The notes below the pieces were generated by a model. It was given only the letters and a program-made list of their open reading frames with translations. It did not search any database and had not been told where the DNA came from. 64,000 nt of DNA. It comes from Ottowia flava (GTDB lineage Bacteria; Pseudomonadota; Gammaproteobacteria; Burkholderiales; Burkholderiaceae_C). Made by a program: the position numbers and the translations under genes. Below, piece after piece: positions 1 to 64,000 of the stretch. Every line of letters begins with the position of its first letter. Within the stretch, counting starts at the first letter, position 1. The stretch is from contig NZ_VRUA01000001.1 in NCBI RefSeq assembly GCF_008017535.1, positions 372,001 to 436,000 on the forward strand. The letters run 5' to 3'.

Positions 1-128
1 CCGGTCACGTAGCCGACGCCGCACTCCAGCAGTGCCTTGGTCACGGCCAGAATGCCTTCGCCGCGAAACTCGGTGCCTGCAGGCACGCGCAACTGCTCTA
101 CTTCCTTCGCGAAGGAACGCTCAGCCAT
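1..128 (-). CDS. iorA: Indolepyruvate ferredoxin oxidoreductase, N-terminal fragment (partial)
   Basis: Only the first 42 codons are present; the gene runs off the left edge. The start MAERSFAKEVEQLRVP followed by EFRGEGILAVTKALLECGVGYV matches the N-terminus of the indolepyruvate:ferredoxin oxidoreductase alpha/fused protein, which oxidatively decarboxylates aryl-pyruvates from aromatic amino acids to aryl-acetyl-CoA. A GGAGAG ribosome-binding site lies about 9 nt before the ATG at 128. It starts 25 bp after the stop of the cyclase gene, so the two probably share one transcript. Whether the protein is the separate alpha subunit or the long fused form cannot be seen. Confidence 0.75.
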   Translation of the reverse strand, partial: MAERSFAKEVEQLRVPAGTEFRGEGILAVTKALLECGVGYVT

Positions 129-153
129 ACGGTCACTCTCCGGGAAAGGGAAT

Positions 154-939
154 TCAGGCGGCTTGCGGCACCAGCGCCAGCACGCGCAGGGGCGAGCCCG
201 AGCCACCCTGGATCTTCAGCGGCGCCGCGAGGATCACCGCGCCCGTGGGCGGCAGCTGGTCGACGTTGGTCAAGCACTGCAGGCCGTATTTGTTGGCCCC
301 GTGCATCAGCGTGTGGCACGGGTAGCCGATGGGCCACGCGTAGCTCTGGCCGGCGTCGGTGTTGATGGTCTCGACGGCAAAGCCGCGCACGTCGCGGCCG
401 ATCATCCATTCGACCGCGGCCTGCGTCGGGCCTGGCGTGTGAGCGCCGTCGTCCTTCAGGTTGACGAAGCTTGCCGGGTCCTGGATGCGACGGCTCCAGT
501 CGGTGCGAAAGACGACCCAGGCGCCCGCCGGTATGCGGCCGTGCTGGGCTTCCCAGGCCTCGAGAAACGGCACATCCAGCAACCAGTCGTCGTTGGCGGC
601 GACCTCGGCGCTCGCGTCCACAACGCAGGCTGGGCCAATGAAAACCTTCGGGTCAATGGTATCAACCGTGTTGTTGGCGTGGCCCTTCCCGGTAATCCAG
701 TGGGCCGGCGCGTCAAAGTGAGTACCCGTGTGCTCACCGCAGGAGAAGTTGTTCCAGTACCAGCCCGGGCCTTTCTCGTCGTAGCGGGAGATGGTTTCCT
801 GCTTGAACGCCCAGACCTGACCGAACTCGGGCGGCAGCACCAACGGAGGGAAGTCGGGCGAAAGCGTCTGGGTCAGGTCCACGATGCGCAGGGCGCCACT
901 GGCGATGTCGCCGGCGAAGTCAGCGAGCGAAACGGTCAT
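154..939 (-). CDS. Cyclase family protein (kynurenine formamidase-like metal hydrolase)
   Basis: A 261-aa protein of the cyclase/KynB-like superfamily. The metal-binding signature HTGTHFDAPAH is at residues 70-80, preceded by the N-terminal DLTQTLSP segment typical of the family. Members are cytosolic Zn/Mn hydrolases acting on N-formylkynurenine or other amides and cyclic ketones. The partner downstream, indolepyruvate oxidoreductase, suggests a role in aromatic amino-acid degradation, but the substrate is not shown by sequence. The ATG at 939 follows a GGAGACAAGC ribosome-binding stretch. An 18-bp palindrome 17 bp upstream of the start is the likely operator for the pair. Confidence 0.85.
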   Translation of the reverse strand: MTVSLADFAGDIASGALRIVDLTQTLSPDFPPLVLPPEFGQVWAFKQETISRYDEKGPGWYWNNFSCGEHTGTHFDAPAHWITGKGHANNTVDTIDPKVFIGPACVVDASAEVAANDDWLLDVPFLEAWEAQHGRIPAGAWVVFRTDWSRRIQDPASFVNLKDDGAHTPGPTQAAVEWMIGRDVRGFAVETINTDAGQSYAWPIGYPCHTLMHGANKYGLQCLTNVDQLPPTGAVILAAPLKIQGGSGSPLRVLALVPQAA

Positions 940-956
940 GCTTGTCTCCTGGTATT

Positions 957-974
957 TTGTTTAAGCTTAAACAA
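957..974. promoter_or_regulatory. Perfect 18-bp palindrome, probable MarR-type operator
   Basis: TTGTTTAAGCTTAAACAA is a perfect inverted repeat ending 17 bp from the cyclase start codon and about 60 bp upstream of dnaG on the other strand. AT-rich palindromes of this length are usual binding sites of dimeric winged-helix repressors such as MarR-family proteins. No regulator gene is adjacent in the window. Confidence 0.6.
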
Positions 975-1034
975 TCTGCCATGGCCCGTCAAAGAAATCC
1001 TGATGGCGGGAAACCCTGAGAAACGCCTGCGACA

Positions 1035-2900
1035 ATGGGCGGCGTGGCGATTCCCCAGCATTTCATCCAGGAGCTTTTGGCGCGCGCCGACGTCGTGGAG
1101 ATCGTCGGGCGCTATGTCCAGCTAAAGAAAACCGGCGCCAACCTGTCGGGCCTGTGTCCGTTCCATTCGGAGAAGTCGCCCTCGTTCACGGTGAGCCCGT
1201 CCAAGCAGTTCTACCACTGCTTTGGCTGCGGCAAGAACGGCAACGCCATCGGTTTTCTGATGGACCATACCGGCGCCGGCTTTGTCGAAGTGGTTCACGA
1301 TCTCGCACAGCAGTACGGCTTGCAGGTGCCGGAAGATGAGCGCAGCCCGGCCGAGCGCGAACGGGCTGCTCAGGAGTCGGCGCAGCGCGCCACCTTGAGC
1401 GGCGTGCTCGAGCGCGCGGCCGATGCGTACCGTGAGCACCTGCGCCATTCGCCCAAGGCGATCGCGTATTTCAAGCAACGTGGCCTTTCCGGCCAAATAG
1501 CCAAGCAGTTCGGGCTGGGCTACGCGCCCGAAGGCTGGCGCGCGCTGGCCAGCGTGTTCCCCGACTACGCCGACCCGCTGCTGGACGAGAGCGGCCTGGT
1601 CATCGCCGGGGAAGGCGATGACGGCAAGCGCTACGACCGCTTTCGCGACCGGGTGATGTTTCCGATCCGCAGCGTGAAGGGCGAGGTGATCGGCTTTGGC
1701 GGTCGCGTGCTGGGGGACGAAAAGCCCAAGTACCTCAACTCGCCCGAAACGCCCGTGTTCCACAAGGGGCGCGAGCTGTACGGCCTGTTTGAAGCCCGGT
1801 CCGCGCTGCGCGAACACGGCTTCGCTTTGGTCACCGAAGGCTACATGGACGTGGTCGCGCTGGCCCAGTTGGGCTTTGCCAATGCGGTGGCCACCCTCGG
1901 CACGGCCTGCACCCCCGAGCATGTGCACAAGCTGTTTCGCTTTACCGACAGCGTGGTGTTCAGTTTTGACGGCGACGCGGCGGGCCGTCGCGCCGCCCGC
2001 AAGGCGCTGGAAGCCGCCCTGCCCCTTGCGACCGATACGCGCAGCGTCAAGTTCCTGTTCCTGCCGGCCGAACACGACCCGGACAGCTTCATCCGTGCCG
2101 AAGGGAGCGAGGCCTTTGGTGACGCCGTGCGCCAGGCCACACCGTTGTCGCGCTTTCTGCTTGAGGCAGCGGCGCAGGACTGCGACATGGGCACGGCCGA
2201 GGGCCGGTCGCTGTTTGCCGCCAACGCGCAGCCGCTGTGGCAGCTGATGCCCAAGGGCGCGCTGGCCCAGCAACTGCTGGGTGAGATCGCCACCCAGGTG
2301 CAACTGGGCACGCATGAGCTGGAGCAACTGTGGGGTGTACGCCATGCCGGCGCGTCCCCACTGCGCACAGAATACTCTCAAAACAGGAGCTGGCCGCGCA
2401 ATGCTGACAAGGGCCAGAGGCCGAAAACGCGTGAAATCTCGGGCTCACGCGTTCTGCCCCGCCCGGTGCGCGCTCAGCCCGGCTCGCGCGCCAGCCGGGC
2501 CCTGCAAATCCTGCTCACCGAGCCCAGCGCCTGGGACACGCTGAGCCAGAATGAACACCTGCTGCTGTGTGAACTGCCCGCGCCGCACGGGCCAGTCTTC
2601 ACTTGGCTGGCCGGACAATGGCTTGACCACGGCCCTCAGCCTTGGAGCGCGTTGCGCGAAGCACTGCGCGAACACCCTCAGGAGGCTTTCACGGTCGAGC
2701 TTGTGGATCGTCTGCCTCCGGACATCCTCTCGGAGCCGGCCGAATTGAAGGACATTCTGCGCACCGAGCGGCGAGAAGGTTTGCAGCGGCGCATGGCCCG
2801 AGCCGCAACCGACCACGACGTTGAGACCTACCAGCGTCTGATGCTTGAATTGACAGAAATCGACCGCGAATCGCGCCAGACGGTGCATGGCGGCCCTTGA
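1035..2900 (+). CDS. dnaG: DNA primase DnaG
   Basis: A 621-aa primase that synthesises RNA primers at the replication fork together with the DnaB helicase. The N-terminal CHC2 zinc site is visible (Cys41, His44, Cys62, Cys65), followed by the RNA polymerase core (residues about 130-260), a Toprim domain with VTEGYMDVVALAQLGF, and a C-terminal helicase-binding domain from about residue 480. The GTG at 1044, giving VAIPQHFIQELL, is an alternative start that fits homologues better than the ATG at 1035. Codons 446-465, in the linker before the C-terminal domain, are made of a dispersed repeat (2371-2427). rpoD follows, as in most proteobacteria. Confidence 0.97.
   Translation: MGGVAIPQHFIQELLARADVVEIVGRYVQLKKTGANLSGLCPFHSEKSPSFTVSPSKQFYHCFGCGKNGNAIGFLMDHTGAGFVEVVHDLAQQYGLQVPEDERSPAERERAAQESAQRATLSGVLERAADAYREHLRHSPKAIAYFKQRGLSGQIAKQFGLGYAPEGWRALASVFPDYADPLLDESGLVIAGEGDDGKRYDRFRDRVMFPIRSVKGEVIGFGGRVLGDEKPKYLNSPETPVFHKGRELYGLFEARSALREHGFALVTEGYMDVVALAQLGFANAVATLGTACTPEHVHKLFRFTDSVVFSFDGDAAGRRAARKALEAALPLATDTRSVKFLFLPAEHDPDSFIRAEGSEAFGDAVRQATPLSRFLLEAAAQDCDMGTAEGRSLFAANAQPLWQLMPKGALAQQLLGEIATQVQLGTHELEQLWGVRHAGASPLRTEYSQNRSWPRNADKGQRPKTREISGSRVLPRPVRAQPGSRASRALQILLTEPSAWDTLSQNEHLLLCELPAPHGPVFTWLAGQWLDHGPQPWSALREALREHPQEAFTVELVDRLPPDILSEPAELKDILRTERREGLQRRMARAATDHDVETYQRLMLELTEIDRESRQTVHGGP
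2371..2427 (+). repeat. Dispersed AGCTGC-type repeat copy inside dnaG
   Basis: Contains the core GAGCTGGCCGCGCAATGCTG, then CAAGGGCCAGAGGCCGAAAA, matching the 5' core and 3' arm of the other copies in the window. It is in frame in the primase linker. Confidence 0.65.
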
Positions 2901-2922
2901 AAATCGGCAGGAAAGTTATAAT
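2897..2922 (+). promoter_or_regulatory. Candidate rpoD promoter
   Basis: A perfect TATAAT at 2917-2922 is preceded by TTGAAA at 2897-2902, which overlaps the dnaG stop codon. The 14-bp spacer is shorter than the optimum, so the -35 assignment is uncertain; the -10 is strong. Confidence 0.45.
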
Positions 2923-3199
2923 TAAAGGCTTGTCACCGGCAAGAGCGACAGCAGCACCTCCGGCCCGGCCAGCGCGCCTACGTCAAGCGCGCCCCACCTT
3001 ACCCCAGGGATGGCCAACATACCGCAAGGACTGCACCCCAAATGTTCGCCCTCACCTTGCCCTGACGGATTGCCGGCAGCAGGCCTGTTCATGACCCGTC
3101 TGCCCGCATAACGTAGTTCCGTTGTTGGTTGCCGCCGCCCACCGCCGACTCCCCATCGAGCGTCGTTGTGCTTTGGCACACCCATTGCAAGGTTGATTC
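2923..3199 (+). other. Long untranslated leader before rpoD
   Basis: About 280 bp between the candidate promoter and the rpoD start holds no convincing reading frame. It is C-rich and unstructured at first sight. It ends with AAGG at 3189-3192, the ribosome-binding site 7 nt before the rpoD ATG. Confidence 0.4.
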
Positions 3200-5473
3200 A
3201 TGCCCATCAGTCAGAAAACCGTCAAGCCAGCCGCCAAAACCGCGGCCAAGTCACCTGCCGCTGTCAGCGACACCGAAGAGGTGAAGAAAAAGCCGGCTGC
3301 AAAAGCTGCCGCCAAGAAGACCACCGCCGGGGCGAGCGTGCCTGCCAAGAAAGCCGGCCGCCCTGCCAAAGGCGCAGCTGCTGCCGAAAAGTCGACACCC
3401 GCCAAGCGCGGCCGTTCAGGCAAGGCTGGGGCTGAAGATGATGCCGACATGTCGGACATTGAGGACGATCTGCAGGGTGAGCCGGAAGCGCCTGCCGTCC
3501 CCGAGGTCGGCGCCGAAAAGCCCAAACCCCTGCGCATGAAGATCAGCAAGGCGAAGGAGCGCGCCTTGATGAAGGAATTCGGCCTAGACGAAGGTGTTCT
3601 CTCTGAAGAAGAGATGACCACCCGCCGCGCCAACCTGAAGGCGCTGCTCAAGCTGGGCAAGACACGCGGCTACCTCACGCATGGCGAAATCAACGACCAC
3701 CTGCCCGACAAGCTGGTCGACGCGGAAACGCTGGAGGCCGTGGTCTCCATGCTGAACGATCTGGGTGTGGCCGTCTATGAACAGACGCCTGACGCTGAGA
3801 CTCTGCTGCTGACCAACACCGGCTCCAACACCGCCACCGAGGAAGAGGCCGAGGAAGAGGCCGAAGCCGCGCTGTCCACCGTCGATTCCGAATTCGGCCG
3901 CACGACCGACCCGGTGCGCATGTACATGCGCGAGATGGGCACCGTCGAGCTGCTGACGCGCGAGGGCGAGATCGAGATCGCCAAGCGCATCGAAGGCGGC
4001 CTGATGGCCATGATGGAAGCCATCAGCGCGAGCCCGTCCACGATCGCCGAAATCCTGCGCATGGCCGAGGAAATCCGCGAAGGCAAGGTCGTCATCAACA
4101 CCATCGTTGACGGCTTTGCCGACGCCGATGAGAACGACGACTACGTGGCCGAGGAAGACTTCGACGAGTACGACGAAGAGGACGACGACGACGGCAAGGG
4201 CGGCTCCAAGGCCATGACCAAGCTGCTCGAGGCGCTGAAGAATCAGGCGCTCGACCGCTTCGACGAAATCGCGGGCCTGTTCGAAAAGGTGCATAGGGCC
4301 TACGACAAGGAAGGCTGGGGCTCGCCCAACTACGTCAAGGCGCAGGCCGCACTGTCGGGCCGCCTGATGACCATCCGATTCACCGCCAAGACCATCGAAA
4401 AGCTGTGCGATCTGCTGCGCAGCCGCGTGGACGACGTGCGCAAGTACGAGCGCGAACTGCGCCGCATCGTGGTGGACAAGTGCGGCTTCCCTCAGGAGCA
4501 ATTCATCGCCGATTTTTCGGGGCGCGACAAGGCGGGCAACAAAGTGCGCTCACACCTGCTCGACCTGAAATGGGTCGAGGGCCAGGCTGCCGCAGGCAAG
4601 CCCTGGAGCGCGATCATGGAACGGAATATTCCACCGGTTCAGGACCTGCAGCAAAAGCTGCTCGACCTGCAAGCGCAGGTAGTGGTGCCGCTGGACGAAC
4701 TCAAAGGCATCAATAAGCGGATGAACGAAGGTGAAGCCGCCTCGCGCGATGCCAAGAAAGAAATGATCGAGGCCAACCTGCGCCTCGTGATCTCGATCGC
4801 CAAGAAATACACCAACCGCGGCTTGCAGTTCCTCGACCTGATCCAGGAAGGCAACATCGGCTTGATGAAGGCGGTGGACAAGTTCGAATACCGCCGCGGC
4901 TACAAGTTCTCGACCTACGCCACCTGGTGGATCCGCCAGGCGATTACCCGCTCGATCGCCGACCAGGCGCGCACGATCCGCATCCCGGTGCACATGATCG
5001 AGACCATCAACAAGATGAATCGCATCTCGCGCCAGCACCTGCAGGAATTCGGTTTCGAGCCCGACGCTGGCATCCTGGCCGAGAAAATGGAGATGCCCGA
5101 GGACAAGATCCGCAAGATCATGAAGATCGCCAAGGAGCCGATCTCCATGGAGACGCCCATCGGCGACGACGACGATTCGCACCTGGGCGACTTCATCGAG
5201 GACCAGAACAACACCGCGCCTGTGGACGCGGCCATGCAGGCCGGTCTGCGCGACGTGGTCAAGGACATTCTGGACAGCCTGACCCCGCGCGAAGCCAAGG
5301 TGCTGCGCATGCGTTTCGGTATCGAGATGTCCACCGACCACACGCTGGAGGAAGTGGGCAAGCAGTTTGACGTGACGCGTGAGCGCATTCGCCAGATTGA
5401 GGCCAAAGCACTGCGCAAGCTGAAGCACCCGAGCCGCTCGGACAAACTGCGCAGCTTTATCGACCCCCAGTAA
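3200..5473 (+). CDS. rpoD: RNA polymerase primary sigma factor (sigma-70)
   Basis: A 757-aa housekeeping sigma factor. Residues 1-110 are the Lys/Ala/Pro-rich extension found in betaproteobacterial RpoD. Region 1.2 is recognised by [20 protein letters not shown], and an acidic non-conserved region ([14 protein letters not shown]) follows. Regions 2.3-2.4 contain [20 protein letters not shown] and region 4.2 contains the helix-turn-helix [19 protein letters not shown] near the C-terminus. The ATG at 3200 has a good AAGG site. In relatives asd follows leuB; here it follows rpoD. Confidence 0.98.
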
Positions 5474-5602
5474 GAAAACCCGCTGGCCTATCCTGCATCG
5501 CCCCTGCGGCCTTTCCCGGCTCGTGGGGGGCGATGCGCTTCTCCAGGCCCAACTTCGGCGCGTCCCGCAAAAGGCGGCGCATCGCCGCTACAATGGCGGG
5601 CT

Positions 5603-5704
5603 ATGAATTCAGCCGCCCGCGTCGACAGCATGCCCCTGACTTGTCAGTCGGGGGTGACGCGCGCCGTGCTTTTTCCCATTACCACGACCACCAAAAAAGG
5701 CTGA
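5603..5704 (+). CDS. Candidate asd leader peptide (33 aa)
   Basis: A 33-codon reading frame whose last residues are VLFPITTTTKKG then TGA. One Ile, four consecutive Thr and two Lys codons directly precede the stop, and all three amino acids are made from the Asd product. The stop codon lies inside the left arm of an inverted repeat (5701-5707/5759-5765) located 95 nt before asd. This is the layout of an attenuation leader, but no terminator T-run is seen and no ribosome-binding site precedes the ATG. It could be a leaderless start, a translationally coupled control site, or chance. Confidence 0.4.
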   Translation: MNSAARVDSMPLTCQSGVTRAVLFPITTTTKKG

Positions 5705-5765
5705 TCCCAGTCTGGTTCGTCGTGCGCCCGCCTCCCGGAGCTTCAGACGAGCCGGGCAGGATCAG
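5701..5765 (+). promoter_or_regulatory. Nested RNA hairpin between leader peptide and asd
   Basis: CTGATCC (5701-5707) pairs with GGATCAG (5759-5765), and inside it GGTTCGTC (5714-5721) pairs with GACGAGCC (5746-5753) with one G-U. Together they form a long interrupted stem ending 34 nt before the asd start. Confidence 0.45.
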
Positions 5766-5799
5766 ACAGATTCACTTTGTTTGAAAGGCGCGAAAGAAA

Positions 5800-6936
5800 A
5801 TGAAAGTTGGCAACCTCGTAGGCCTCGTGGGCTGGCGCGGCATGGTGGGTTCGGTGCTCATGGACCGCATGCAGGCCGAGAAGGACTTCGACCTGATCGA
5901 GCCGGTCTTCTTTTCTACCAGCAACGCCGGCGGCACCGCGCCGGCCATGGCCAAGAACGAAAAGCAACTGAAGGACGCGCACGACATCGAGGCGCTCAGG
6001 AAGTGTGATGTCATCCTGACCTGTCAAGGAGGCGACTACACCTCTGAGGTGTTCCCCAAGTTGCGGGCTGCGGGTTGGAAAGGCCATTGGATCGACGCAG
6101 CCAGCACGCTGCGCATGAATGATGACGCCGTCATCGTCCTGGACCCGGTCAACCTGCCAGTGATTCAATCGGCACTGGCCAAGGGTGGCAACAACTGGAT
6201 CGGCGGCAACTGCACGGTCAGCTGCATGCTGATGGGGGTCGGCGCGCTGTATAAGGCAGGTCTCGTCGAATGGATGAGCACGCAGACCTATCAGGCGGCC
6301 AGCGGAGGCGGCGCGCAGCATATGCGCGAACTGCTGACGCAGTTCGGCACGCTGAACGCCGAAGTCAAGGATCTGTTGCAGGATCCGAGGAGTGCGATCC
6401 TGGAAATCGACCGCAAGGTGATCGCCAAGCAGCGCGCCCTGGGCGGCGAAGAGGTGGCTAACTTCGGCGTTCCGCTGGGCGGGTCACTCATTCCCTGGAT
6501 CGACAAGGATCTTGGCAACGGCACAAGCCGTGAAGAATGGAAAGGCATGGTCGAAACCAACAAGATTCTGGGTTTGGGTGAAGGTTTCGAGACTCCCGCG
6601 ATCCCGGTGGACGGCTTCTGCGTGCGCGTGGGCGCCATGCGATGCCATAGTCAGGCTCTGACTTTCAAGCTCCGCAAGGATGTTCCGCTCGCGGACGTCG
6701 AATCGATGATCGCGGCAGACAACGCCTGGGTTAAGGTTGTCCCGAACACCAAGGAGGCCACCTTGGCCGACCTGACCCCCGTGTCGGTCACCGGCACCAT
6801 GAACATTCCCGTAGGTCGCCTGCGCAAACTGGCCATGGGCCCAGAGTACTTGGGGGCCTTCACGGTCGGCGACCAGTTGCTTTGGGGCGCTGCCGAGCCC
6901 TTGCGCCGCATGCTGCGCATCCTGCTTGAAGCCTGA
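5800..6936 (+). CDS. asd: Aspartate-semialdehyde dehydrogenase
   Basis: A 378-aa enzyme that reduces aspartyl-4-phosphate to aspartate semialdehyde with NADPH, the branch point to Lys, Met, Thr and diaminopimelate. The nucleotide-binding [13 protein letters not shown] is at residues 8-20 and the active-site Cys138 sits in [12 protein letters not shown], as in E. coli-type Asd. AAAGG lies before the ATG. It is not preceded by leuCDB as in many Burkholderiales. A candidate Thr/Lys leader peptide precedes it. Confidence 0.97.
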
Positions 6937-7127
6937 TGTGAGGGAGAGGCGACGGGCGAACATAACCGCCCGCCGCGTTGCCTGCCCACAACATACGGGC
7001 AACGGTTTCGACGCGGGCTGAACATGTGAGAAGACTTAACCAGTGTCTCAGCTTGTCAGCCTAATTTGTTGATGTTAATGTCGATTTTCACTTCGTCCCG
7101 GCCAGGCTGAGCCTGCCCTCATCCGCT

Positions 7128-9869
7128 ATGCAGAATAAGTTTGCCCCGATCCAGAAGGGATCGCCGTTGCACCAGGGATCCTCCGCTCCGTTCTGGAAAA
7201 AGGGCCTGCTGGCTACAGCCGCCAGCCTTGCCTTGGTAGGTGTCAGTGTCGACGCCCAAGCATTCGCCCTGGGTGCGGTTACCGTGCGCTCCTCCTTGGG
7301 CGAGCCGCTCCGGGCCGAGATCGAGGTTCCGCAGATCTCTTCGGAAGAGGCTTCCACGCTGCAAGCGACGATGGCCACGCCACAGGCTTTTCGTGCTGCC
7401 GGGGTCGAATACAGCCCGTCACTGAGCGGCGCACGGGTCACGTTGCATCGTCGGCCCAATGGTCAGGCATACCTGCGCGTTGTCGGGGACAAGCCGATCA
7501 ACGAGCCCTTCCTTGGCATCGTGATCGAAGCCAATTGGGCCAACGGCCGAGTGGTGCGCGACTACACCATGCTGGTCGATCCTCCGGGCCGGGCAGCGCC
7601 GCCGCCGGTGACGGTGACCGAATCGCGAACAGCGCCGCCTGTGGCACCGCCTGCACCGCCCGTGGCTGTTGCTCCCCCCGTTGCCCAGCAAACAACGCCG
7701 TCCAATACCGCACCCCAGGAACGGCCAGAACGCCAACGCGCCACACCCGCGCCGCGCCGCGCCGCGCCAGCGCCGGCTCCCAGCGCAGTCGAAGCCTCGG
7801 GCGGCGGTGGTCAGGTCACCGTCCAGCGAGGCGATACCGCCTACGGGATTGCTTCGGCGGCCGGGGCGCAGGGTGTGTCGCTGGATCAGATGCTGGTTGC
7901 GATGCTGCGCGCGAACCCGAACGCCTTCATTGGCGGCAACGTCAACCGCATGCGTGCCGGCGCGGTGCTGAATATGCCGACCGCTGAACAGGCTGCATCC
8001 GTTTCCCGACGTGATGCACGCCGTGCAGTCGTCGCACAGACACGCGATTTCAACAATTTCCGCCGGGGCTTGGCATCGAGAGTGCAATCGACCCCTACAT
8101 CGACCGCATCTCGCAGCGCGTCAGGTGGTGTGCAGGCCCAAGTGCAAGACAACCGCGCACCAGCGCCCAGCCAGGACCGGCTGACCCTGTCCAAGGGTGG
8201 CACGCCGACCGGCAAGGAAAGCCAGGTTGCACAGTCCCGGCAGGCGCAGGAGCAAGCCGACCGCGTTGCCGAGTTGAACAAGAACATCAGCGACCTGGCG
8301 CGCCTGCAGGCCGCTTCGGGCGCTGCACCAAGCACCACCCCCGCAAGTGCTGCGCCCCCCGGCGTCACCGTCCCGGTCTCCCCGCCGCTTTCGGCAGCTT
8401 CTGCTCCAGTGACATCGACGGCGGCAGACTCTGCCGCGCTGGCTGCCTCGGCCGCTCTTGGGGCTGCGAGTACCGCCCAAGCTTCGGCCAGTGCCGCGGT
8501 CACCTCGGCGTCCGAACCCATGCCAGCAATAGATGCCGCCGCATCCGAGGCAGCATCTGCCACCATGGCTGCTGCGTCCGCAGTCGAAGCCGCCAGTGCC
8601 GCTTCGGCCGAGGCGTCAGCGGCCGCGAAGCCAGTCCGGCCGGCTCCCGCGCCCGCCCCTACCCCGGTAGCAGAACCCTCGTTCCTCGACTCGCTGATGG
8701 AGAACCCGCTGCTGCCCATTGCAGGCTTGGGCGTGCTGGGTCTGCTGGGCTATGGGCTTTACCGCTCACGCAAGTCGAAGAAGAACGCTGCGCCCTTGGA
8801 CAGCGCCTTCATCGAAAGTCGCCTGCAGCCTGACTCCTTCTTTGGCGCCAGCGGCGGCCAGCGCGTCAATACCAAGGATGCAGGTCCGGTCAGCGGCGGC
8901 GCCTCGTCAATGGCCTATTCGCCCAGCCAGTTGGATGCCGCTGGTGACGTCGATCCTGTCGCCGAAGCCGACGTGTACCTCGCCTACGGCCGGGACATGC
9001 AGGCTGAGGAAATTCTCAAGGAAGCTTTGCGCACCCAGCCTGGCCGTGTGGCGATCCACAAGAATCTGGCAGGCATTTACGCCAAGCGCCGCGATGCGCG
9101 TGCGCTGGAAGCCATCGCTACCGAAGCCTACGCATTGACGGGTGGTGAGGGCCCGGATTGGCTGGCCATCACCAACCTCGGGGCAGAACTCGATCCCAAC
9201 AATCCGCTTTACAAACCAGGCGGCGCGCCGGCAGTGCGCACTTCCCCAGTGCCTACCCGTCCCTCGTTCGGCGCAGACACCGAGCCACAGACCGCGCAAC
9301 TGATCGAAAAAAAGGGGCCAACCAGTTCGGGGATGCCATTGGATCTCGACCTGGATCTGGACGACGCGCCGGTGCGTGCCCCGACCGTGTCGGCCGGAAC
9401 GGCGACAGTCGCTTCCGCTTCCGCTGCTGCGGCCGCGGGCACCGCCGCAGCCGCTTCGCTTGCTGCTCGTGAGCCTGCATCTGCTCCCCCGCCGGCAGCC
9501 AATGCGCCAGTCGATTTCGATCTGGATCTGGACTTCGCACCCCCCAGCGAGCTGAATCCGCACAGCGCTTCCGCAAGCACCCCGACCCAGCCCCCGGTCG
9601 CTTCTTCCACGGTACGCGACGCTGGCATGATCGACTTCGACATGGACGCACTGTCGATCAACCCGGATTCCCGTTCAGGCGGCGAGTTGCGGACCGAACA
9701 GCCAGACGACGCTGATGAGGATCCACTGGGCACCAAGCTGGCTTTGGCTCAGGAATTTCACGCCATTGGCGACACGGAAGGTGCCCGCGCCCTGGTCAAG
9801 GAAGTGATTGCCGAGTCCTCCGGCTCACTGCGTGCGCGCGCAGAACGCTTCCTCGCCGAACTGAGCTGA
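7128..9869 (+). CDS. fimV: FimV/HubP-family polar peptidoglycan-binding protein
   Basis: A 913-aa inner-membrane protein of the FimV family, which organises cell poles and supports type IV pilus and twitching functions. The N-terminal hydrophobic segment LLATAASLALVGVSVDAQA (about residues 24-42) leads into the conserved FALGAVTVRSSLGEPLRAEI domain. A LysM-like domain starts at VTVQRGDTAYGIA (about residue 228). Long Pro/Ala/Ser-rich stretches and a transmembrane helix (PLLPIAGLGVLGLLGYGLY, about 528-546) follow. The C-terminus has TPR-like repeats, acidic DLDLDLDDA motifs and the FimV C-terminal signature DPLGTKLALAQEFHAIGD. It sits between asd and truA as in other Burkholderiales. Confidence 0.93.
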   Translation: MQNKFAPIQKGSPLHQGSSAPFWKKGLLATAASLALVGVSVDAQAFALGAVTVRSSLGEPLRAEIEVPQISSEEASTLQATMATPQAFRAAGVEYSPSLSGARVTLHRRPNGQAYLRVVGDKPINEPFLGIVIEANWANGRVVRDYTMLVDPPGRAAPPPVTVTESRTAPPVAPPAPPVAVAPPVAQQTTPSNTAPQERPERQRATPAPRRAAPAPAPSAVEASGGGGQVTVQRGDTAYGIASAAGAQGVSLDQMLVAMLRANPNAFIGGNVNRMRAGAVLNMPTAEQAASVSRRDARRAVVAQTRDFNNFRRGLASRVQSTPTSTASRSASGGVQAQVQDNRAPAPSQDRLTLSKGGTPTGKESQVAQSRQAQEQADRVAELNKNISDLARLQAASGAAPSTTPASAAPPGVTVPVSPPLSAASAPVTSTAADSAALAASAALGAASTAQASASAAVTSASEPMPAIDAAASEAASATMAAASAVEAASAASAEASAAAKPVRPAPAPAPTPVAEPSFLDSLMENPLLPIAGLGVLGLLGYGLYRSRKSKKNAAPLDSAFIESRLQPDSFFGASGGQRVNTKDAGPVSGGASSMAYSPSQLDAAGDVDPVAEADVYLAYGRDMQAEEILKEALRTQPGRVAIHKNLAGIYAKRRDARALEAIATEAYALTGGEGPDWLAITNLGAELDPNNPLYKPGGAPAVRTSPVPTRPSFGADTEPQTAQLIEKKGPTSSGMPLDLDLDLDDAPVRAPTVSAGTATVASASAAAAAGTAAAASLAAREPASAPPPAANAPVDFDLDLDFAPPSELNPHSASASTPTQPPVASSTVRDAGMIDFDMDALSINPDSRSGGELRTEQPDDADEDPLGTKLALAQEFHAIGDTEGARALVKEVIAESSGSLRARAERFLAELS

Positions 9870-9903
9870 TCGCAAGGGCTGGCTTCGACCGCATCTGAGC
9901 CTG

Positions 9904-9932
9904 GAAAACGGCGCCCAGCGGGCGCCGTTTTC
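9904..9932. terminator. Bidirectional intrinsic terminator after fimV
   Basis: GAAAACGGCGCCC and its perfect complement GGGCGCCGTTTTC form a 13-bp stem with a 3-nt loop (AGC). The stem ends in A4/T4 runs, so it can act on both strands. It lies 34 bp after the fimV stop. Confidence 0.85.
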
Positions 9933-9999
9933 ATTGGTGGACGAGTTCCGTGGCGAGCGCGCAGCCGAAAGGCCATCACCCATCGGCGACAATCTGACC

Positions 10000-10782
10000 G
10001 TGCGCATCGCTCTCGGACTCAGCTATCTCGGCAACGCCTACCAAGGCTGGCAAAGCCAGCCGTCGGGGCAAACAGTACAAGATCATCTGGAGCGGGCGCT
10101 GGGTGAATTTGCCACTCAACCCATCGCCACGCTGTGCGCAGGCCGCACCGACTCAGGCGTGCATGGCCTCATGCAGGTCGTGCATTTCGACACGGCGCTG
10201 GATCGGGAACCTTTCTCCTGGGTGCGTGGCACGAACCGCTACCTCCCTCACGATATTGCGGTCGAATGGGCGCAGCCGGTGTCAGACGGTTTTCACGCCC
10301 GCGCCAGTGCCGTCGCACGCCGCTATGTCTATGTGCTGCGCGAGTCGGCCGTGCGCCCCAGCGTGGATGCCGGAAGGGTTGGTTGGACTTTTCGCCCACT
10401 GGACGGTCGCGCCATGGAGCAGGCAGCGCAACTCCTGTTGGGCGAGCACGATTTCACCTCGTTTCGCGCCTCAGCCTGCCAGGCGCTGTCACCCATCAAG
10501 CACCTCACGGTACTGGACATTGCCCGCCGCGGGGCGTACTGGCGTTTCGATTTTCAGGCGAACGCATTTTTGCACCACATGATTCGCAACCTGATGGGCT
10601 GCCTTGTCCAGGTCGGCCAGGGGCTGCAGTCACCGGAATGGGTGCGCGACGTGCTTGCTGCCCGCGACCGCGATGCTGCTGCGCCCACGTTCTCCCCGGA
10701 TGGCCTCTATTTCCTCGGGCCGGTCTACGACCCCGCCTGGGGCTTGCCCAATCGAACGGCCGCCTATGATTGGCTGCCATGA
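10000..10782 (+). CDS. truA: tRNA pseudouridine synthase A
   Basis: A 260-aa enzyme converting U38-U40 of tRNA anticodon arms to pseudouridine. The catalytic Asp51 is in CAGRTDSGVHG, and FHARASAVARRYVYVL and HHMIRNLMGCLVQVG are further family motifs. The frame is open upstream to a TTG at 9934, but that would begin right behind the fimV terminator. The GTG at 10000, giving MRIALGLSYLGNAYQGW, matches the family N-terminus and length. The stop overlaps the trpF start (ATGA). Confidence 0.93.
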   Translation: MRIALGLSYLGNAYQGWQSQPSGQTVQDHLERALGEFATQPIATLCAGRTDSGVHGLMQVVHFDTALDREPFSWVRGTNRYLPHDIAVEWAQPVSDGFHARASAVARRYVYVLRESAVRPSVDAGRVGWTFRPLDGRAMEQAAQLLLGEHDFTSFRASACQALSPIKHLTVLDIARRGAYWRFDFQANAFLHHMIRNLMGCLVQVGQGLQSPEWVRDVLAARDRDAAAPTFSPDGLYFLGPVYDPAWGLPNRTAAYDWLP

Positions 10783-11516
10783 CTGCGCCCGACCCCCACC
10801 GTTCGCCACCAACCTTTGCCCACCGCACTCGCATCAAAATCTGTGGCCTGACGCGTGAGGCAGACGTCGACGCGGCCGTAGCCGCAGGCGCGGATGCCGT
10901 GGGTTTTGTGCGGTATCCGCACAGCCCACGCCATGTGAGCGCTGCACGGGCAGCACAGCTGTTGGCGCGCGTGCCGCCGTTCGTGACCCCGGTGCTGCTG
11001 TACGTCAATGCAGATACTACAGAAATCATAGCTGACTGCGCAATGCTGCCGGGCGCTACGATTCAATTTCATGGTGATGAATCAGCCATTCAATGCGCAG
11101 ACGCTGCACGCGCGGCGCAGCGTCCGTGGATGCGCGCCGCGCGCATTCCAGTCGATTCTGAGAGAGACTTTGACTTGGTAAAATTTGCCCACGATCACGC
11201 TGGCGCCCAAGGCATCCTGCTCGACACCCTGGTCGAGGGCTATGGCGGCAGCGGAAAGTGCTTCGATTGGTCACGCCTACCACCAAACGTACCCGCTCAC
11301 CTCGTCTTGTCTGGTGGGTTGACACCTGCAAACGTGAGCGATGGAATCGCCGCGCTGCGCGGGCGAGGACGCTCGCTCGCGGTTGACGTTTCCTCCGGCG
11401 TCGAAGCCCATGGCCCTGACGGCAAACCACTGAAGGGCATCAAGGACGCCGACAAGATCCACCGCTTCGTGGCCGCCGTGCGTGCGGCTGACGCAGCCAT
11501 TGAATTCCATCCATGA
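10779..11516 (+). CDS. trpF: Phosphoribosylanthranilate isomerase
   Basis: A 245-aa TIM-barrel enzyme of tryptophan synthesis that isomerises phosphoribosylanthranilate to CdRP. IKICGLT contains the catalytic Cys22, and [16 protein letters not shown] carries the general-acid Asp. The ATG overlaps the truA stop (ATGA), and the trpF stop overlaps trpB in the same way, indicating coupled translation. Residues about 80-97 ([18 protein letters not shown]) are encoded by a dispersed repeat copy. This stretch falls in the helix before the conserved IQFHGDE, so the repeat sequence has been absorbed into the barrel. Confidence 0.96.
11014..11067 (+). repeat. Dispersed AGCTGC-type repeat copy inside trpF
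   Basis: Core ATAGCTGACTGCGCAATGCTG with an AT-rich left flank (ACTACAGAAATC) and a right arm GGCGCTACGATTCAATTTC, aligned with the dnaG and intergenic copies. It is in frame. Confidence 0.6.
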
Positions 11517-12793
11517 TCGACTATCACCAGCCCGACGCGAGCGGGCACTTTGGCCACTATGGCGGCAGCTTCGTCAGCGAGACGCTCACCTACGCCATCA
11601 ATGAATTGCGTGAAGCCTATGCGCAGTATCAGAACGACCCGGCCTTCCTGGCCGAGTTTCGCTACGAACTGGCGCACTACGTAGGCCGCCCCTCGCCCGT
11701 CTACCACGCTGCGCGCACCAGCCGCGAACTCGGCGGCGCGCAGATCTACCTGAAGCGCGAAGACCTCAACCACACCGGCGCGCACAAGATCAACAACGTG
11801 ATCGGCCAGGCCATGCTGGCCAAGCGCATGGGCAAGCCACGCATCATTGCTGAGACCGGTGCAGGCCAGCACGGCGTGGCCACCGCCACCATCTGCGCAC
11901 GCTACGGGCTGGAATGCGTGGTCTACATGGGCAGCGAGGACGTCAAGCGTCAGTCGCCCAATGTCTACCGCATGAAGCTGCTCGGTGCCACTGTGGTGCC
12001 CGTTGAATCGGGCAGCCGTACCCTGAAGGACGCGCTGAACGAAGCCATGCGCGACTGGGTGGCCAACGTGGACAACACCTTCTACATCATCGGCACGGTG
12101 GCGGGGCCCCACCCCTATCCCATGATGGTGCGCGACTTCCAGAGCGTCATCGGCGAAGAATGCCTCAAGCAGATGCCCGAGATGCTCCAGGCGCAGGGCA
12201 TCGCCGCCAGCCAACCTGACGCCGTCCTCGCCTGCGTGGGCGGTGGCAGCAACGCCATGGGTATCTTCTATCCCTACATCCCGCACGAGAGGACGCGCCT
12301 GATCGGCGTGGAAGCCGCTGGCGAGGGTCTGAACACGGGCAAGCACTCGGCCAGCCTTCAGCGCGGCAGCGCGGGCGTGCTGCACGGCAACCGCACCTAC
12401 GTGCTGCAGGACGACAACGGCCAGATCACCGAAACCCACAGTATCTCGGCGGGCCTGGACTACCCGGGCGTCGGGCCCGAGCACGCCTGGCTCAAGGACA
12501 TCGGTCGAGCCGAGTACGTCGGCGCCACCGACGCAGAAGCTCTGGCCGCCTTTCATCACCTCTGCCGGACAGAAGGCATCATCCCGGCGCTGGAGTCCAG
12601 CCATGCCTTCGCACACGCGCTCAAGCTCGCACCCACCATGCGGCCCGACCAGTCGATCCTCGTGTGCCTCTCCGGGCGCGGCGACAAGGATATCGGCACG
12701 GTCGCGGACCTCGACGGCGCGGACTTCTATGACCGCCCCTCGATGCGCGGTCACGTGGTCAAGGGCGCGTCGGCCAAGGGAGAACGTGCATGA
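11513..12793 (+). CDS. trpB: Tryptophan synthase beta chain
   Basis: A 426-aa PLP enzyme that condenses indole with serine to give tryptophan, acting in an alpha2beta2 complex with TrpA. The PLP Lys92 is in [14 protein letters not shown], and [12 protein letters not shown] is the phosphate-binding loop. [12 protein letters not shown] lies near the C-terminus. Start and stop both overlap their neighbours by ATGA (11513-11516 and 12790-12793), which supports stoichiometric synthesis with TrpA. Confidence 0.98.
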
Positions 12794-13611
12794 GCCGCAT
12801 TGCAGCCACCTTCGATGCCTTGCGCAAGAACGGGCGCAAAGCCCTCATTCCGTACGTCACGGCCGGATTCCCCTATGCCGACATCACGCCCGCTCTGATG
12901 CACGGCATGGTGACCGCCGGCGCCGACGTGATCGAGCTGGGCGTGCCCTTCTCTGACCCCAGTGCCGATGGCGCCGTCATCCAGAAGGCCGGTGACCGTG
13001 CCCTGGCGCTCGGCATCGGCCTTGTCCAAGTCCTGGCGATGGTCAAAACCTTTCGTGAGAAAGACGACACCACACCCGTCGTTTTGATGGGCTACGCCAA
13101 TCCTGTGGAGCGCTACGACCAGTTGCACGGCAAGAGCGGCAGCGAATCCGCCTTCATCCGAGATGCGGCGGCTGCCGGCGTGGACGGTCTGCTGATCGTC
13201 GACTATCCGCCCGAGGAGTGTGCGGAATTCGCGGCGCAACTGCGCGCGAACGGCATGGACTTGATCTTCCTGCTGGCCCCGACCTCGACATCCGAACGCA
13301 TGCAGGAAGTGGCGAGGGTTGCCAGCGGCTACGTCTACTACGTCTCGCTCAAGGGCGTGACCGGCTCCGGGGCACTCAATACCAGCGAAGTAGAGGCGAT
13401 GCTTCCGCGCATTCGCGAGCACGTCAGCGTGCCCGTAGGCGTAGGGTTCGGTATCCGTGACGCCGCCACTGCCGCCGCCATCGGCCGCGTGGCCGATGCG
13501 GTGGTGATCGGCAGCCGCCTCATCCAGCTGATCGAAAACCAGCCGCATGAGCGCGTCGTCGCCTCAGCGATCGACTTCCTGCGACCGGTTCGCGCTGCGC
13601 TGGACGCATAA
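12790..13611 (+). CDS. trpA: Tryptophan synthase alpha chain
   Basis: A 273-aa TIM barrel that cleaves indole-3-glycerol phosphate to indole, which is channelled to TrpB. The catalytic residues Glu49 ([10 protein letters not shown]) and Asp60 (DPSADG) are at the expected positions. It overlaps trpB by ATGA and ends 27 bp before accD, so accD probably shares the transcript, as in other Burkholderiales. Confidence 0.98.
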
Positions 13612-13638
13612 TCGCGCTATCAAACAAGGAGTTCCGCC

Positions 13639-14511
13639 ATGAGCTGGCTCGAAAAGTTGCTTCCTCCGAAGATCCAGAAATCCGACGCCGCAGAGCGGCG
13701 CCAGATGCCCGAAGGCCTCTGGATCAAGTGTCCCGCCTGCGAGACGGTGCTGTACAAGACGGATCTGGAACAGAACCAGAACGTATGCCCGAACTGCGAC
13801 CACCACCACCGCATTGGTGCGCGCGACCGCTTGAATGTGTTCCTTGACAACGAAGGTCGCTACGAAATTGGCCAGGAAGTCGTGCCAGTGGATGCCCTCA
13901 AGTTCAAGGACAGCCGCAAGTACCCCGAGCGCCTCAAGGAGGCTATGGAAGCCACGGGTGAAACCGATGCACTGGTGGTCATGGGCGGTTCCGTGCGCTC
14001 CATCAACATCGTGGCGGCTGCGTTCGAGTTCGGCTTCATGGGCGGCTCCATGGGCAGCGTGGTGGGTGAGCGCTTCGTGCGTGGCGTCGAAACGGCCATT
14101 GAGCAAAAGGTGCCTTTCATCTGCTTCACGGCCACTGGCGGCGCGCGCATGCAGGAAGGGCTGCTGTCGCTGATGCAGATGGCCAAGACCAACGCCGCCC
14201 TCACCCGCCTGGCCAAGAAAGGTTTGCCCTACATCAGCGTGCTGACGGACCCAACAATGGGCGGTGTGTCGGCCGGCTTTGCCTTTGTGGGCGATGTGGT
14301 CATTGCCGAGCCCAAGGCGCTGATCGGGTTTGCCGGCCCGCGCGTGATCGAGAACACCGTGCGCGTCACCCTGCCTGAAGGCTTCCAGCGCGCCGAGTTC
14401 CTTGAAGCCAAGGGGGCGATCGATTTCATCTGCGACCGCCGCGAATTGCGCGACCGGATTGCCAACGTGCTGGCGATGCTCCTGCGCCAGCCCGCCGACG
14501 CCGTGCAGTAA
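13639..14511 (+). CDS. accD: Acetyl-CoA carboxylase carboxyltransferase subunit beta
   Basis: A 290-aa subunit that, with AccA, transfers CO2 from carboxybiotin to acetyl-CoA to make malonyl-CoA. The N-terminal four-Cys zinc ribbon (CPAC...CPNC, about residues 31-53) is present, followed by the crotonase-fold carboxyltransferase domain with [12 protein letters not shown] and [13 protein letters not shown] strong AAGGAG lies 7 nt before the ATG. folC, which often follows accD, is absent; a convergent yggT gene follows instead. Confidence 0.98.
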
Positions 14512-14524
14512 CTGGCGCCGTCGA

Positions 14525-15094
14525 TCAGCCTGCGGCCACCAGGGCTGCGGAGCCGAGCAACTGGGCTTGCGCCGCTCCCAGCATGATCGAGACAACCTGC
14601 AGCAGCACGACCACGATCACCGGACTGAGGTCGACGCCGCCAACCAGGGGCAGCACCCGCCTCACGGGCGCGAGCAGCGGGGCGCTCAGTCGATCAAACA
14701 CGTCGGACACGGGCGTGCGGTGCTGCATCCACGACAGGATGGCCGCGACCACGATGACGGCCGTGGCCACCGACGCTGCCAGCTTGACCACGCCCAGCAG
14801 AGCCAACACGGGCAGAAGTGCCCAGCGCGCGAGGCCCAGCATGGCCATCACCACCGCGTACTCCACCATCTTGAGCAGCCATGCACCCAGCAGCCCGGCG
14901 GCGTCCATGCGATTGGACGGCGGCAGAATGCGCTGCAGCGGCAGCACCAGCCAGTCGGTCAGCGCATGCAGGAAGCGCCCGACCGGGTTGGCCATCGACA
15001 TCGCGCGCCAGCGCATGAACATGCGCAGCAGGCAAGCGCCACCGACCAGTGTGCTGGCGACCTCCAGCAGGAACTTGATCACTTGAAAGAGCAT
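14525..15094 (-). CDS. YggT family membrane protein
   Basis: A 189-aa integral membrane protein with two YggT repeats, each a pair of hydrophobic helices followed by a basic/proline motif (NPVGRFLHALTDWLVLPLQR and PVSDVFDRLSAPLLAPVRR). The family is linked to cell-shape and osmotic functions, but its exact role is unsettled. It converges on accD with a 13-bp gap and no clear terminator. Confidence 0.88.
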   Translation of the reverse strand: MLFQVIKFLLEVASTLVGGACLLRMFMRWRAMSMANPVGRFLHALTDWLVLPLQRILPPSNRMDAAGLLGAWLLKMVEYAVVMAMLGLARWALLPVLALLGVVKLAASVATAVIVVAAILSWMQHRTPVSDVFDRLSAPLLAPVRRVLPLVGGVDLSPVIVVVLLQVVSIMLGAAQAQLLGSAALVAAG

Positions 15095-15219
15095 GGGCTA
15101 CGACAAAGGCAAACAGGGAATCGGTGCGCATGGTGCGCCATCGGAGTGCGTGCGATGATAGCGTTCCCATTCGCGCTAGGCTCCTTTCGATGGCCGGCGC
15201 GCCAACTCGGCTGCGCGCG

Positions 15220-15864
15220 ATGACTGAAATTCTTCTGACCCTCACCCAGCTTCCGCTTTTTCCGCTCGGCACCGTGCTGTTCCCCGAAGGGAGACTGCCG
15301 TTGCGCGTGTTTGAAGTGCGCTACCTTGACATGGTTCGCCGCTGCCATGAGGCTGGCGCGCCCTTCGGGGTGGTGGCGCTGCGCCAGGGCAGTGAAGTGC
15401 AGGTGGCTGGCGCACCCGAAGAACAGCTTGAAGCAGTAGGTACGCTGGCACATATCACGTCATTTCATCAAGACCAGCCAGGACTGTTGTCGATCGAATG
15501 CCACGGCGCCCAGCGCTTTCGCGTCGATCGCCACAGCCGCCTGAAGCACGGCCTGTGGATTGCCGATGTCACTTTGCTTGCCGACGATGCCAGCGTCGCC
15601 CTCCCAGGTGATCTGGCGCCAGTGGCCGACGCCCTGCGTCAGGTGCGTGCCAACCTCCACGCCCGGGTCGACGGCGATGCTACCTTCAGCGACGAGGACG
15701 CACGCTACGACGACTGCGCCTGGGTCTCCAACCGGTGGTGCGAATTGCTGCCCTTGCCGACGGGAACGCGCCAGCGCCTGATGAGCCTGGAGAATCCTCT
15801 GTTGCGCCTGGAACTGGTTGCCGATCTGCTGGCCAAGGCCGGGATTGGGCGAGCCGGCGCCTGA
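15220..15864 (+). CDS. Lon N-terminal (substrate-binding) domain protein
   Basis: A 214-aa protein consisting only of the Lon/LAN (PUA-like) substrate-binding domain, without ATPase or protease domains. The opening TQLPLFPLGTVLFPEGRLPLRVFEVRY is the family hallmark. Such stand-alone proteins are widespread in Betaproteobacteria and have no firmly assigned function. The frame is open upstream (ATGs at 15124 and 15190), but the ATG at 15220 gives the N-terminus usual for the family. Confidence 0.85.
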   Translation: MTEILLTLTQLPLFPLGTVLFPEGRLPLRVFEVRYLDMVRRCHEAGAPFGVVALRQGSEVQVAGAPEEQLEAVGTLAHITSFHQDQPGLLSIECHGAQRFRVDRHSRLKHGLWIADVTLLADDASVALPGDLAPVADALRQVRANLHARVDGDATFSDEDARYDDCAWVSNRWCELLPLPTGTRQRLMSLENPLLRLELVADLLAKAGIGRAGA

Positions 15865-15892
15865 AACAGACCACGCGGCCCCTCATTTGCTC

Positions 15893-15953
15893 CGCTTTTG
15901 CTAGCTGCCAGCGCTTTTCTGGCAAGCGCTTCAGCTCGATTTGTTTCAAAAAA
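15893..15953 (+). repeat. Dispersed repeat copy with hairpin, convergent gap
   Basis: TAGCTGCCAGCGCTT and AAGCGCT form a 7-bp stem (15910-15916 with 15924-15930) between two convergent genes. This copy is closest to the long form of the family I recall from Comamonadaceae, and its hairpin could terminate transcription in both directions. It reaches the stop codon of the dehydratase gene. Confidence 0.65.
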
Positions 15954-17787
15954 GCACGGATTGCGCACGGTATTCGGGCACCCTGGCCTGCAGCCAGGCG
16001 CGCAGTTGTTCGGGCGCTGGAGAAGGACCCGCGCTGGCCAGCCACGCCTCGATCGCCCGCAATGTATCCGGTGCCGCCGCGGCCACCTGCGCCACCCGCA
16101 GCTTCGGGTGGGGCGTAGCTGCGGTGGTTTCGTCGTCGGCCAGAAGCTCCTCATAGAGCTTCTCACCCGGACGCAAGCCCGTGAACGCGATTGGCACCTC
16201 GGCCTCGGTTTTGCCTGACAGACGTATCATCATCCGGGCAAGTTCGACGATTTTCACGGGTTCGCCCATGTCGAGCACGAAGATCTGGCCAGACTGGCCC
16301 ATCAGCCCTGCTTGCAGCACCAGTTGCGCTGCCTCCGGAATCGTCATGAAGTAACGCACGATGTCCGGGTGCGTGACGGTAAGTGGGCCACCACGGGCCA
16401 GTTGCTCCTCGAACAAGGGCACGACCGAGCCACTGGAGCCCAGCACATTGCCGAAGCGCACGGCGACAAATCGTGTTGCCGGATAGTCGGTGGCCACCGC
16501 CTGCACAACCTGCTCGGCTACCCGCTTGCTGGCCCCCATGACATTGGTGGGATTGACCGCCTTGTCCGTCGAGATCAGCACGAATCGCGCGGCCCCGATC
16601 TCTCCCGCGATGCGGGCCGCATGAAGCGTGCCCAGGACGTTGGTGCGCAATGCCTCGATTTCGTTGTCGGTCTCCATCAAGGGCACGTGCTTGTAGGCGG
16701 CCGCATGCAGCACCACGTTCGGCCGATGCCGCTCAGCGATGGACCGCAAGCGGTCGATCTCGCGCACGTTCGCGGTGTAATAGCTCGCGGGCATGGCCGG
16801 GTGCGACTGGCGCAACTGCTGCTCCAGTTGATAGACCGCAAATTCCGACACATCCACGCACACCAGTCGCGCTACCCCAAAGCGCGCGACCTGCCGGCAC
16901 AGTTCCGAGCCGATCGATCCTCCTGCTCCAGTGACCATCACCGTTTGACCCGTGAGCAGCAGCGACAACCCCTGAGCATCCAGTTGAACTGGAGCACGGC
17001 CCAGCAGGTCCTCGAGTTGCACCTGACGTGGCCTCAGGGCCGCGTCCGAGCCGAGCATCTCGTCCGCGCTGGGCAGCGTGAGCAGGTTCAGGCCGGAGCC
17101 TGACCAGCGCAGCAGGAGTTCACGCCGCAACTCTGCGCCGGGTGCCCCGGCCAGCAGCACGGTCGAGACTGTGCGTTGGCTGGCGATCTCCGCCATCTGC
17201 GCGACGCTGCCGACCACGGCCACGCCCTGAAGCGTACGCCCCGTATCGGATGGCGACGACGAGACCACGCCCACCACCTGCCACCCCGCCACGCCCTTGA
17301 GCGTGCGCAGTGCCTGGTCAACATCCTGCAACTGGCCCGCGATCAGCAGCGGCTGCGCACCTGTGATCGCCTGAGCCTGGCTCAGGGTCCGCTCGACCGT
17401 GGTGCGCCATGTGGCACGCGCGCCGGCCAGCAAAACCAGTGTCAGCACCGCACTGATGAAGAACACCGAGCGCGGAAAACCCTGCACGCGCAACCCCATC
17501 ACCACCGCCATGGTCAGGAGCGCGCCAAGCGCCACGCCCCAGGCCAGATGCCGCAGGTCAGCCAGGCTGACGTAGCGCCACGACTGGCGCGGCACCCGCG
17601 CCAGCAGCAAGCCCACGGCCATGCAAAGCACCGCGGGCAGCGTCGTCACCACCGCGTGGTCCACATAAGGATGCGGAATGCCGAGATTGAAGCGCAGCCA
17701 GAACGCCGACCACCAGGCCAGCACGATGAGCGGCAAGTCGACCAGCCAGCTGCGGCTGACCAGCAGTTGGCGCATGCCAGTCAGCAT
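15946..17787 (-). CDS. Nucleotide-sugar 4,6-dehydratase, membrane type (WbpM/PglF/CapD-like)
   Basis: A 613-aa enzyme with about four N-terminal membrane helices (first 130 residues), a CoA-binding-like middle domain and a C-terminal SDR domain. The NAD-binding VTGAGGSIGSELCRQ, the HAAAYKHVPLMETDN loop and STDKAVNPTNVMGASKR (active-site SMK-type triad region) mark it as a UDP-HexNAc 4,6-dehydratase. It would make the 4-keto-6-deoxy sugar that the nearby DegT aminotransferase can aminate. It is the last gene of the glycan cluster, 130 bp after the phosphoglycosyl transferase gene. Confidence 0.9.
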   Translation of the reverse strand: MLTGMRQLLVSRSWLVDLPLIVLAWWSAFWLRFNLGIPHPYVDHAVVTTLPAVLCMAVGLLLARVPRQSWRYVSLADLRHLAWGVALGALLTMAVVMGLRVQGFPRSVFFISAVLTLVLLAGARATWRTTVERTLSQAQAITGAQPLLIAGQLQDVDQALRTLKGVAGWQVVGVVSSSPSDTGRTLQGVAVVGSVAQMAEIASQRTVSTVLLAGAPGAELRRELLLRWSGSGLNLLTLPSADEMLGSDAALRPRQVQLEDLLGRAPVQLDAQGLSLLLTGQTVMVTGAGGSIGSELCRQVARFGVARLVCVDVSEFAVYQLEQQLRQSHPAMPASYYTANVREIDRLRSIAERHRPNVVLHAAAYKHVPLMETDNEIEALRTNVLGTLHAARIAGEIGAARFVLISTDKAVNPTNVMGASKRVAEQVVQAVATDYPATRFVAVRFGNVLGSSGSVVPLFEEQLARGGPLTVTHPDIVRYFMTIPEAAQLVLQAGLMGQSGQIFVLDMGEPVKIVELARMMIRLSGKTEAEVPIAFTGLRPGEKLYEELLADDETTAATPHPKLRVAQVAAAAPDTLRAIEAWLASAGPSPAPEQLRAWLQARVPEYRAQSVLF

Positions 17788-17847
17788 CGAGTCACCTTGA
17801 CCGCGGCGGCAACCTGCGCGGGTTCGGCCGACATCTGGCCATCAAAC

Positions 17848-17911
17848 ACTATTAAACTGATAGCTGCTCGCGCAATCCTATCAATGGCTGAACGACTGTT
17901 TTGCATGAAAT
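17848..17911 (+). repeat. Dispersed repeat copy within the glycan operon
   Basis: ATAGCTGCTCGCGCAATCC with an AT-rich left flank and a TTTTGCATGAAAT tail, in the gap between the phosphoglycosyl transferase and dehydratase genes. Confidence 0.6.
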
Positions 17912-17917
17912 ACATAG

Positions 17918-18529
17918 TCAACGCATCAGCGCTGCAATAGTGTCCAGCAGGATGCGCAGATCGCCTGCGACGCTGTGCTTCGCCACGTAATCCAGGTAAT
18001 AGCGCTGCTTGACCGGCATGATATGGGAGACATAGGTGGCCTCCGGGTCGGCCGTCTGGGCCAGCACCTGCTCCTCATCCCTGAACTCGATCGCCGCGCG
18101 GTCGGTAATGCCTGGCCGCACCGAAAGAATCTGCCGCCGTACGTCGGCCGGATAAAGCGCCATGAACCGGGGCACCTCGGGCCGTGGGCCGACGAGGCTC
18201 ATGTCACCCTTCAACACATCAATGAGTTGCGGTAGCTCGTCGAGCTTGGTGCGCCTGAGCCAACGCCCTGCCCGCGTCACGCGCGCATCGCCCGCAGCGG
18301 TCACCTGCAGCCCTCGGCCGCCATCCATCCGCATGGTCCTGAACTTGTGAATGCGAAAAGGCCTGCCGCCACGCCCGACGCGTTCCTGTCGAAACAATAC
18401 GGGCCCAGGCGAATCCAGCCGAACCCACGTGGCCACCACAGCCAGCACGGGCAGCACCAAGGGCAACACCAGCAGTGTGAGACCCAAGTCTAGTGCGCGC
18501 TTGGCCAACTCTGACCCGCTCTTGCTCAT
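17918..18529 (-). CDS. Monotopic phosphoglycosyl transferase (bacterial sugar transferase, PglC-like)
   Basis: A 203-aa protein that transfers a sugar-1-phosphate from a UDP-sugar to undecaprenyl phosphate, the first membrane step of glycan assembly. It has the re-entrant hydrophobic helix LGLTLLVLPLVLPVLAVVATW near residue 20. RPFRIHKFRTM follows, then the catalytic Asp-Glu pair in TKLDELPQLIDVLKGDMSLVGPRP. It lacks the long N-terminal membrane domain of WbaP, so it is the minimal PglC type. The ATG at 18529 gives the normal size; an extended frame upstream has no family similarity. Confidence 0.88.
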   Translation of the reverse strand: MSKSGSELAKRALDLGLTLLVLPLVLPVLAVVATWVRLDSPGPVLFRQERVGRGGRPFRIHKFRTMRMDGGRGLQVTAAGDARVTRAGRWLRRTKLDELPQLIDVLKGDMSLVGPRPEVPRFMALYPADVRRQILSVRPGITDRAAIEFRDEEQVLAQTADPEATYVSHIMPVKQRYYLDYVAKHSVAGDLRILLDTIAALMR

Positions 18530-18906
18530 GCAGCGGGGCGCTGATACGCACGCAACAGCACGGCGCGGTGGCGAACCCAAAGTGTCAGCACACAGTTCAA
18601 CGTGCAAAGTCGGTAGACGACACAAGTCAAGTCTTTGGCACTTAGCATGCGTTGATGCCGAGCTTGGACGGAAACCCACTGCGCAGGATCGAAATAGGGG
18701 CGAAATCGACCTCGTCCGCGCTACGCAGGATCAGTAGCGTGAGCCGTGACTGGGCACCTGCGCCAACCTCCTCGGCCTTTGGCACGCGCTGAACGGCTTG
18801 CGTTTCGCGCCAGGCCGACCAAGGCCGCACCCAGGCGCGCCAGCTCCAACCCAAAAAGGCAAGCTCGTTCAGTTCGTTCGGCACCGCTGCGTCCGCCCGC
18901 AGCGCT
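18530..18906 (-). other. 377-bp gap inside the glycan cluster with two weak overlapping frames
   Basis: Two unrecognised minus-strand frames are chained here. The first runs from a GTG at 18884 to a TAA at 18642 (80 codons). The second runs from an ATG at 18648 to a TGA at 18526 (40 codons), whose stop overlaps the sugar transferase start (ATGA). Neither has a clear ribosome-binding site or recognisable domain. They may be remnants of a lost gene or chance frames; the rest of the operon is tightly packed, which makes the gap unusual. Confidence 0.3.
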
Positions 18907-20067
18907 TCATCCCAGGATCTGGTGCAACGCCGCAATGACGCGCGCCTGATCGTCGTCGCTCATCGCTGTGTACAACGGGATGCTCAGCATCCGCTGATAC
19001 GCCAGATCGGCCACGGGGAATTGTTCCGGGCGCAACCCGTAACGATCACGCCAGTACGGCTGGCGATGCAGCGGCAGGTAGTGGACGCTGGTCCCAATCC
19101 CCGCATCGCTCAAGGCCTGAATGACCTCGTCGCGCGACCGTTTCGCGGCATCGCTGAGGCGCAGCACAAACATGTGCCAAGCATGCTTTTCACCAGCTGG
19201 CGCATCGGCCGGCAATATCAGGGGCAGACCGCTCAACTCTTTCAGGTAGCGCGCCGCCATCTGCTGACGTCTCGCAAGAAAACCCGGCAATCGCCGCAAT
19301 TGCACCCGGCCGAGCGCACCCGAGATGTCGGGCATGTTGTACTTGAAGCCCGGAGCAATAATTTCGTAGTACCAGCCCGGTGTCGTGCTGTGGAAACGGT
19401 CAAAAACGTCGCGACTGATCCCGTGCAGTCGCATCACCCGCATGCGCGCGGCCAAGTCGGCGTCACGCGTGACGATCATGCCGCCCTCGGCCGTCGTCAT
19501 CGTCTTGTTGGCGTAAAAACTGAAAGCCGAAGCTGCGCTGCCGAGTTGACCGATGGTCCGCCCCTTGTACGTCGATGGCAACGCATGGGCAGCATCTTCG
19601 ATAACTTGAATGTCGTGGCGCTTCGCGATGGCGAAGATGGCGTCCATATCGCATGCCAGTCCGCTGTAATGCACCGGCAGGATCGCCTTGGTTCGCGGCG
19701 TGATGGCTGCTTCAATCCTGGCGGGATCCATATTGAGAGTGACGGGATCAACGTCCACCAGCACGGCGTCCGCGCCGAGATATCGGGCCACTTCGACCGT
19801 CGCAGTAAACGTCAAGGTGGGTGCAATGACCTCGTCCCCAGGGCCGATCCCAATGGCCTCGAGCGCCAAATGGAGCGCTGCTGTCGCCGAATTAACCGCT
19901 ATGGCGTGCAGGTCGCCACCCAGAAACTCCGCGAACTCAGTCTCGAATGCACGCGTTTCCGGCCCAGTTGACAGCCATCCCGAGCGCAGCACGCGCGCCA
20001 CCGCCTCGATCTCGTCCTCGCCAGTGTCAGGACGAGCAAAGGGAATGAAGGCTTGAGAAGTCTGCAT
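18907..20067 (-). CDS. DegT/DnrJ/EryC1/StrS family sugar aminotransferase
   Basis: A 386-aa PLP-dependent enzyme that aminates a nucleotide-linked keto-sugar. The PLP lysine is in FSFYANKTMTTAEGG, and PVHYSGLACDMDAI and EDAAHALPSTYKGR are typical cofactor-site segments. Together with the 4,6-dehydratase it would produce a 4-amino-4,6-dideoxy sugar (PglE-like role). The sugar substrate is inferred. It starts 16 bp after the upstream glycosyltransferase gene. Confidence 0.92.
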   Translation of the reverse strand: MQTSQAFIPFARPDTGEDEIEAVARVLRSGWLSTGPETRAFETEFAEFLGGDLHAIAVNSATAALHLALEAIGIGPGDEVIAPTLTFTATVEVARYLGADAVLVDVDPVTLNMDPARIEAAITPRTKAILPVHYSGLACDMDAIFAIAKRHDIQVIEDAAHALPSTYKGRTIGQLGSAASAFSFYANKTMTTAEGGMIVTRDADLAARMRVMRLHGISRDVFDRFHSTTPGWYYEIIAPGFKYNMPDISGALGRVQLRRLPGFLARRQQMAARYLKELSGLPLILPADAPAGEKHAWHMFVLRLSDAAKRSRDEVIQALSDAGIGTSVHYLPLHRQPYWRDRYGLRPEQFPVADLAYQRMLSIPLYTAMSDDDQARVIAALHQILG

Positions 20068-20083
20068 GGTATGGCGAAATCAG

Positions 20084-21208
20084 TTAACGGGTCATTTTCG
20101 CTTTATCACCTGACACACGACGACCCAAGGCCAAGTCCAGCAGACCGCGCCAAGTGCCCAAGCCGTAGCCCAGATGGTAAGTGGGCACGACGAGCCCAAG
20201 GCGCCCAGCCAACGATCCTATCAAAAGGATTCGTCCAACCCATGAAGACGGCGTTTTGCAAAACTTCGCTTCGCCCAATGCGACGACCAAGCAGACCAGA
20301 ACAATGTATCCGCCGTACGCGGCCAGCAAAGCCCACAACAGCACTGGCCAGCGCACAGTCAGCAAGGCTGTCACGAGCAGCGACGCAACAAAGACCGCAG
20401 GCACAAGCTGTCTGAAGGAGCCGGGTTTTCCATGTTTGTGCATGACGAATGGCCGCCAGTAGCCGTATTGGTATTGCTGACGAAACAGTTGCGTCAGCGT
20501 GCCACGTGCTTGGTATGACGAACGGATGCGTGAGCTTTGCCAGACACGACCTCCGGAGAGCCGCAGCCGAAGGTTGTGCTCATCATCTTGATTGCGTACA
20601 AGGGTCTCATCGAAACCGCCTGCGCGCGCCAACGTGCGGCGAGGCCAGCATCCCAGGTAGACCGTGTCGACCTCGCCCTCGTAGGTTCTGTCGCGCGAGC
20701 GTGCACCGCCGACAACCCAGCGGTTCTGAAATGCGACCGCAATGGCCACCCCGAACGCACCCACGCCTCGTGCTACCCACGGCCCTCCCACATTGTCCGC
20801 GCCGGTGCGCTCCAGCGCGGCAATGCACTCCGCCACATAGGCGCTGGAAAACTTTGTGTGCACGTCCATGCGCACAATGATCTCGCCACGCGCTCGGGCG
20901 AGACACACGTTCAAACCAGTCGACACGATCCGCCCCGGATTGGAGAAGACCCTGATGCGCTCGTCCTGATCGGCGCGCACGCGCAGCCGGTCTGCCGTGC
21001 CGTCGTCGCTTTGGCCATCTGCCACCAACAATTCGATCCGCCAGCCGACGGGAAGCACTTGAGACAACGCGCCGTCCAGAAATGCATCCACGTGCGTGAG
21101 CTCGTTGCGACACGGCACGATGACGCTGACGAACTGCGGTTCGCCAGCTCGAGTCAACTCCACAATGCTGGGGTTCGCTCGCGCGGGAGGTCGTAACGGC
21201 TCCTTCAT
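20084..21208 (-). CDS. Glycosyltransferase family 2
   Basis: A 374-aa GT-A fold transferase. The N-terminal FVSVIVPCRNELTHVDAFLDG and the VADGQSDDGT motif bind the nucleotide sugar, and RMDVH supplies the DxD-like metal site. NQDDEHNLRLRLSGG follows. Two or three hydrophobic helices in the last 110 residues anchor it in the inner membrane, as in ExoA-type enzymes. The ATG at 21208 overlaps the stop of the upstream GT4 gene (ATGA); an in-frame start 12 bp further upstream is possible. Confidence 0.88.
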   Translation of the reverse strand: MKEPLRPPARANPSIVELTRAGEPQFVSVIVPCRNELTHVDAFLDGALSQVLPVGWRIELLVADGQSDDGTADRLRVRADQDERIRVFSNPGRIVSTGLNVCLARARGEIIVRMDVHTKFSSAYVAECIAALERTGADNVGGPWVARGVGAFGVAIAVAFQNRWVVGGARSRDRTYEGEVDTVYLGCWPRRTLARAGGFDETLVRNQDDEHNLRLRLSGGRVWQSSRIRSSYQARGTLTQLFRQQYQYGYWRPFVMHKHGKPGSFRQLVPAVFVASLLVTALLTVRWPVLLWALLAAYGGYIVLVCLVVALGEAKFCKTPSSWVGRILLIGSLAGRLGLVVPTYHLGYGLGTWRGLLDLALGRRVSGDKAKMTR

Positions 21209-22266
21209 TGTGGCGGCCACGAACTGAGCAGCATTCGGTACAAGCGATCCATCTCATCCATCTGTGCGCGTCGATCGCCATCTCGGGCCATCCGCTCGGC
21301 GTTCGCAGCTGCCAATCGACGGGTTAACGCATCGTCCACCAGCAGGGCCAGCCAGCGCGTTGCAAGAACCTGCGCGTCACCGGCGGGGACGAGCGCTTCT
21401 GCCGGAAGCCAAGCGCGGTTGGCCGGCAGATCGGTTGCGAGCACCGCCACGCCGCTTGCCATGCTTTCCAGCACGGAAACAGAGGTCGCGTCACTGACCG
21501 GCACGCTGATCGACAGCTTGCTGCGCGCCAGCGCGGCGGCCATGCCCGCGTCGTCCACGCGGCCGTGAAAATCCACCGATTCCCCCAAGCCGAGCGATGC
21601 GGCGAGTGCACGCAACTCGGTTTCCTGCGATCCGCCGCCGAGCAGGTGCAGACGCACGTCGGGCCGTTCCTTGCGCACCAGGGCCAGCGCGCGAAGCACC
21701 GTATCAATCTGGTAGTTGGGCTCCCAGCTGCGCAGGCTGACGGCTTCTGCGCCAGGTTTCGTAGCCCAAGGCGTCGGCCGGAAACGCGCCAGATCAACGC
21801 CCCAGTGAATCAGCTCGGTGGGCACCGCCGGCGCCCAGCGATGCGCGAGTGCCAGCAAGTCCGCCGAATCGCCCGTGATCAGCGTCGCGCGGCGCAAAAT
21901 CCAGCCAGTGAGCCACCGCAGAGCCAAATTGCGCTGCGGCGTGACCAGCAGGTCGCTGCCCCAAGCCGTCATCACGCGCGGAACGCCCGGCACGTGCGCC
22001 GCCAAATAGCCGTACGACGTCACGTAGTGCGCGTGGACGATGTCGGGCCGCAGCGCCGCCACGCGCGCCTTGGCCTCCCCCACGCGCGCCAACCAGTCGC
22101 GGCTGCGGGCCACCGGCTTCAGCACATGTTGCTCCACGCCATCCACGGGCGCCGGGCGCGCCGTCACCAGCGACACGCGCCAGTTGCGTGCCAGCATTTC
22201 GCGGGCCCAGCGCTGTACATGGACGCTGGTGGCGTCGCCCAGCAAGGTCAGGTGCGGTTGGCTCAA
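21205..22266 (-). CDS. Glycosyltransferase family 4
   Basis: A 353-aa GT-B fold transferase with an N-terminal acceptor domain (HVQRWAREMLARNWRVSLVTA) and a C-terminal nucleotide-sugar domain (DVRLHLLGGGSQ; VPVSDATSVSVLESMASGVAVLATDLP, the E-x7-E region). No ATG is available at the N-terminus. The best start is the TTG at 22266, which overlaps the upstream stop as TTGA and gives MSQPHLTLLGDA. It is one of two glycosyltransferases in the cluster. Confidence 0.87.
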   Translation of the reverse strand: MSQPHLTLLGDATSVHVQRWAREMLARNWRVSLVTARPAPVDGVEQHVLKPVARSRDWLARVGEAKARVAALRPDIVHAHYVTSYGYLAAHVPGVPRVMTAWGSDLLVTPQRNLALRWLTGWILRRATLITGDSADLLALAHRWAPAVPTELIHWGVDLARFRPTPWATKPGAEAVSLRSWEPNYQIDTVLRALALVRKERPDVRLHLLGGGSQETELRALAASLGLGESVDFHGRVDDAGMAAALARSKLSISVPVSDATSVSVLESMASGVAVLATDLPANRAWLPAEALVPAGDAQVLATRWLALLVDDALTRRLAAANAERMARDGDRRAQMDEMDRLYRMLLSSWPPQ

Positions 22267-22871
22267 CGCACCGCCCCTGCGTGTGTTTCAACACGTTCCT
22301 GCCATTGCCGGTAGGGCAAGCGCAGTTCGGGGTGCGCAGCCAGCCAGCGTTCGTCACCGTCCCTCACATCCCCAACGATCTGTGCCGGCTGGCCTGCCAA
22401 TACCGCAAAGTCCGGATACCGGCCACGCACCCGGCTGTGCGACGCCACCAGAGTGCCGTGGCCGAGCACGGTGCCCGCTTCGATGGTGCTGTGCGGGCCG
22501 ATGAAGCACCGCTCACCCATGTCGATGGGCGCCCGGATCAACGCAGCATCGCCCGGCTCCGTCGCACCCGACAGCTGCGCAGCCACCCGCACCGCGCGGT
22601 GCGTGCTGTGGCTGACGATGCTCACGAAGTTGGTCACCTGGGTACCTGCGCCGATGCGCACGCCTGCGCTGGCCTCGATGAAGTTGAAGTGGCCGATGAA
22701 CACGTGATCACCCAGCACCAGAGCGTCTTCGTGTTCGATGCAGGTGCTGGGCGAGATCCGCGTGCCGGGCAGCAAGCGGCCCGCACTGCGTTCCCCGAAC
22801 AGCACCCTGAAAAATACGGCTCGCCACCAGCGGCGACGCACCCGGTTCACCCACGCGCGAAGCCCGGTCAT
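22263..22871 (-). CDS. Left-handed beta-helix (hexapeptide repeat) acyltransferase
   Basis: A 202-aa protein whose middle consists of imperfect hexapeptide repeats (VLGDHVFIGHFNFIEASAGV, RIGAGTQVTNFVSI, IGPHSTIEAGTVLGHGTLV), the fold of O- and N-acyltransferases using acetyl-CoA. It probably acetylates a sugar of the cluster's glycan. It is not an obvious PglD, which carries an extra N-terminal Rossmann-like domain. Both ends overlap neighbours (ATGA at 22868-22871, TTGA at 22263-22266). Confidence 0.82.
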   Translation of the reverse strand: MTGLRAWVNRVRRRWWRAVFFRVLFGERSAGRLLPGTRISPSTCIEHEDALVLGDHVFIGHFNFIEASAGVRIGAGTQVTNFVSIVSHSTHRAVRVAAQLSGATEPGDAALIRAPIDMGERCFIGPHSTIEAGTVLGHGTLVASHSRVRGRYPDFAVLAGQPAQIVGDVRDGDERWLAAHPELRLPYRQWQERVETHAGAVR

Positions 22872-24157
22872 GCCAGACCCTTTTCCGATCCCGGTACTGC
22901 AAGCGGCCACCGCGCCAAGCGCCAGAAGTACCAGCCGAAGTAAGGCACCATGACCAGCGATACGGCCCAGGCACCGGCCGTCAAGCCGCCTTGCCACAGC
23001 CCCAGGCCCAGCGCCAGCACGAACGCGACCTGCCCGATCAGCGCGTAGCGGAATGCCCAGCGCTGCGCGTGCCATGCCATCGTCACCACGGCGAGCGGCG
23101 CGGCCACGAAATGGGCCGCGATGTAAGGCGACAGCGCACGCGCGAGCCTCCCCGCGTCGCGCCAGGCATCGCCAAACGCCAGCGCAAACAGCGCCGGCCC
23201 CCAAAGCAGCAGGATCGACATGAAGACGACGGCCAAACCACCCAGCAAAACCATCACCTGACGCACCATCCGCTGTCCTTCGCCCGGGCTGGCTGCGGCG
23301 AGCCGCGGATAAAGCACCTGCGACACGGCGCTTCCGACCAAGGTCGCCGGCGCCTTCAGATAACGCAGGGCCAAGCCCCAGAGGCCGGCAGCCGCATCAC
23401 CCGACCACGCGATCAGCAGCGCCACGGCCAGGGCATCCTGCAGCGTGCCGAGGAATGCATGGGGGGTATTGACCAGCGCAAAGTCCCGGTGGCGGTGCGC
23501 CAGCGCGCGCATGCGTTGCCGCGCATCGGGTTGCGCCCGCGCCAGTACCGACCGCCAACCCGCGGCGGGGGACGGACGCAGCAACCACACCAACGCGGCC
23601 AGTTGGGCCAGCATCGGCGCCAATACCAATGCCCATGCACCTTCGCGGCCGGAAGCCGTTCCCTGCCAAAGCCACCACCCCAGGGCCACTTGCGCAACAG
23701 CCGCACCGCCGTACTGAACGATGCGGGACACGGCGAGCGCCCGAAATCGGTGCGCGCGGTTCGCCCACAGCATCAGCACTTGCAACAGCCCAGCGCAGAG
23801 CATGGCCAGCGGCAGCAAGACCGGCAGCGGCAGCCACCCCAAAGCGTGGAGCCCCCAGGCCACCGGCACGCTGATCAGCACGGCCAGCGACACCAGGCGC
23901 AGCGCCAACGCGAGCAGCGCCTGGGCGTCTGCCTCGTCGCGCTCCAGGGGCAAGGCCTGCTCATAGCGCAGGCTCGCCGCCACTGCCAGGGTGGCGGCAA
24001 CCGTACTGAACTGGGTGAACACCCCCATGGCGGCGGGCGTAAACAGACGCGCGACCACCGGGCCCAGGAGCAGCGGAATAAGCTGGGCCAGCGCGCCGCC
24101 CGCCAGCAGCGTCAGTGCCGAGCGCGTGAACGAAGAAGCCGACCGTGCGCCGCTCAT
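22868..24157 (-). CDS. Oligosaccharide flippase (Wzx/MOP superfamily)
   Basis: A 429-aa polytopic protein with about 12 predicted membrane helices, starting SALTLLAGGALAQLIPLLLGPVVARLFTPAAMG, the N-terminal pattern of polysaccharide flippases. It would flip the undecaprenyl-linked oligosaccharide to the periplasm. The ATG at 24157 has a GAGGA site about 9 nt upstream; the frame is open to 24256, but that extension is basic and unlike the family. It is the first gene of the minus-strand cluster and is divergent from lysS. Confidence 0.87.
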   Translation of the reverse strand: MSGARSASSFTRSALTLLAGGALAQLIPLLLGPVVARLFTPAAMGVFTQFSTVAATLAVAASLRYEQALPLERDEADAQALLALALRLVSLAVLISVPVAWGLHALGWLPLPVLLPLAMLCAGLLQVLMLWANRAHRFRALAVSRIVQYGGAAVAQVALGWWLWQGTASGREGAWALVLAPMLAQLAALVWLLRPSPAAGWRSVLARAQPDARQRMRALAHRHRDFALVNTPHAFLGTLQDALAVALLIAWSGDAAAGLWGLALRYLKAPATLVGSAVSQVLYPRLAAASPGEGQRMVRQVMVLLGGLAVVFMSILLLWGPALFALAFGDAWRDAGRLARALSPYIAAHFVAAPLAVVTMAWHAQRWAFRYALIGQVAFVLALGLGLWQGGLTAGAWAVSLVMVPYFGWYFWRLARWPLAVPGSEKGLA

Positions 24158-24347
24158 TCCAAGTTCCTCGCGGCGCCGACGGCCCGGCGCCGCGAAAACT
24201 GGTCGCGGTGCGGTGGCGGGAAACGTCGCTCGAAGCTGCCCATCGGCCATGGTCACGCGAGCCTAAAATGGCGCGTTTTACCCTTCTCTATGCTGCTGGT
24301 GTGGCGCGATTATCCGCCGCCTGCCTCGCGGCCATTCCACGCCTCCC

Positions 24348-25913
<1,566 letters not shown>

Positions 25914-26091
25914 GGCACAGCGCCCCGCAGACGGCGACCTGCCCCGTTGTGCCATGGCTGCAGGTGCTCGCGCCTGTACGCGATGCGGCGGTGTGTCCAA
26001 CGCACACCGACTCGGCCTGGCTTGTACCCGCGATTTGGCGAGGCCCTGGCCTTGATAGCCGCTGCAGCGCCACGCCCCTGAAGGTCCGGGC

Positions 26092-26691
26092 TTGAACCAC
26101 CTGCGCGCCCTGCTCCCGCCCTGGCTGATCGACTGGCTGGACGTGGTCCTGCCGCTGGCGCAGGTCGCGGGCATCGTCCTGCTGGCCTGGGTGCTGCAGC
26201 GGCTGGTGCGCCGCGTGCTGACGCGCCTCAGCCGTCGCTACCAACTGCCGTCGGCCGCCATCACGCCGGCGCGCAACCTGCTGCGCTGGCTGATCTACGG
26301 CATCGCCGGGCTGTGGGTGCTGGAGCGGCTGGGCGTGTCGTCCGAAGTGTTGTGGGCGGGCATCACCAGCTTTGTGGCGGTGGGCGCGGTGGCGTTCTTC
26401 GCGGCGTGGAGCGTGCTGTCCAACCTGTTCTGCGCGGTGCTCATCTTCACCACGCGCCCCTTCCGGGAGGGCGACACCATCGAACTGATCGACAGCGGCG
26501 ACAAACCGGGCATCCAAGGGCGCGTGGTTGACATCCGGCTGATCTACACCGTGCTGGAAGACCGCGACCCGGCGCACCCCGGCGCGCTGCTGCAGGTGCC
26601 CAACACGCTGTTTTTCCAGAAGTCCCTGCGGCGCTGGCGAGTTGGCGTGGAGCCCCCACCCAGCCAGAGCGCGCCCACCTGGGAAATTTAA
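26092..26691 (+). CDS. Small MscS-family mechanosensitive channel
   Basis: A 199-aa protein with two or three hydrophobic helices (IVLLAWVLQRLVRRVL; LLRWLIYGIAGLWVLERLGVS) and the MscS pore/beta-domain junction VGAVAFFAAWSVLSNLFCAV followed by FTTRPFREGDTIELI. It lacks the extended C-terminal cage of E. coli MscS, which is normal for this short type. The start is a TTG at 26092 with AAGG 7 nt upstream. The last codons and the TAA are formed by a dispersed repeat (26686-26741). Confidence 0.82.
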   Translation: MNHLRALLPPWLIDWLDVVLPLAQVAGIVLLAWVLQRLVRRVLTRLSRRYQLPSAAITPARNLLRWLIYGIAGLWVLERLGVSSEVLWAGITSFVAVGAVAFFAAWSVLSNLFCAVLIFTTRPFREGDTIELIDSGDKPGIQGRVVDIRLIYTVLEDRDPAHPGALLQVPNTLFFQKSLRRWRVGVEPPPSQSAPTWEI

Positions 26692-26741
26692 GAGAAATCG
26701 CCCACCAGCCTTAGTGCAACCTGCGCAGGCAGCTATGTTTT
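26686..26741 (-). repeat. Dispersed repeat copy at the end of the MscS gene
   Basis: On the minus strand: ATAGCTGCCTGCGCAGG, then AAGGCTGGTGGGCGATTTCTCTTAAAT. It is very similar along its length to the copy at 51183-51247. Its TTAA supplies the MscS stop codon. Confidence 0.7.
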
Positions 26742-26841
26742 TTGATGAGCCAATGAGGCGTGGCGCTGTGCAGACGACCGGCTCCAGCGCGCGAAAGGCG
26801 CACCGCAGGCGACGTGCCCATCGGTTCATCAGCTCCTGACA

Positions 26842-26902
26842 ACTACAGAAAAGTGAGCTGCTCGCGCAGATCCGGCCTGCGCGAGAGCCGTATTCTTCAT
26901 TC
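26842..26902 (+). repeat. Dispersed repeat copy with 8-bp hairpin, convergent gap
   Basis: GAGCTGCTCGCGCAGATCC; CTCGCGCA (26861-26868) pairs with TGCGCGAG (26878-26885) across a 9-nt loop. It lies between the convergent MscS and acyl-CoA synthetase genes, so it may act as a terminator. Confidence 0.6.
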
Positions 26903-26940
26903 GTTCTTAAGCGTCGCGCCGGCCTCAGCCGCACACCCCT

Positions 26941-28650
<1,710 letters not shown>

Positions 28651-28771
28651 GCTTGTCTCCGTACTTCGCCTGTGACTGCCAGTGCCCGTGTGGCGCTGGC
28701 GACCTGCAGCGCATCGTAGCGCAAGCGCGCAGACCCGCTTGGAGCCCCCAGGGTCCACTCGGGAAATACGA

Positions 28772-28822
28772 AGAAAAAGCGCTGCAAGCCAATCTGCACC
28801 TGCGCAAGCAGCTACAGATTAC
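28772..28822 (-). repeat. Dispersed repeat copy upstream of the acyl-CoA synthetase
   Basis: On the minus strand: GTAGCTGCTTGCGCAGGTGC, then GATTGGCTTGCAGCGCTTTTTC. It lies between the small membrane protein gene and the acyl-CoA synthetase gene. Confidence 0.65.
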
Positions 28823-28925
28823 GGAGCAACAATCACGTCACACCATCGGTCGGCGCGGCATCGCGCCCGGTGTGCTCCAACGAAATGGGGCCGCAGCCCC
28901 ATCACCCGGTGCGTTGCAGCAAGGC

Positions 28926-29357
28926 TCAGGAATGCGAGGGCGACGCGCTGGGCGCGTCGCTGGCTCGCGGCCCCACCTCGCGCCAACCCACGTCCTGCAC
29001 GGCAGAGGCTGGGGTGGCGGCGCCGGTTGCGCTGGTGGCGTCTGCGCGCGGCGTGGTGCTGGCGCGGCGATCGCCCTGCGGCCAACGCTGGCGCGCCAGG
29101 CTGCTGGTCAGGTCGCGGTAGCGGCGCCACAGCACGGTGACGGCGGCTGGGCGGCCGGTGAAGACGCTCGCCATCAGGCTGATCACGACCATGACCACCA
29201 GCCAGACCAGCAGGCTGAGGGCAAACACCACGCCCATGGTCGCGAGCAGCGCCCAGACCATCAGGCTCATCAGGCGGCCAAAGAATCGTTCCGCAACGTT
29301 GCCCGGTGCGGCGGCGGGAGGGTTGAGATAGCGGTACGGCATGTCGTTCATACGCAT
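28926..29357 (-). CDS. Small conserved-type membrane protein, unknown function
   Basis: A 143-aa protein with a PYRYLNPPAAAPGNVAERFFGRLM head, two closely spaced hydrophobic helices (MVWALLATMGVVFALSLLVW and LVVMVVISLMASVF, about residues 33-67) and a polar Ala/Thr/Ser-rich tail. I do not recognise the family. Three ATGs (29357, 29351, 29342) are possible starts. It lies 60 bp downstream of nagZ on the same strand. Confidence 0.6.
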   Translation of the reverse strand: MRMNDMPYRYLNPPAAAPGNVAERFFGRLMSLMVWALLATMGVVFALSLLVWLVVMVVISLMASVFTGRPAAVTVLWRRYRDLTSSLARQRWPQGDRRASTTPRADATSATGAATPASAVQDVGWREVGPRASDAPSASPSHS

Positions 29358-29417
29358 TCTGACGCGATTTGCCCCGCAAAGTTCGGCGCTATGTCACGAA
29401 AACCGCGCATGCCGACA

Positions 29418-30554
29418 TCATGGGACCAGCGCAAGCGCCTGCACATACTCGGGGGAGCGCATCAGGCTGTCCCAGTCCGGTGCCGGGCTGGCCGGCAGGA
29501 GGGACTGGCGGCGCGCCTCGGCCGCCGCGCTGGGGCGCCAGCGGCCGGTGATCTGCGCTTCGGCCAAGCCGTCGATGACCTCGTCCAGCACGGCGCCGCC
29601 CTGTAGCGATTGGTTGCACATCAATGCCAGGTCGCAGCCGGCTTGAAGGGCAGCCAACACCGCTTCGGTCGGGCTGAGCGTCTGGCCGCCGATGTGGCGA
29701 GCGCCTTCCATCGACAGGTCGTCGGTGAACACCGCGCCGCCAAAGCCCAGGCGACCGCGCAGCACGGCCTGCAGCCAGCGCGCCGAATAGCCCGCCGGAC
29801 GCGGGTCGACCTTGGGGTAGACCACGTGCGCGGCCATGACGGCCGTCAAGGTGCTGCGCTGCCAGCCGTAGGGCGCGGCGTCGGCGGCCACGATGGCGCT
29901 GAGCGTGCGGCGGTCGATCGGCACGTCGGTGTGGGAGTCGGCGGCGACAAACCCATGCCCCGGAAAGTGCTTGCCGCAGTGCGCCATGCCAGCACGCAGC
30001 ATGCCGTGCGCGAGGCTCTTGGCCAACACGGTAACGACGCGCGGGTCGGCGTGCAAGGCGCGGTCGCCGATGACACCGCTGCGGGAAGCGCGGGGCCGCC
30101 CCAAGCTTGCCGAGCCCCCTTGGGGGGCAGCCCGCGTAGCCGCGAGCGTGGGGGCAATGTCTTGCCAATCGAGGTCCAGGACCGGCGCAAACGAGAAATC
30201 GACGCCACACGCGCGCAACTCGGCCGCCAGCACGTAGCCGCAGGCGCTGGCGGCGTCCTGCGCGCGCATGGCGTCCTGCATCCACAGATCGCCCAGGGCG
30301 CGCATCGGCGGCAGGTGGGTGAAACCATCGCTGCGAAAGCGCTGCACGCGCCCGCCTTCGTGGTCGACGCAGATCAGCAGGTCGGGCCGCAGACGGTGGA
30401 TATCCGCGGTGAGCGCGGTGAGCTGCGCCCTGCTCTCCCAGTTGCGCGTGAACAGAATCATGCCGCCGACCAACGGGTGCGACAGCCGGCGGCGGTCGTC
30501 CATGCTGAGTGCCGTGCCGGCGATGTCGATGAGGAGCGGGGATGTGGTGTCCAT
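29418..30554 (-). CDS. nagZ: Beta-N-acetylhexosaminidase NagZ
   Basis: A 378-aa GH3 enzyme that removes GlcNAc from cytoplasmic muropeptides in cell-wall recycling. LICVDHEGGRVQRF, the catalytic-loop KHFPGHGFVAADSHTD and the nucleophile Asp in VFTDDLSMEGA are present. Between FAPVLDLD and SGVIGD, normally adjacent apart from a few residues, there is an insertion of about 29 codons (30081-30167) encoded by a G/C-run repeat. It keeps the frame, but activity is not assured. The ATG at 30554 is chosen over an upstream frame that lies in another repeat. Confidence 0.93.
   Translation of the reverse strand: MDTTSPLLIDIAGTALSMDDRRRLSHPLVGGMILFTRNWESRAQLTALTADIHRLRPDLLICVDHEGGRVQRFRSDGFTHLPPMRALGDLWMQDAMRAQDAASACGYVLAAELRACGVDFSFAPVLDLDWQDIAPTLAATRAAPQGGSASLGRPRASRSGVIGDRALHADPRVVTVLAKSLAHGMLRAGMAHCGKHFPGHGFVAADSHTDVPIDRRTLSAIVAADAAPYGWQRSTLTAVMAAHVVYPKVDPRPAGYSARWLQAVLRGRLGFGGAVFTDDLSMEGARHIGGQTLSPTEAVLAALQAGCDLALMCNQSLQGGAVLDEVIDGLAEAQITGRWRPSAAAEARRQSLLPASPAPDWDSLMRSPEYVQALALVP
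30081..30167 (-). repeat. G/C-run repeat inserted in frame in nagZ
   Basis: On the minus strand: CCCCCACGCTCGCGGCTACG, then GCTGCCCCCCAAGGGGGCTC and AGCTTGGGGCGGCCCCGCG. The CCCCC/GGGGG inverted runs resemble an intergenic repeat I recall from Comamonadaceae. A related element is at 32930-33006. It adds residues between the conserved NagZ segments VLDLD and SGVIGD. Confidence 0.6.
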
Positions 30555-30603
30555 GGCGGTGGCGCGCAGCTGGGTTGGCAAAGCGTGCAGTGTAGCTCTA
30601 CCG

Positions 30604-30656
30604 ATTTGATAGCTGGCTGCGCACAACCGGCGCGCGCCGCAGGCCGATTTGGCTTG
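30604..30656 (+). repeat. Dispersed repeat copy between nagZ and acpS
   Basis: TTTGATAGCTGGCTGCGCAC, then GGCCGATTTGGCTTGAGGC. Its 3' arm resembles the copy at 51829-51889. Confidence 0.65.
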
Positions 30657-30665
30657 AGGCGTGGA

Positions 30666-31094
30666 CTAAGGGGCAGCCTGGGGCGTGGGCGCAGGTCGCG
30701 CGTCCGGCCGCTCCACCACGCAGAAACTGGCGGCGTATTCGCTTTCGTCGGTCACGGTGATGTGCGCGGTCAGTTGCTGGGCCTCGAACCATGTCTTCAG
30801 GCCGCCGTGCAGCACGATCATGGGCTCGCCGCTCGGGCGGTTGGCGATCTCGCACAGGCGCCAGTGCATCGGCAGGCGCATGCCCAGGCCAATCGCCTTG
30901 CTGAAGGCCTCTTTGGCGGAAAAGCGCGTGGCGAGGTACCGCAGGCCGCGCTCCGGCCAGCGCGCGCGGCGGCGCCGCCAGACGGCGAGTTCGCCCTCGC
31001 TCAAGATCTTCTCGGCGAAGCGGTCGCCGTGGCGGTCAAAGCTCGCGCGGATGCGGCGGATGTCGCAAATGTCAGTGCCGATACCTTGGATCAT
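30666..31094 (-). CDS. acpS: Holo-[acyl-carrier-protein] synthase
   Basis: A 142-aa 4'-phosphopantetheinyl transferase that converts apo-ACP to holo-[14 protein letters not shown] carries the Mg-binding Asp8, and [15 protein letters not shown] carries the conserved Glu/Lys pair. The C-terminus has a short Pro/Ala tail. It serves the fatty-acid genes found at 42998-48470 in this window. It follows pdxJ on the same strand with a dispersed repeat in the 55-bp gap. Confidence 0.95.
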
Positions 31095-31096
31095 TT

Positions 31097-31152
31097 TTTT
31101 AGTCTTTTTGCCCTGCAGCCCTACATGGATCTGCGCATGCAGCTACTCTTTA
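31097..31152 (-). repeat. Dispersed repeat copy between pdxJ and acpS
   Basis: On the minus strand: GTAGCTGCATGCGCAGATCC, then ATGTAGGGCTGCAGGGCAAAAAG. It is closely related to the copy inside fabD (45862-45912). It begins at the pdxJ stop and ends 2 bp before acpS. Confidence 0.7.
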
Positions 31153-31938
31153 GATAGCATACGGTGCTGCGTCTTGACCCCGGCAGCAAGCCAGGTAGGC
31201 GCGCACCGTGGCGGCGTAGCCCAGCTCCAGCGCGTCGGCGATCAGCGCATGGCCGATCGACACCTCGGCCACGCCAGGCACTTCGCGCACGAAGCTGGGC
31301 AGGTTGTCGCGGTTCAAATCGTGCCCGGCGTTGACCTGCAGGCCAGCGTCCAGCGCGGCCTGCGCGGCGGCGGCATAGCGCGCCAATTGGGCGCGCCGCG
31401 CAGCCGGATCGGACCACGCAGCGGCGTACGGCTCGGTGTACAGCTCGACGCGCTGGGCGCCCACGTCTCGTGCCAGCGGCATCAGCGCCGGGTCGGGGTC
31501 CATGAACAGGCTGACGCGCACACCGAGTGCCGTGACTTCGGCGATCAGCGGCTGCAAGCGCGCGCGCACGGCGGCGTCGGCCAGCGGCCAGCCGTGATCG
31601 CTGGTGAACTGGTTTTCGCTGTCGGGCACAAAGGTGCACTGGTCGGGCGCCTGGCCGCGCGCAGCCAGCTCGCGCACAAAGCCCAGCACGTTCTGCGTGG
31701 GGTTGCCTTCGATGTTGTATTCGCGGCCCGGCCAGCGCTGCAGCAGCTCGGCCAGCGCAAACACGTCGTCCGAACGGATGTGCCGCTCGTCCGGGCGCGG
31801 GTGCACGGTGATGCCGTTGGCGCCTGCCTGCAGGCACAGCTCGGCCGCGCGCGTGACGCTGGGAATGCCCAGGTGGCGCGTGTTGCGCACCAGGGCGACC
31901 TTGTTGATGTTGACGGAAAGCTGGGTGGCGGTGGTCAC
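31150..31938 (-). CDS. pdxJ: Pyridoxine 5'-phosphate synthase
   Basis: A 262-aa TIM barrel that condenses 1-deoxyxylulose-5-phosphate with 3-amino-2-oxopropyl phosphate in vitamin B6 synthesis. [32 protein letters not shown] and [14 protein letters not shown] are family motifs containing active-site His residues. The start is a GTG at 31938 that overlaps the recO stop (GTGA). The last residues abut a dispersed repeat. Confidence 0.95.
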
Positions 31939-32672
31939 GGTACTTGGAACGATTGCAGGTCCATCATCAGCTGGCGCGTGCGCAGCGTGCCAACGCCGCA
32001 ATGGTAGTGGAGCAGCTCGCGCAGTTGCTGGCGCAGGTGTACGCGCTGATCGCCAGGCAGGCGCGCGGCCACGTTCAGCGCGGCCGTCAGCGGCGCCTCG
32101 TCGGCCAGCGCGTCGCTGAGCGCCAGCCACTGTGCACCGGGCAGCCAGCTGGCGTCGTCGGCGTGGGCCGCGCGCAAACCGCCTTCGGACACCAAGCGGT
32201 ACGGCTCGTCCGGCGCCAGGCGGCCCAGCGTCAACGTTTGCACGTCCAGCGCGGGCAGGTGGCCGGTTTCCCGCAGCACCAACAGCTCGAATGCGCGCAG
32301 CGCCGCACCGACCAGCGATTCGCCCTCGTCCGCCGCCAGCACGTGGACCAAGGTGGCGTAGGCGTCGAATAAGCGCGGGTGAGCGTCGTCGCGCGCCAGC
32401 AGGCGCATCAGCAGCTCGTTGGCGTAATAGCCCGACAGCAGCGGGTCGCCGGTGGGCATCACCTGACCACCGCCCCATTCCGCACTCTTCAGCGTGCGAA
32501 TCTCCGCATCGCCGCCCCAGCTCAGCGCCAGCTGCTGCAAAGGCAATAGCACCGGGCGAAAATTGGACGACGGTCGTTTGGCCCCTTTGGCCACGAGCGC
32601 AATGCGCCCGTGCGAGCGCGTGAAGGCTTCCACAATGACGCTGGACTCGCTCCAGTCGTAGTGGTGCAGCAC
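31935..32672 (-). CDS. recO: DNA repair protein RecO (start uncertain)
   Basis: A recombination mediator that loads RecA on gapped DNA with RecR. From the GTG at 32672 it is 245 aa: OB-fold N-domain ([32 protein letters not shown]) then a helical domain. The frame continues upstream as [10 protein letters not shown], which is conserved in relatives, but no ATG, GTG or TTG precedes it. A CTG at 32702, 6 nt after GGAG, is the only ribosome-binding-site-linked option. Using 32672 would cut about 10 residues from the OB fold. The region upstream is repeat-derived, so the native start may have been lost. Confidence 0.88.
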
Positions 32673-32702
32673 ATAGGCCGGCTCGTGCGAGACGCGCTTC
32701 AG

Positions 32703-33008
32703 GTCAGGCTCCGCGGAGATTGGAGGTGTTGCAGCGGGGGGCAGGAGCGGATTTGCAGCGCCGCTGCGCGCAGCAATCTACTTCTACGTGAAGGCAGTCT
32801 TAACGGCCTGCCTTGCCACGCATCGATCGCCCCCGGCATACCCAGATTGCGCTCGACCAGCACTCGCCGATGCAACGGGCCTGCGCAGCAAGGCCCAAAA
32901 CGGGCCGCGGAGCAGGCCATCCCAGCGGACGCCGCGGATCTGGCTTGGCCAGGCCGCCAGCGTTGTCCCCCCAGTGGGGGGAAGCTGCGTGAGCAGCTCA
33001 GGGGGGCC
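32703..33008 (-). other. 306-bp era-recO gap, repeat-derived
   Basis: No gene is visible. The right part (about 32930-33006) is a G/C-run repeat with CCCCCC(AGT)GGGGGG at 32967-32981 and a perfect AGCTGC-GTGA-GCAGCT hairpin at 32983-32998. It ends at the era stop. The left part is GC-rich and runs into the damaged recO start. No terminator T-run is present. Confidence 0.55.
32930..33006 (-). repeat. G/C-run repeat next to the era stop
   Basis: Contains CCGCGGATCTGGCTTGGCCA, GCCGCCAGCGTTGTCCCCCC and GGGGGGAAGCTGC. It shares inverted CCCCCC/GGGGGG runs with the element inside nagZ. Confidence 0.55.
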
Positions 33009-34037
33009 TCATTCATACCCGAAGCTGCGCACGCGCGCTTCGTCGTCGGCCCAGCCGGAACGCACCTTGACCCACAGCTCCAGGAACACCTTGGCGTCCA
33101 TCAGCTTTTCCAGCTCCTGCCGCGCCTCGGTGCCGATGCGCTTGAGGCGTTCGCCCTTGTCGCCGATCACCATGGCCTTGTGGCCGTCGCGCTCGACCAC
33201 GATGGTGGCGGCGATGCGCACCATGCGGTTGTGCTGCTTGCTCTTTTCTTCCTCGAACTTTTCGATGATGACGGTCGAGGTGTAGGGAAGCTCGTCCCCT
33301 GTCAGCCGGAACAGCTTCTCGCGCACGACTTCACTGGCGAGGAACTTCTCGCTGCGGTCGGTCAACTCGTCTTCGCTGTACCACCAAGGTTGCACAGGCA
33401 GATATTGCTCGCAAATCTGCAGCAGACGTTGCACGTCCTTGGGGTTCTTGGCCGACATGGGCACGAACTCGGCAAACGGGTGGCGCTCCTGCATGTCGCG
33501 CAGCCAGGGCGCGATTTCGGCGCGGCGGTGCACCGTATCCAGCTTGTTGGCGATCAACAGCGTGGGCGTGCCGGGTTTCAGCAGCGACAGCACCTTGGCG
33601 TCCGCCAGCGTGAAGCTGCCCGCCTCGACCACAAACAGGACCAGATCGACCCCGTCGATGGCGCCCATCACGGTCTTGTTCAGCGACTTGTTCAGCGCGG
33701 CGCTGTGCTTGGTTTGAAAACCGGGCGTGTCGACAAACACAAACTGCGTGCCGCCGCCCTGCCCATCGGTCAGCGTGCGAATGCCGGTGATGCGGTGACG
33801 CGTGGTCTGCGCCTTGCGGCTGGTGATGCTGATCTTCTGGCCGACCAGCGCGTTCAGCAGCGTCGATTTGCCGACGTTGGGTTTGCCGACAATGGCGATC
33901 AGGCCGCAGCGCTGCGCGCCGTCACCCGCTGCGACGCCCACATCCACGGTTTGGGGCACATCCGGAAATTCTTGGTCATTTTGGCCGCCAGCGCCCTCTG
34001 GGTCTGCGCGGCCAGCTATCGAGTCAGTAGCATTCAT
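33009..34037 (-). CDS. era: GTPase Era
   Basis: A 342-aa ribosome-assembly GTPase that binds the 3' end of 16S rRNA. G1 ([12 protein letters not shown]), G3 (DTPGFQ) and G4 (NKLD) motifs are followed by a C-terminal KH domain. About 45 residues precede the conserved [15 protein letters not shown], longer than the core needs. Codons 2-17 of that extension ([17 protein letters not shown]) are a dispersed repeat. The ATG at 34037 overlaps the rnc stop (ATGA), so translation coupling to rnc is intact despite the insertion. Confidence 0.96.
33970..34033 (-). repeat. Dispersed repeat copy inside the 5' end of era
   Basis: On the minus strand: GATAGCTGGCCGCGCAGACC, then GAGGGCGCTGGCGGCCAAAATG. It begins directly after the era start codon and is read in frame. 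Confidence 0.65.
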
Positions 34038-34726
34038 GTCTGCATGGAAGAATCAAGCGCCTGCAGCATCGCTGCAGCTGCGGCCTGCTCGGCGGCGCGG
34101 CGCGAGGCCCCCTGGCCCAGCTGCGTCATGCCGCGTTCGCCGACTTGGCAGGCCACTTCAAAGGTTTGCCGGTGCGCCTCGCCCAGCACGCGCACGACTT
34201 CGTAGCGCGGCAGATGCATCTTGCGCCCCTGAAGCCACTCCTGCAAGGCCGTCTTGGCATCTTTGGAGGCTGCGGAAAGCGCGGGCGTGATCTGGATGCG
34301 GTCAAACAGGCGCCGCACCAAGGCGTCGGCCGCGGCGTGACCGCCATCCAGGTAGACCGCGCCGATCACGGCTTCCAGCGCATCGGCCAGAATCGAGGGA
34401 CGGCGTTGCCCACCGGAGCGCAGTTCGCCCTCGCCCAGGCGCAGCAAGGGTGACAAACCCAGGTCCACCGCCAGCCGATGCAGGCTGTCCTGCCGCACCA
34501 ATTGGGCGCGCACGCGGGAAAGATCGCCCTCGGGCAACTGGCCCAGTGCCTCGTACAGCATGTGCGCGACCGCGAGGTTGAGGACAGAGTCGCCCAAAAA
34601 TTCCAGCCGCTCGTTGTGGTCGGCGGAGAAGCTGCGGTGCGTCAGCGCACGCTGCAGCAGGGCGGCGTCCGCAAATCGATGCTGCAGGCGCGCCTGCAGC
34701 TGGGGCAAGTCAGCGGGCGCTGTCAC
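34034..34726 (-). CDS. rnc: Ribonuclease III
   Basis: A 230-aa dsRNA endonuclease for rRNA and mRNA processing. The signature [11 protein letters not shown] contains Glu42 and Asp46, and [15 protein letters not shown] carries the second acidic pair. A dsRNA-binding domain ([22 protein letters not shown]) fills the C-terminus. It lies in the lepB-DUF4845-rnc-era series and overlaps era by ATGA. Confidence 0.97.
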
Positions 34727-34753
34727 GCCGCGGCCAGGCCCACGACGCGGGGA

Positions 34754-35122
34754 TCAGTTGTAGCCACCGTCCGAAGAACCACGGTACTTGATCAGCAGAT
34801 AGGCCGGACCGGCGAGCGCAATTTCCTTGTCGTAAGCGAAGCTGACAACGATCTTGTCGCCGTTCTTGGTCACTTCAAGGTCCTTGCCTTCGATGGAGGT
34901 GATGTAGTCCACCGACGCCGTGCGGTCAAATGAAGCACGGACCGCCGGCACGGTGTCTCCATCGGCAGCGGCTTTCTTGACCGCCTTGACGATCGACATG
35001 TATTCCGTGGCGGTCGGCACCACCTTGGCGCCAACAATGGCCAGCAAGGCCAGCACGATGCCCAGAATCAACAGGCCGAAGAACGAGATGCCGCGCTGTT
35101 TGGAACGTGGTGCCAGTTTCAT
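34754..35122 (-). CDS. DUF4845 membrane-anchored protein
   Basis: A 122-aa protein with a basic start (MKLAPRSKQRG), one membrane helix (ISFFGLLILGIVLALLAIVG, about residues 12-31) and a small extracytoplasmic domain ending in YLLIKYRG. DUF4845 proteins sit between lepB and rnc in many beta- and gammaproteobacteria; the function is unknown. A GAGGGA ribosome-binding site precedes the ATG at 35122. Confidence 0.85.
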   Translation of the reverse strand: MKLAPRSKQRGISFFGLLILGIVLALLAIVGAKVVPTATEYMSIVKAVKKAAADGDTVPAVRASFDRTASVDYITSIEGKDLEVTKNGDKIVVSFAYDKEIALAGPAYLLIKYRGSSDGGYN

Positions 35123-35148
35123 TTCCCTCACTCCCGATATAAATAGGT

Positions 35149-36117
35149 TCAGTTGAAGCTGCCAATGCGCTTCAGGTCGCCAAAATTCATCCAGACGAAA
35201 AACGCCCTGCCGACAACATTGGCATCGGGTACGAAGCCCCAATAGCGTGAGTCCAGCGAGTTGTCCCTGTTATCGCCCATCATGAAGTAGTGCCCCTGGG
35301 GCACCTTGCACGTCACGCCTTCCACGCTGTAGCGGCAATTCTCGCGGTACTTGAATTCGTCGGCACCTGCCACAAACGCCGGGCGACGCTCGTCCACGAT
35401 GATCCGGTGATTTTTTTCACCCAGTTGTTCGCTGAACTGTCGGAAATACTCCATGACGGACTCGTCGAAGAAGTCGGACTCCTGCGTGGTTGCCACCGGC
35501 TGCCCGTTGATCGTCAGGCGCTTGTTGAGGTAGGACACTTCATCGCCGGGCAAGCCCACGACGCGCTTGATGTAGTCAATGCTGGGTTTGGGTGGATAGC
35601 GGAACACCACCACATCGCCTCGCTGCAGTGGATTGCCGTCGGTGATGCGCGTGTTGATCACAGGCAGCTTCAGGCCGTAGGTGAATTTATTCACCAGGAT
35701 CAGGTCGCCTACCAGCAGGGTCGGAATCATCGAACCTGACGGGATCTTGAACGGCTCGAAAACGAAGGAGCGCAAAAGAAACACGATGGCGATGACCGGA
35801 AACAGGCCAGCCGTCCAGTCCAGCCACCAAGGCTGCGCGAGTTGCTTTTCACGCACCGCATCTTCAAAACTGGTGTCGACCTGATCAATGCCCTGGCGCG
35901 CCAGCTCTTCACGGCGCACGCGAACAGCGTCGACCGCTTGCTGCGCAGCGCGGCGGCGGCGTGGCAGGAAAACAAACCGCTCGGCCAGCCAGTAGACACC
36001 GGTCACCACCGTCGCCAGAAATAGCAACAGCGCGAAGTTGCCCTCGATCGCATCGAAATACCAGGCTGCGCCGTATCCAACGAAGCCCGCCAGCACCATG
36101 GCGGTCAGTATCGGCAT
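35149..36117 (-). CDS. lepB: Signal peptidase I
   Basis: A 322-aa inner-membrane protease that removes signal peptides. Two N-terminal helices and a third near residue 105 precede the catalytic Ser129 (IPSGSMIPT); Lys184 is in DYIKRVVGLPGD, and the GDNRDNSLDSRYWGFV box follows. The ATG at 36117 overlaps the last base of the lepA stop (TGATG); a TTG 3 bp upstream is the alternative. Confidence 0.97.
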   Translation of the reverse strand: MPILTAMVLAGFVGYGAAWYFDAIEGNFALLLFLATVVTGVYWLAERFVFLPRRRRAAQQAVDAVRVRREELARQGIDQVDTSFEDAVREKQLAQPWWLDWTAGLFPVIAIVFLLRSFVFEPFKIPSGSMIPTLLVGDLILVNKFTYGLKLPVINTRITDGNPLQRGDVVVFRYPPKPSIDYIKRVVGLPGDEVSYLNKRLTINGQPVATTQESDFFDESVMEYFRQFSEQLGEKNHRIIVDERRPAFVAGADEFKYRENCRYSVEGVTCKVPQGHYFMMGDNRDNSLDSRYWGFVPDANVVGRAFFVWMNFGDLKRIGSFN

Positions 36118-37925
36118 CAATCTTCCACCTGCAAAATCGCCAGGAAGGCTTCCTGGGGCACCTCGACCGAGCCGATCTGTTTCATTCGCTTCTTACCCGC
36201 CTTCTGTTTTTCCAGCAACTTGCGCTTGCGTGTGATGTCGCCACCGTAGCATTTTGCCAGCACGTTCTTGCGCAGGGCCTTGATGTTCTCGCGCGCGATG
36301 ACGTTGGCACCGATGGCAGCCTGGATCGCCACGTCGAACTGCTGACGACTGATGATTTCACGCATCTTCGCGGCGACCGCACGGCCACGGTACTGCGCTT
36401 GCGTGCGGTGCACGATGATGGACAGCGCATCCACCTTCTCGCCGTTCAGCAGGATGTCGACCTTGACCACGTCGGACGGGCGGTATTCCTTGAACTCATA
36501 GTCCATCGACGCGTAGCCGCGGCTGACGGATTTCAACTTGTCGAAGAAGTCCAACACGATCTCACCCAGCGGCAGTTCGTAGGTCAGCATGACCTGGCGC
36601 CCGTGGTAGGCCATGTTCAACTGCACGCCACGTTTCTGGTTGGCCAGCGTCATCACGGGGCCGACGTAGTCCTGCGGCATGTAGAGGTGCACCGTGACGA
36701 TGGGCTCGCGGATTTCCTGGATTCGACCCTGTTCGGGCATCTTGGACGGGTTCTCGACCTGGATCACCTCGCCATCCGCCCTCTCGACCTCGTAGACCAC
36801 GCTCGGCGCGGTCGTGATGAGGTCCTGATCGAACTCGCGCTCCAGGCGCTCCTGCACGATCTCCATGTGCAGCAGACCGAGGAAGCCGCAGCGAAAGCCA
36901 AACCCCAGGGCCTGAGAAACCTCTGGCTCGAAGTGCAGGCTGGCATCGTTCAACTGCAACTTTTCCAGCGAATCGCGCAGCGCGTCGTACTGGTTGGCCT
37001 CGGTGGGGTACAGGCCCGCAAACACCTGTGGCTGGATCTCCTTGAAACCTGGCAGCGCCTTTTCGGCTGGCCCCAGGTTGTTGGGCAGCTTCTTTTCGAG
37101 CGTGATGGTGTCGCCGACCTTCGCCGCCTTCAACTCCTTGATGCCGGCGATGATGTAGCCGACCTCTCCCGCCTCCAGGCTGTCGCGCGGCTGCTGGCCA
37201 GGCGTGAACACGCCCAGATTGTTGGCTTCGTAGGCGGCGCCTGTGGCCATCATCTTGAAGCGCTCGCCCTTGAGCAGGCGCCCATCGACCACGCGCACCA
37301 GCATAACGACGCCAACGTAGGCGTCGAACCAGCTGTCGATGATCATCGCGCGCAGCGGCGCGTTGAGTTGACCTCGCGGTGGCGGCACCTTCGCCACGAT
37401 CTGCTCCAGCACGTCGTCGATGCCCATGCCGGTCTTGGCCGAGATCGCAATCGCCTCACTGGCATCGATGCCGATCACATCCTCGATCTCGGACTTGGCG
37501 GTCTCCGGGTCGGCTTGCGGCAGATCCATCTTGTTCAGGACGGGCAGCACCTCTACACCCAACTCCAGTGCGGTGTAGCAGTTCGCCACCGTCTGCGCTT
37601 CGACACCTTGTGACGCATCAACCACCAGCAATGCACCCTCGCATGCCGAAAGCGAACGACTCACCTCGTAGCTGAAGTCGACGTGACCCGGCGTGTCGAT
37701 CAGGTTGAGGTTGTAGACCTTGCCGTCGCGCGCCTTGTACTGCAGCGCGGCGGTCTGCGCCTTGATGGTTATCCCCCGCTCTTTTTCGATGTCCATCGAA
37801 TCGAGCACCTGCTCGCTCATCTCTCGATCGCTCAAGCCGCCGCAACGCGAGATCAGTCGGTCCGCCAACGTGGACTTGCCGTGATCGATATGCGCAATGA
37901 TTGAAAAATTTCTGATGTGATCCAT
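36117..37925 (-). CDS. lepA: Elongation factor 4 (LepA)
   Basis: A 602-aa translational GTPase related to EF-G that acts on ribosomes under stress and in initiation. G1 is [17 protein letters not shown]3 is DTPGHVDF and G4 is NKMDLP; the C-terminal LepA-specific domain contains [20 protein letters not shown]. The ATG at 37925 gives the standard N-terminus ([14 protein letters not shown]). A terminator-like hairpin lies in its leader (37975-38002). Confidence 0.98.
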
Positions 37926-37974
37926 CAACGAGAGCCGGCAAGTGATTGAGTTACTGAGCGATGCACATGAAAAA

Positions 37975-38002
37975 GGGGCGCGCCAGTAGTGTGACGCGCC
38001 CC
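37975..38002 (-). terminator. Terminator-like hairpin in the lepA leader
   Basis: On the minus strand GGGGCGCG (38002-37995) pairs perfectly with CGCGCCCC (37982-37975), loop 12 nt, followed by TTTTTC. It stands 49 bp upstream of the lepA start and downstream of a possible promoter, so it either stops read-through from mucD or attenuates lepA. Confidence 0.6.
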
Positions 38003-38346
38003 GAACCAACAATCTATGGCAACTGCGATAGTTGGAACTCCATTGTAGGCAAAAAGGGGAGCGACTTGGGGCCGAATCGTCGCCAAATACCTGCGTTGCA
38101 CCTCGACAACGAAAAATTCTTCACAGGTTATCAACAGGTCATTCCTGACACCTGTTCTTTTCGACGAATCGAGCAGCAAGACTCTTTTTCTGCAGCGGAA
38201 AAGGCGTGAATGGGGCCAGAAAGCAAGCCATTCATATACTGATTTGCACCCAATTTCGGGCCCAATTCTATCAAAACAAGTATGTGCCCCTCAGCTGAGC
38301 AACGCTCGGGCCCGGCAGTACGTTACCTGCACGAGAGCCCGAAATG

Positions 38347-38375
38347 CCCTCCCGCAGCGTTCCCAGACGGGAGGG
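38347..38375 (-). terminator. GC hairpin after mucD
   Basis: CCCTCCCG (38347-38354) pairs with CGGGAGGG (38368-38375), 17 bp after the mucD stop. The following sequence is GCATTTC on the minus strand, so the T-run is poor and efficiency is uncertain. Confidence 0.45.
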
Positions 38376-38391
38376 ATTAGCGGGTCAGCGC

Positions 38392-39876
38392 TTATCTTGC
38401 CGGACGTACCAGCACGAACTGCACCAGTTCACCTCGCTGGATCAGCATGTTGACCGGCTTGCCGCGATCGGCCTTGGCGACGGCCGCCTCGAATTCCCGC
38501 ACGTTATGAATCTCGACGTTCGCGACGGACAGGATGACATCTCCTTCGCGCAGACCCGCCCGAGCAGCCGCGTCGGCCGCCGACTCCACACGCACGCCCC
38601 GCTTGACCTTCAGTTCACGCTTTTGCGCATCGCTCAGATCGGTCACGGTAACGCCCAATGCTTGGACGGCACCTTGCGCCTTCGGTGCCTCGCTGCCACG
38701 CGGGCTGGGTCGGCGAGCCGACGCCTGCTCAGCCTCGAGTTCAGCAATGGTGATGCTCAGATCGCGGCTTTGGCCTCGACGGAACACCGTGATCGTGCTC
38801 TTGGTCCCTGGCTTGGTGTTGCCCACCATCCGCGGCAGGTCTGACGCCTTGTCGATGGTCTTGCCTTCGAAGCGCGTGATGATGTCACCCGCTTCGACAC
38901 CTGCCTTTTCTGCCGGTGAGCCGCTTTCCACGTTGCGCACCAGTGCACCCTGCGGTTTGCCCAGGCCAATGGACTCGGCCACTTCCTTTGTGACCTGATC
39001 GATCTGCACACCGACGCGTCCGCGCGTCACTCTGCCCGAGGCACGCAGTTGCTCGCTGACGCGCATGGCCTCGTCGATCGGGATCGCGAAGGATATGCCC
39101 ATGAAGCCACCGGAGCGCGAATAGATCTGGCTGTTGATGCCCACCACTTCGCCGCGCATATTGATAAGCGGCCCGCCTGAGTTGCCGGGATTCACGGCCA
39201 CATCGGTCTGAATGAAGGGCAGGTAGTCACCCGTGTCGCGCTGCTTGGCGCTGACGATGCCGGCCGTCACGCTGTTCTCCAATCCAAAGGGAGATCCAAT
39301 GGCCATCACCCATTCACCCACGCGCAGCTTGTTCACGTCACCCACCTTGACGGACGGCAGGCCGGTGGCGTCGATCTTCACCACCGCCACATCGGTGCGC
39401 TTGTCGGCGCCAACGATCTTGGCCTTGAATTCGCGCTTGTCGGGCAGCGTCACCAGAACCTCGTCGGCCCCGTCCACCACATGCGCGTTGGTCATGACGA
39501 AGCCGTCGGGGGAAATGATGAAGCCCGAGCCAACGCCGCGCGGCACCTCCTGGTCCGGCTGAGGTGCCGGCCGATTCTGGCGCGGCCCCTGGCGAGGGAC
39601 ATTCGGCATAGGGATACCGAAGAAACGTCGGAAGAATTCCTGCATTTCCTCGTCGCTGGCCCCGCCCGGGTTGCCGCCGCGCACCCGTTCCATGGTACGG
39701 ATATTGACCACCGCAGGCCCCACGTGATCCACAAGATCCGTGAAGTCGGGCAGGCCTCGCACGGACGGGGCATTGCCCGACTGCGCCAGCGCTGCCGGAG
39801 GCAAGAGCGCAGCGCCCACCGCAAACAAGGGAACGGCCAATGCGGAAACGCCCGCTTTCTTGATCTGGATAAGCAT
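38392..39876 (-). CDS. mucD: DegP/MucD-type periplasmic serine protease
   Basis: A 494-aa HtrA-family protease/chaperone. A signal peptide (VSALAVPLFAVGAALLPPAALA, cleavage near residue 31) precedes the trypsin-like domain with catalytic His132 (TNAHVV), Asp162 (TDVAVVKI) and Ser233 (NPGNSGGPL). Two PDZ domains follow (about 270-360 and 400-490). It is last in the rpoE-rseA-rseB-mucD series and degrades misfolded envelope proteins. Starts upstream of 39876 exist in frame but lack the signal-peptide context. Confidence 0.94.
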   Translation of the reverse strand: MLIQIKKAGVSALAVPLFAVGAALLPPAALAQSGNAPSVRGLPDFTDLVDHVGPAVVNIRTMERVRGGNPGGASDEEMQEFFRRFFGIPMPNVPRQGPRQNRPAPQPDQEVPRGVGSGFIISPDGFVMTNAHVVDGADEVLVTLPDKREFKAKIVGADKRTDVAVVKIDATGLPSVKVGDVNKLRVGEWVMAIGSPFGLENSVTAGIVSAKQRDTGDYLPFIQTDVAVNPGNSGGPLINMRGEVVGINSQIYSRSGGFMGISFAIPIDEAMRVSEQLRASGRVTRGRVGVQIDQVTKEVAESIGLGKPQGALVRNVESGSPAEKAGVEAGDIITRFEGKTIDKASDLPRMVGNTKPGTKSTITVFRRGQSRDLSITIAELEAEQASARRPSPRGSEAPKAQGAVQALGVTVTDLSDAQKRELKVKRGVRVESAADAAARAGLREGDVILSVANVEIHNVREFEAAVAKADRGKPVNMLIQRGELVQFVLVRPAR

Positions 39877-39954
39877 GTTGGTCAATCCGGAAAACAAAAG
39901 GGATGGATCAAATCGATCCGCACGCATGCCATTTGGCCGCCAAGCGGCGTCCGC

Positions 39955-41058
39955 TCAGGGCTTGCGCTGGAGTCGGGAAACCAGGGCTTTCAGCGTAGCA
40001 GGCGGCACTTCGCCCACGGCTGTCACCCACCACGGGCCGCTCGCGTCCGGCAGCCGCTGGGTCAAGGTATGGGTTGCGCCCATGGCAACCACGCCTTCAG
40101 AGGGGTGACGCCTCGCATCGAAGGCCTCCATGAACAGCGATACAGTCGCCAGGCCATCCGAGAAGATCCACTGCACGACACCGCCGCCGGCGTCCGTTCC
40201 ATGCCGGTAGCAGCTTTGTGAACTGAAGCCTGGCACCTCGCCCGACAGCGTCCAACCCTCTGCAGCGGCGCTGGTCGGCGTGCGATGCGGTTTTTCTACC
40301 TTGTAACCCTCGGTGCGCTCCATCATGCGCGTGAGCTTGACGGCCTGCACCGGCGCGTTGAGTTGGAGCTCCGAGAACGCCGACTGCTCCAGCACCCGGC
40401 CCTTGCCGTCCAGTGTTTGCGTCTTGATGACCAGGCCGGTATTGCGCTCGCTCCAGATTCGGTAGCCATAGCGCAATTCGTCGTGCGGCCTGAGGTAGAC
40501 CACATCGGCGTCGAAGCCCGCCACCCTGCTCTGGCCAAGTTCCTTGGCGGCGTAATGATCCGCCATCGACGCCGAACTGCTTGAGGTCAGCAGGTTCGGA
40601 AAGGCGCCACCTGCATCCCGCCGATCGGAAACCGCCACGCGCGCCTGCGGAAAGAAGGTCACCACCGATTGGTTGCGGCGGAATATCGTCCGCGGCACAC
40701 CCGAAAGCGCTTCCACCCGTTCGATCTGCACATCGCCCTCGCAGACGTGCCAGATCCGAGCGCTCGACATGGCGCCCGTGGCCGAGGTCACGACGAAGGT
40801 GCCAATGAATGAAGGAATCCGGGATGCCTGTTCCAGCCGGACCAGCCATTCCGCAACACTGCGCTCGGGCGGCCCCATGCGGACAGCCGTTGATTCAGGT
40901 TCGGATGCCGCCGGCACGCCTTGCGCCATGGCGATACCGACGACCCCGCCAGCCCAGCACGCGAGCGCGGCACCGCGAAGGCGCCTTTTCCAACCGCGCC
41001 AAGCAGCCGCCGGCAGATGCGCAGGTCCGCGGCGAACGCTCACGCTCCCGCGATTCAA
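39955..41058 (-). CDS. rseB: Sigma-E factor regulatory protein RseB (MucB)
   Basis: A 367-aa periplasmic protein that binds RseA and protects it from cleavage, releasing it on lipid/LPS stress. An N-terminal hydrophobic segment (GAALACWAGGVVGIAMAQG) is the likely signal peptide. SVAEWLVRLEQASRIPSFIGTFV and AGFDADVVYLRPHDELRYGYRIW are typical of the LolA-like N-domain, and a smaller C-domain follows. Its ATG overlaps the rseA stop (ATGA). Confidence 0.92.
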   Translation of the reverse strand: MNRGSVSVRRGPAHLPAAAWRGWKRRLRGAALACWAGGVVGIAMAQGVPAASEPESTAVRMGPPERSVAEWLVRLEQASRIPSFIGTFVVTSATGAMSSARIWHVCEGDVQIERVEALSGVPRTIFRRNQSVVTFFPQARVAVSDRRDAGGAFPNLLTSSSSASMADHYAAKELGQSRVAGFDADVVYLRPHDELRYGYRIWSERNTGLVIKTQTLDGKGRVLEQSAFSELQLNAPVQAVKLTRMMERTEGYKVEKPHRTPTSAAAEGWTLSGEVPGFSSQSCYRHGTDAGGGVVQWIFSDGLATVSLFMEAFDARRHPSEGVVAMGATHTLTQRLPDASGPWWVTAVGEVPPATLKALVSRLQRKP

Positions 41059-41741
41059 CGCCCGTGCCCTTCGAAGGTGGCGTTGCGCAGGAAGCCCGAA
41101 GCGCCGCCCAAGGTAGCGATGCCAGTGGCTTGGCGGTGGGCCGCCAGCAACTCATCCAAGCGGGCGTCGCGCAGCATCACGGGTTGCCCGACCTCGGGAT
41201 CGTGCGCTGCCGATGCGGGTGCCACCGGCGAGGCCACGGCCAGCACTTGCGCCGAGCCTTGCTGGGGCGCAACGTTCTGCGCCAGATGCGGGCCGGCACC
41301 GCTTTGAGGACCCGCCCCAGACACCATGCTCCAGCCCACTGCTGCGACAGCGGCAAACGACGCCAGGCCAGCCACCATCTTCCAGCGAAACACGCCATCG
41401 TTCGCGGCGGGTCTCTCAACGTAGGAACTGTGCTCCACCGGCTGTTCAATCACCGGCGTCATGGATTCGCTGGCGATGGCGGCGAGCACCCGCCCTGGAA
41501 GCAGATGGTCGCGTCCGTGCTGAGCCAAATCAGGGGATCGGAGCACGTCCCCAATCAGGTGGTAGAGCTGCCAGCAGCCGACGGCTCCATCACCATCGTG
41601 GCTGCTGGAGCCGATCACCGCCTCCAACTCATTCCCGGGAAGCTGCCCGTCCATCAGGGCGGACACCCGCTCTGCGCTCCATTGAACTTTGACCTGCGTT
41701 TGCATCACGATCACCGCTTCGACTTGTCGATCCTGTTCCAT
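41055..41741 (-). CDS. rseA: Anti-sigma-E factor RseA
   Basis: A 228-aa single-span membrane protein that sequesters sigma-E. The cytoplasmic N-domain (VQWSAERVSALMDGQLPGNE, then CWQLYHLIGDVLRS) is the RseA_N fold. A membrane helix follows (MVAGLASFAAVAAVGWSMVSG, about residues 122-142), then an Ala/Pro-rich periplasmic part. It starts 2 bp after the rpoE stop, with GGTGAG inside rpoE as ribosome-binding site. Confidence 0.88.
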   Translation of the reverse strand: MEQDRQVEAVIVMQTQVKVQWSAERVSALMDGQLPGNELEAVIGSSSHDGDGAVGCWQLYHLIGDVLRSPDLAQHGRDHLLPGRVLAAIASESMTPVIEQPVEHSSYVERPAANDGVFRWKMVAGLASFAAVAAVGWSMVSGAGPQSGAGPHLAQNVAPQQGSAQVLAVASPVAPASAAHDPEVGQPVMLRDARLDELLAAHRQATGIATLGGASGFLRNATFEGHGR

Positions 41742-41743
41742 GC

Positions 41744-42376
41744 TCACCAGCGTTTGCCGGTCTGGTGGCTCAGCAGAGGCCTGACCCGGGCGGAAATCGC
41801 TTCGCGCGCCCGGAAAATGCGTGACCGCACGGTGCCGATAGGGCAATTCATGGCTTCTGCAATCTCTTCATAGCTCATGCCTTCAATCTCGCGCAGCGTG
41901 ACGGCCTGGCGCAGATCTTCGGGCAACGCTTCCATGGCGGCGTTCACAGCGGCGGCAATTTCACGGGCCGCCAACTCCGATTCCGGCGTGGATTCCGAGG
42001 TTAGTTCGTTCTCGCGCCGGGAAGTTTCATCGTCGTCATCGCTCGACTTCAGTGCCGCTTCGACCACCACCGGGTCGCGCTTCAATTCCAGCAGCGATTT
42101 CTTGGCCGTGTTCACCGCGATCCGGTACAGCCAAGTGTAGAACTGGGCGTCGCCGCGGAACTGGTGCAGCGCCTTCCAGGCGCGGATGAAAGTCTCCTGC
42201 GCGATGTCCGGCACCAGGTCCACGTCGCGCACCATGCGGCCGATAAGCCGTTCGATCCGGCGCTGGTACTTGATCACCAGCAACTCGTAGGCGCGGTGGT
42301 CGCCCGCCGCCGCACGCTCGACCAGCTGGGCGTCACTGTCGGAAGCTTGGGGAGGGGCAGCGGATGTTGCGGACAC
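41744..42376 (-). CDS. rpoE: RNA polymerase sigma-E factor
   Basis: A 210-aa ECF sigma factor for envelope stress. Region 2 contains DVDLVPDIAQETFIRAWKAL and FYTWLYRIAVNTAKK; region 4 contains SYEEIAEAMNCPIGTVRSRIFRAREAI. The start is unclear: the GTG at 42376 and a TTG at 42382 fit the family length, but neither has a ribosome-binding site and the frame stays open far upstream. A perfect 9-bp hairpin (42400-42420) lies just before it. Neighbours rseA and rseB are its regulators. Confidence 0.92.
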   Translation of the reverse strand: MSATSAAPPQASDSDAQLVERAAAGDHRAYELLVIKYQRRIERLIGRMVRDVDLVPDIAQETFIRAWKALHQFRGDAQFYTWLYRIAVNTAKKSLLELKRDPVVVEAALKSSDDDDETSRRENELTSESTPESELAAREIAAAVNAAMEALPEDLRQAVTLREIEGMSYEEIAEAMNCPIGTVRSRIFRAREAISARVRPLLSHQTGKRW

Positions 42377-42399
42377 AAACAAGGACGTTGAAACGACGA

Positions 42400-42420
42400 C
42401 GCGCCTGATGCTCAGGCGCG
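42400..42420 (-). promoter_or_regulatory. Perfect hairpin between the membrane-protein gene and rpoE
   Basis: CGCGCCTGA and TCAGGCGCG form a 9-bp stem with a 3-nt loop; the stop codon of the upstream gene lies in one arm. On the minus strand it is followed by TCGTCGTTTC, a weak T-run. It could be a leaky terminator or a leader structure of rpoE. Confidence 0.5.
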
Positions 42421-42918
42421 CGGACTCACCATGGCCAGCGGATCGGGGGCCGGGCGAGAGGGTTTTGAATATAGCGCACAGCGCAGCAGGTGCCAGCGCG
42501 TGGGGTCGGCTGCACGTTCGACCCAGAGCCACTGCGCCCGGCGGGCGCCCTGGGCTCGCCATCGCAGCAGCAGGCTGCGCTGAAGGTCCAGACGGACATC
42601 CATGCGCCCAGGCCCCGTGCCGAAGGTGCCAGCAGCCGCTGGGCCCTCTTCCAGCCACCAATCGGCGCCGTCCCAGCGGAGGCTGGAAGCAGCCTGCTGC
42701 ATGCGCCAGAACTGTCGGAGGGCGCCACCTGCACCGAGCCAGGCGAACACGCAGATTACTATTGAAACAATAGCTGCCTGCGCAGGCCCATCTAGCGCCA
42801 GAGCCCAAAAAAGCATCCAAACCACAGGGATCGCGCTCAAAGCCCATAGCCCCCACAGAACCAGCGACAGCGAAGCGCGTCGGCCCAGCGGGTAGGTCAC
42901 TGTGGGAGCGTGGTGCAT
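42412..42918 (-). CDS. Membrane protein of unknown function before rpoE
   Basis: A 168-aa protein with two hydrophobic helices (LSLVLWGLWALSAIPVVWMLFWAL and IVSIVICVFAWLGAGGAL) and a soluble C-terminus rich in Trp and Arg (LRWDGADWWLEEG, LLLRWRAQGARRAQWLWVERA). I recall similar hypothetical proteins between fabF and rpoE in related species. The stretch joining the two helices and most of the second helix are encoded by a dispersed repeat (42753-42815). The ATG at 42918 has an AGGGG site; a TTG upstream is less likely. Confidence 0.75.
   Translation of the reverse strand: MHHAPTVTYPLGRRASLSLVLWGLWALSAIPVVWMLFWALALDGPAQAAIVSIVICVFAWLGAGGALRQFWRMQQAASSLRWDGADWWLEEGPAAAGTFGTGPGRMDVRLDLQRSLLLRWRAQGARRAQWLWVERAADPTRWHLLRCALYSKPSRPAPDPLAMVSPRA
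42753..42815 (+). repeat. Dispersed repeat copy inside a membrane-protein gene
   Basis: ACAATAGCTGCCTGCGCAGG, then CATCTAGCGCCAGAGCCCAAAAAAGC, on the strand opposite to the gene. Read on the coding strand it yields Gly-Pro-Ala-Gln-Ala-Ala-Ile-Val-Ser-Ile-Val-Ile. Confidence 0.65.
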
Positions 42919-42948
42919 GCCCGGAAGCCCCTGCAAGCCTTAAAACGA

Positions 42949-42967
42949 ACGGCCGCAAAGCGGCCGT
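42949..42967 (-). terminator. Intrinsic terminator after fabF
   Basis: ACGGCCGC and GCGGCCGT form an 8-bp stem with a 3-nt loop. On the minus strand the stem is followed by TCGTTTTA. It lies 30 bp after the fabF stop and separates the fatty-acid genes from the rpoE group. Confidence 0.7.
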
Positions 42968-42997
42968 GGACGGAGACCTGGCGGGTGACAGCGAGAC

Positions 42998-44242
42998 TCA
43001 AACGCGCTTGAACACCAGGGCGCCGTTGGTGCCGCCGAAGCCGTAGTTGTTCTTCAGCGCGTAGTCAAAGCTCAGGTCGCGCGCGGTATTGGCGCAGTAG
43101 TCCAGGTCGCAGCCCTCGCCCGGCGTGCCGAGGTTGATGGTCGGCGGCACCTTCTGGTCGCGCAGCGCCAAAATGGTGTAGACGCTTTCCACCCCGCCAG
43201 CGCCACCCAGCAGGTGGCCGGTCATCGACTTGGTGGAGCTCACAACGACCGACTTGGCGTGGTCGCCCAGCGCGGCCTTGATGGCGTTGGTCTCGTTCAC
43301 GTCGCCCAGCGGCGTGGACGTGCCGTGCGCGTTGACGTAGCCGATGGCGTCCGGGTTCAGCCCGGCGTTGCGCAGCGCGCCCTGCATGGCGCGGCGCGGG
43401 CCGTCCAGGTTGGGCGCGGTCATGTGGCCAGCGTCGGCACTCATGCCGAAACCCACCAGTTCGGCGTAAATGGTGGCGCCGCGCCGCTTGGCGTGCTCGT
43501 ATTCCTCGAGCACCACCACGCCAGCGCCCTCGCCCAGCACGAAGCCGTCGCGCTCGGCGTCCCAGGGGCGCGAAGCGGCCTGAGGGTCGTCGTTGCGGGT
43601 GGACAGCGCACGCATGGCGGCAAAACCGCCGATGCCCAGCGGGCATACGGTGGCTTCGGCGCCGCCGGCGACCATCACGTCGGCGTCGCCGTATTCAATC
43701 AGGCGACCGGCTTCACCAATGCAGTGCAGCCCGGTCGTGCAAGCGGTGGCGATGGACAGGTTCGGCCCCTTGAAGCCAAACTTCATCGACACGTGCCCGG
43801 CGACCATGTTGACGATGGAAGCAGGGACGAAAAAGGGGGAGATGCGGCGCGGCCCGCGCGACATCCATTCACCGTGCGTCTCCTCGATCATCGGCAAGCC
43901 GCCGATGCCCGAACCGATGACACAGCCGATTCTCTCGGCCAGGGCTTCATCCAGCGACTCGCCCGAAGGCAGCCCGGCATCCTGCACCGCCTGCGCGGCG
44001 GCCACGATCCCGTAATGGATGAAGGTATCCATGGTGCGCAATTCCTTCGTCGAGATGTACGGCGAAAGATCTAGCCCACGCACTTCGCCCGCAATGCGGC
44101 ACGCGAAGGCGCTGGCGTCAAAGCGCGTGATGGCATCAATGCCCGAACGTCCGGCCAGGATGTTGGCCCAGTTCTCTGCCACCGTGTTGCCCACGGGGCT
44201 GACGCAACCTAAACCAGTAACAACAACACGGCGTCGGGTCAT
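42998..44242 (-). CDS. fabF: Beta-ketoacyl-ACP synthase II
   Basis: A 414-aa condensing enzyme that elongates acyl-ACP with malonyl-ACP, including the 16:1 to 18:1 step. The active-site Cys168 is in [11 protein letters not shown]; the His pair is in [11 protein letters not shown] and [13 protein letters not shown]. It follows acpP with a 6-bp gap and is the last gene before a terminator. Confidence 0.98.
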
Positions 44243-44248
44243 TCGCGA

Positions 44249-44494
<246 letters not shown>

Positions 44495-44575
44495 CTAAGG
44501 GTGATGAAAAACGGGGATTTTACCCGTGCTTACAGCGGCTTTCGGCCGCAAGGCATACACGGGCGCTAAGTGGCC

Positions 44576-45325
44576 TCAGGCCATGAACATGCCACCGTTG
44601 ACGTGCAGTTCCTGCCCTGTCACATAGGCGGCCTGGGGGCTCGCCAGGTAGGCCACCGCATGCGCGATGTCCGCTGGCTCACCCAGCCGGCCCAGAGGAA
44701 TCTGGGCCGTCAGGGATTTCTGTTGGTCGTCCGACAGCACCGCCGTCATGTCGGTGGCGATGAAGCCCGGTGCGACGCAATTGACGGTGATGTTGCGGCT
44801 GCCCAGCTCGCGCGCCAGCGCGCGCGTCATGCCGGCCACGCCGGCCTTGGCGGCGGCGTAATTGGCCTGTCCGGGGTTGCCGGAGGCGCCGACCACGCTG
44901 GTGATGTTGACGATGCGGCCTTGGCGCTGCTTCATCATCGGGCGCATCACGGCGCGGCACATGCGGAAGACGGCCTTGAGGTTGGTGTCCAGCACCGCGT
45001 CCCAGTCTTCGTCCTTCAGGCGCATGGCCAGCATGTCGCGGGTGATGCCGGCGTTGTTGACCAGCACGTGCAGCGCGCCGTGGGTCTTGACGATGTCATC
45101 GATCAGCGCTTCGGCGGCGGCGGCGTCGTTCACGTCCAGCCGGGCGCCACGGCTAGCGCCCTGGCCGGCCAGCGCAGCGCTGATCTTTTCAGCTCCGGCG
45201 TCGGATGTGGCGGTGCCGATCACCGTCATGCCGCGCGCGGCCAGCTCTTGCGCGATCGCTGCACCAATGCCGCGCGACGCGCCGGTCACCAGAGCCACTT
45301 GCCCTGCCATGCCCTTGTCTGACAT
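44576..45325 (-). CDS. fabG: 3-oxoacyl-ACP reductase
   Basis: A 249-aa SDR enzyme that reduces beta-ketoacyl-ACP with NADPH. The nucleotide-binding TGASRGIG is at residues 14-21, NNAG follows, and the catalytic YxxxK is in ANYAAAKAGV. The ATG at 45325 has GGAGAG and AAGG upstream. It lies between fabD and acpP as in the standard fab cluster. Confidence 0.97.
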   Translation of the reverse strand: MSDKGMAGQVALVTGASRGIGAAIAQELAARGMTVIGTATSDAGAEKISAALAGQGASRGARLDVNDAAAAEALIDDIVKTHGALHVLVNNAGITRDMLAMRLKDEDWDAVLDTNLKAVFRMCRAVMRPMMKQRQGRIVNITSVVGASGNPGQANYAAAKAGVAGMTRALARELGSRNITVNCVAPGFIATDMTAVLSDDQQKSLTAQIPLGRLGEPADIAHAVAYLASPQAAYVTGQELHVNGGMFMA

Positions 45326-45363
45326 ACCTTGGTTCTCTCCTGATCTGGCTGGCGCTGGGCCGC

Positions 45364-46323
45364 TCACGCAGTCTGCTCGACCACCGTCTTGGCCTCGGCC
45401 AACGTGGCCGGATCGTACATGGCTACGCCCATCAGCTCCGCGTCGATGCGCTTGGTCATGCCCGCCAGCACCTTGCCGGGGCCGCATTCGACCACCGTGC
45501 GCAAGCCCATGGCCTTGATTTTCTGGATGCATTCGACCCAGCGCACCGGGCCAAACGCCTGGCGATACAGCGCGTCGCGGATGCGCTGCGGGTCGGATTC
45601 GATCGCCACGTCGATGTTGTTGACCACGGGGATTTTGGGTTCGGCCAGCGCCACACCGTCCAGCGCGACCTTCAGCTTCTCGGCCGCGGGCTTCATCAGG
45701 CTGGAATGGAAGGGCGCCGACACCGGTAGTGGCAGCGCGCGCTTGGCACCCATGCCTTTGAGCACTTCGCAGGCCTTGTCGACCGCGGCCTTGGTGCCGG
45801 CAATCACGGTTTGCACCGGATCGTTGAAATTGACCGCTTCCACGATCTCAGTGCCGTTTTCGCCCATAGCCTTACATACATCTGCGCAACCAGCTATCAC
45901 TTTTGCAGCATCCAGGCCGAGGATCGCTGCCATGGCGCCGGTGCCCACGGGCACAGCTTCCTGCATGGCAGCAGCGCGCAGGCGCACCAGAGGCACGGCA
46001 TCGGCCAGGCTCAGCGCCTCGGCTGCGACCAGGGCGGAATACTCGCCCAGCGAATGGCCGGCGACGGCCGCTGGCAGGGCACCGCCCTCGGCCAGCCAGG
46101 CGCGCCAGCAGGCCACGCCCGCCACCAGCATCACCGGCTGGGTGTTGGTGGTCAGCGCCAGCGCTTCCTTGGGGCCGGCCTGGATCAGCGCACCCACGTC
46201 TTCGCCCAGCGCGTCCGACGCTTCCTGCAGCGTGGCGCGCACGGCCGGGTGGTCACCCCAGGCGTCCAGCATGCCGACCGCTTGAGAGCCCTGGCCAGGA
46301 AAGACGAATGCAACGGGTTTCAT
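45364..46323 (-). CDS. fabD: Malonyl-CoA:ACP transacylase
   Basis: A 319-aa transacylase that loads malonyl groups on ACP. The nucleophile Ser91 is in AVAGHSLGEYS, the catalytic His206 in PVSAPFHSSLM, and the N-terminal VFPGQGSQ is present. Residues about 139-157 (AAKVIAGCADVCKAMGENG) come from a dispersed repeat. They lie between the conserved GAMAAILGL and EIVEAVNFNDP, where homologues have a short variable helix. The stop of fabH is 68 bp upstream. Confidence 0.97.
   Translation of the reverse strand: MKPVAFVFPGQGSQAVGMLDAWGDHPAVRATLQEASDALGEDVGALIQAGPKEALALTTNTQPVMLVAGVACWRAWLAEGGALPAAVAGHSLGEYSALVAAEALSLADAVPLVRLRAAAMQEAVPVGTGAMAAILGLDAAKVIAGCADVCKAMGENGTEIVEAVNFNDPVQTVIAGTKAAVDKACEVLKGMGAKRALPLPVSAPFHSSLMKPAAEKLKVALDGVALAEPKIPVVNNIDVAIESDPQRIRDALYRQAFGPVRWVECIQKIKAMGLRTVVECGPGKVLAGMTKRIDAELMGVAMYDPATLAEAKTVVEQTA
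45862..45912 (-). repeat. Dispersed repeat copy inside fabD
   Basis: On the minus strand: GATAGCTGGTTGCGCAGATG, then ATGTAAGGCTATGGGCGAAAAC. It is closely related to the intergenic copy at 31097-31152, and is read in frame. Confidence 0.7.
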
Positions 46324-46391
46324 GTCAATCAATGGAAAAAAGCCAAACAGCGCTGCCGGCGGGCGGTGAAGCCCACCACAGCGCGAAAAAA

Positions 46392-47372
46392 TCAAAAATT
46401 GAGCAGCACCGCGCCCCAGGTGAAGCCGCCGCCCACGCCTTCCAGCAGCAGGGTCTGGCCTTTCTGGATCTGGCCACTGCGCACACCGTGGTCCAGCGCC
46501 AGCGGGATCGAGGCGGCCGAGGTGTTGCCGTGCTCGTGCACGGTGACGATGACTTTTTCCAGCGGCAGGTGCAGCTTCTTGGCCGTGCCCTGCATGATGC
46601 GGATGTTGGCCTGGTGCGGAATCAGCCAGTCGATGTCCGATTCCTGCTTGCCGGCCTTGGCCAGCACGGCGCGCGCCGCCTTGTCCAGCACGCCCACGGC
46701 CAGCTTGAACACGGCCTGGCCGTCCATCTTGAGCAGCGGGTCGCCCAGCACATCGCCGCCCGACACGTGCCCGGGCACGCACAGGATGTCGACGTACTTG
46801 CCGTCGGCGTGCAGGTCGGTGGCCAGGATGCCCGGCTGGTCGGACGCTTCCAGCACCACGGCGCCGGCGCCGTCGCCAAACAGCACGCAGGTGCCGCGGT
46901 CGTCCCAGTTGAGCAGGCGGCTGAAGACCTCGGCACCGATCACCAGCACCTTGCTGGCCGTGCCGTTGGCGATCATCGCGTCGGCCACCGTGAGGGCGTA
47001 GACAAAGCCGCTGCACACAGCCTGCACGTCGAACACCGGGCAGCCGGCGATACCCAACTTGTGCTGGACGATGGCGGCGGTGGACGGAAACACCATGTCC
47101 GGCGTGGACGTGGCGACGATGATCATGTCGATATCGCCCGGCTGCAGGCCGGCCGATTCGAGTGCGGCGCGGGCGGCGGGCACAGCCAATTCGCTGGCGG
47201 GCACGTCGGGGGCGGCAAAGTGGCGGGCGCGGATGCCGGTGCGCTCGACGATCCACTGGTCAGAAGTCTCGATGCCCCGTGCGGCCAGCTCCTGCACCAG
47301 GTCGTCGTTGCTGACGCGGCGCGGCGGCAGGTAGCTGCCGGTGCCGGCAATGCGAGAGTAGCGTCTGCTCAT
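46392..47372 (-). CDS. fabH: Beta-ketoacyl-ACP synthase III
   Basis: A 326-aa initiating condensing enzyme that joins acetyl-CoA and malonyl-ACP. The catalytic triad is visible: Cys120 ([12 protein letters not shown]), His (IPHQANIRI) and Asn ([14 protein letters not shown]). It sits between plsX and fabD, as usual. Confidence 0.97.
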
Positions 47373-47423
47373 CTAAACCGATAGTGAAATGAAAAAAACG
47401 ATCGTGCCAGGCGCGCCGGGCGC

Positions 47424-48470
47424 CTAGCCGTCGATCGCGGCCGCGTCGCCCTGCGAGGCGCTTTCGGCCAGCAAGGGCGCAGCATGGGCAATGCGCGCCT
47501 GCACCCGCTCGAGCAGCTGATGGCGTGCCGCATCATACGCGCGCACCATCGCCGCCTCGAAAGCCAGCGCGTCGGCCGAGCCGTGGCTCTTGAACACCAG
47601 CCCGCGCAGGCCCAGCAAAGCCGCGCCGTTGTAACGGCGGTGATCCAGCCGCTTTTTAAGGGCAGAAAGCACCGGATACGCGATCATGGCAGCCAGTTTG
47701 GTGCCGATGTTGCGGGTGAACTCTTCACGCAGGAACTGCATGATCATCGTCGCCAGGCCTTCGGTGGTCTTCAGCGCGACGTTGCCGACGAAGCCGTCGC
47801 ACACCACGATGTCCGCGGTGCCCTTGAAGATGTCGTTGCCTTCGACGTTGCCGACGAAGTTGAGATCGCCCGCCTTGGCCGCGGCGCGCAACAGCTCGCC
47901 GGCGCGCTTGATCTCGTCACTGCCCTTGATGACCTCTTCGCCGATGTTGAGCAACCCCACGGTGGGCGTCGGGTCGTCGTTCAGCACCGACACCAGGGCC
48001 GATCCCATCACCGCGAACTGCAGCAGGTGCTCGGCCGTGCAATCGACGTTGGCGCCCAGGTCCAGCACGGTCGTGGCGCCGCCCTTGACGTTGGGCAATT
48101 GTGTGGCGATGGCTGGGCGCTCAATCCCGTCCAGCGTCTTGAGCAGGTAGCGCGCGATCGCCATCAGCGCGCCGGTGTTGCCGGCCGAGATGGCCACCTG
48201 GGCTGCGCCATCCTTGACCTGCTGCACGGCAACACGCGTCGACGAATCCTTTTTGCGGCGCAGCGCCACCTCGACCGAGTCTTCCATGGTGACCACTTCG
48301 GTCGCCGGGACAATGGTCGCGCGCTCGTGGGAGAAACCGCTCAGGGCGTCCGGCTGGCCCACCAGCAGCAGACGGGTGTCAGGGTGCCGGTCCAGAAACT
48401 GGCGACAGGCCTGCAAGGTGACCTTGGGGCCATGGTCACCGCCCATGCAGTCGACTGCCAGAACAATCAT
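47424..48470 (-). CDS. plsX: Phosphate acyltransferase PlsX
   Basis: A 348-aa enzyme converting acyl-ACP to acyl-phosphate for phospholipid synthesis. The N-terminal [18 protein letters not shown] and [16 protein letters not shown] are diagnostic. The ATG at 48470 has GAGG 5 nt upstream and gives the normal N-terminus; an ATG 15 bp further upstream is possible. A terminator lies 80 bp upstream, after rpmF. Confidence 0.96.
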
Positions 48471-48552
48471 GCAAGCCTCATTCAATGCCCGGGCGGCCTG
48501 TGCACCACCCGGCGTCCATCATCTTGTCAAAACGGCGCCAGAAACAACAAAA

Positions 48553-48581
48553 GCCCGAGCTACACCGATGTAGCAACGGGC
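48553..48581 (-). terminator. Intrinsic terminator between rpmF and plsX
   Basis: GCCCG-a-GCTACA pairs with TGTAGC-aa-CGGGC around a 4-nt loop. On the minus strand the hairpin is followed by TTTTGTTGTTTC. It lies in the 198-bp gap, about 90 bp after the rpmF stop, and should limit read-through into the fab genes. Confidence 0.75.
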
Positions 48582-48668
48582 CAATGAGTGTACCGGTGAG
48601 CGACCGGCCATCCCAACTGGCCGAGCCGCGCCCCAAGGCCCGGCCGATCGGCCAATCAGACCGCCGTC

Positions 48669-48851
48669 TTAGGCTTCGGTCTTGGGCTTGATGACCTGGC
48701 GACCACGGTAGAAACCGTTCGGGCTGATGTGGTGACGCAGGTGGGTTTCGCCGGTCGTCGGCTCCACGGCGATGCCGGGGGCGTTCAGGGCGTTGTGCGA
48801 ACGGTGCATGCCGCGCTTGGAAGGCGACTTCTTGTTTTGTTGAACAGCCAT
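48669..48851 (-). CDS. rpmF: 50S ribosomal protein L32
   Basis: A 60-aa ribosomal protein of the typical form: [20 protein letters not shown], then [20 protein letters not shown]. The zinc cysteines of some L32 versions are absent, which is normal in this group. It lies between yceD and plsX. Confidence 0.98.
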
Positions 48852-49039
48852 GGTGGCTCCTTAAAGGTTGTCACAGGCAGCGCACGAGCGGTGTGGCACC
48901 GCGCCGCCCTGCAGGGATTTAGGGGTTTTGCCCGGCCGTACCCTGCCCTCCTGCGCCAGCGCCCTTGGGCCGCTGACCGGGGGCTTGAACCGATCTGCCC
49001 GTCAAAATGAGACGGACAGCGCGCCAAGCGAAGCCTGCG

Positions 49040-49045
49040 ATTATA
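49040..49045 (-). promoter_or_regulatory. Candidate -10 element upstream of rpmF
   Basis: A perfect TATAAT on the minus strand, 189 bp before the rpmF ATG and just inside the gap after yceD. No matching -35 is clear. A near-perfect hairpin (CTGCCCGTC with GACGGACAG, 48995-49019) follows in the presumed leader. Confidence 0.4.
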
Positions 49046-49096
49046 GCGCGAGGCGACCGATTTGCGCCAGCCGTGCGAGCCGGTGGCACCGTTTTG

Positions 49097-49642
49097 CTAT
49101 GGTTTTTTGTTCTTCAGCGCGGCCAGCGCGGCAAAAGGGTGCGGTTTTTCTTCGGCCGCTTCGTCGAAATCGTCGGTTTGTGCGCTGTGCACGACCCCGG
49201 TCGGGCATTCGTCGTGGCTGGGCACCAGGGGCAAAGCCATCAGCACCTCGTCCTCGACCAGGCCCAGCAGGTTGAAGTCGGCCGACAACTCCAGCACATC
49301 GTCTTCTGATTCGTCGTCCAGCGTCGCCGCCGTGTCCTCATCGGGCACGAAGACGAAATGGCGGTCCACCATGATCGGCGTGAGCACCGCGTCCATGCAG
49401 CGCTGGCAGGTCAGCGGCAGCTCGGCCTGAACGCGCAGATGGATCGCCGGGCGCACGCTGCCGTCCACCGCACTGCGCGATTCGCCCTGCGCCTGCCATT
49501 TGACAGTCAAATCGCCCGCTGGCCCATGCAACTCCTGCGCAAGGCGCTCATGTTTTTGAAGCAACTCTTCGCCTGACAATTCGGCCTTGGCGTGGGCGAA
49601 GGCCGCAACGTCGAGGTGACGCGGGTTGAAGGTCTTGCTCAT
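49097..49642 (-). CDS. yceD: YceD family (DUF177) protein
   Basis: A 181-aa protein of the YceD family, always found just upstream of rpmF and linked to 23S rRNA accumulation/ribosome assembly. The paired cysteines of LPLTCQRCMDAV and the acidic DEDTAATLDDESEDD stretch are family features. The ATG at 49642 (MSKTFNPRHLD) is used; a longer open frame upstream runs through the divergent maf gene. Confidence 0.93.
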   Translation of the reverse strand: MSKTFNPRHLDVAAFAHAKAELSGEELLQKHERLAQELHGPAGDLTVKWQAQGESRSAVDGSVRPAIHLRVQAELPLTCQRCMDAVLTPIMVDRHFVFVPDEDTAATLDDESEDDVLELSADFNLLGLVEDEVLMALPLVPSHDECPTGVVHSAQTDDFDEAAEEKPHPFAALAALKNKKP

Positions 49643-49669
49643 GCCACCAGTGTAAGAGAATCGCCCACC

Positions 49670-50272
49670 ATGACCGTTGCCGACGCGCCCCCTGCCCGCC
49701 CGCTGATCCTGGGCTCTACCTCCCGTTACCGCCGCGAGCTGCTGACCCGTCTGGGTCTGCCCTTCGACGCCGTGGCCCCCCATGTGGACGAGACGCCGCT
49801 GCCCGGCGAAGCGCCGCGCGCGCTGGCCCAGCGCCTGGCGCTGGCCAAGGCCCGCGACGTGGCGGAGCGCCACCCGGACGCGGTCGTCATCGGCTCCGAC
49901 CAGGTCGCCGATCTGCACGGCGAGCCGCTGGGCAAGCCCGGCACGCACGAACGCGCCGTGGCCCAGCTGCAGCGCATGCGCGGGCAGACCGTCATCTTTC
50001 AGACCGCATTGGCCGTCGTGTGCCAGGCGGACGGTTTCGAGCAAACGGACCTGACCGCGGTGGAAGTGCGCTTCCGTCAACTCAGCGACGCCGAGATCGA
50101 GCGTTACCTGCGCGCCGAGCAGCCCTACGACTGCGCCGGCTCGGCCAAGAGCGAGGGCCTGGGCATCGCCCTGCTGGACGCCATCGTCAGCGACGACCCC
50201 ACGGCGCTGATCGGGCTGCCCTTGATCCGCACCGCAAGGCTGCTGCGCGCGGCCGGGCTGACCCTGCCATGA
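49670..50272 (+). CDS. maf: Maf family nucleotide pyrophosphatase
   Basis: A 200-aa house-cleaning NTP pyrophosphatase (YceF/m7GTP type). LILGSTSRYRRELLTRLGLPF is the substrate-binding start and VIGSDQVADLHG carries the catalytic Asp. AGSAKSEGLGIALLDAI follows. It is divergent from yceD with only 27 bp between the start codons, so the two promoters must overlap or lie within genes. It overlaps the next gene by ATGA. Confidence 0.93.
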   Translation: MTVADAPPARPLILGSTSRYRRELLTRLGLPFDAVAPHVDETPLPGEAPRALAQRLALAKARDVAERHPDAVVIGSDQVADLHGEPLGKPGTHERAVAQLQRMRGQTVIFQTALAVVCQADGFEQTDLTAVEVRFRQLSDAEIERYLRAEQPYDCAGSAKSEGLGIALLDAIVSDDPTALIGLPLIRTARLLRAAGLTLP

Positions 50273-51063
50273 ACGCCACCCCGCCCCACGGCCGCCTGCT
50301 GCTGGTACCGACGCCGCTGGACCACGGCTGCGATGGCCAGTCGCCGCTGGAGGCGGTGCTGCCGCTGGCCACCGTGCAGGCCGCGGCGCACATCGGCCAC
50401 TGGATCAGCGAGAACGCCAAGTCCACCCGCGCCTTCCTCAAGCGCGTGGGCGACGTCGCGCCGCTGGCCACGCCGGTGCAAGCCCAGCAGATCACCGAGC
50501 TGCCGCGCGAAGCGCACAAGAAAGGCGACCACGGCCCCGGCGCCGCGCGGGTGGACGCGCGCGCGCTGCTGGCGCCCGCGCTGCAAGGCCACGACGTCGG
50601 CCTGATCAGCGAAGCCGGCATGCCGGCCATCGCCGACCCGGGCAGCTCGGTCGTGCGGGCCGCGCACGACCTCGGCTTACAGGTGGTGCCGCTGGTCGGG
50701 CCGATCTCGCTGATGCTGGCTTTGGCCGCCAGCGGCCTGAACGGCCAGCACTTCGCCTTCGTCGGCTACCTGCCGCGCGAAGGCCCGGCGCGGCTGCAGC
50801 GCATTCAGGAGCTGGAAAAGCTGGCCCTGCGCACCGGCCAGACCCAGCTGTTCATCGAAACGCCGTACCGCAACGCCGCCCTGCTCCAGGCGCTGGCCCA
50901 AGGGCTGCAACCAGGCACCCGGCTGGCGGTGGCCAGTGGGCTGACTTTGCCCACGCCGCAAGTGCGCAGCCAGGCGGTGCGGCAGTGGCGCGCGCTGTTG
51001 GCGGACGCGGGCCAAGCTGCAGGCCCGTGGGACCAGCCGGCCGTGTTCGCCTTCGGACCCTGA
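50269..51063 (+). CDS. SAM-dependent methyltransferase, RsmI-like (tetrapyrrole methylase fold)
   Basis: A 264-aa member of the SAM-dependent methyltransferase family next to maf. GLISEAGMPAIADPGSSVVRAAHDLGLQVVPLVGP is the conserved SAM-site region, similar to RsmI (16S rRNA C1402 2'-O-methyltransferase), and FAFVGYLPREGPARL follows. It differs from RsmI in the N-terminal third, so the target is uncertain. The ATG overlaps the maf stop. Confidence 0.85.
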   Translation: MNATPPHGRLLLVPTPLDHGCDGQSPLEAVLPLATVQAAAHIGHWISENAKSTRAFLKRVGDVAPLATPVQAQQITELPREAHKKGDHGPGAARVDARALLAPALQGHDVGLISEAGMPAIADPGSSVVRAAHDLGLQVVPLVGPISLMLALAASGLNGQHFAFVGYLPREGPARLQRIQELEKLALRTGQTQLFIETPYRNAALLQALAQGLQPGTRLAVASGLTLPTPQVRSQAVRQWRALLADAGQAAGPWDQPAVFAFGP

Positions 51064-51141
51064 GCGTCGAGCGCCCGGCGGCGCCCGGCGGCGCCCGGAC
51101 GGCGGGCACGGCAGCCATGGCGCTGGCCGGCCGTTGCCCAC

Positions 51142-51173
51142 AAAAAAGCCCCGCAATTCGGCGAGGCTTTTTT
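51142..51173. terminator. Bidirectional intrinsic terminator
   Basis: AAAAAAGCC (51142-51150) pairs with GGCTTTTTT (51165-51173), with an inner CGC/GCG extension. It lies between the convergent methyltransferase and phosphoribosyltransferase genes and has A and T runs on both sides. Confidence 0.85.
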
Positions 51174-51182
51174 GATGTAATT

Positions 51183-51247
51183 GCTATTCTAATGGTAGCT
51201 GCCTGCGCACATTCCACCAGGGCTGGCGGCCAATTTCTCTTAAAAAC
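51183..51247 (+). repeat. Dispersed repeat copy beside a terminator
   Basis: GGTAGCTGCCTGCGCAC, then AGGGCTGGCGGCCAATTTCTCTTAAAA. It is nearly collinear with the copy at 26686-26741 over its whole length. Confidence 0.7.
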
Positions 51248-51292
51248 CCGTTCGACATTGGCCGACGCGCCCCGGAACAGGGCCGCCGCGCC

Positions 51293-51817
51293 TCAGACCT
51301 TCCACTTAGCCAATAACTTTTCGGGCGTGAGGCTGTCGTACGCCTCAAACGGCTGGTGGATCCACGGGTTGGTCGGCAGGTCTTCGACCGAATAGTCGGC
51401 CTTGAAGCTGGACGTGCCCTTGGTCCAGATCACGGCGGTGCGCAACTCGGTGATCGGCTCGTAGTTGGTGCGCAGGCGGTCGACCACGCGCTGCAGCGTG
51501 ACGCCCGAATCGGCCAGGTCGTCCACCAGCAGCACCTTGCCGGCGATCTGGCCTTTGGGCGTGGTGATGTAGTGGGCGATGTCCAGGTGGCCCTGCACCG
51601 TGCCGGCTTCGGCGCGGTAGGAGCTGGTGGACATGATGGCCAGCGGCACGTTGAAAATGCGGCTCAGGATGTCGCCCGGGCGCATGCCACCGCGCGCCAG
51701 ACACAGGATGGTGTCGAACTGCCAGCTGGACTGGTGCACCTTGATGGCCAGCTTCTCGACCAGGTTGTGGTACTCGTCGTAGCTCACGTACAGGTGTTTG
51801 CCGTCTTCGGTCAGCAT
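51293..51817 (-). CDS. Phosphoribosyltransferase (hypoxanthine/xanthine type)
   Basis: A 174-aa type I phosphoribosyltransferase. The PRPP-binding loop VLLVDDLADSGVTLQRVV is at about residues 95-112, preceded by CLARGGMRPGDILSRIF. Its place next to purA suggests purine salvage, probably guanine, xanthine or hypoxanthine. The exact base cannot be told from sequence. Confidence 0.87.
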   Translation of the reverse strand: MLTEDGKHLYVSYDEYHNLVEKLAIKVHQSSWQFDTILCLARGGMRPGDILSRIFNVPLAIMSTSSYRAEAGTVQGHLDIAHYITTPKGQIAGKVLLVDDLADSGVTLQRVVDRLRTNYEPITELRTAVIWTKGTSSFKADYSVEDLPTNPWIHQPFEAYDSLTPEKLLAKWKV

Positions 51818-51828
51818 CTATCTACTCC

Positions 51829-54434
<2,606 letters not shown>

Positions 54435-54529
54435 GGGCTGAAGTTCGCGGGGCTGTTAAAAACGTGATTCTACCGGCCTTGTGACAAGGCTTTGCAGCGC
54501 TGGCTGCGCGGCCGGCGCCGCGCTGACGC

Positions 54530-54721
54530 TCAGGCGAGGCTGAACAGCAGCGCGATCAGGCCCAGCACCACACTGAACGCGCCGTAAAAGCGCAGTTGGC
54601 CGTCCTTGAGCTGCATCAGCTGCGACACCACCTGGCGCCAGCGCTGCGGCGCGATCAGCGGCAGCAGCCCTTCCAGCAGCAAGGCCACGCCGATCGCGGC
54701 CACCAGGGTGGCGCCGTCCAC
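54530..54721 (-). CDS. DUF2065 small membrane protein
   Basis: A 63-aa protein with two hydrophobic helices (LVAAIGVALLLEGLLPLI and YGAFSVVLGLIALLFSL) around APQRWRQVVSQLMQL. DUF2065 proteins usually follow hflC, as here; the function is unknown. Confidence 0.88.
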   Translation of the reverse strand: MDGATLVAAIGVALLLEGLLPLIAPQRWRQVVSQLMQLKDGQLRFYGAFSVVLGLIALLFSLA

Positions 54722-54744
54722 CGTTGACCGCCTGTACCCCGGAC

Positions 54745-55635
54745 TCAGCGGCGCGACGGCTGCGGCGCGCGCATGTTGCTGAAGAACTCGGTCGCGGCCG
54801 GGTCGATCACCAGCACGTCGCCCTTCTTGCCGACGCTGGTCTTGTAAGCGTCCAGGCTGCGGTAGAACTGCGCGAACTGCGGGTCCTTGCCAAACGATTC
54901 GCCGTAGATGCGCGTGGCTTCGGCATCGCCTTCACCGCGCACCTTCTCGGCGTCGCGGTAGGCGTTGGCCACCGTCACCTCGCGCTGGCGGTCGGCGTCG
55001 GCGCGGATCTGCTCGCCTTCGGCGGCGCCGGTCGAACGCAGCTCGTTGGCGACGCGCTGGCGCTCGGTCTGCATGCGGGTGTAGACCGATTCGGTGATCG
55101 ACTCGACGTAGTCGGCGCGGGTCAGGCGCACGTCCACGATGTCGATGCCCCAGGGCTTGGCGCCCTTCACGGCTTCGGTCACTTCGCGCTTGACGTCGGC
55201 CATCAGCGTTTCACGGCGGGTGGAGATCAGCTCGCGCACGGTGCGGCGGTTGATCTCCTCCTGAAAGGCGTTGCGCACCACGCGGTTCAGCTGCGTCGCG
55301 CCTGCGCTCTCGTCCACGCCCACGTTGCGGATGTAGGCCTGCGGGTCGGTGATGCGCCAGCGCACGTACCAGTCGATGACGACGCGTTGCTTCTCGGCCG
55401 TGAGCACGGGCTCGGTGTCCATGCTGTCCAGCGTCAGCAGACGCTTGTCGATGTAGCGCACGTTCTGCACCGGCGGGGGCAGCTTGAAGCTGAGACCCGG
55501 CTCGGTGATGACCCGCTGGATCTGGCCCAGCTGGTAGACGACCCCGAACTGGCGTTGGTCGACCACGAACATCGTGGAGGCGACCAGGGCCAGCAGGATA
55601 AGAAGAGTGGTTCCGATGAATCCGACTTTGTTCAT
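54745..55635 (-). CDS. hflC: Protease modulator HflC
   Basis: A 296-aa SPFH/band-7 protein with one N-terminal membrane helix (FIGTTLLILLALVASTMFVV) and a periplasmic prohibitin-like domain (VDQRQFGVVYQLGQIQRVI). With HflK it forms the large cage that encloses and modulates FtsH. It starts 15 bp after hflK. Confidence 0.96.
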   Translation of the reverse strand: MNKVGFIGTTLLILLALVASTMFVVDQRQFGVVYQLGQIQRVITEPGLSFKLPPPVQNVRYIDKRLLTLDSMDTEPVLTAEKQRVVIDWYVRWRITDPQAYIRNVGVDESAGATQLNRVVRNAFQEEINRRTVRELISTRRETLMADVKREVTEAVKGAKPWGIDIVDVRLTRADYVESITESVYTRMQTERQRVANELRSTGAAEGEQIRADADRQREVTVANAYRDAEKVRGEGDAEATRIYGESFGKDPQFAQFYRSLDAYKTSVGKKGDVLVIDPAATEFFSNMRAPQPSRR

Positions 55636-55650
55636 GTCACGCTCTGGGAA

Positions 55651-57069
55651 TCAGCGGGTTTCACGCTCGCGGCTGCGGGCGTTTTCACGTGCGCGCGCAT
55701 CGGCGGGCACCTGCGTCGACGGCGCGGGTGAAGGCGCCGGCGTCGCCTGGGCAGGTGCTGCGGGCGCTGCGGACCCGGCAGCGGCACCCGAAGCCTGCAT
55801 CACCTTGTCCAGCGGCAAGTACATGAGGTTGCCGCCCGATTTGCTGTCGATGATGACCTTGTTCACGCCGCTGTAGATTTGCTGCATGGTGTCGACGTAC
55901 ATGCGGTCGCGCGTGACCTGTGGGGCCTTCTGGTATTCACCCAGCACCGAATTGAAGCGCTGCGTATCGCCCTCGGCCTGCGCCACGATGCGCGCCTTGT
56001 AGCCTTCGGCCTCTTGCTTCAGGCGGGCAGCGGTACCCACGGCGCGCGGCACCACGTCGTTGGCGTAGGCCTGGGCCTGGTTCTTGACGCGTTCGCGCTC
56101 CTGGCCGGCCTTCAGCACATCATCGAAAGCCGCCTGCACCTGCTCGGGCGGACGCACGCCGCCTTGCTGCATGTTGACGGCCACCACTTCAATGCCGACC
56201 TTGTAGCGGTCCAGGATCTTCTGCATCAGATCGCGCACACGCGGGGCGATCTGGTCGCGCTCGTCGGCCATGGCGTTGTCCATGGTCATCTTGCCCACGA
56301 CCTCGCGCACCGCGCTATCGGCCGCCTGCACCACGGCATCCGCCGGGTTCTTGCTTTCGAACAGGTAGGCGCGCGCGTCGCTCAGGCGGTACTGCACGGC
56401 GAACTTGATCTCGACGATGTTTTCGTCCTGCGTCAGCATGGCCGATTCGCGCAGGCCGGTAGATTTGACGACGTTGTCGCGTCCCACATCGACCGACTGC
56501 AGCTTCATGTTCACCATTTCATGGCGCTGAATCGGGTACGGCAGGCGCCAGTTGAAGCCGGCGTTGACCGTGGACTGGTATTTGCCAAACTGCGTGATGA
56601 CCGCTTGCTGGCCTTCCTGCACGATGAAGAAGCCGGTGCCCAGCCAGATCAGCAGGGCCACGACCGCGATCACACCCATGCCCATGCCGGCGTTCTTCAT
56701 GTCGGGCTGAAAACCGCCGTTGCCGCCATTGCCACCGTTGAAGCCCGGGCGGCGCTGACCGCCACCACCGCCGCCCTTGCCGCCGAACAGGCCACCCAGC
56801 TTGCGGTTGAAGTCGCGCCACAGCTCGTCCAGATCGGGCGGGCCCTGGTTAGGCCCGCGGCCACCGCCGTTGCCACCGCTGGGTGGCGGCGAGGCGCGCG
56901 GCGGTTCGACGGGGCGCGGCGGATCGGCCGGTCGCTGGTCGTCGGCGCGGGGCTCGTCCTGGCCACTGGCACCATCGCCGCGGCCCCATTGCGGGTCGTT
57001 CAGGTTGAACATGCCCCGAAGGCGCCCCGGCCAGCCGGCCGGGCGCAGGGTGAAGTCGCGGTCTTTCAT
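55651..57069 (-). CDS. hflK: FtsH protease activity modulator HflK
   Basis: A 472-aa SPFH/band-7 protein. A Gly/Pro/Asn-rich cytoplasmic N-terminus precedes a membrane helix (MGVIAVVALLIWLGTGFFIV, about residues 129-148), then VQEGQQAVITQFGKYQSTV. The C-terminal tail is Ala/Pro-rich. The ATG at 57069 overlaps the hflX stop (ATGA); an internal ATG at 57012 (MFNLNDPQWGRG) begins the part conserved between species. Confidence 0.95.
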   Translation of the reverse strand: MKDRDFTLRPAGWPGRLRGMFNLNDPQWGRGDGASGQDEPRADDQRPADPPRPVEPPRASPPPSGGNGGGRGPNQGPPDLDELWRDFNRKLGGLFGGKGGGGGGQRRPGFNGGNGGNGGFQPDMKNAGMGMGVIAVVALLIWLGTGFFIVQEGQQAVITQFGKYQSTVNAGFNWRLPYPIQRHEMVNMKLQSVDVGRDNVVKSTGLRESAMLTQDENIVEIKFAVQYRLSDARAYLFESKNPADAVVQAADSAVREVVGKMTMDNAMADERDQIAPRVRDLMQKILDRYKVGIEVVAVNMQQGGVRPPEQVQAAFDDVLKAGQERERVKNQAQAYANDVVPRAVGTAARLKQEAEGYKARIVAQAEGDTQRFNSVLGEYQKAPQVTRDRMYVDTMQQIYSGVNKVIIDSKSGGNLMYLPLDKVMQASGAAAGSAAPAAPAQATPAPSPAPSTQVPADARARENARSRERETR

Positions 57070-58280
57070 TCGTCGGTCATCGGGCTGTGCAACCCGCCAT
57101 TGTGCCCAAAGGCCGAGGGCAATTCGTCGTTTTGCGCGTCCTGACGCGCTTGTGCGGCTTCCTGGGCGCGGCGCGCCAGCTCGTTGCGCAGCAGGGGCAG
57201 ACCCTCACCGCTGCGCGCGCTCACAAACACGCGGTCAAAAAGCTGGCCGTCCAGCTCCATCCGGTCCTGCAGTGCCAGCGGGCGCTTCACCACGTCCACC
57301 GCGTCGAGTTTGTTGAAGACCACCAGCTGCGGGACCGTCTGCGCGCCGATCTCGTGCAGCACGCGCTGCACCTCGACCATCTGCTCGTGCCAGGCCGGGT
57401 TGGCGGCGTCGACCACGTGCAGCAGCAGGTCGGCGTCCGCCGCTTCCTGCAAGGTGGCTTCGAAAGCGTCCACCAGCCCGTGGGGCAGATCGCGGATAAA
57501 GCCGACCGTGTCGGACAGCGACACCGAACGGCCGCCGCCTTCCTGGTCGCCCAGGTAAAGCTGACGCGTGGTGGTGTCCAGCGTGGCGAACAGCTGGTCG
57601 GCAGCGTAAGCCCGCGCCTTGACCAAGGCGTTGAACAGCGTTGACTTGCCAGCGTTGGTGTAGCCGACCAGCGAAATGGTGTACGTTTCGCGCCGCTCGC
57701 GCTGGCGGCGCTGTGTCTGGCGCTGGCGCTTGACCTTGGTCAAGCGTTCTTTGGTGCGTTTGATGGACTCACCGATCATTCGGCGGTCCAGTTCAATCTG
57801 CGTCTCACCCGGGCCGCCGCGACCGCCGATGCCGCCCTGCTGGCGCTCCAAGTGGCTCCAGCGCCGCACCAGACGGGTGCTGAGGTATTGCAAACGGGCC
57901 AATTCGACCTGCAATTTGCCCTCGTGGCTGCGGGCGCGCTGGGCGAAGATTTCCAGGATGAGGAGAGTGCGGTCGTTGACCGGCAGACCAATCGCGCGCT
58001 CCAGGTTGCGCTGCTGCACCGGGCTCAGTGCCTGATCGAACACAACTTCGGCTGCGCCTTCGGCCTCGGCCAGGGCGCGGATCTCGTCCACCTTGCCGCT
58101 GCCCACAAAGGTCGCCGCATCAGGCGCCTTGCGCTTGCAGGCCAGGCGCGCCACGGGTTGCAGGCCGGCGGTTTCGGCCAGCAGGCCGAGCTCTTCCAGA
58201 TCGCCGTCGAAATGGGGCAAGCCCAGGTCAACGCCGACCAGCACGGCGGCAACGCGATCGGGTGCGTGGGTGTCGGGCAA
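57066..58280 (-). CDS. hflX: GTPase HflX
   Basis: A 404-aa ribosome-associated GTPase that splits stalled 70S ribosomes under heat stress. The HflX N-domain (VGSGKVDEIRALAEAEGAAEVVFD) is followed by the GGIGGRGGPGETQIELDRR linker and G motifs VGYTNAGKSTLFNAL, SDTVGFIRDLPHGLV and NKLD. The start appears to be a TTG at 58280 (MPDTHAPDRVAAVLVG); no ATG or GTG is available upstream in frame. Confidence 0.95.
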   Translation of the reverse strand: MPDTHAPDRVAAVLVGVDLGLPHFDGDLEELGLLAETAGLQPVARLACKRKAPDAATFVGSGKVDEIRALAEAEGAAEVVFDQALSPVQQRNLERAIGLPVNDRTLLILEIFAQRARSHEGKLQVELARLQYLSTRLVRRWSHLERQQGGIGGRGGPGETQIELDRRMIGESIKRTKERLTKVKRQRQTQRRQRERRETYTISLVGYTNAGKSTLFNALVKARAYAADQLFATLDTTTRQLYLGDQEGGGRSVSLSDTVGFIRDLPHGLVDAFEATLQEAADADLLLHVVDAANPAWHEQMVEVQRVLHEIGAQTVPQLVVFNKLDAVDVVKRPLALQDRMELDGQLFDRVFVSARSGEGLPLLRNELARRAQEAAQARQDAQNDELPSAFGHNGGLHSPMTDE

Positions 58281-58321
58281 GAGAGTCTGTAAAAAGTAAA
58301 AAGCCCATCCGCACTTCGCTC

Positions 58322-58372
58322 ACAATTCAGGAGCTGCTTGCGCAGGATGGGCGGGGGTTAGAGCCTCAATTG
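58322..58372 (+). repeat. Dispersed repeat copy between hfq and hflX
   Basis: AGGAGCTGCTTGCGCAGG, then GCGGGGGTTAGAGCCTCAATTG. It reaches the hfq stop region. Confidence 0.6.
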
Positions 58373-58617
58373 GCTTCGGATTCGCCGCCCTCAGCAGGGG
58401 TCTGGAAATTGACGGCGCGACCGGGCACGATGGTGGAGATGGCGTGCTTGTAGACCATCTGCGTCACGGTGTTGCGCAGCAGCACCACGTACTGGTCGAA
58501 CGATTCGATCTGGCCTTGCAGCTTGATGCCATTGACGAGGTAAATCGACACTGGAATGTGCTCTCGGCGCAGGGTGTTGAGGAACGGGTCTTGTAGAAGT
58601 TGCCCTTTATTGCTCAC
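58366..58617 (-). CDS. hfq: RNA chaperone Hfq
   Basis: An 83-aa Sm-like protein that pairs small RNAs with mRNAs. Sm1 ([21 protein letters not shown]) and Sm2 (YKHAIS) motifs and the proximal-face Gln are present; the C-terminal tail is short, as in Betaproteobacteria. The start is a GTG at 58617 with GGAG about 7 nt upstream. Confidence 0.98.
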
Positions 58618-58791
58618 GATATTCTCCGTGTTCTACGAACGTGTTGAGGGGTTTGGAACTTACCATATGGGGATGGCAAGGCCGGCGACAAGAGGCGGCG
58701 CGCACAACAGGCCCGCCGTATCGGTTCGGCGCAGTGGAAATTGCCCGACCCAATGGTCGATTGACTCGTTCAGCGCACGTCGCCGTGCTGA

Positions 58792-60135
58792 TTACGATTC
58801 TTTATCGGCGTAGGGGTTCCGCGCCGATTTCATTTCCACCCGCAAAGGCGTGCCAACGAGGTCAAACGCCTTGCGAAAGCGCCCTTCCAGGTAACGTTTG
58901 TAGGTGTCGGTGACGCCTTCCAGCGAATTGCCATGCACCACGATCACAGGGGGGTTCATGCCGCCCTGGTGCGCGTAGCGCAGTTTGGGGCGGTACATGC
59001 CACTGCGCTTGGGCTGCTGGAACTGCACCGCTTCCTGCAACAGGCGTGTAAGTTGCGGGGTCGGCATCTTGCGCATCGCAGCGGCATAGGCCTTGGCGAT
59101 GGATTTCCACAGCGGGCCCAGGCCCTGGCGCTTTTTGGCCGAGATGAAGTGGATCTCGGCAAATTTCAGAAAGGGCAGGCGCGTTTCGATCGAGCGCTGC
59201 ACCAGTTCGCGCTGGTAGGCGTCAACCGCGTCCCATTTGTTGACCGCCAGCACCACGGCGCGACCGGCCTCCAGGATGAAGCCGGCGATGTGCGCGTCCT
59301 GGTCGGTCACGCCCTGGGTGGCGTCGAGCAAGAGCAAGACCACGTTGGCCGATTCGATCGCCTGCAGTGTCTTGACGACCGAGAACTTCTCGATCGCCTC
59401 AAACACCTTGCCTTTGCGGCGCAGGCCAGCGGTGTCGATCAACTCAAACTGCTTGCCGTCGCGCTCGAACGGCACGGTGATGGCGTCGCGCGTAGTACCC
59501 GGCAGGTCGTAGGCAACCAGGCGCTCTTCGCCCAGCCAGGCGTTGATCAGGGTGGACTTGCCGACGTTCGGGCGGCCGGCGACGGCCAAGCGGATAACGC
59601 CGTCGTCCACCCGCACGTCCTCTTCCGGCTCTTCCGGGATGCCCAGAGCGTCCAGCGCGGCGTCCAGCATGCTGCGCACGCCCTCGCCATGCGCCGCCGA
59701 CACCGGGATGACTTCGCCCAGGCCCAGTTCGTAAAACTCGGCCAATTGCGTGCCGGCGCGCATGCCCTCGGCCTTGTTGGCCACCAGGATGCAGTTCTTG
59801 CCTTGGCGGCGCAGTTCCTTGGCGATGTCGTGGTCCTGGCCCGACAGGCCGTCGCGCGCGTCGACCACGAAGATGACGACGTCGGCCTCGGCGATGGCCT
59901 GGCGCGACTGCTTGGCCATCTCGCGAAAGATGCTGCCCTCGCCCGCCTCGGGCTCGAAGCCGCCGGTGTCGATGACGATGTACTCGCGGTTGCCCAGGCG
60001 CCCTTGGCCGTAATGGCGGTCACGCGTCAGCCCGGCGAAGTCGGCCACGATCGCGTCCCGGCTCTTGGTGAGCCGGTTGAACAGCGTGGATTTGCCGACG
60101 TTGGGGCGCCCGATCAGGGCCAATACGGGTTTCAC
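58792..60135 (-). CDS. der: Ribosome biogenesis GTPase Der
   Basis: A 447-aa protein with two tandem GTPase domains, each with a clear G1 ([15 protein letters not shown] at residues 7-21 and [16 protein letters not shown] near 187) and NK(A/W)D-type G4, plus a C-terminal KH-like domain. It acts in 50S assembly. It lies between bamB and hfq. Confidence 0.98.
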
Positions 60136-60161
60136 GGGGGCGCGATCTCTTCAGCGAAAAC

Positions 60162-61316
60162 TCAATCCGGACGGAAGCCGTACACGCCGCCATTGCGCGT
60201 GACGACCACCAGCGTGTTGCCCGCCAGCACGGGCGCCACGGCGATGCCGGAGCTGTCCGTGCTCACGCGCGTCAGCGGCGAGCCGTCTTCGCGCGACAAA
60301 AAGTGCACCAGGCCAGTTTCGTCGCCCACCACGACCGAGCGGCCCAGCACCAGCGGCGCGGTCAGGTAGCGCCATTGCAGGCGGTCGCTGGCCCAGGCGC
60401 GATCGCCGGTGTCGGCACGCCACGCGAACACGCGGCCATCGGACTCGGCGCCGAATACACGCTGGTCGTCGCCATCGACACCGGTAGCCCCATTGGCGGG
60501 GCGAGTCCAGGCGACGTTGCCGTTGTAGGTATCCACACAACCGACAGCGGCCTGAAAGGCGCGCGCGCACACCACGTTGCCCTGTCGACGCACACCGCCG
60601 ACCAGATCGACCAGTCGCTCGACATCGTTGGTGCCACGGGCCGAGGCCACCGGAGCCTCCCAGCGCACGTTGCCGGTATCGGGGTCGACGCCCACGAGAC
60701 GTCCGGCGAGGCCCGCGACCAGCGTGTTGCCGACAGCCGTGAGCACGCCCGCCTGACGCAGCACCAGCGGCTCTGCGGTGCGCTGAAGGTTCCACAGCAA
60801 AGTGCCGGCACTGCCGTCCAGCGCAGTCAGTGAGCGATCGGCCCCCAGCACGAAGACACGGCCACCCGCCACCAGGGGAGCGGTGTAACTCTGTGTCGGC
60901 AGGCGGTAGCGCCACACCTCACGGCCGCCCTGCAGCGCGATCACCACGTTGTCGCGTGTCACCACGGCGGTGGTCTTGCCATCGCCACCGACGCCGGCCG
61001 ACAGCGCGGCGCCTGCGTTGGCGCGGGCGACTTCGCCACCCGTGTTGGCGTCCAGCGTCACCAGACTGCCATCGCTGCCAGCCAGCAGGACCTGCGAGCC
61101 GAGCACGCGCACCTGCAGCGGGAAGTTGACGGCGGGAATGCGTGCCGTCCAAGCCGCGCGAACGCCCATCAGGGCGACGTTGGGCGGCAACTCGGCCGGT
61201 TTGGGCCTGGCAGAACCGCTGGCGCATCCGGCCAGTACGACCGCGGCAAGCAGACTCGCGCCCAACGCGAGCGAGCGGCTCAGAGCCGTCGTTGATGAGG
61301 AGGTGCGCGCCATCAC
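60162..61316 (-). CDS. bamB: Outer membrane assembly lipoprotein BamB
   Basis: A 384-aa lipoprotein. The signal peptide ends in the lipobox VLAGC with Cys31. The rest is an eight-bladed beta-propeller of PQQ-type repeats (NVALMGVRAAWTARIPAVNFP, LWNLQRTAEPLVLRQAGV, NVAWTRPANGATGVDGDD). It supports BamA-mediated insertion of outer-membrane proteins. It overlaps yfgM by ATGA. Confidence 0.95.
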   Translation of the reverse strand: MMARTSSSTTALSRSLALGASLLAAVVLAGCASGSARPKPAELPPNVALMGVRAAWTARIPAVNFPLQVRVLGSQVLLAGSDGSLVTLDANTGGEVARANAGAALSAGVGGDGKTTAVVTRDNVVIALQGGREVWRYRLPTQSYTAPLVAGGRVFVLGADRSLTALDGSAGTLLWNLQRTAEPLVLRQAGVLTAVGNTLVAGLAGRLVGVDPDTGNVRWEAPVASARGTNDVERLVDLVGGVRRQGNVVCARAFQAAVGCVDTYNGNVAWTRPANGATGVDGDDQRVFGAESDGRVFAWRADTGDRAWASDRLQWRYLTAPLVLGRSVVVGDETGLVHFLSREDGSPLTRVSTDSSGIAVAPVLAGNTLVVVTRNGGVYGFRPD

Positions 61317-61987
61317 GAAACCGCTCCTGACTTGGTGCCGGCATCAGGGTCAATGCCCAGCGCGTTCAATTTCATGCCGACCAGCCTGCGGTAGTCACCG
61401 CTGTCGGCGGTGAGGCCCTGGTACGCCTTGCCGTATTCGGCAGCGGCTTCGACGCGCTTGCCCTGCAGCACCAGCACATCGCCGCGGCGGTCGGCCGCCA
61501 GTGGCACGAAGCTGGCCGGGAATGAGCCGGCCAGTTGCTTGAGCGCTTCGTCGTACGCCTTGTCGGCCATCAGCAGGCCCGCGAGGCGCAGTCGTGCGGA
61601 GGCCTGTAAACCCTCATCGGAAGCCTTGTCCGCCACCCAGGCCAGCGCCGCCTTGGCTTCGGCCGACTTGGATTTTTCGTGCAGCAGTTTGGCTGCCAGC
61701 AGCGCACCCTGCGCAGCGTAGGTCGTGCCGCCGTACTTGTCCTTCATGTCGGCCAGCGTGCGTTCAACGCGTGCGACATCACCGGCATCCACATTGCGGC
61801 TGATTTCTTCGTACAGAACGGAAGCCAGCGCGCCCTGACGCCGCTCCCAGTACTGCCAGCCGGTCCAGGCCGCATAGGCGCCCAGGACTGCAATCAGCAC
61901 CCAAGTGATCAGGTTGCCCCAGCGCTCCCAGAAGTGCTTGATCGCGTCAAGCTGTTCCTGTTCTTCAAGGTCGAGATGTTTGGCCAT
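61313..61987 (-). CDS. yfgM: YfgM family tetratricopeptide membrane protein
   Basis: A 224-aa protein with one N-terminal membrane helix (LITWVLIAVLGAYAAWTGW, about residues 27-45) and a periplasmic TPR-like domain of repeated Ala/Leu helices. YfgM interacts with SecYEG and periplasmic chaperones. The acidic start MAKHLDLEEQEQLDAIKHFW is typical. It is encoded between hisS and bamB. Confidence 0.92.
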   Translation of the reverse strand: MAKHLDLEEQEQLDAIKHFWERWGNLITWVLIAVLGAYAAWTGWQYWERRQGALASVLYEEISRNVDAGDVARVERTLADMKDKYGGTTYAAQGALLAAKLLHEKSKSAEAKAALAWVADKASDEGLQASARLRLAGLLMADKAYDEALKQLAGSFPASFVPLAADRRGDVLVLQGKRVEAAAEYGKAYQGLTADSGDYRRLVGMKLNALGIDPDAGTKSGAVS

Positions 61988-62005
61988 GTGCGGAAGATTG
62001 TTCGG

Positions 62006-63310
62006 TCAAGCGGTGGATTTTAGGGTGCCCGCCCAGGCGGTCACATCGGCAAGGGGTTGGCGCGTCTGGGCGCCGGCGCCATCGCGCAGCGCCTTAACGG
62101 TCACTTCGCCCGCCGCCAGCTCGTCGGCGCCAAAGATCAGGGCGTAGCGCGCCCCCGAGCCGTCGGCGCGCTTGAACTGGCTCTTCATGCTGCCCATGCC
62201 TTCGCCGGTGCCCGCGTGCATCTGCACGGCGACGCCGGCGGCGCGCAAGGCGTGCAGCGCACGCAAGGCCTGCGGCAGCGCGGTGGCGTCGGGCAGGATG
62301 GCGTAAGCGTCGGGCGTGGCTACGGGGGTCTGAACGCCCTCTTCCTTGAGCAACTCAAGCACGCGTTCGACGCCCAGCGCCCAGCCCACGGCCGGCGCGG
62401 CCTTGCCGCCGATCTGCTCGATCAGATAGTCGTAGCGCCCGCCGCCGCAGATCGTTCCCTGCGCGCCCAGGCTGTCGGTGATGAATTCGAATACCGTCAG
62501 GTTGTAGTAGTCCAGCCCCCGCACCAGGCGCGGGTTGACGCGCCAGGCGATCCCGTTGGCGTCCAGGATGGCCTGCACGGCGGCGAAGTGCGCCTTCGAC
62601 GCTTCGCCCAGGTAGTCCATCAGCTTGGGCGCGCCTTCGACCAGCGCCTGCATGGCGGGGTTCTTGGTGTCCAGGATGCGCAGCGGGTTGCTGTGCAAGC
62701 GGCGCTTGGCGTCTTCGTCCAACTGGTCGGCGTGCGCTTCGAGGTAGGCGATAAGCGCCGCACGGTGCTCGCGCCGCTCGTCGGGCTGGCCCAGGCTGTT
62801 GAGTTCGAGCCGCCACTGCGTGATGCCCAGTTCGCGCCACAGCGACACGGCCAGCAGGATCAACTCGGCATCGACCTCGGGGCCGCCGAAGCCCAACGCC
62901 TCGGCACCGATCTGGTGGAACTGGCGGTAGCGCCCGCGTTGCGGCCGCTCGCGCCGGAACATCGGGCCCATGTAGTACAGGCGCTTGCCGCCGTCGTACA
63001 GCAGGTTGTGCTCGGCCACGGCGCGCACCACACCGGCGGTGGCTTCGGGGCGCAGGCTCAGGTGCTCGGCGTTGCCTTGCTGGTCCTGACGGTCCTGGAA
63101 GGAATACATCTCCTTCTCGACCACGTCCGTCACCTCGCCCAAGCCGCGCGTGAAGAGCTGGGTGTGCTCCATGATCGGCGTGCGGATGTTGCGGTAGGCG
63201 TGTGTGGCCATGACGCGGCGCACCACGTCTTCCAGCCATTCCCAGCGCGCCGAATCTGGCGGCAGGATGTCGTTCATGCCTTTCACGGCCGTGATGGAAT
63301 TGCCTGACAT
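62006..63310 (-). CDS. hisS: Histidyl-tRNA synthetase
   Basis: A 434-aa class II synthetase. Motif 2 is [20 protein letters not shown]; the His-specific segments [15 protein letters not shown] and [14 protein letters not shown] are present, and motif 3 is [17 protein letters not shown]-terminal anticodon-binding domain follows. The ATG at 63310 is supported by [20 protein letters not shown]. Confidence 0.98.
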
Positions 63311-63323
63311 CGATCGAATTACT

Positions 63324-63385
63324 CTTATTTTAATAGCTGGCCGCGCAGGTGGTTGTAGGGGCTGCGGCCTGTTTTTATCTAAAAC
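63324..63385 (+). repeat. Dispersed repeat copy between ispG and hisS
   Basis: TTTTAATAGCTGGCCGCGCAGG, then GTTGTAGGGGCTGCGGCC and TGTTTTTATC. It fills the gap between the two genes and reaches the ispG stop. Confidence 0.7.
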
Positions 63386-64000
63386 TAGCCCTGTGCGGCA
63401 GCACCGAACCGCCGCTCGATGTAGTCGGCCACGATCTGGTGGAATTCGTCGGCGATGCGCTCACCGCGCAGCGTCATGGCCTTCTGGCCATCGATGAACA
63501 CCGGCGCCGCCGGCGCTTCGCCCGTGCCCGGCAGGCTGATGCCGATGTCGGCGTGCTTGCTCTCGCCCGGGCCGTTGACGATACAGCCCATCACCGCCAC
63601 CTTCAGCGCCTCGACGCCCGGGTACTTGCTGCGCCACACCGGCATCTGCGCGCGCAGGTGGTCGTCGATCTGCTTGGCCAGTTCCTGGAACGTGGTGCTG
63701 GTGGTGCGGCCGCAACCCGGGCAGGCGGTCACGCTGGGCACGAAGATGCGCAGGCCGAGCGATTGCAGGATTTCGGACGCGATCACCACCTCCTGCGTGC
63801 GCGATTCGCCCGGCTGCGGCGTGAGGCTGACGCGGATCGTGTCGCCCACGCCTTCCTGCAGCAGAATCGACAGCGCCGCGGCCGACGCCACCGTGCCCTT
63901 TGTGCCCATGCCGGCTTCGGTGAGGCCCAGGTGCAGCGGGAAGTCGCAGCGGCGGGCGAGCTCGCGGTACACGGCAATCAAATCCTGCACCCCGCTGACC
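63385..64000 (-). CDS. ispG: 4-hydroxy-3-methylbut-2-enyl diphosphate synthase, C-terminal part (partial)
   Basis: The last 204 codons of IspG (GcpE), an iron-sulfur enzyme of the MEP isoprenoid pathway; the gene continues past the right edge. [20 protein letters not shown] is part of the TIM-barrel domain. The [4Fe-4S] cysteines are in [11 protein letters not shown] and [12 protein letters not shown] short Ala/Gly tail ends the protein. hisS follows after a repeat-filled gap of about 75 bp. Confidence 0.97.

Follow-up and report, generated by a model that had tools for sequence, protein, structure and literature searches.

The asd gene studied here is located at positions 5800..6936 on the forward strand of the window, the whole 64,000-nucleotide stretch of Ottowia flava DNA that was analysed, and encodes an aspartate-semialdehyde dehydrogenase (Asd) of 378 amino acids, the enzyme at which the routes to Lys, Met, Thr and Ile diverge. 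Its match to TIGR01745 (602 bits; cut-off 402.9) bears out an earlier sequence-only reading of the locus, which had named asd as the gene behind a candidate leader peptide. The rpoD gene (3200-5473; NF004208, 901 bits) is situated upstream of asd, and the leader frame lies between the two genes (Table 1). The same arrangement, with rpoD directly 5′ of the asd leader, was observed in a genome of the same genus (L174), as judged by the C-terminus of RpoD; in another locus, a tmRNA gene (L053:1830-2207) lies a few hundred bases 5′ of the asd leader. Among the best 80 asd relatives listed, leuB is close to asd in 64 (25 with the leader fused to LeuB, 33 with a free leader and 6 with none). The leuB gene of the window genome itself is located elsewhere (G000:C1:179028-180074) and ends in GDAVVKALK, with neither the tail nor the inner promoter box described below; a second, distant LeuB-like gene (36% identity) was observed at G000:C12:332732-333760. 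The position of rpoD next to the leader is a local change in gene order, in which the leader has stayed with asd.

Table 1. Predicted features between rpoD and asd in the window, with the basis for each assignment
Feature	Position	Strand	Basis
Candidate -10 box TACAAT, 8 nt before the leader ATG	5589..5594	+	Conserved box in free leaders
Leader peptide ORF, 33 codons, MNSAARVDSMPLTCQSGVTRAVLFPITTTTKKG	5603..5704	+	Frame list; conservation; tails in the same genus
Possible pause hairpin inside the leader coding region	5632..5655 (5632-5641 with 5646-5655)	+	Fold; weak
Sensor codons ATT ACC ACG ACC ACC AAA AAA (I T T T T K K)	5678..5698	+	Codon counts in 75 leaders
Outer stem of P1 in this genus, containing the stop codon	5701..5765 (5701-5707 with 5759-5765)	+	Fold
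P1, proposed ON fold, anti-SD in its loop	5710..5757 (5710-5721 with 5746-5757)	+	Folds; permutation; column test mixed
Anti-SD UGCGCC	5723..5728	+	Pairs with 5787-5792 in the proposed OFF fold; permutation test
P2, proposed OFF fold, excludes P1	5731..5760 (5731-5738 with 5752-5756, 5758-5760)	+	Folds; permutation
P4, small hairpin	5762..5784 (5762-5770 with 5776-5784)	+	Folds from 5708 and 5715
asd Shine-Dalgarno and anti-SD target AAGGCGCG	5785..5792	+	GGCGCG 5787-5792 pairs with 5723-5728

The 33-codon frame ending in ITTTTKKG, from which the sequence-only reading had started, was found again when the frame and its translation were re-read. Among the 1655 stop-ended frames of at least 12 codons in the window, no other has Thr, Ile or Lys (T/I/K) at seven or more of its last eight residues, and no frame with such an end occurred in 60 shuffles of the window. 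The leaders of three genomes of the same genus end in SSITTITKKG, SRITTTTKKD and SSITTTTKKG. A total of 81 loci were compared, comprising the window and the best 80 asd relatives listed (more relatives exist); a Thr/Ile/Lys tail precedes asd in 75 of them, as a free leader ORF in 50 and as the C-terminus of LeuB (termed “fused”) in 25, and the six remaining loci that were read (L034, L039, L050, L056, L069 and L077) contain no leader. Across the 75 leaders, T/I/K account for 499 of the 525 sensor codons at positions -2 to -8 (T 265, K 139, I 95); the rest comprise one Met and 25 others, with no Asn, Ser AGY or Arg AGR codons. Met, with this single occurrence among 525 codons, was rejected as a fourth input. 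The T/I/K share of the last 10 codons of the free leaders is 0.79 in frame and 0.03 and 0.13 in the other frames, and the corresponding values in the fused class are 0.74, 0.01 and 0.10; the Thr codons differ among leaders (ACC, ACG, ACA), as do the Lys and Ile codons, and the amino acids are largely kept. This comparison of sequences points to a genuine leader with broad conservation. That relatives keep the Thr/Lys run, the point on which the sequence-only reading had staked its proposal, is thus confirmed, with the amendment that Ile belongs to the signal as a regular third component. The hairpin within the coding part of the leader has a z of -2.83 in the window segment (mean -0.95 over the 50 free leaders, 17 of which are below -1.5), and is a weak candidate that may possibly act as a pause hairpin.

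On the Asd tree, the nearest named relatives of the window are an Ottowia MAG and Extensimonas. A covariance model, R1, was built from 70 of the 75 loci, omitting five in which the distance from leader stop to asd start exceeds 125 nt (72 to 205 nt across loci), and gave one match each, at E-values up to 0.01, in 236 of the 299 genomes of the window's family and no match in the other 63. The best-scoring 30 of these 236 matches all lie before asd and include a T/I/K leader, in every case of the free kind. Among 200 genomes sampled from the order, all five from the window's family matched R1 with E below 1e-10, and outside this family merely four chance-level matches (E 0.43-0.96) were found. 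Among 30 order-wide asd loci, a leader was present only in L082 (the window), L083, L087 and L097 (by eye, ~330 nt upstream). The possibility that one genome carries the element twice was rejected, the match being merely at chance level (E 2.2), and a search for copies on plasmids found none.

In all 50 free leaders, an in-frame start codon is preceded at 6-10 nt (mode 8) by a TANNNT box, which reads exactly TACAAT in 37. TACAAT is matched at at least five of its six places in 48 of the 50; in shuffled versions of the upstream 40 nt, the mean is 1.78 of 50 and the maximum 5. A promoter with a -35 element was not recognised by a consensus scan of the window region. The ordinary spacing of a -10 box would set the transcript start at or just before the leader ATG, and the window transcript is probably leaderless or nearly so, beginning at or just before this codon. 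The sequence-only reading had named a transcription start downstream of 5704 as the finding that would speak against it; the candidate box places the likely start at or just before the ATG. This box, the anti-SD and a second, competing hairpin are all features that go beyond that reading.

The RNA of 5600-5810 folds better than all of 200 dinucleotide shuffles (z -3.61). Behind the leader stop codon, the elements follow in the order P1 5′ arm, anti-SD, P2 5′ arm, 3′ stretch common to P1 and P2, P4 and the asd Shine-Dalgarno (SD). The nested stem that had been drawn in the sequence-only reading is present, with the stop codon (5702-5704) in its outer arm, 34 nt separating its end from the asd start codon at 5800, and P1 enclosed within it; its meaning is amended, in that the stem is the form taken by P1 in this genus and the point lies in the second fold that competes with it. 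The outer stem reads UGAUCC:GGAUCA in the window as against UGACC:GGUCA in L173 and L175 of the same genus (by eye). When the window RNA is folded from 5708, P1 and P4 are formed, and when it is folded from 5715, the anti-SD pairs with the SD and encloses P2 and P4; in folds that begin at 5687 or at 5600, other pairs are predicted in the P4 region. Folded whole and without a ribosome, the 5600-5810 RNA keeps P1 and pairs the SD stretch (5783-5792) instead with the leader (5665-5674), so that an untranslated leader may be OFF by this other pairing.

The pairing of anti-SD and SD was evaluated in the 75 loci by permutation, in which kinship is ignored. The loci's own duplexes reach -10.31 kcal/mol versus -9.55 (sd 0.13) for permuted ones, and 0 of 20000 permutations were as good; the count was also 0/20000 for the 69 distinct combinations and within the free class, and 509/20000 within the fused class. 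Single cases include GCGCCU:AGGCGU (L066), UCGCCC:GGGCGA (L062) and GUGCCC:GGGCAC (L075), and the duplex is weak in L047 and L067 (-2.2 each), L042 (-5.2) and L020 (-5.9). The arms of P1 and of P2 likewise pair better than permuted arms in the 75 loci (0/20000 each, kinship ignored), and the within-class counts for P2 are 0/20000 (free) and 50/20000 (fused), again with kinship ignored. In the P1 columns of alignment A1, 92.9% of cells are paired (reached by 4 of 500 shuffles), 10 cells are changed on both sides (0/500) and the covariation score is 0.137 (4/500); against this, 3 of 10 pairs are changed on both sides (32/500) and there are 10 further pair types (478/500); kinship is ignored in this test as well. 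For anti-SD:SD, a column test on A1 was set aside, as the alignment program shifts anti-SDs of unequal length out of register. P0, a small hairpin over the stop codon, was rejected (0/20000 in all loci, 12/20000 in the fused class and 3513/20000 in the free class) and is accordingly placed outside the main claim. In L044, L063 and L072, a GGGCGA or GGGUGA that matches the anti-SD is kept despite a GAGGTA-like Shine-Dalgarno closer to asd.

The effect of ribosome position on these folds was modelled by folding the RNA from the leading edge of the ribosome onward, without pseudoknots, with edges counted relative to the first stop base; the values are summed pairing probabilities divided by 5, so that values above 1 are possible, and timing after ribosome release lies outside the model. 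In the window, P1 is at 0.90-1.00 for edges -30 to +6 (0.99 at +6) and at 0.01 for +13, and between +6 and +13 anti-SD:SD increases from 0.01 to 1.13 and P2 from 0.01 to 1.61. The means of the 50 free loci change over the same interval from 0.79 to 0.18 for P1, from 0.23 to 0.92 for anti-SD:SD and from 0.26 to 0.91 for P2. The best edge is +6: at edges -30 to +3 the free-locus means are only 0.62-0.72 for P1 and 0.35-0.48 for anti-SD:SD, which implies a smaller contrast for stalls further upstream. By toeprint distance, the ribosome edge lies at ~+12 or +13 when the stop codon occupies the A site and at ~+7 when the last Lys codon does; the switch point of the free leaders therefore comes after the final sensor codon and before the stop codon. 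In the 25 fused loci, P1 is at 0.12-0.25 for edges up to +6 and never above 0.25, and anti-SD:SD is at 0.50-0.68 for these edges and 0.72-0.75 at +9 to +15; with P1 low and the SD pairing already at this level up to +6, the fused class displays no clear switch.

A further test, which names no helices, followed the openness of the SD between +6 and +13. In 46 free loci (four were left out for length), it falls by 0.212, as compared with -0.008 (sd 0.012, maximum 0.017) in 20 shuffle sets; it falls by at least 0.15 in 27 of these loci (5% of shuffles) and rises as much in 5 (6.8% of shuffles). Among 24 fused loci, openness drops by 0.035 (shuffles 0.001, sd 0.025, maximum 0.037), and the drop amounts to at least 0.15 in 6. 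The SD openness of the window itself barely moves (0.25 to 0.22), although the partner of the SD changes.

We consider it probable that the element is a ribosome-mediated attenuator of asd translation that reads the charged tRNAs for Thr, Ile and Lys, three of the end products made from what Asd supplies. When all three amino acids are ample, the ribosome would reach the stop codon and its leading edge would cover the P1 5′ arm, so that P2 would form and the Shine-Dalgarno of asd would be taken up by the anti-SD (OFF). Scarcity of Thr, Ile or Lys would stall the ribosome on codons -2 to -8, P1 would form with the anti-SD held in its loop, and the Shine-Dalgarno would be left free (ON), giving more Asd. 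In part of the family, the leader is the C-terminal tail of LeuB, which would also be read from a promoter inside leuB. The sequence-only reading had guessed at control of translation, and the covarying anti-SD:SD together with the modelled fold switch argue in favour of that guess.

Classical transcription attenuation, in which the leader would choose between an antiterminator and an intrinsic terminator, shares the identical leader logic and could draw on the U-run found behind P2 or P4 in some relatives (e.g., L008 and L059), but is unlikely here: no intrinsic-terminator-like site was found in 5400-5850 of the window (shuffles, mean 0.9), in keeping with the earlier remark that the downstream stem lacks a T-run, and the covarying 3′ partner is the Shine-Dalgarno. 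Control by Rho or polarity, in which a blocked SD would leave the asd mRNA untranslated and open to Rho, seems quite unlikely as a separate explanation; a translation block is compatible with later termination, but this route needs the same SD switch first, and would hence be a consequence of it rather than an alternative. It is very unlikely that the leader merely feeds ribosomes to asd by translational coupling, without amino acid sensing, since the identity of the codons is kept at T/I/K in frame and anything from 72 to 205 nt separates the leader stop from the asd start; in favour of coupling, reinitiation is proposed as a general role of leader genes in the accessible text of PMC4833913. 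A metabolite- or protein-binding, riboswitch-like RNA with an incidental peptide would also have two exclusive folds and a masked SD, but is highly improbable, since the peptide tail persists in the LeuB fusions and, at the element, Rfam models (Thr_leader among them) matched none of the six relatives scanned and gave no gathering match in the window; relaxing the threshold to an E of 1 brought up in 5560-5830 only a CRISPR repeat model (E 0.63), whose hit at 5805-5830 falls within the asd gene. A leader that senses t6A, a tRNA modification made from threonine, would suit the fact that Thr, Ile and Lys codons are all ANN codons, whose tRNAs bear t6A, but is disfavoured to the point of being barely credible by the codon make-up at -2 to -8, where one of 500 ANN codons is not T/I/K, as compared with ~37% (0.102 of 0.274) of the ANN codons in the asd genes themselves.

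The leader takes a second form in the 25 of 75 cases (window and best 80 relatives listed) that constitute the C-terminal tail of LeuB. In these loci, the LeuB stretch L-A-T-I-L is written GCT ACA AT, which yields a TACAAT box 13 nt before an ATG ATG inside leuB. The synonymous inner box is present in 26 of 26 cases (the 25 fused loci and L083) and absent from the other 39 leuB genes in this set for which the stretch was available (33 of the 50 free loci and all six without a leader). GCT and ACA are used at the box in all 26, and the other leuB genes favour GCC (0.85) and ACC (0.87); no inner box was found among 51 rows of leuB from other families (one locus listed twice). A search for the box in 60 genomes of the window's family, a sample not fully independent because some genomes may share species with the 80 relatives, gave one match each in 22 genomes and none with the reversed pattern. 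Asd follows in all 20 box-found loci that were fetched, the WRGM motif of Asd being 109-137 nt past the stop codon of leuB, and at least six of the last nine LeuB residues are T/I/K in 18 of these, as against five in L188 and only two in L182. The inner TACAAT and a similar RNA are kept in L182, where LeuB ends in ALRGKALTRS, and this locus is perhaps a decaying switch.

On the best Asd tree, the tail and the inner box change 11 times each, with only two independent pairs on starred (well-supported) branches, fewer than a tree-based test of the association would need; starred branches force at least two changes of the fused state. The start of the free leader (e.g., MFAARPFSLN) resembles the LeuB sequence MMLRFSLNQ (by eye only) and is perhaps a relic. 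On balance, we favour the view that, in about a third of the sampled genomes of the family, the asd sensor is the tail of LeuB, and that leuB has a promoter of its own, written in synonymous codons, from which a near-leaderless mRNA for the tail would be transcribed. Because the leuB tail would carry its own promoter, one stretch of DNA would serve as enzyme, promoter and sensor for the next gene, and the same switch may operate there as in the free form. This LeuB-embedded form is the most surprising part of the analysis; the association is perfect but limited by kinship, and its RNA switch is the part least supported by the modelling. If true, it would be a case in which a regulatory leader and a promoter arose within the coding region of a metabolic enzyme, and the odd tail of these LeuB proteins would be accounted for.

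Elements of the proposed attenuator have counterparts in known systems. In the thr operon attenuator of Enterobacteria (thrL; Rfam Thr_leader), a Thr/Ile-rich leader peptide precedes aspartate-family genes. The element described here resembles it in its leader rich in Thr and Ile codons before an aspartate-family gene and in the setting of alternative folds by ribosome position, but asd is the next gene, Lys is added, the target is the SD, no terminator was found and Rfam gave no match. In the erm and cat translational attenuators, a ribosome stalled in the leader frees a masked Shine-Dalgarno, as is proposed here, and the signal is an antibiotic, whereas here it would be amino acid supply. 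The nearest precedent found for an amino-acid leader with a masked SD, according to the accessible part of its description, is the LEU element before leuA of Actinobacteria, in which the run of Leu codons itself pairs with the SD (PMC1262725). That element shares an amino-acid-rich candidate leader peptide and a structure pairing with the SD of the next gene; here, by contrast, a separate anti-SD behind the stop competes with P1, and the amino acids, gene and phylum are different. The transcript of Sinorhizobium meliloti trpL starts at the ATG of the leader peptide (PMC7298713, as far as accessible), as is predicted here, but that system concerns Trp, a transcription terminator and another class, with no fusion to an upstream enzyme. 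A literature search, mostly of sources outside subscription journals, found no asd leader peptide in this group and no LeuB-tail leader, and asd is absent from the main text of PMC2965389 and PMC4833913. If the reading is correct, the element would be a multi-input translational attenuator, in which one leader reads three products and masks the SD instead of using a terminator; no multi-input translational attenuator was found described in this group. The predictions are sharp, down to codons and base pairs, and cheap to check.

A related leader was identified in Burkholderiaceae, where 54 of 60 genomes contain asd and the 30 loci with a locus identifier were read (the other 24 were left out). 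The leader is present in 21 of these 30 loci, with tails such as ELAITTIKTITPKTITKR, most of which are then followed by CGUCGUGCC, as in the window's family, and 240 of the 336 residues in the last 16 positions are T, I or K. In the edge scan, L113 and L114 alone switch clearly and L087 and L112 do so slightly; L123 runs contrary and most other loci are flat, so that a leader is claimed for Burkholderiaceae and the same mechanism is not. In L112-L132 and L138, a hairpin over the leader stop was observed by eye, with a compensating change in L115 (GAUCA:UGAUC versus GAUUA:UAAUC), and the anti-SD and SD of these loci read CCC:GGG versus CCU:AGG (by eye).
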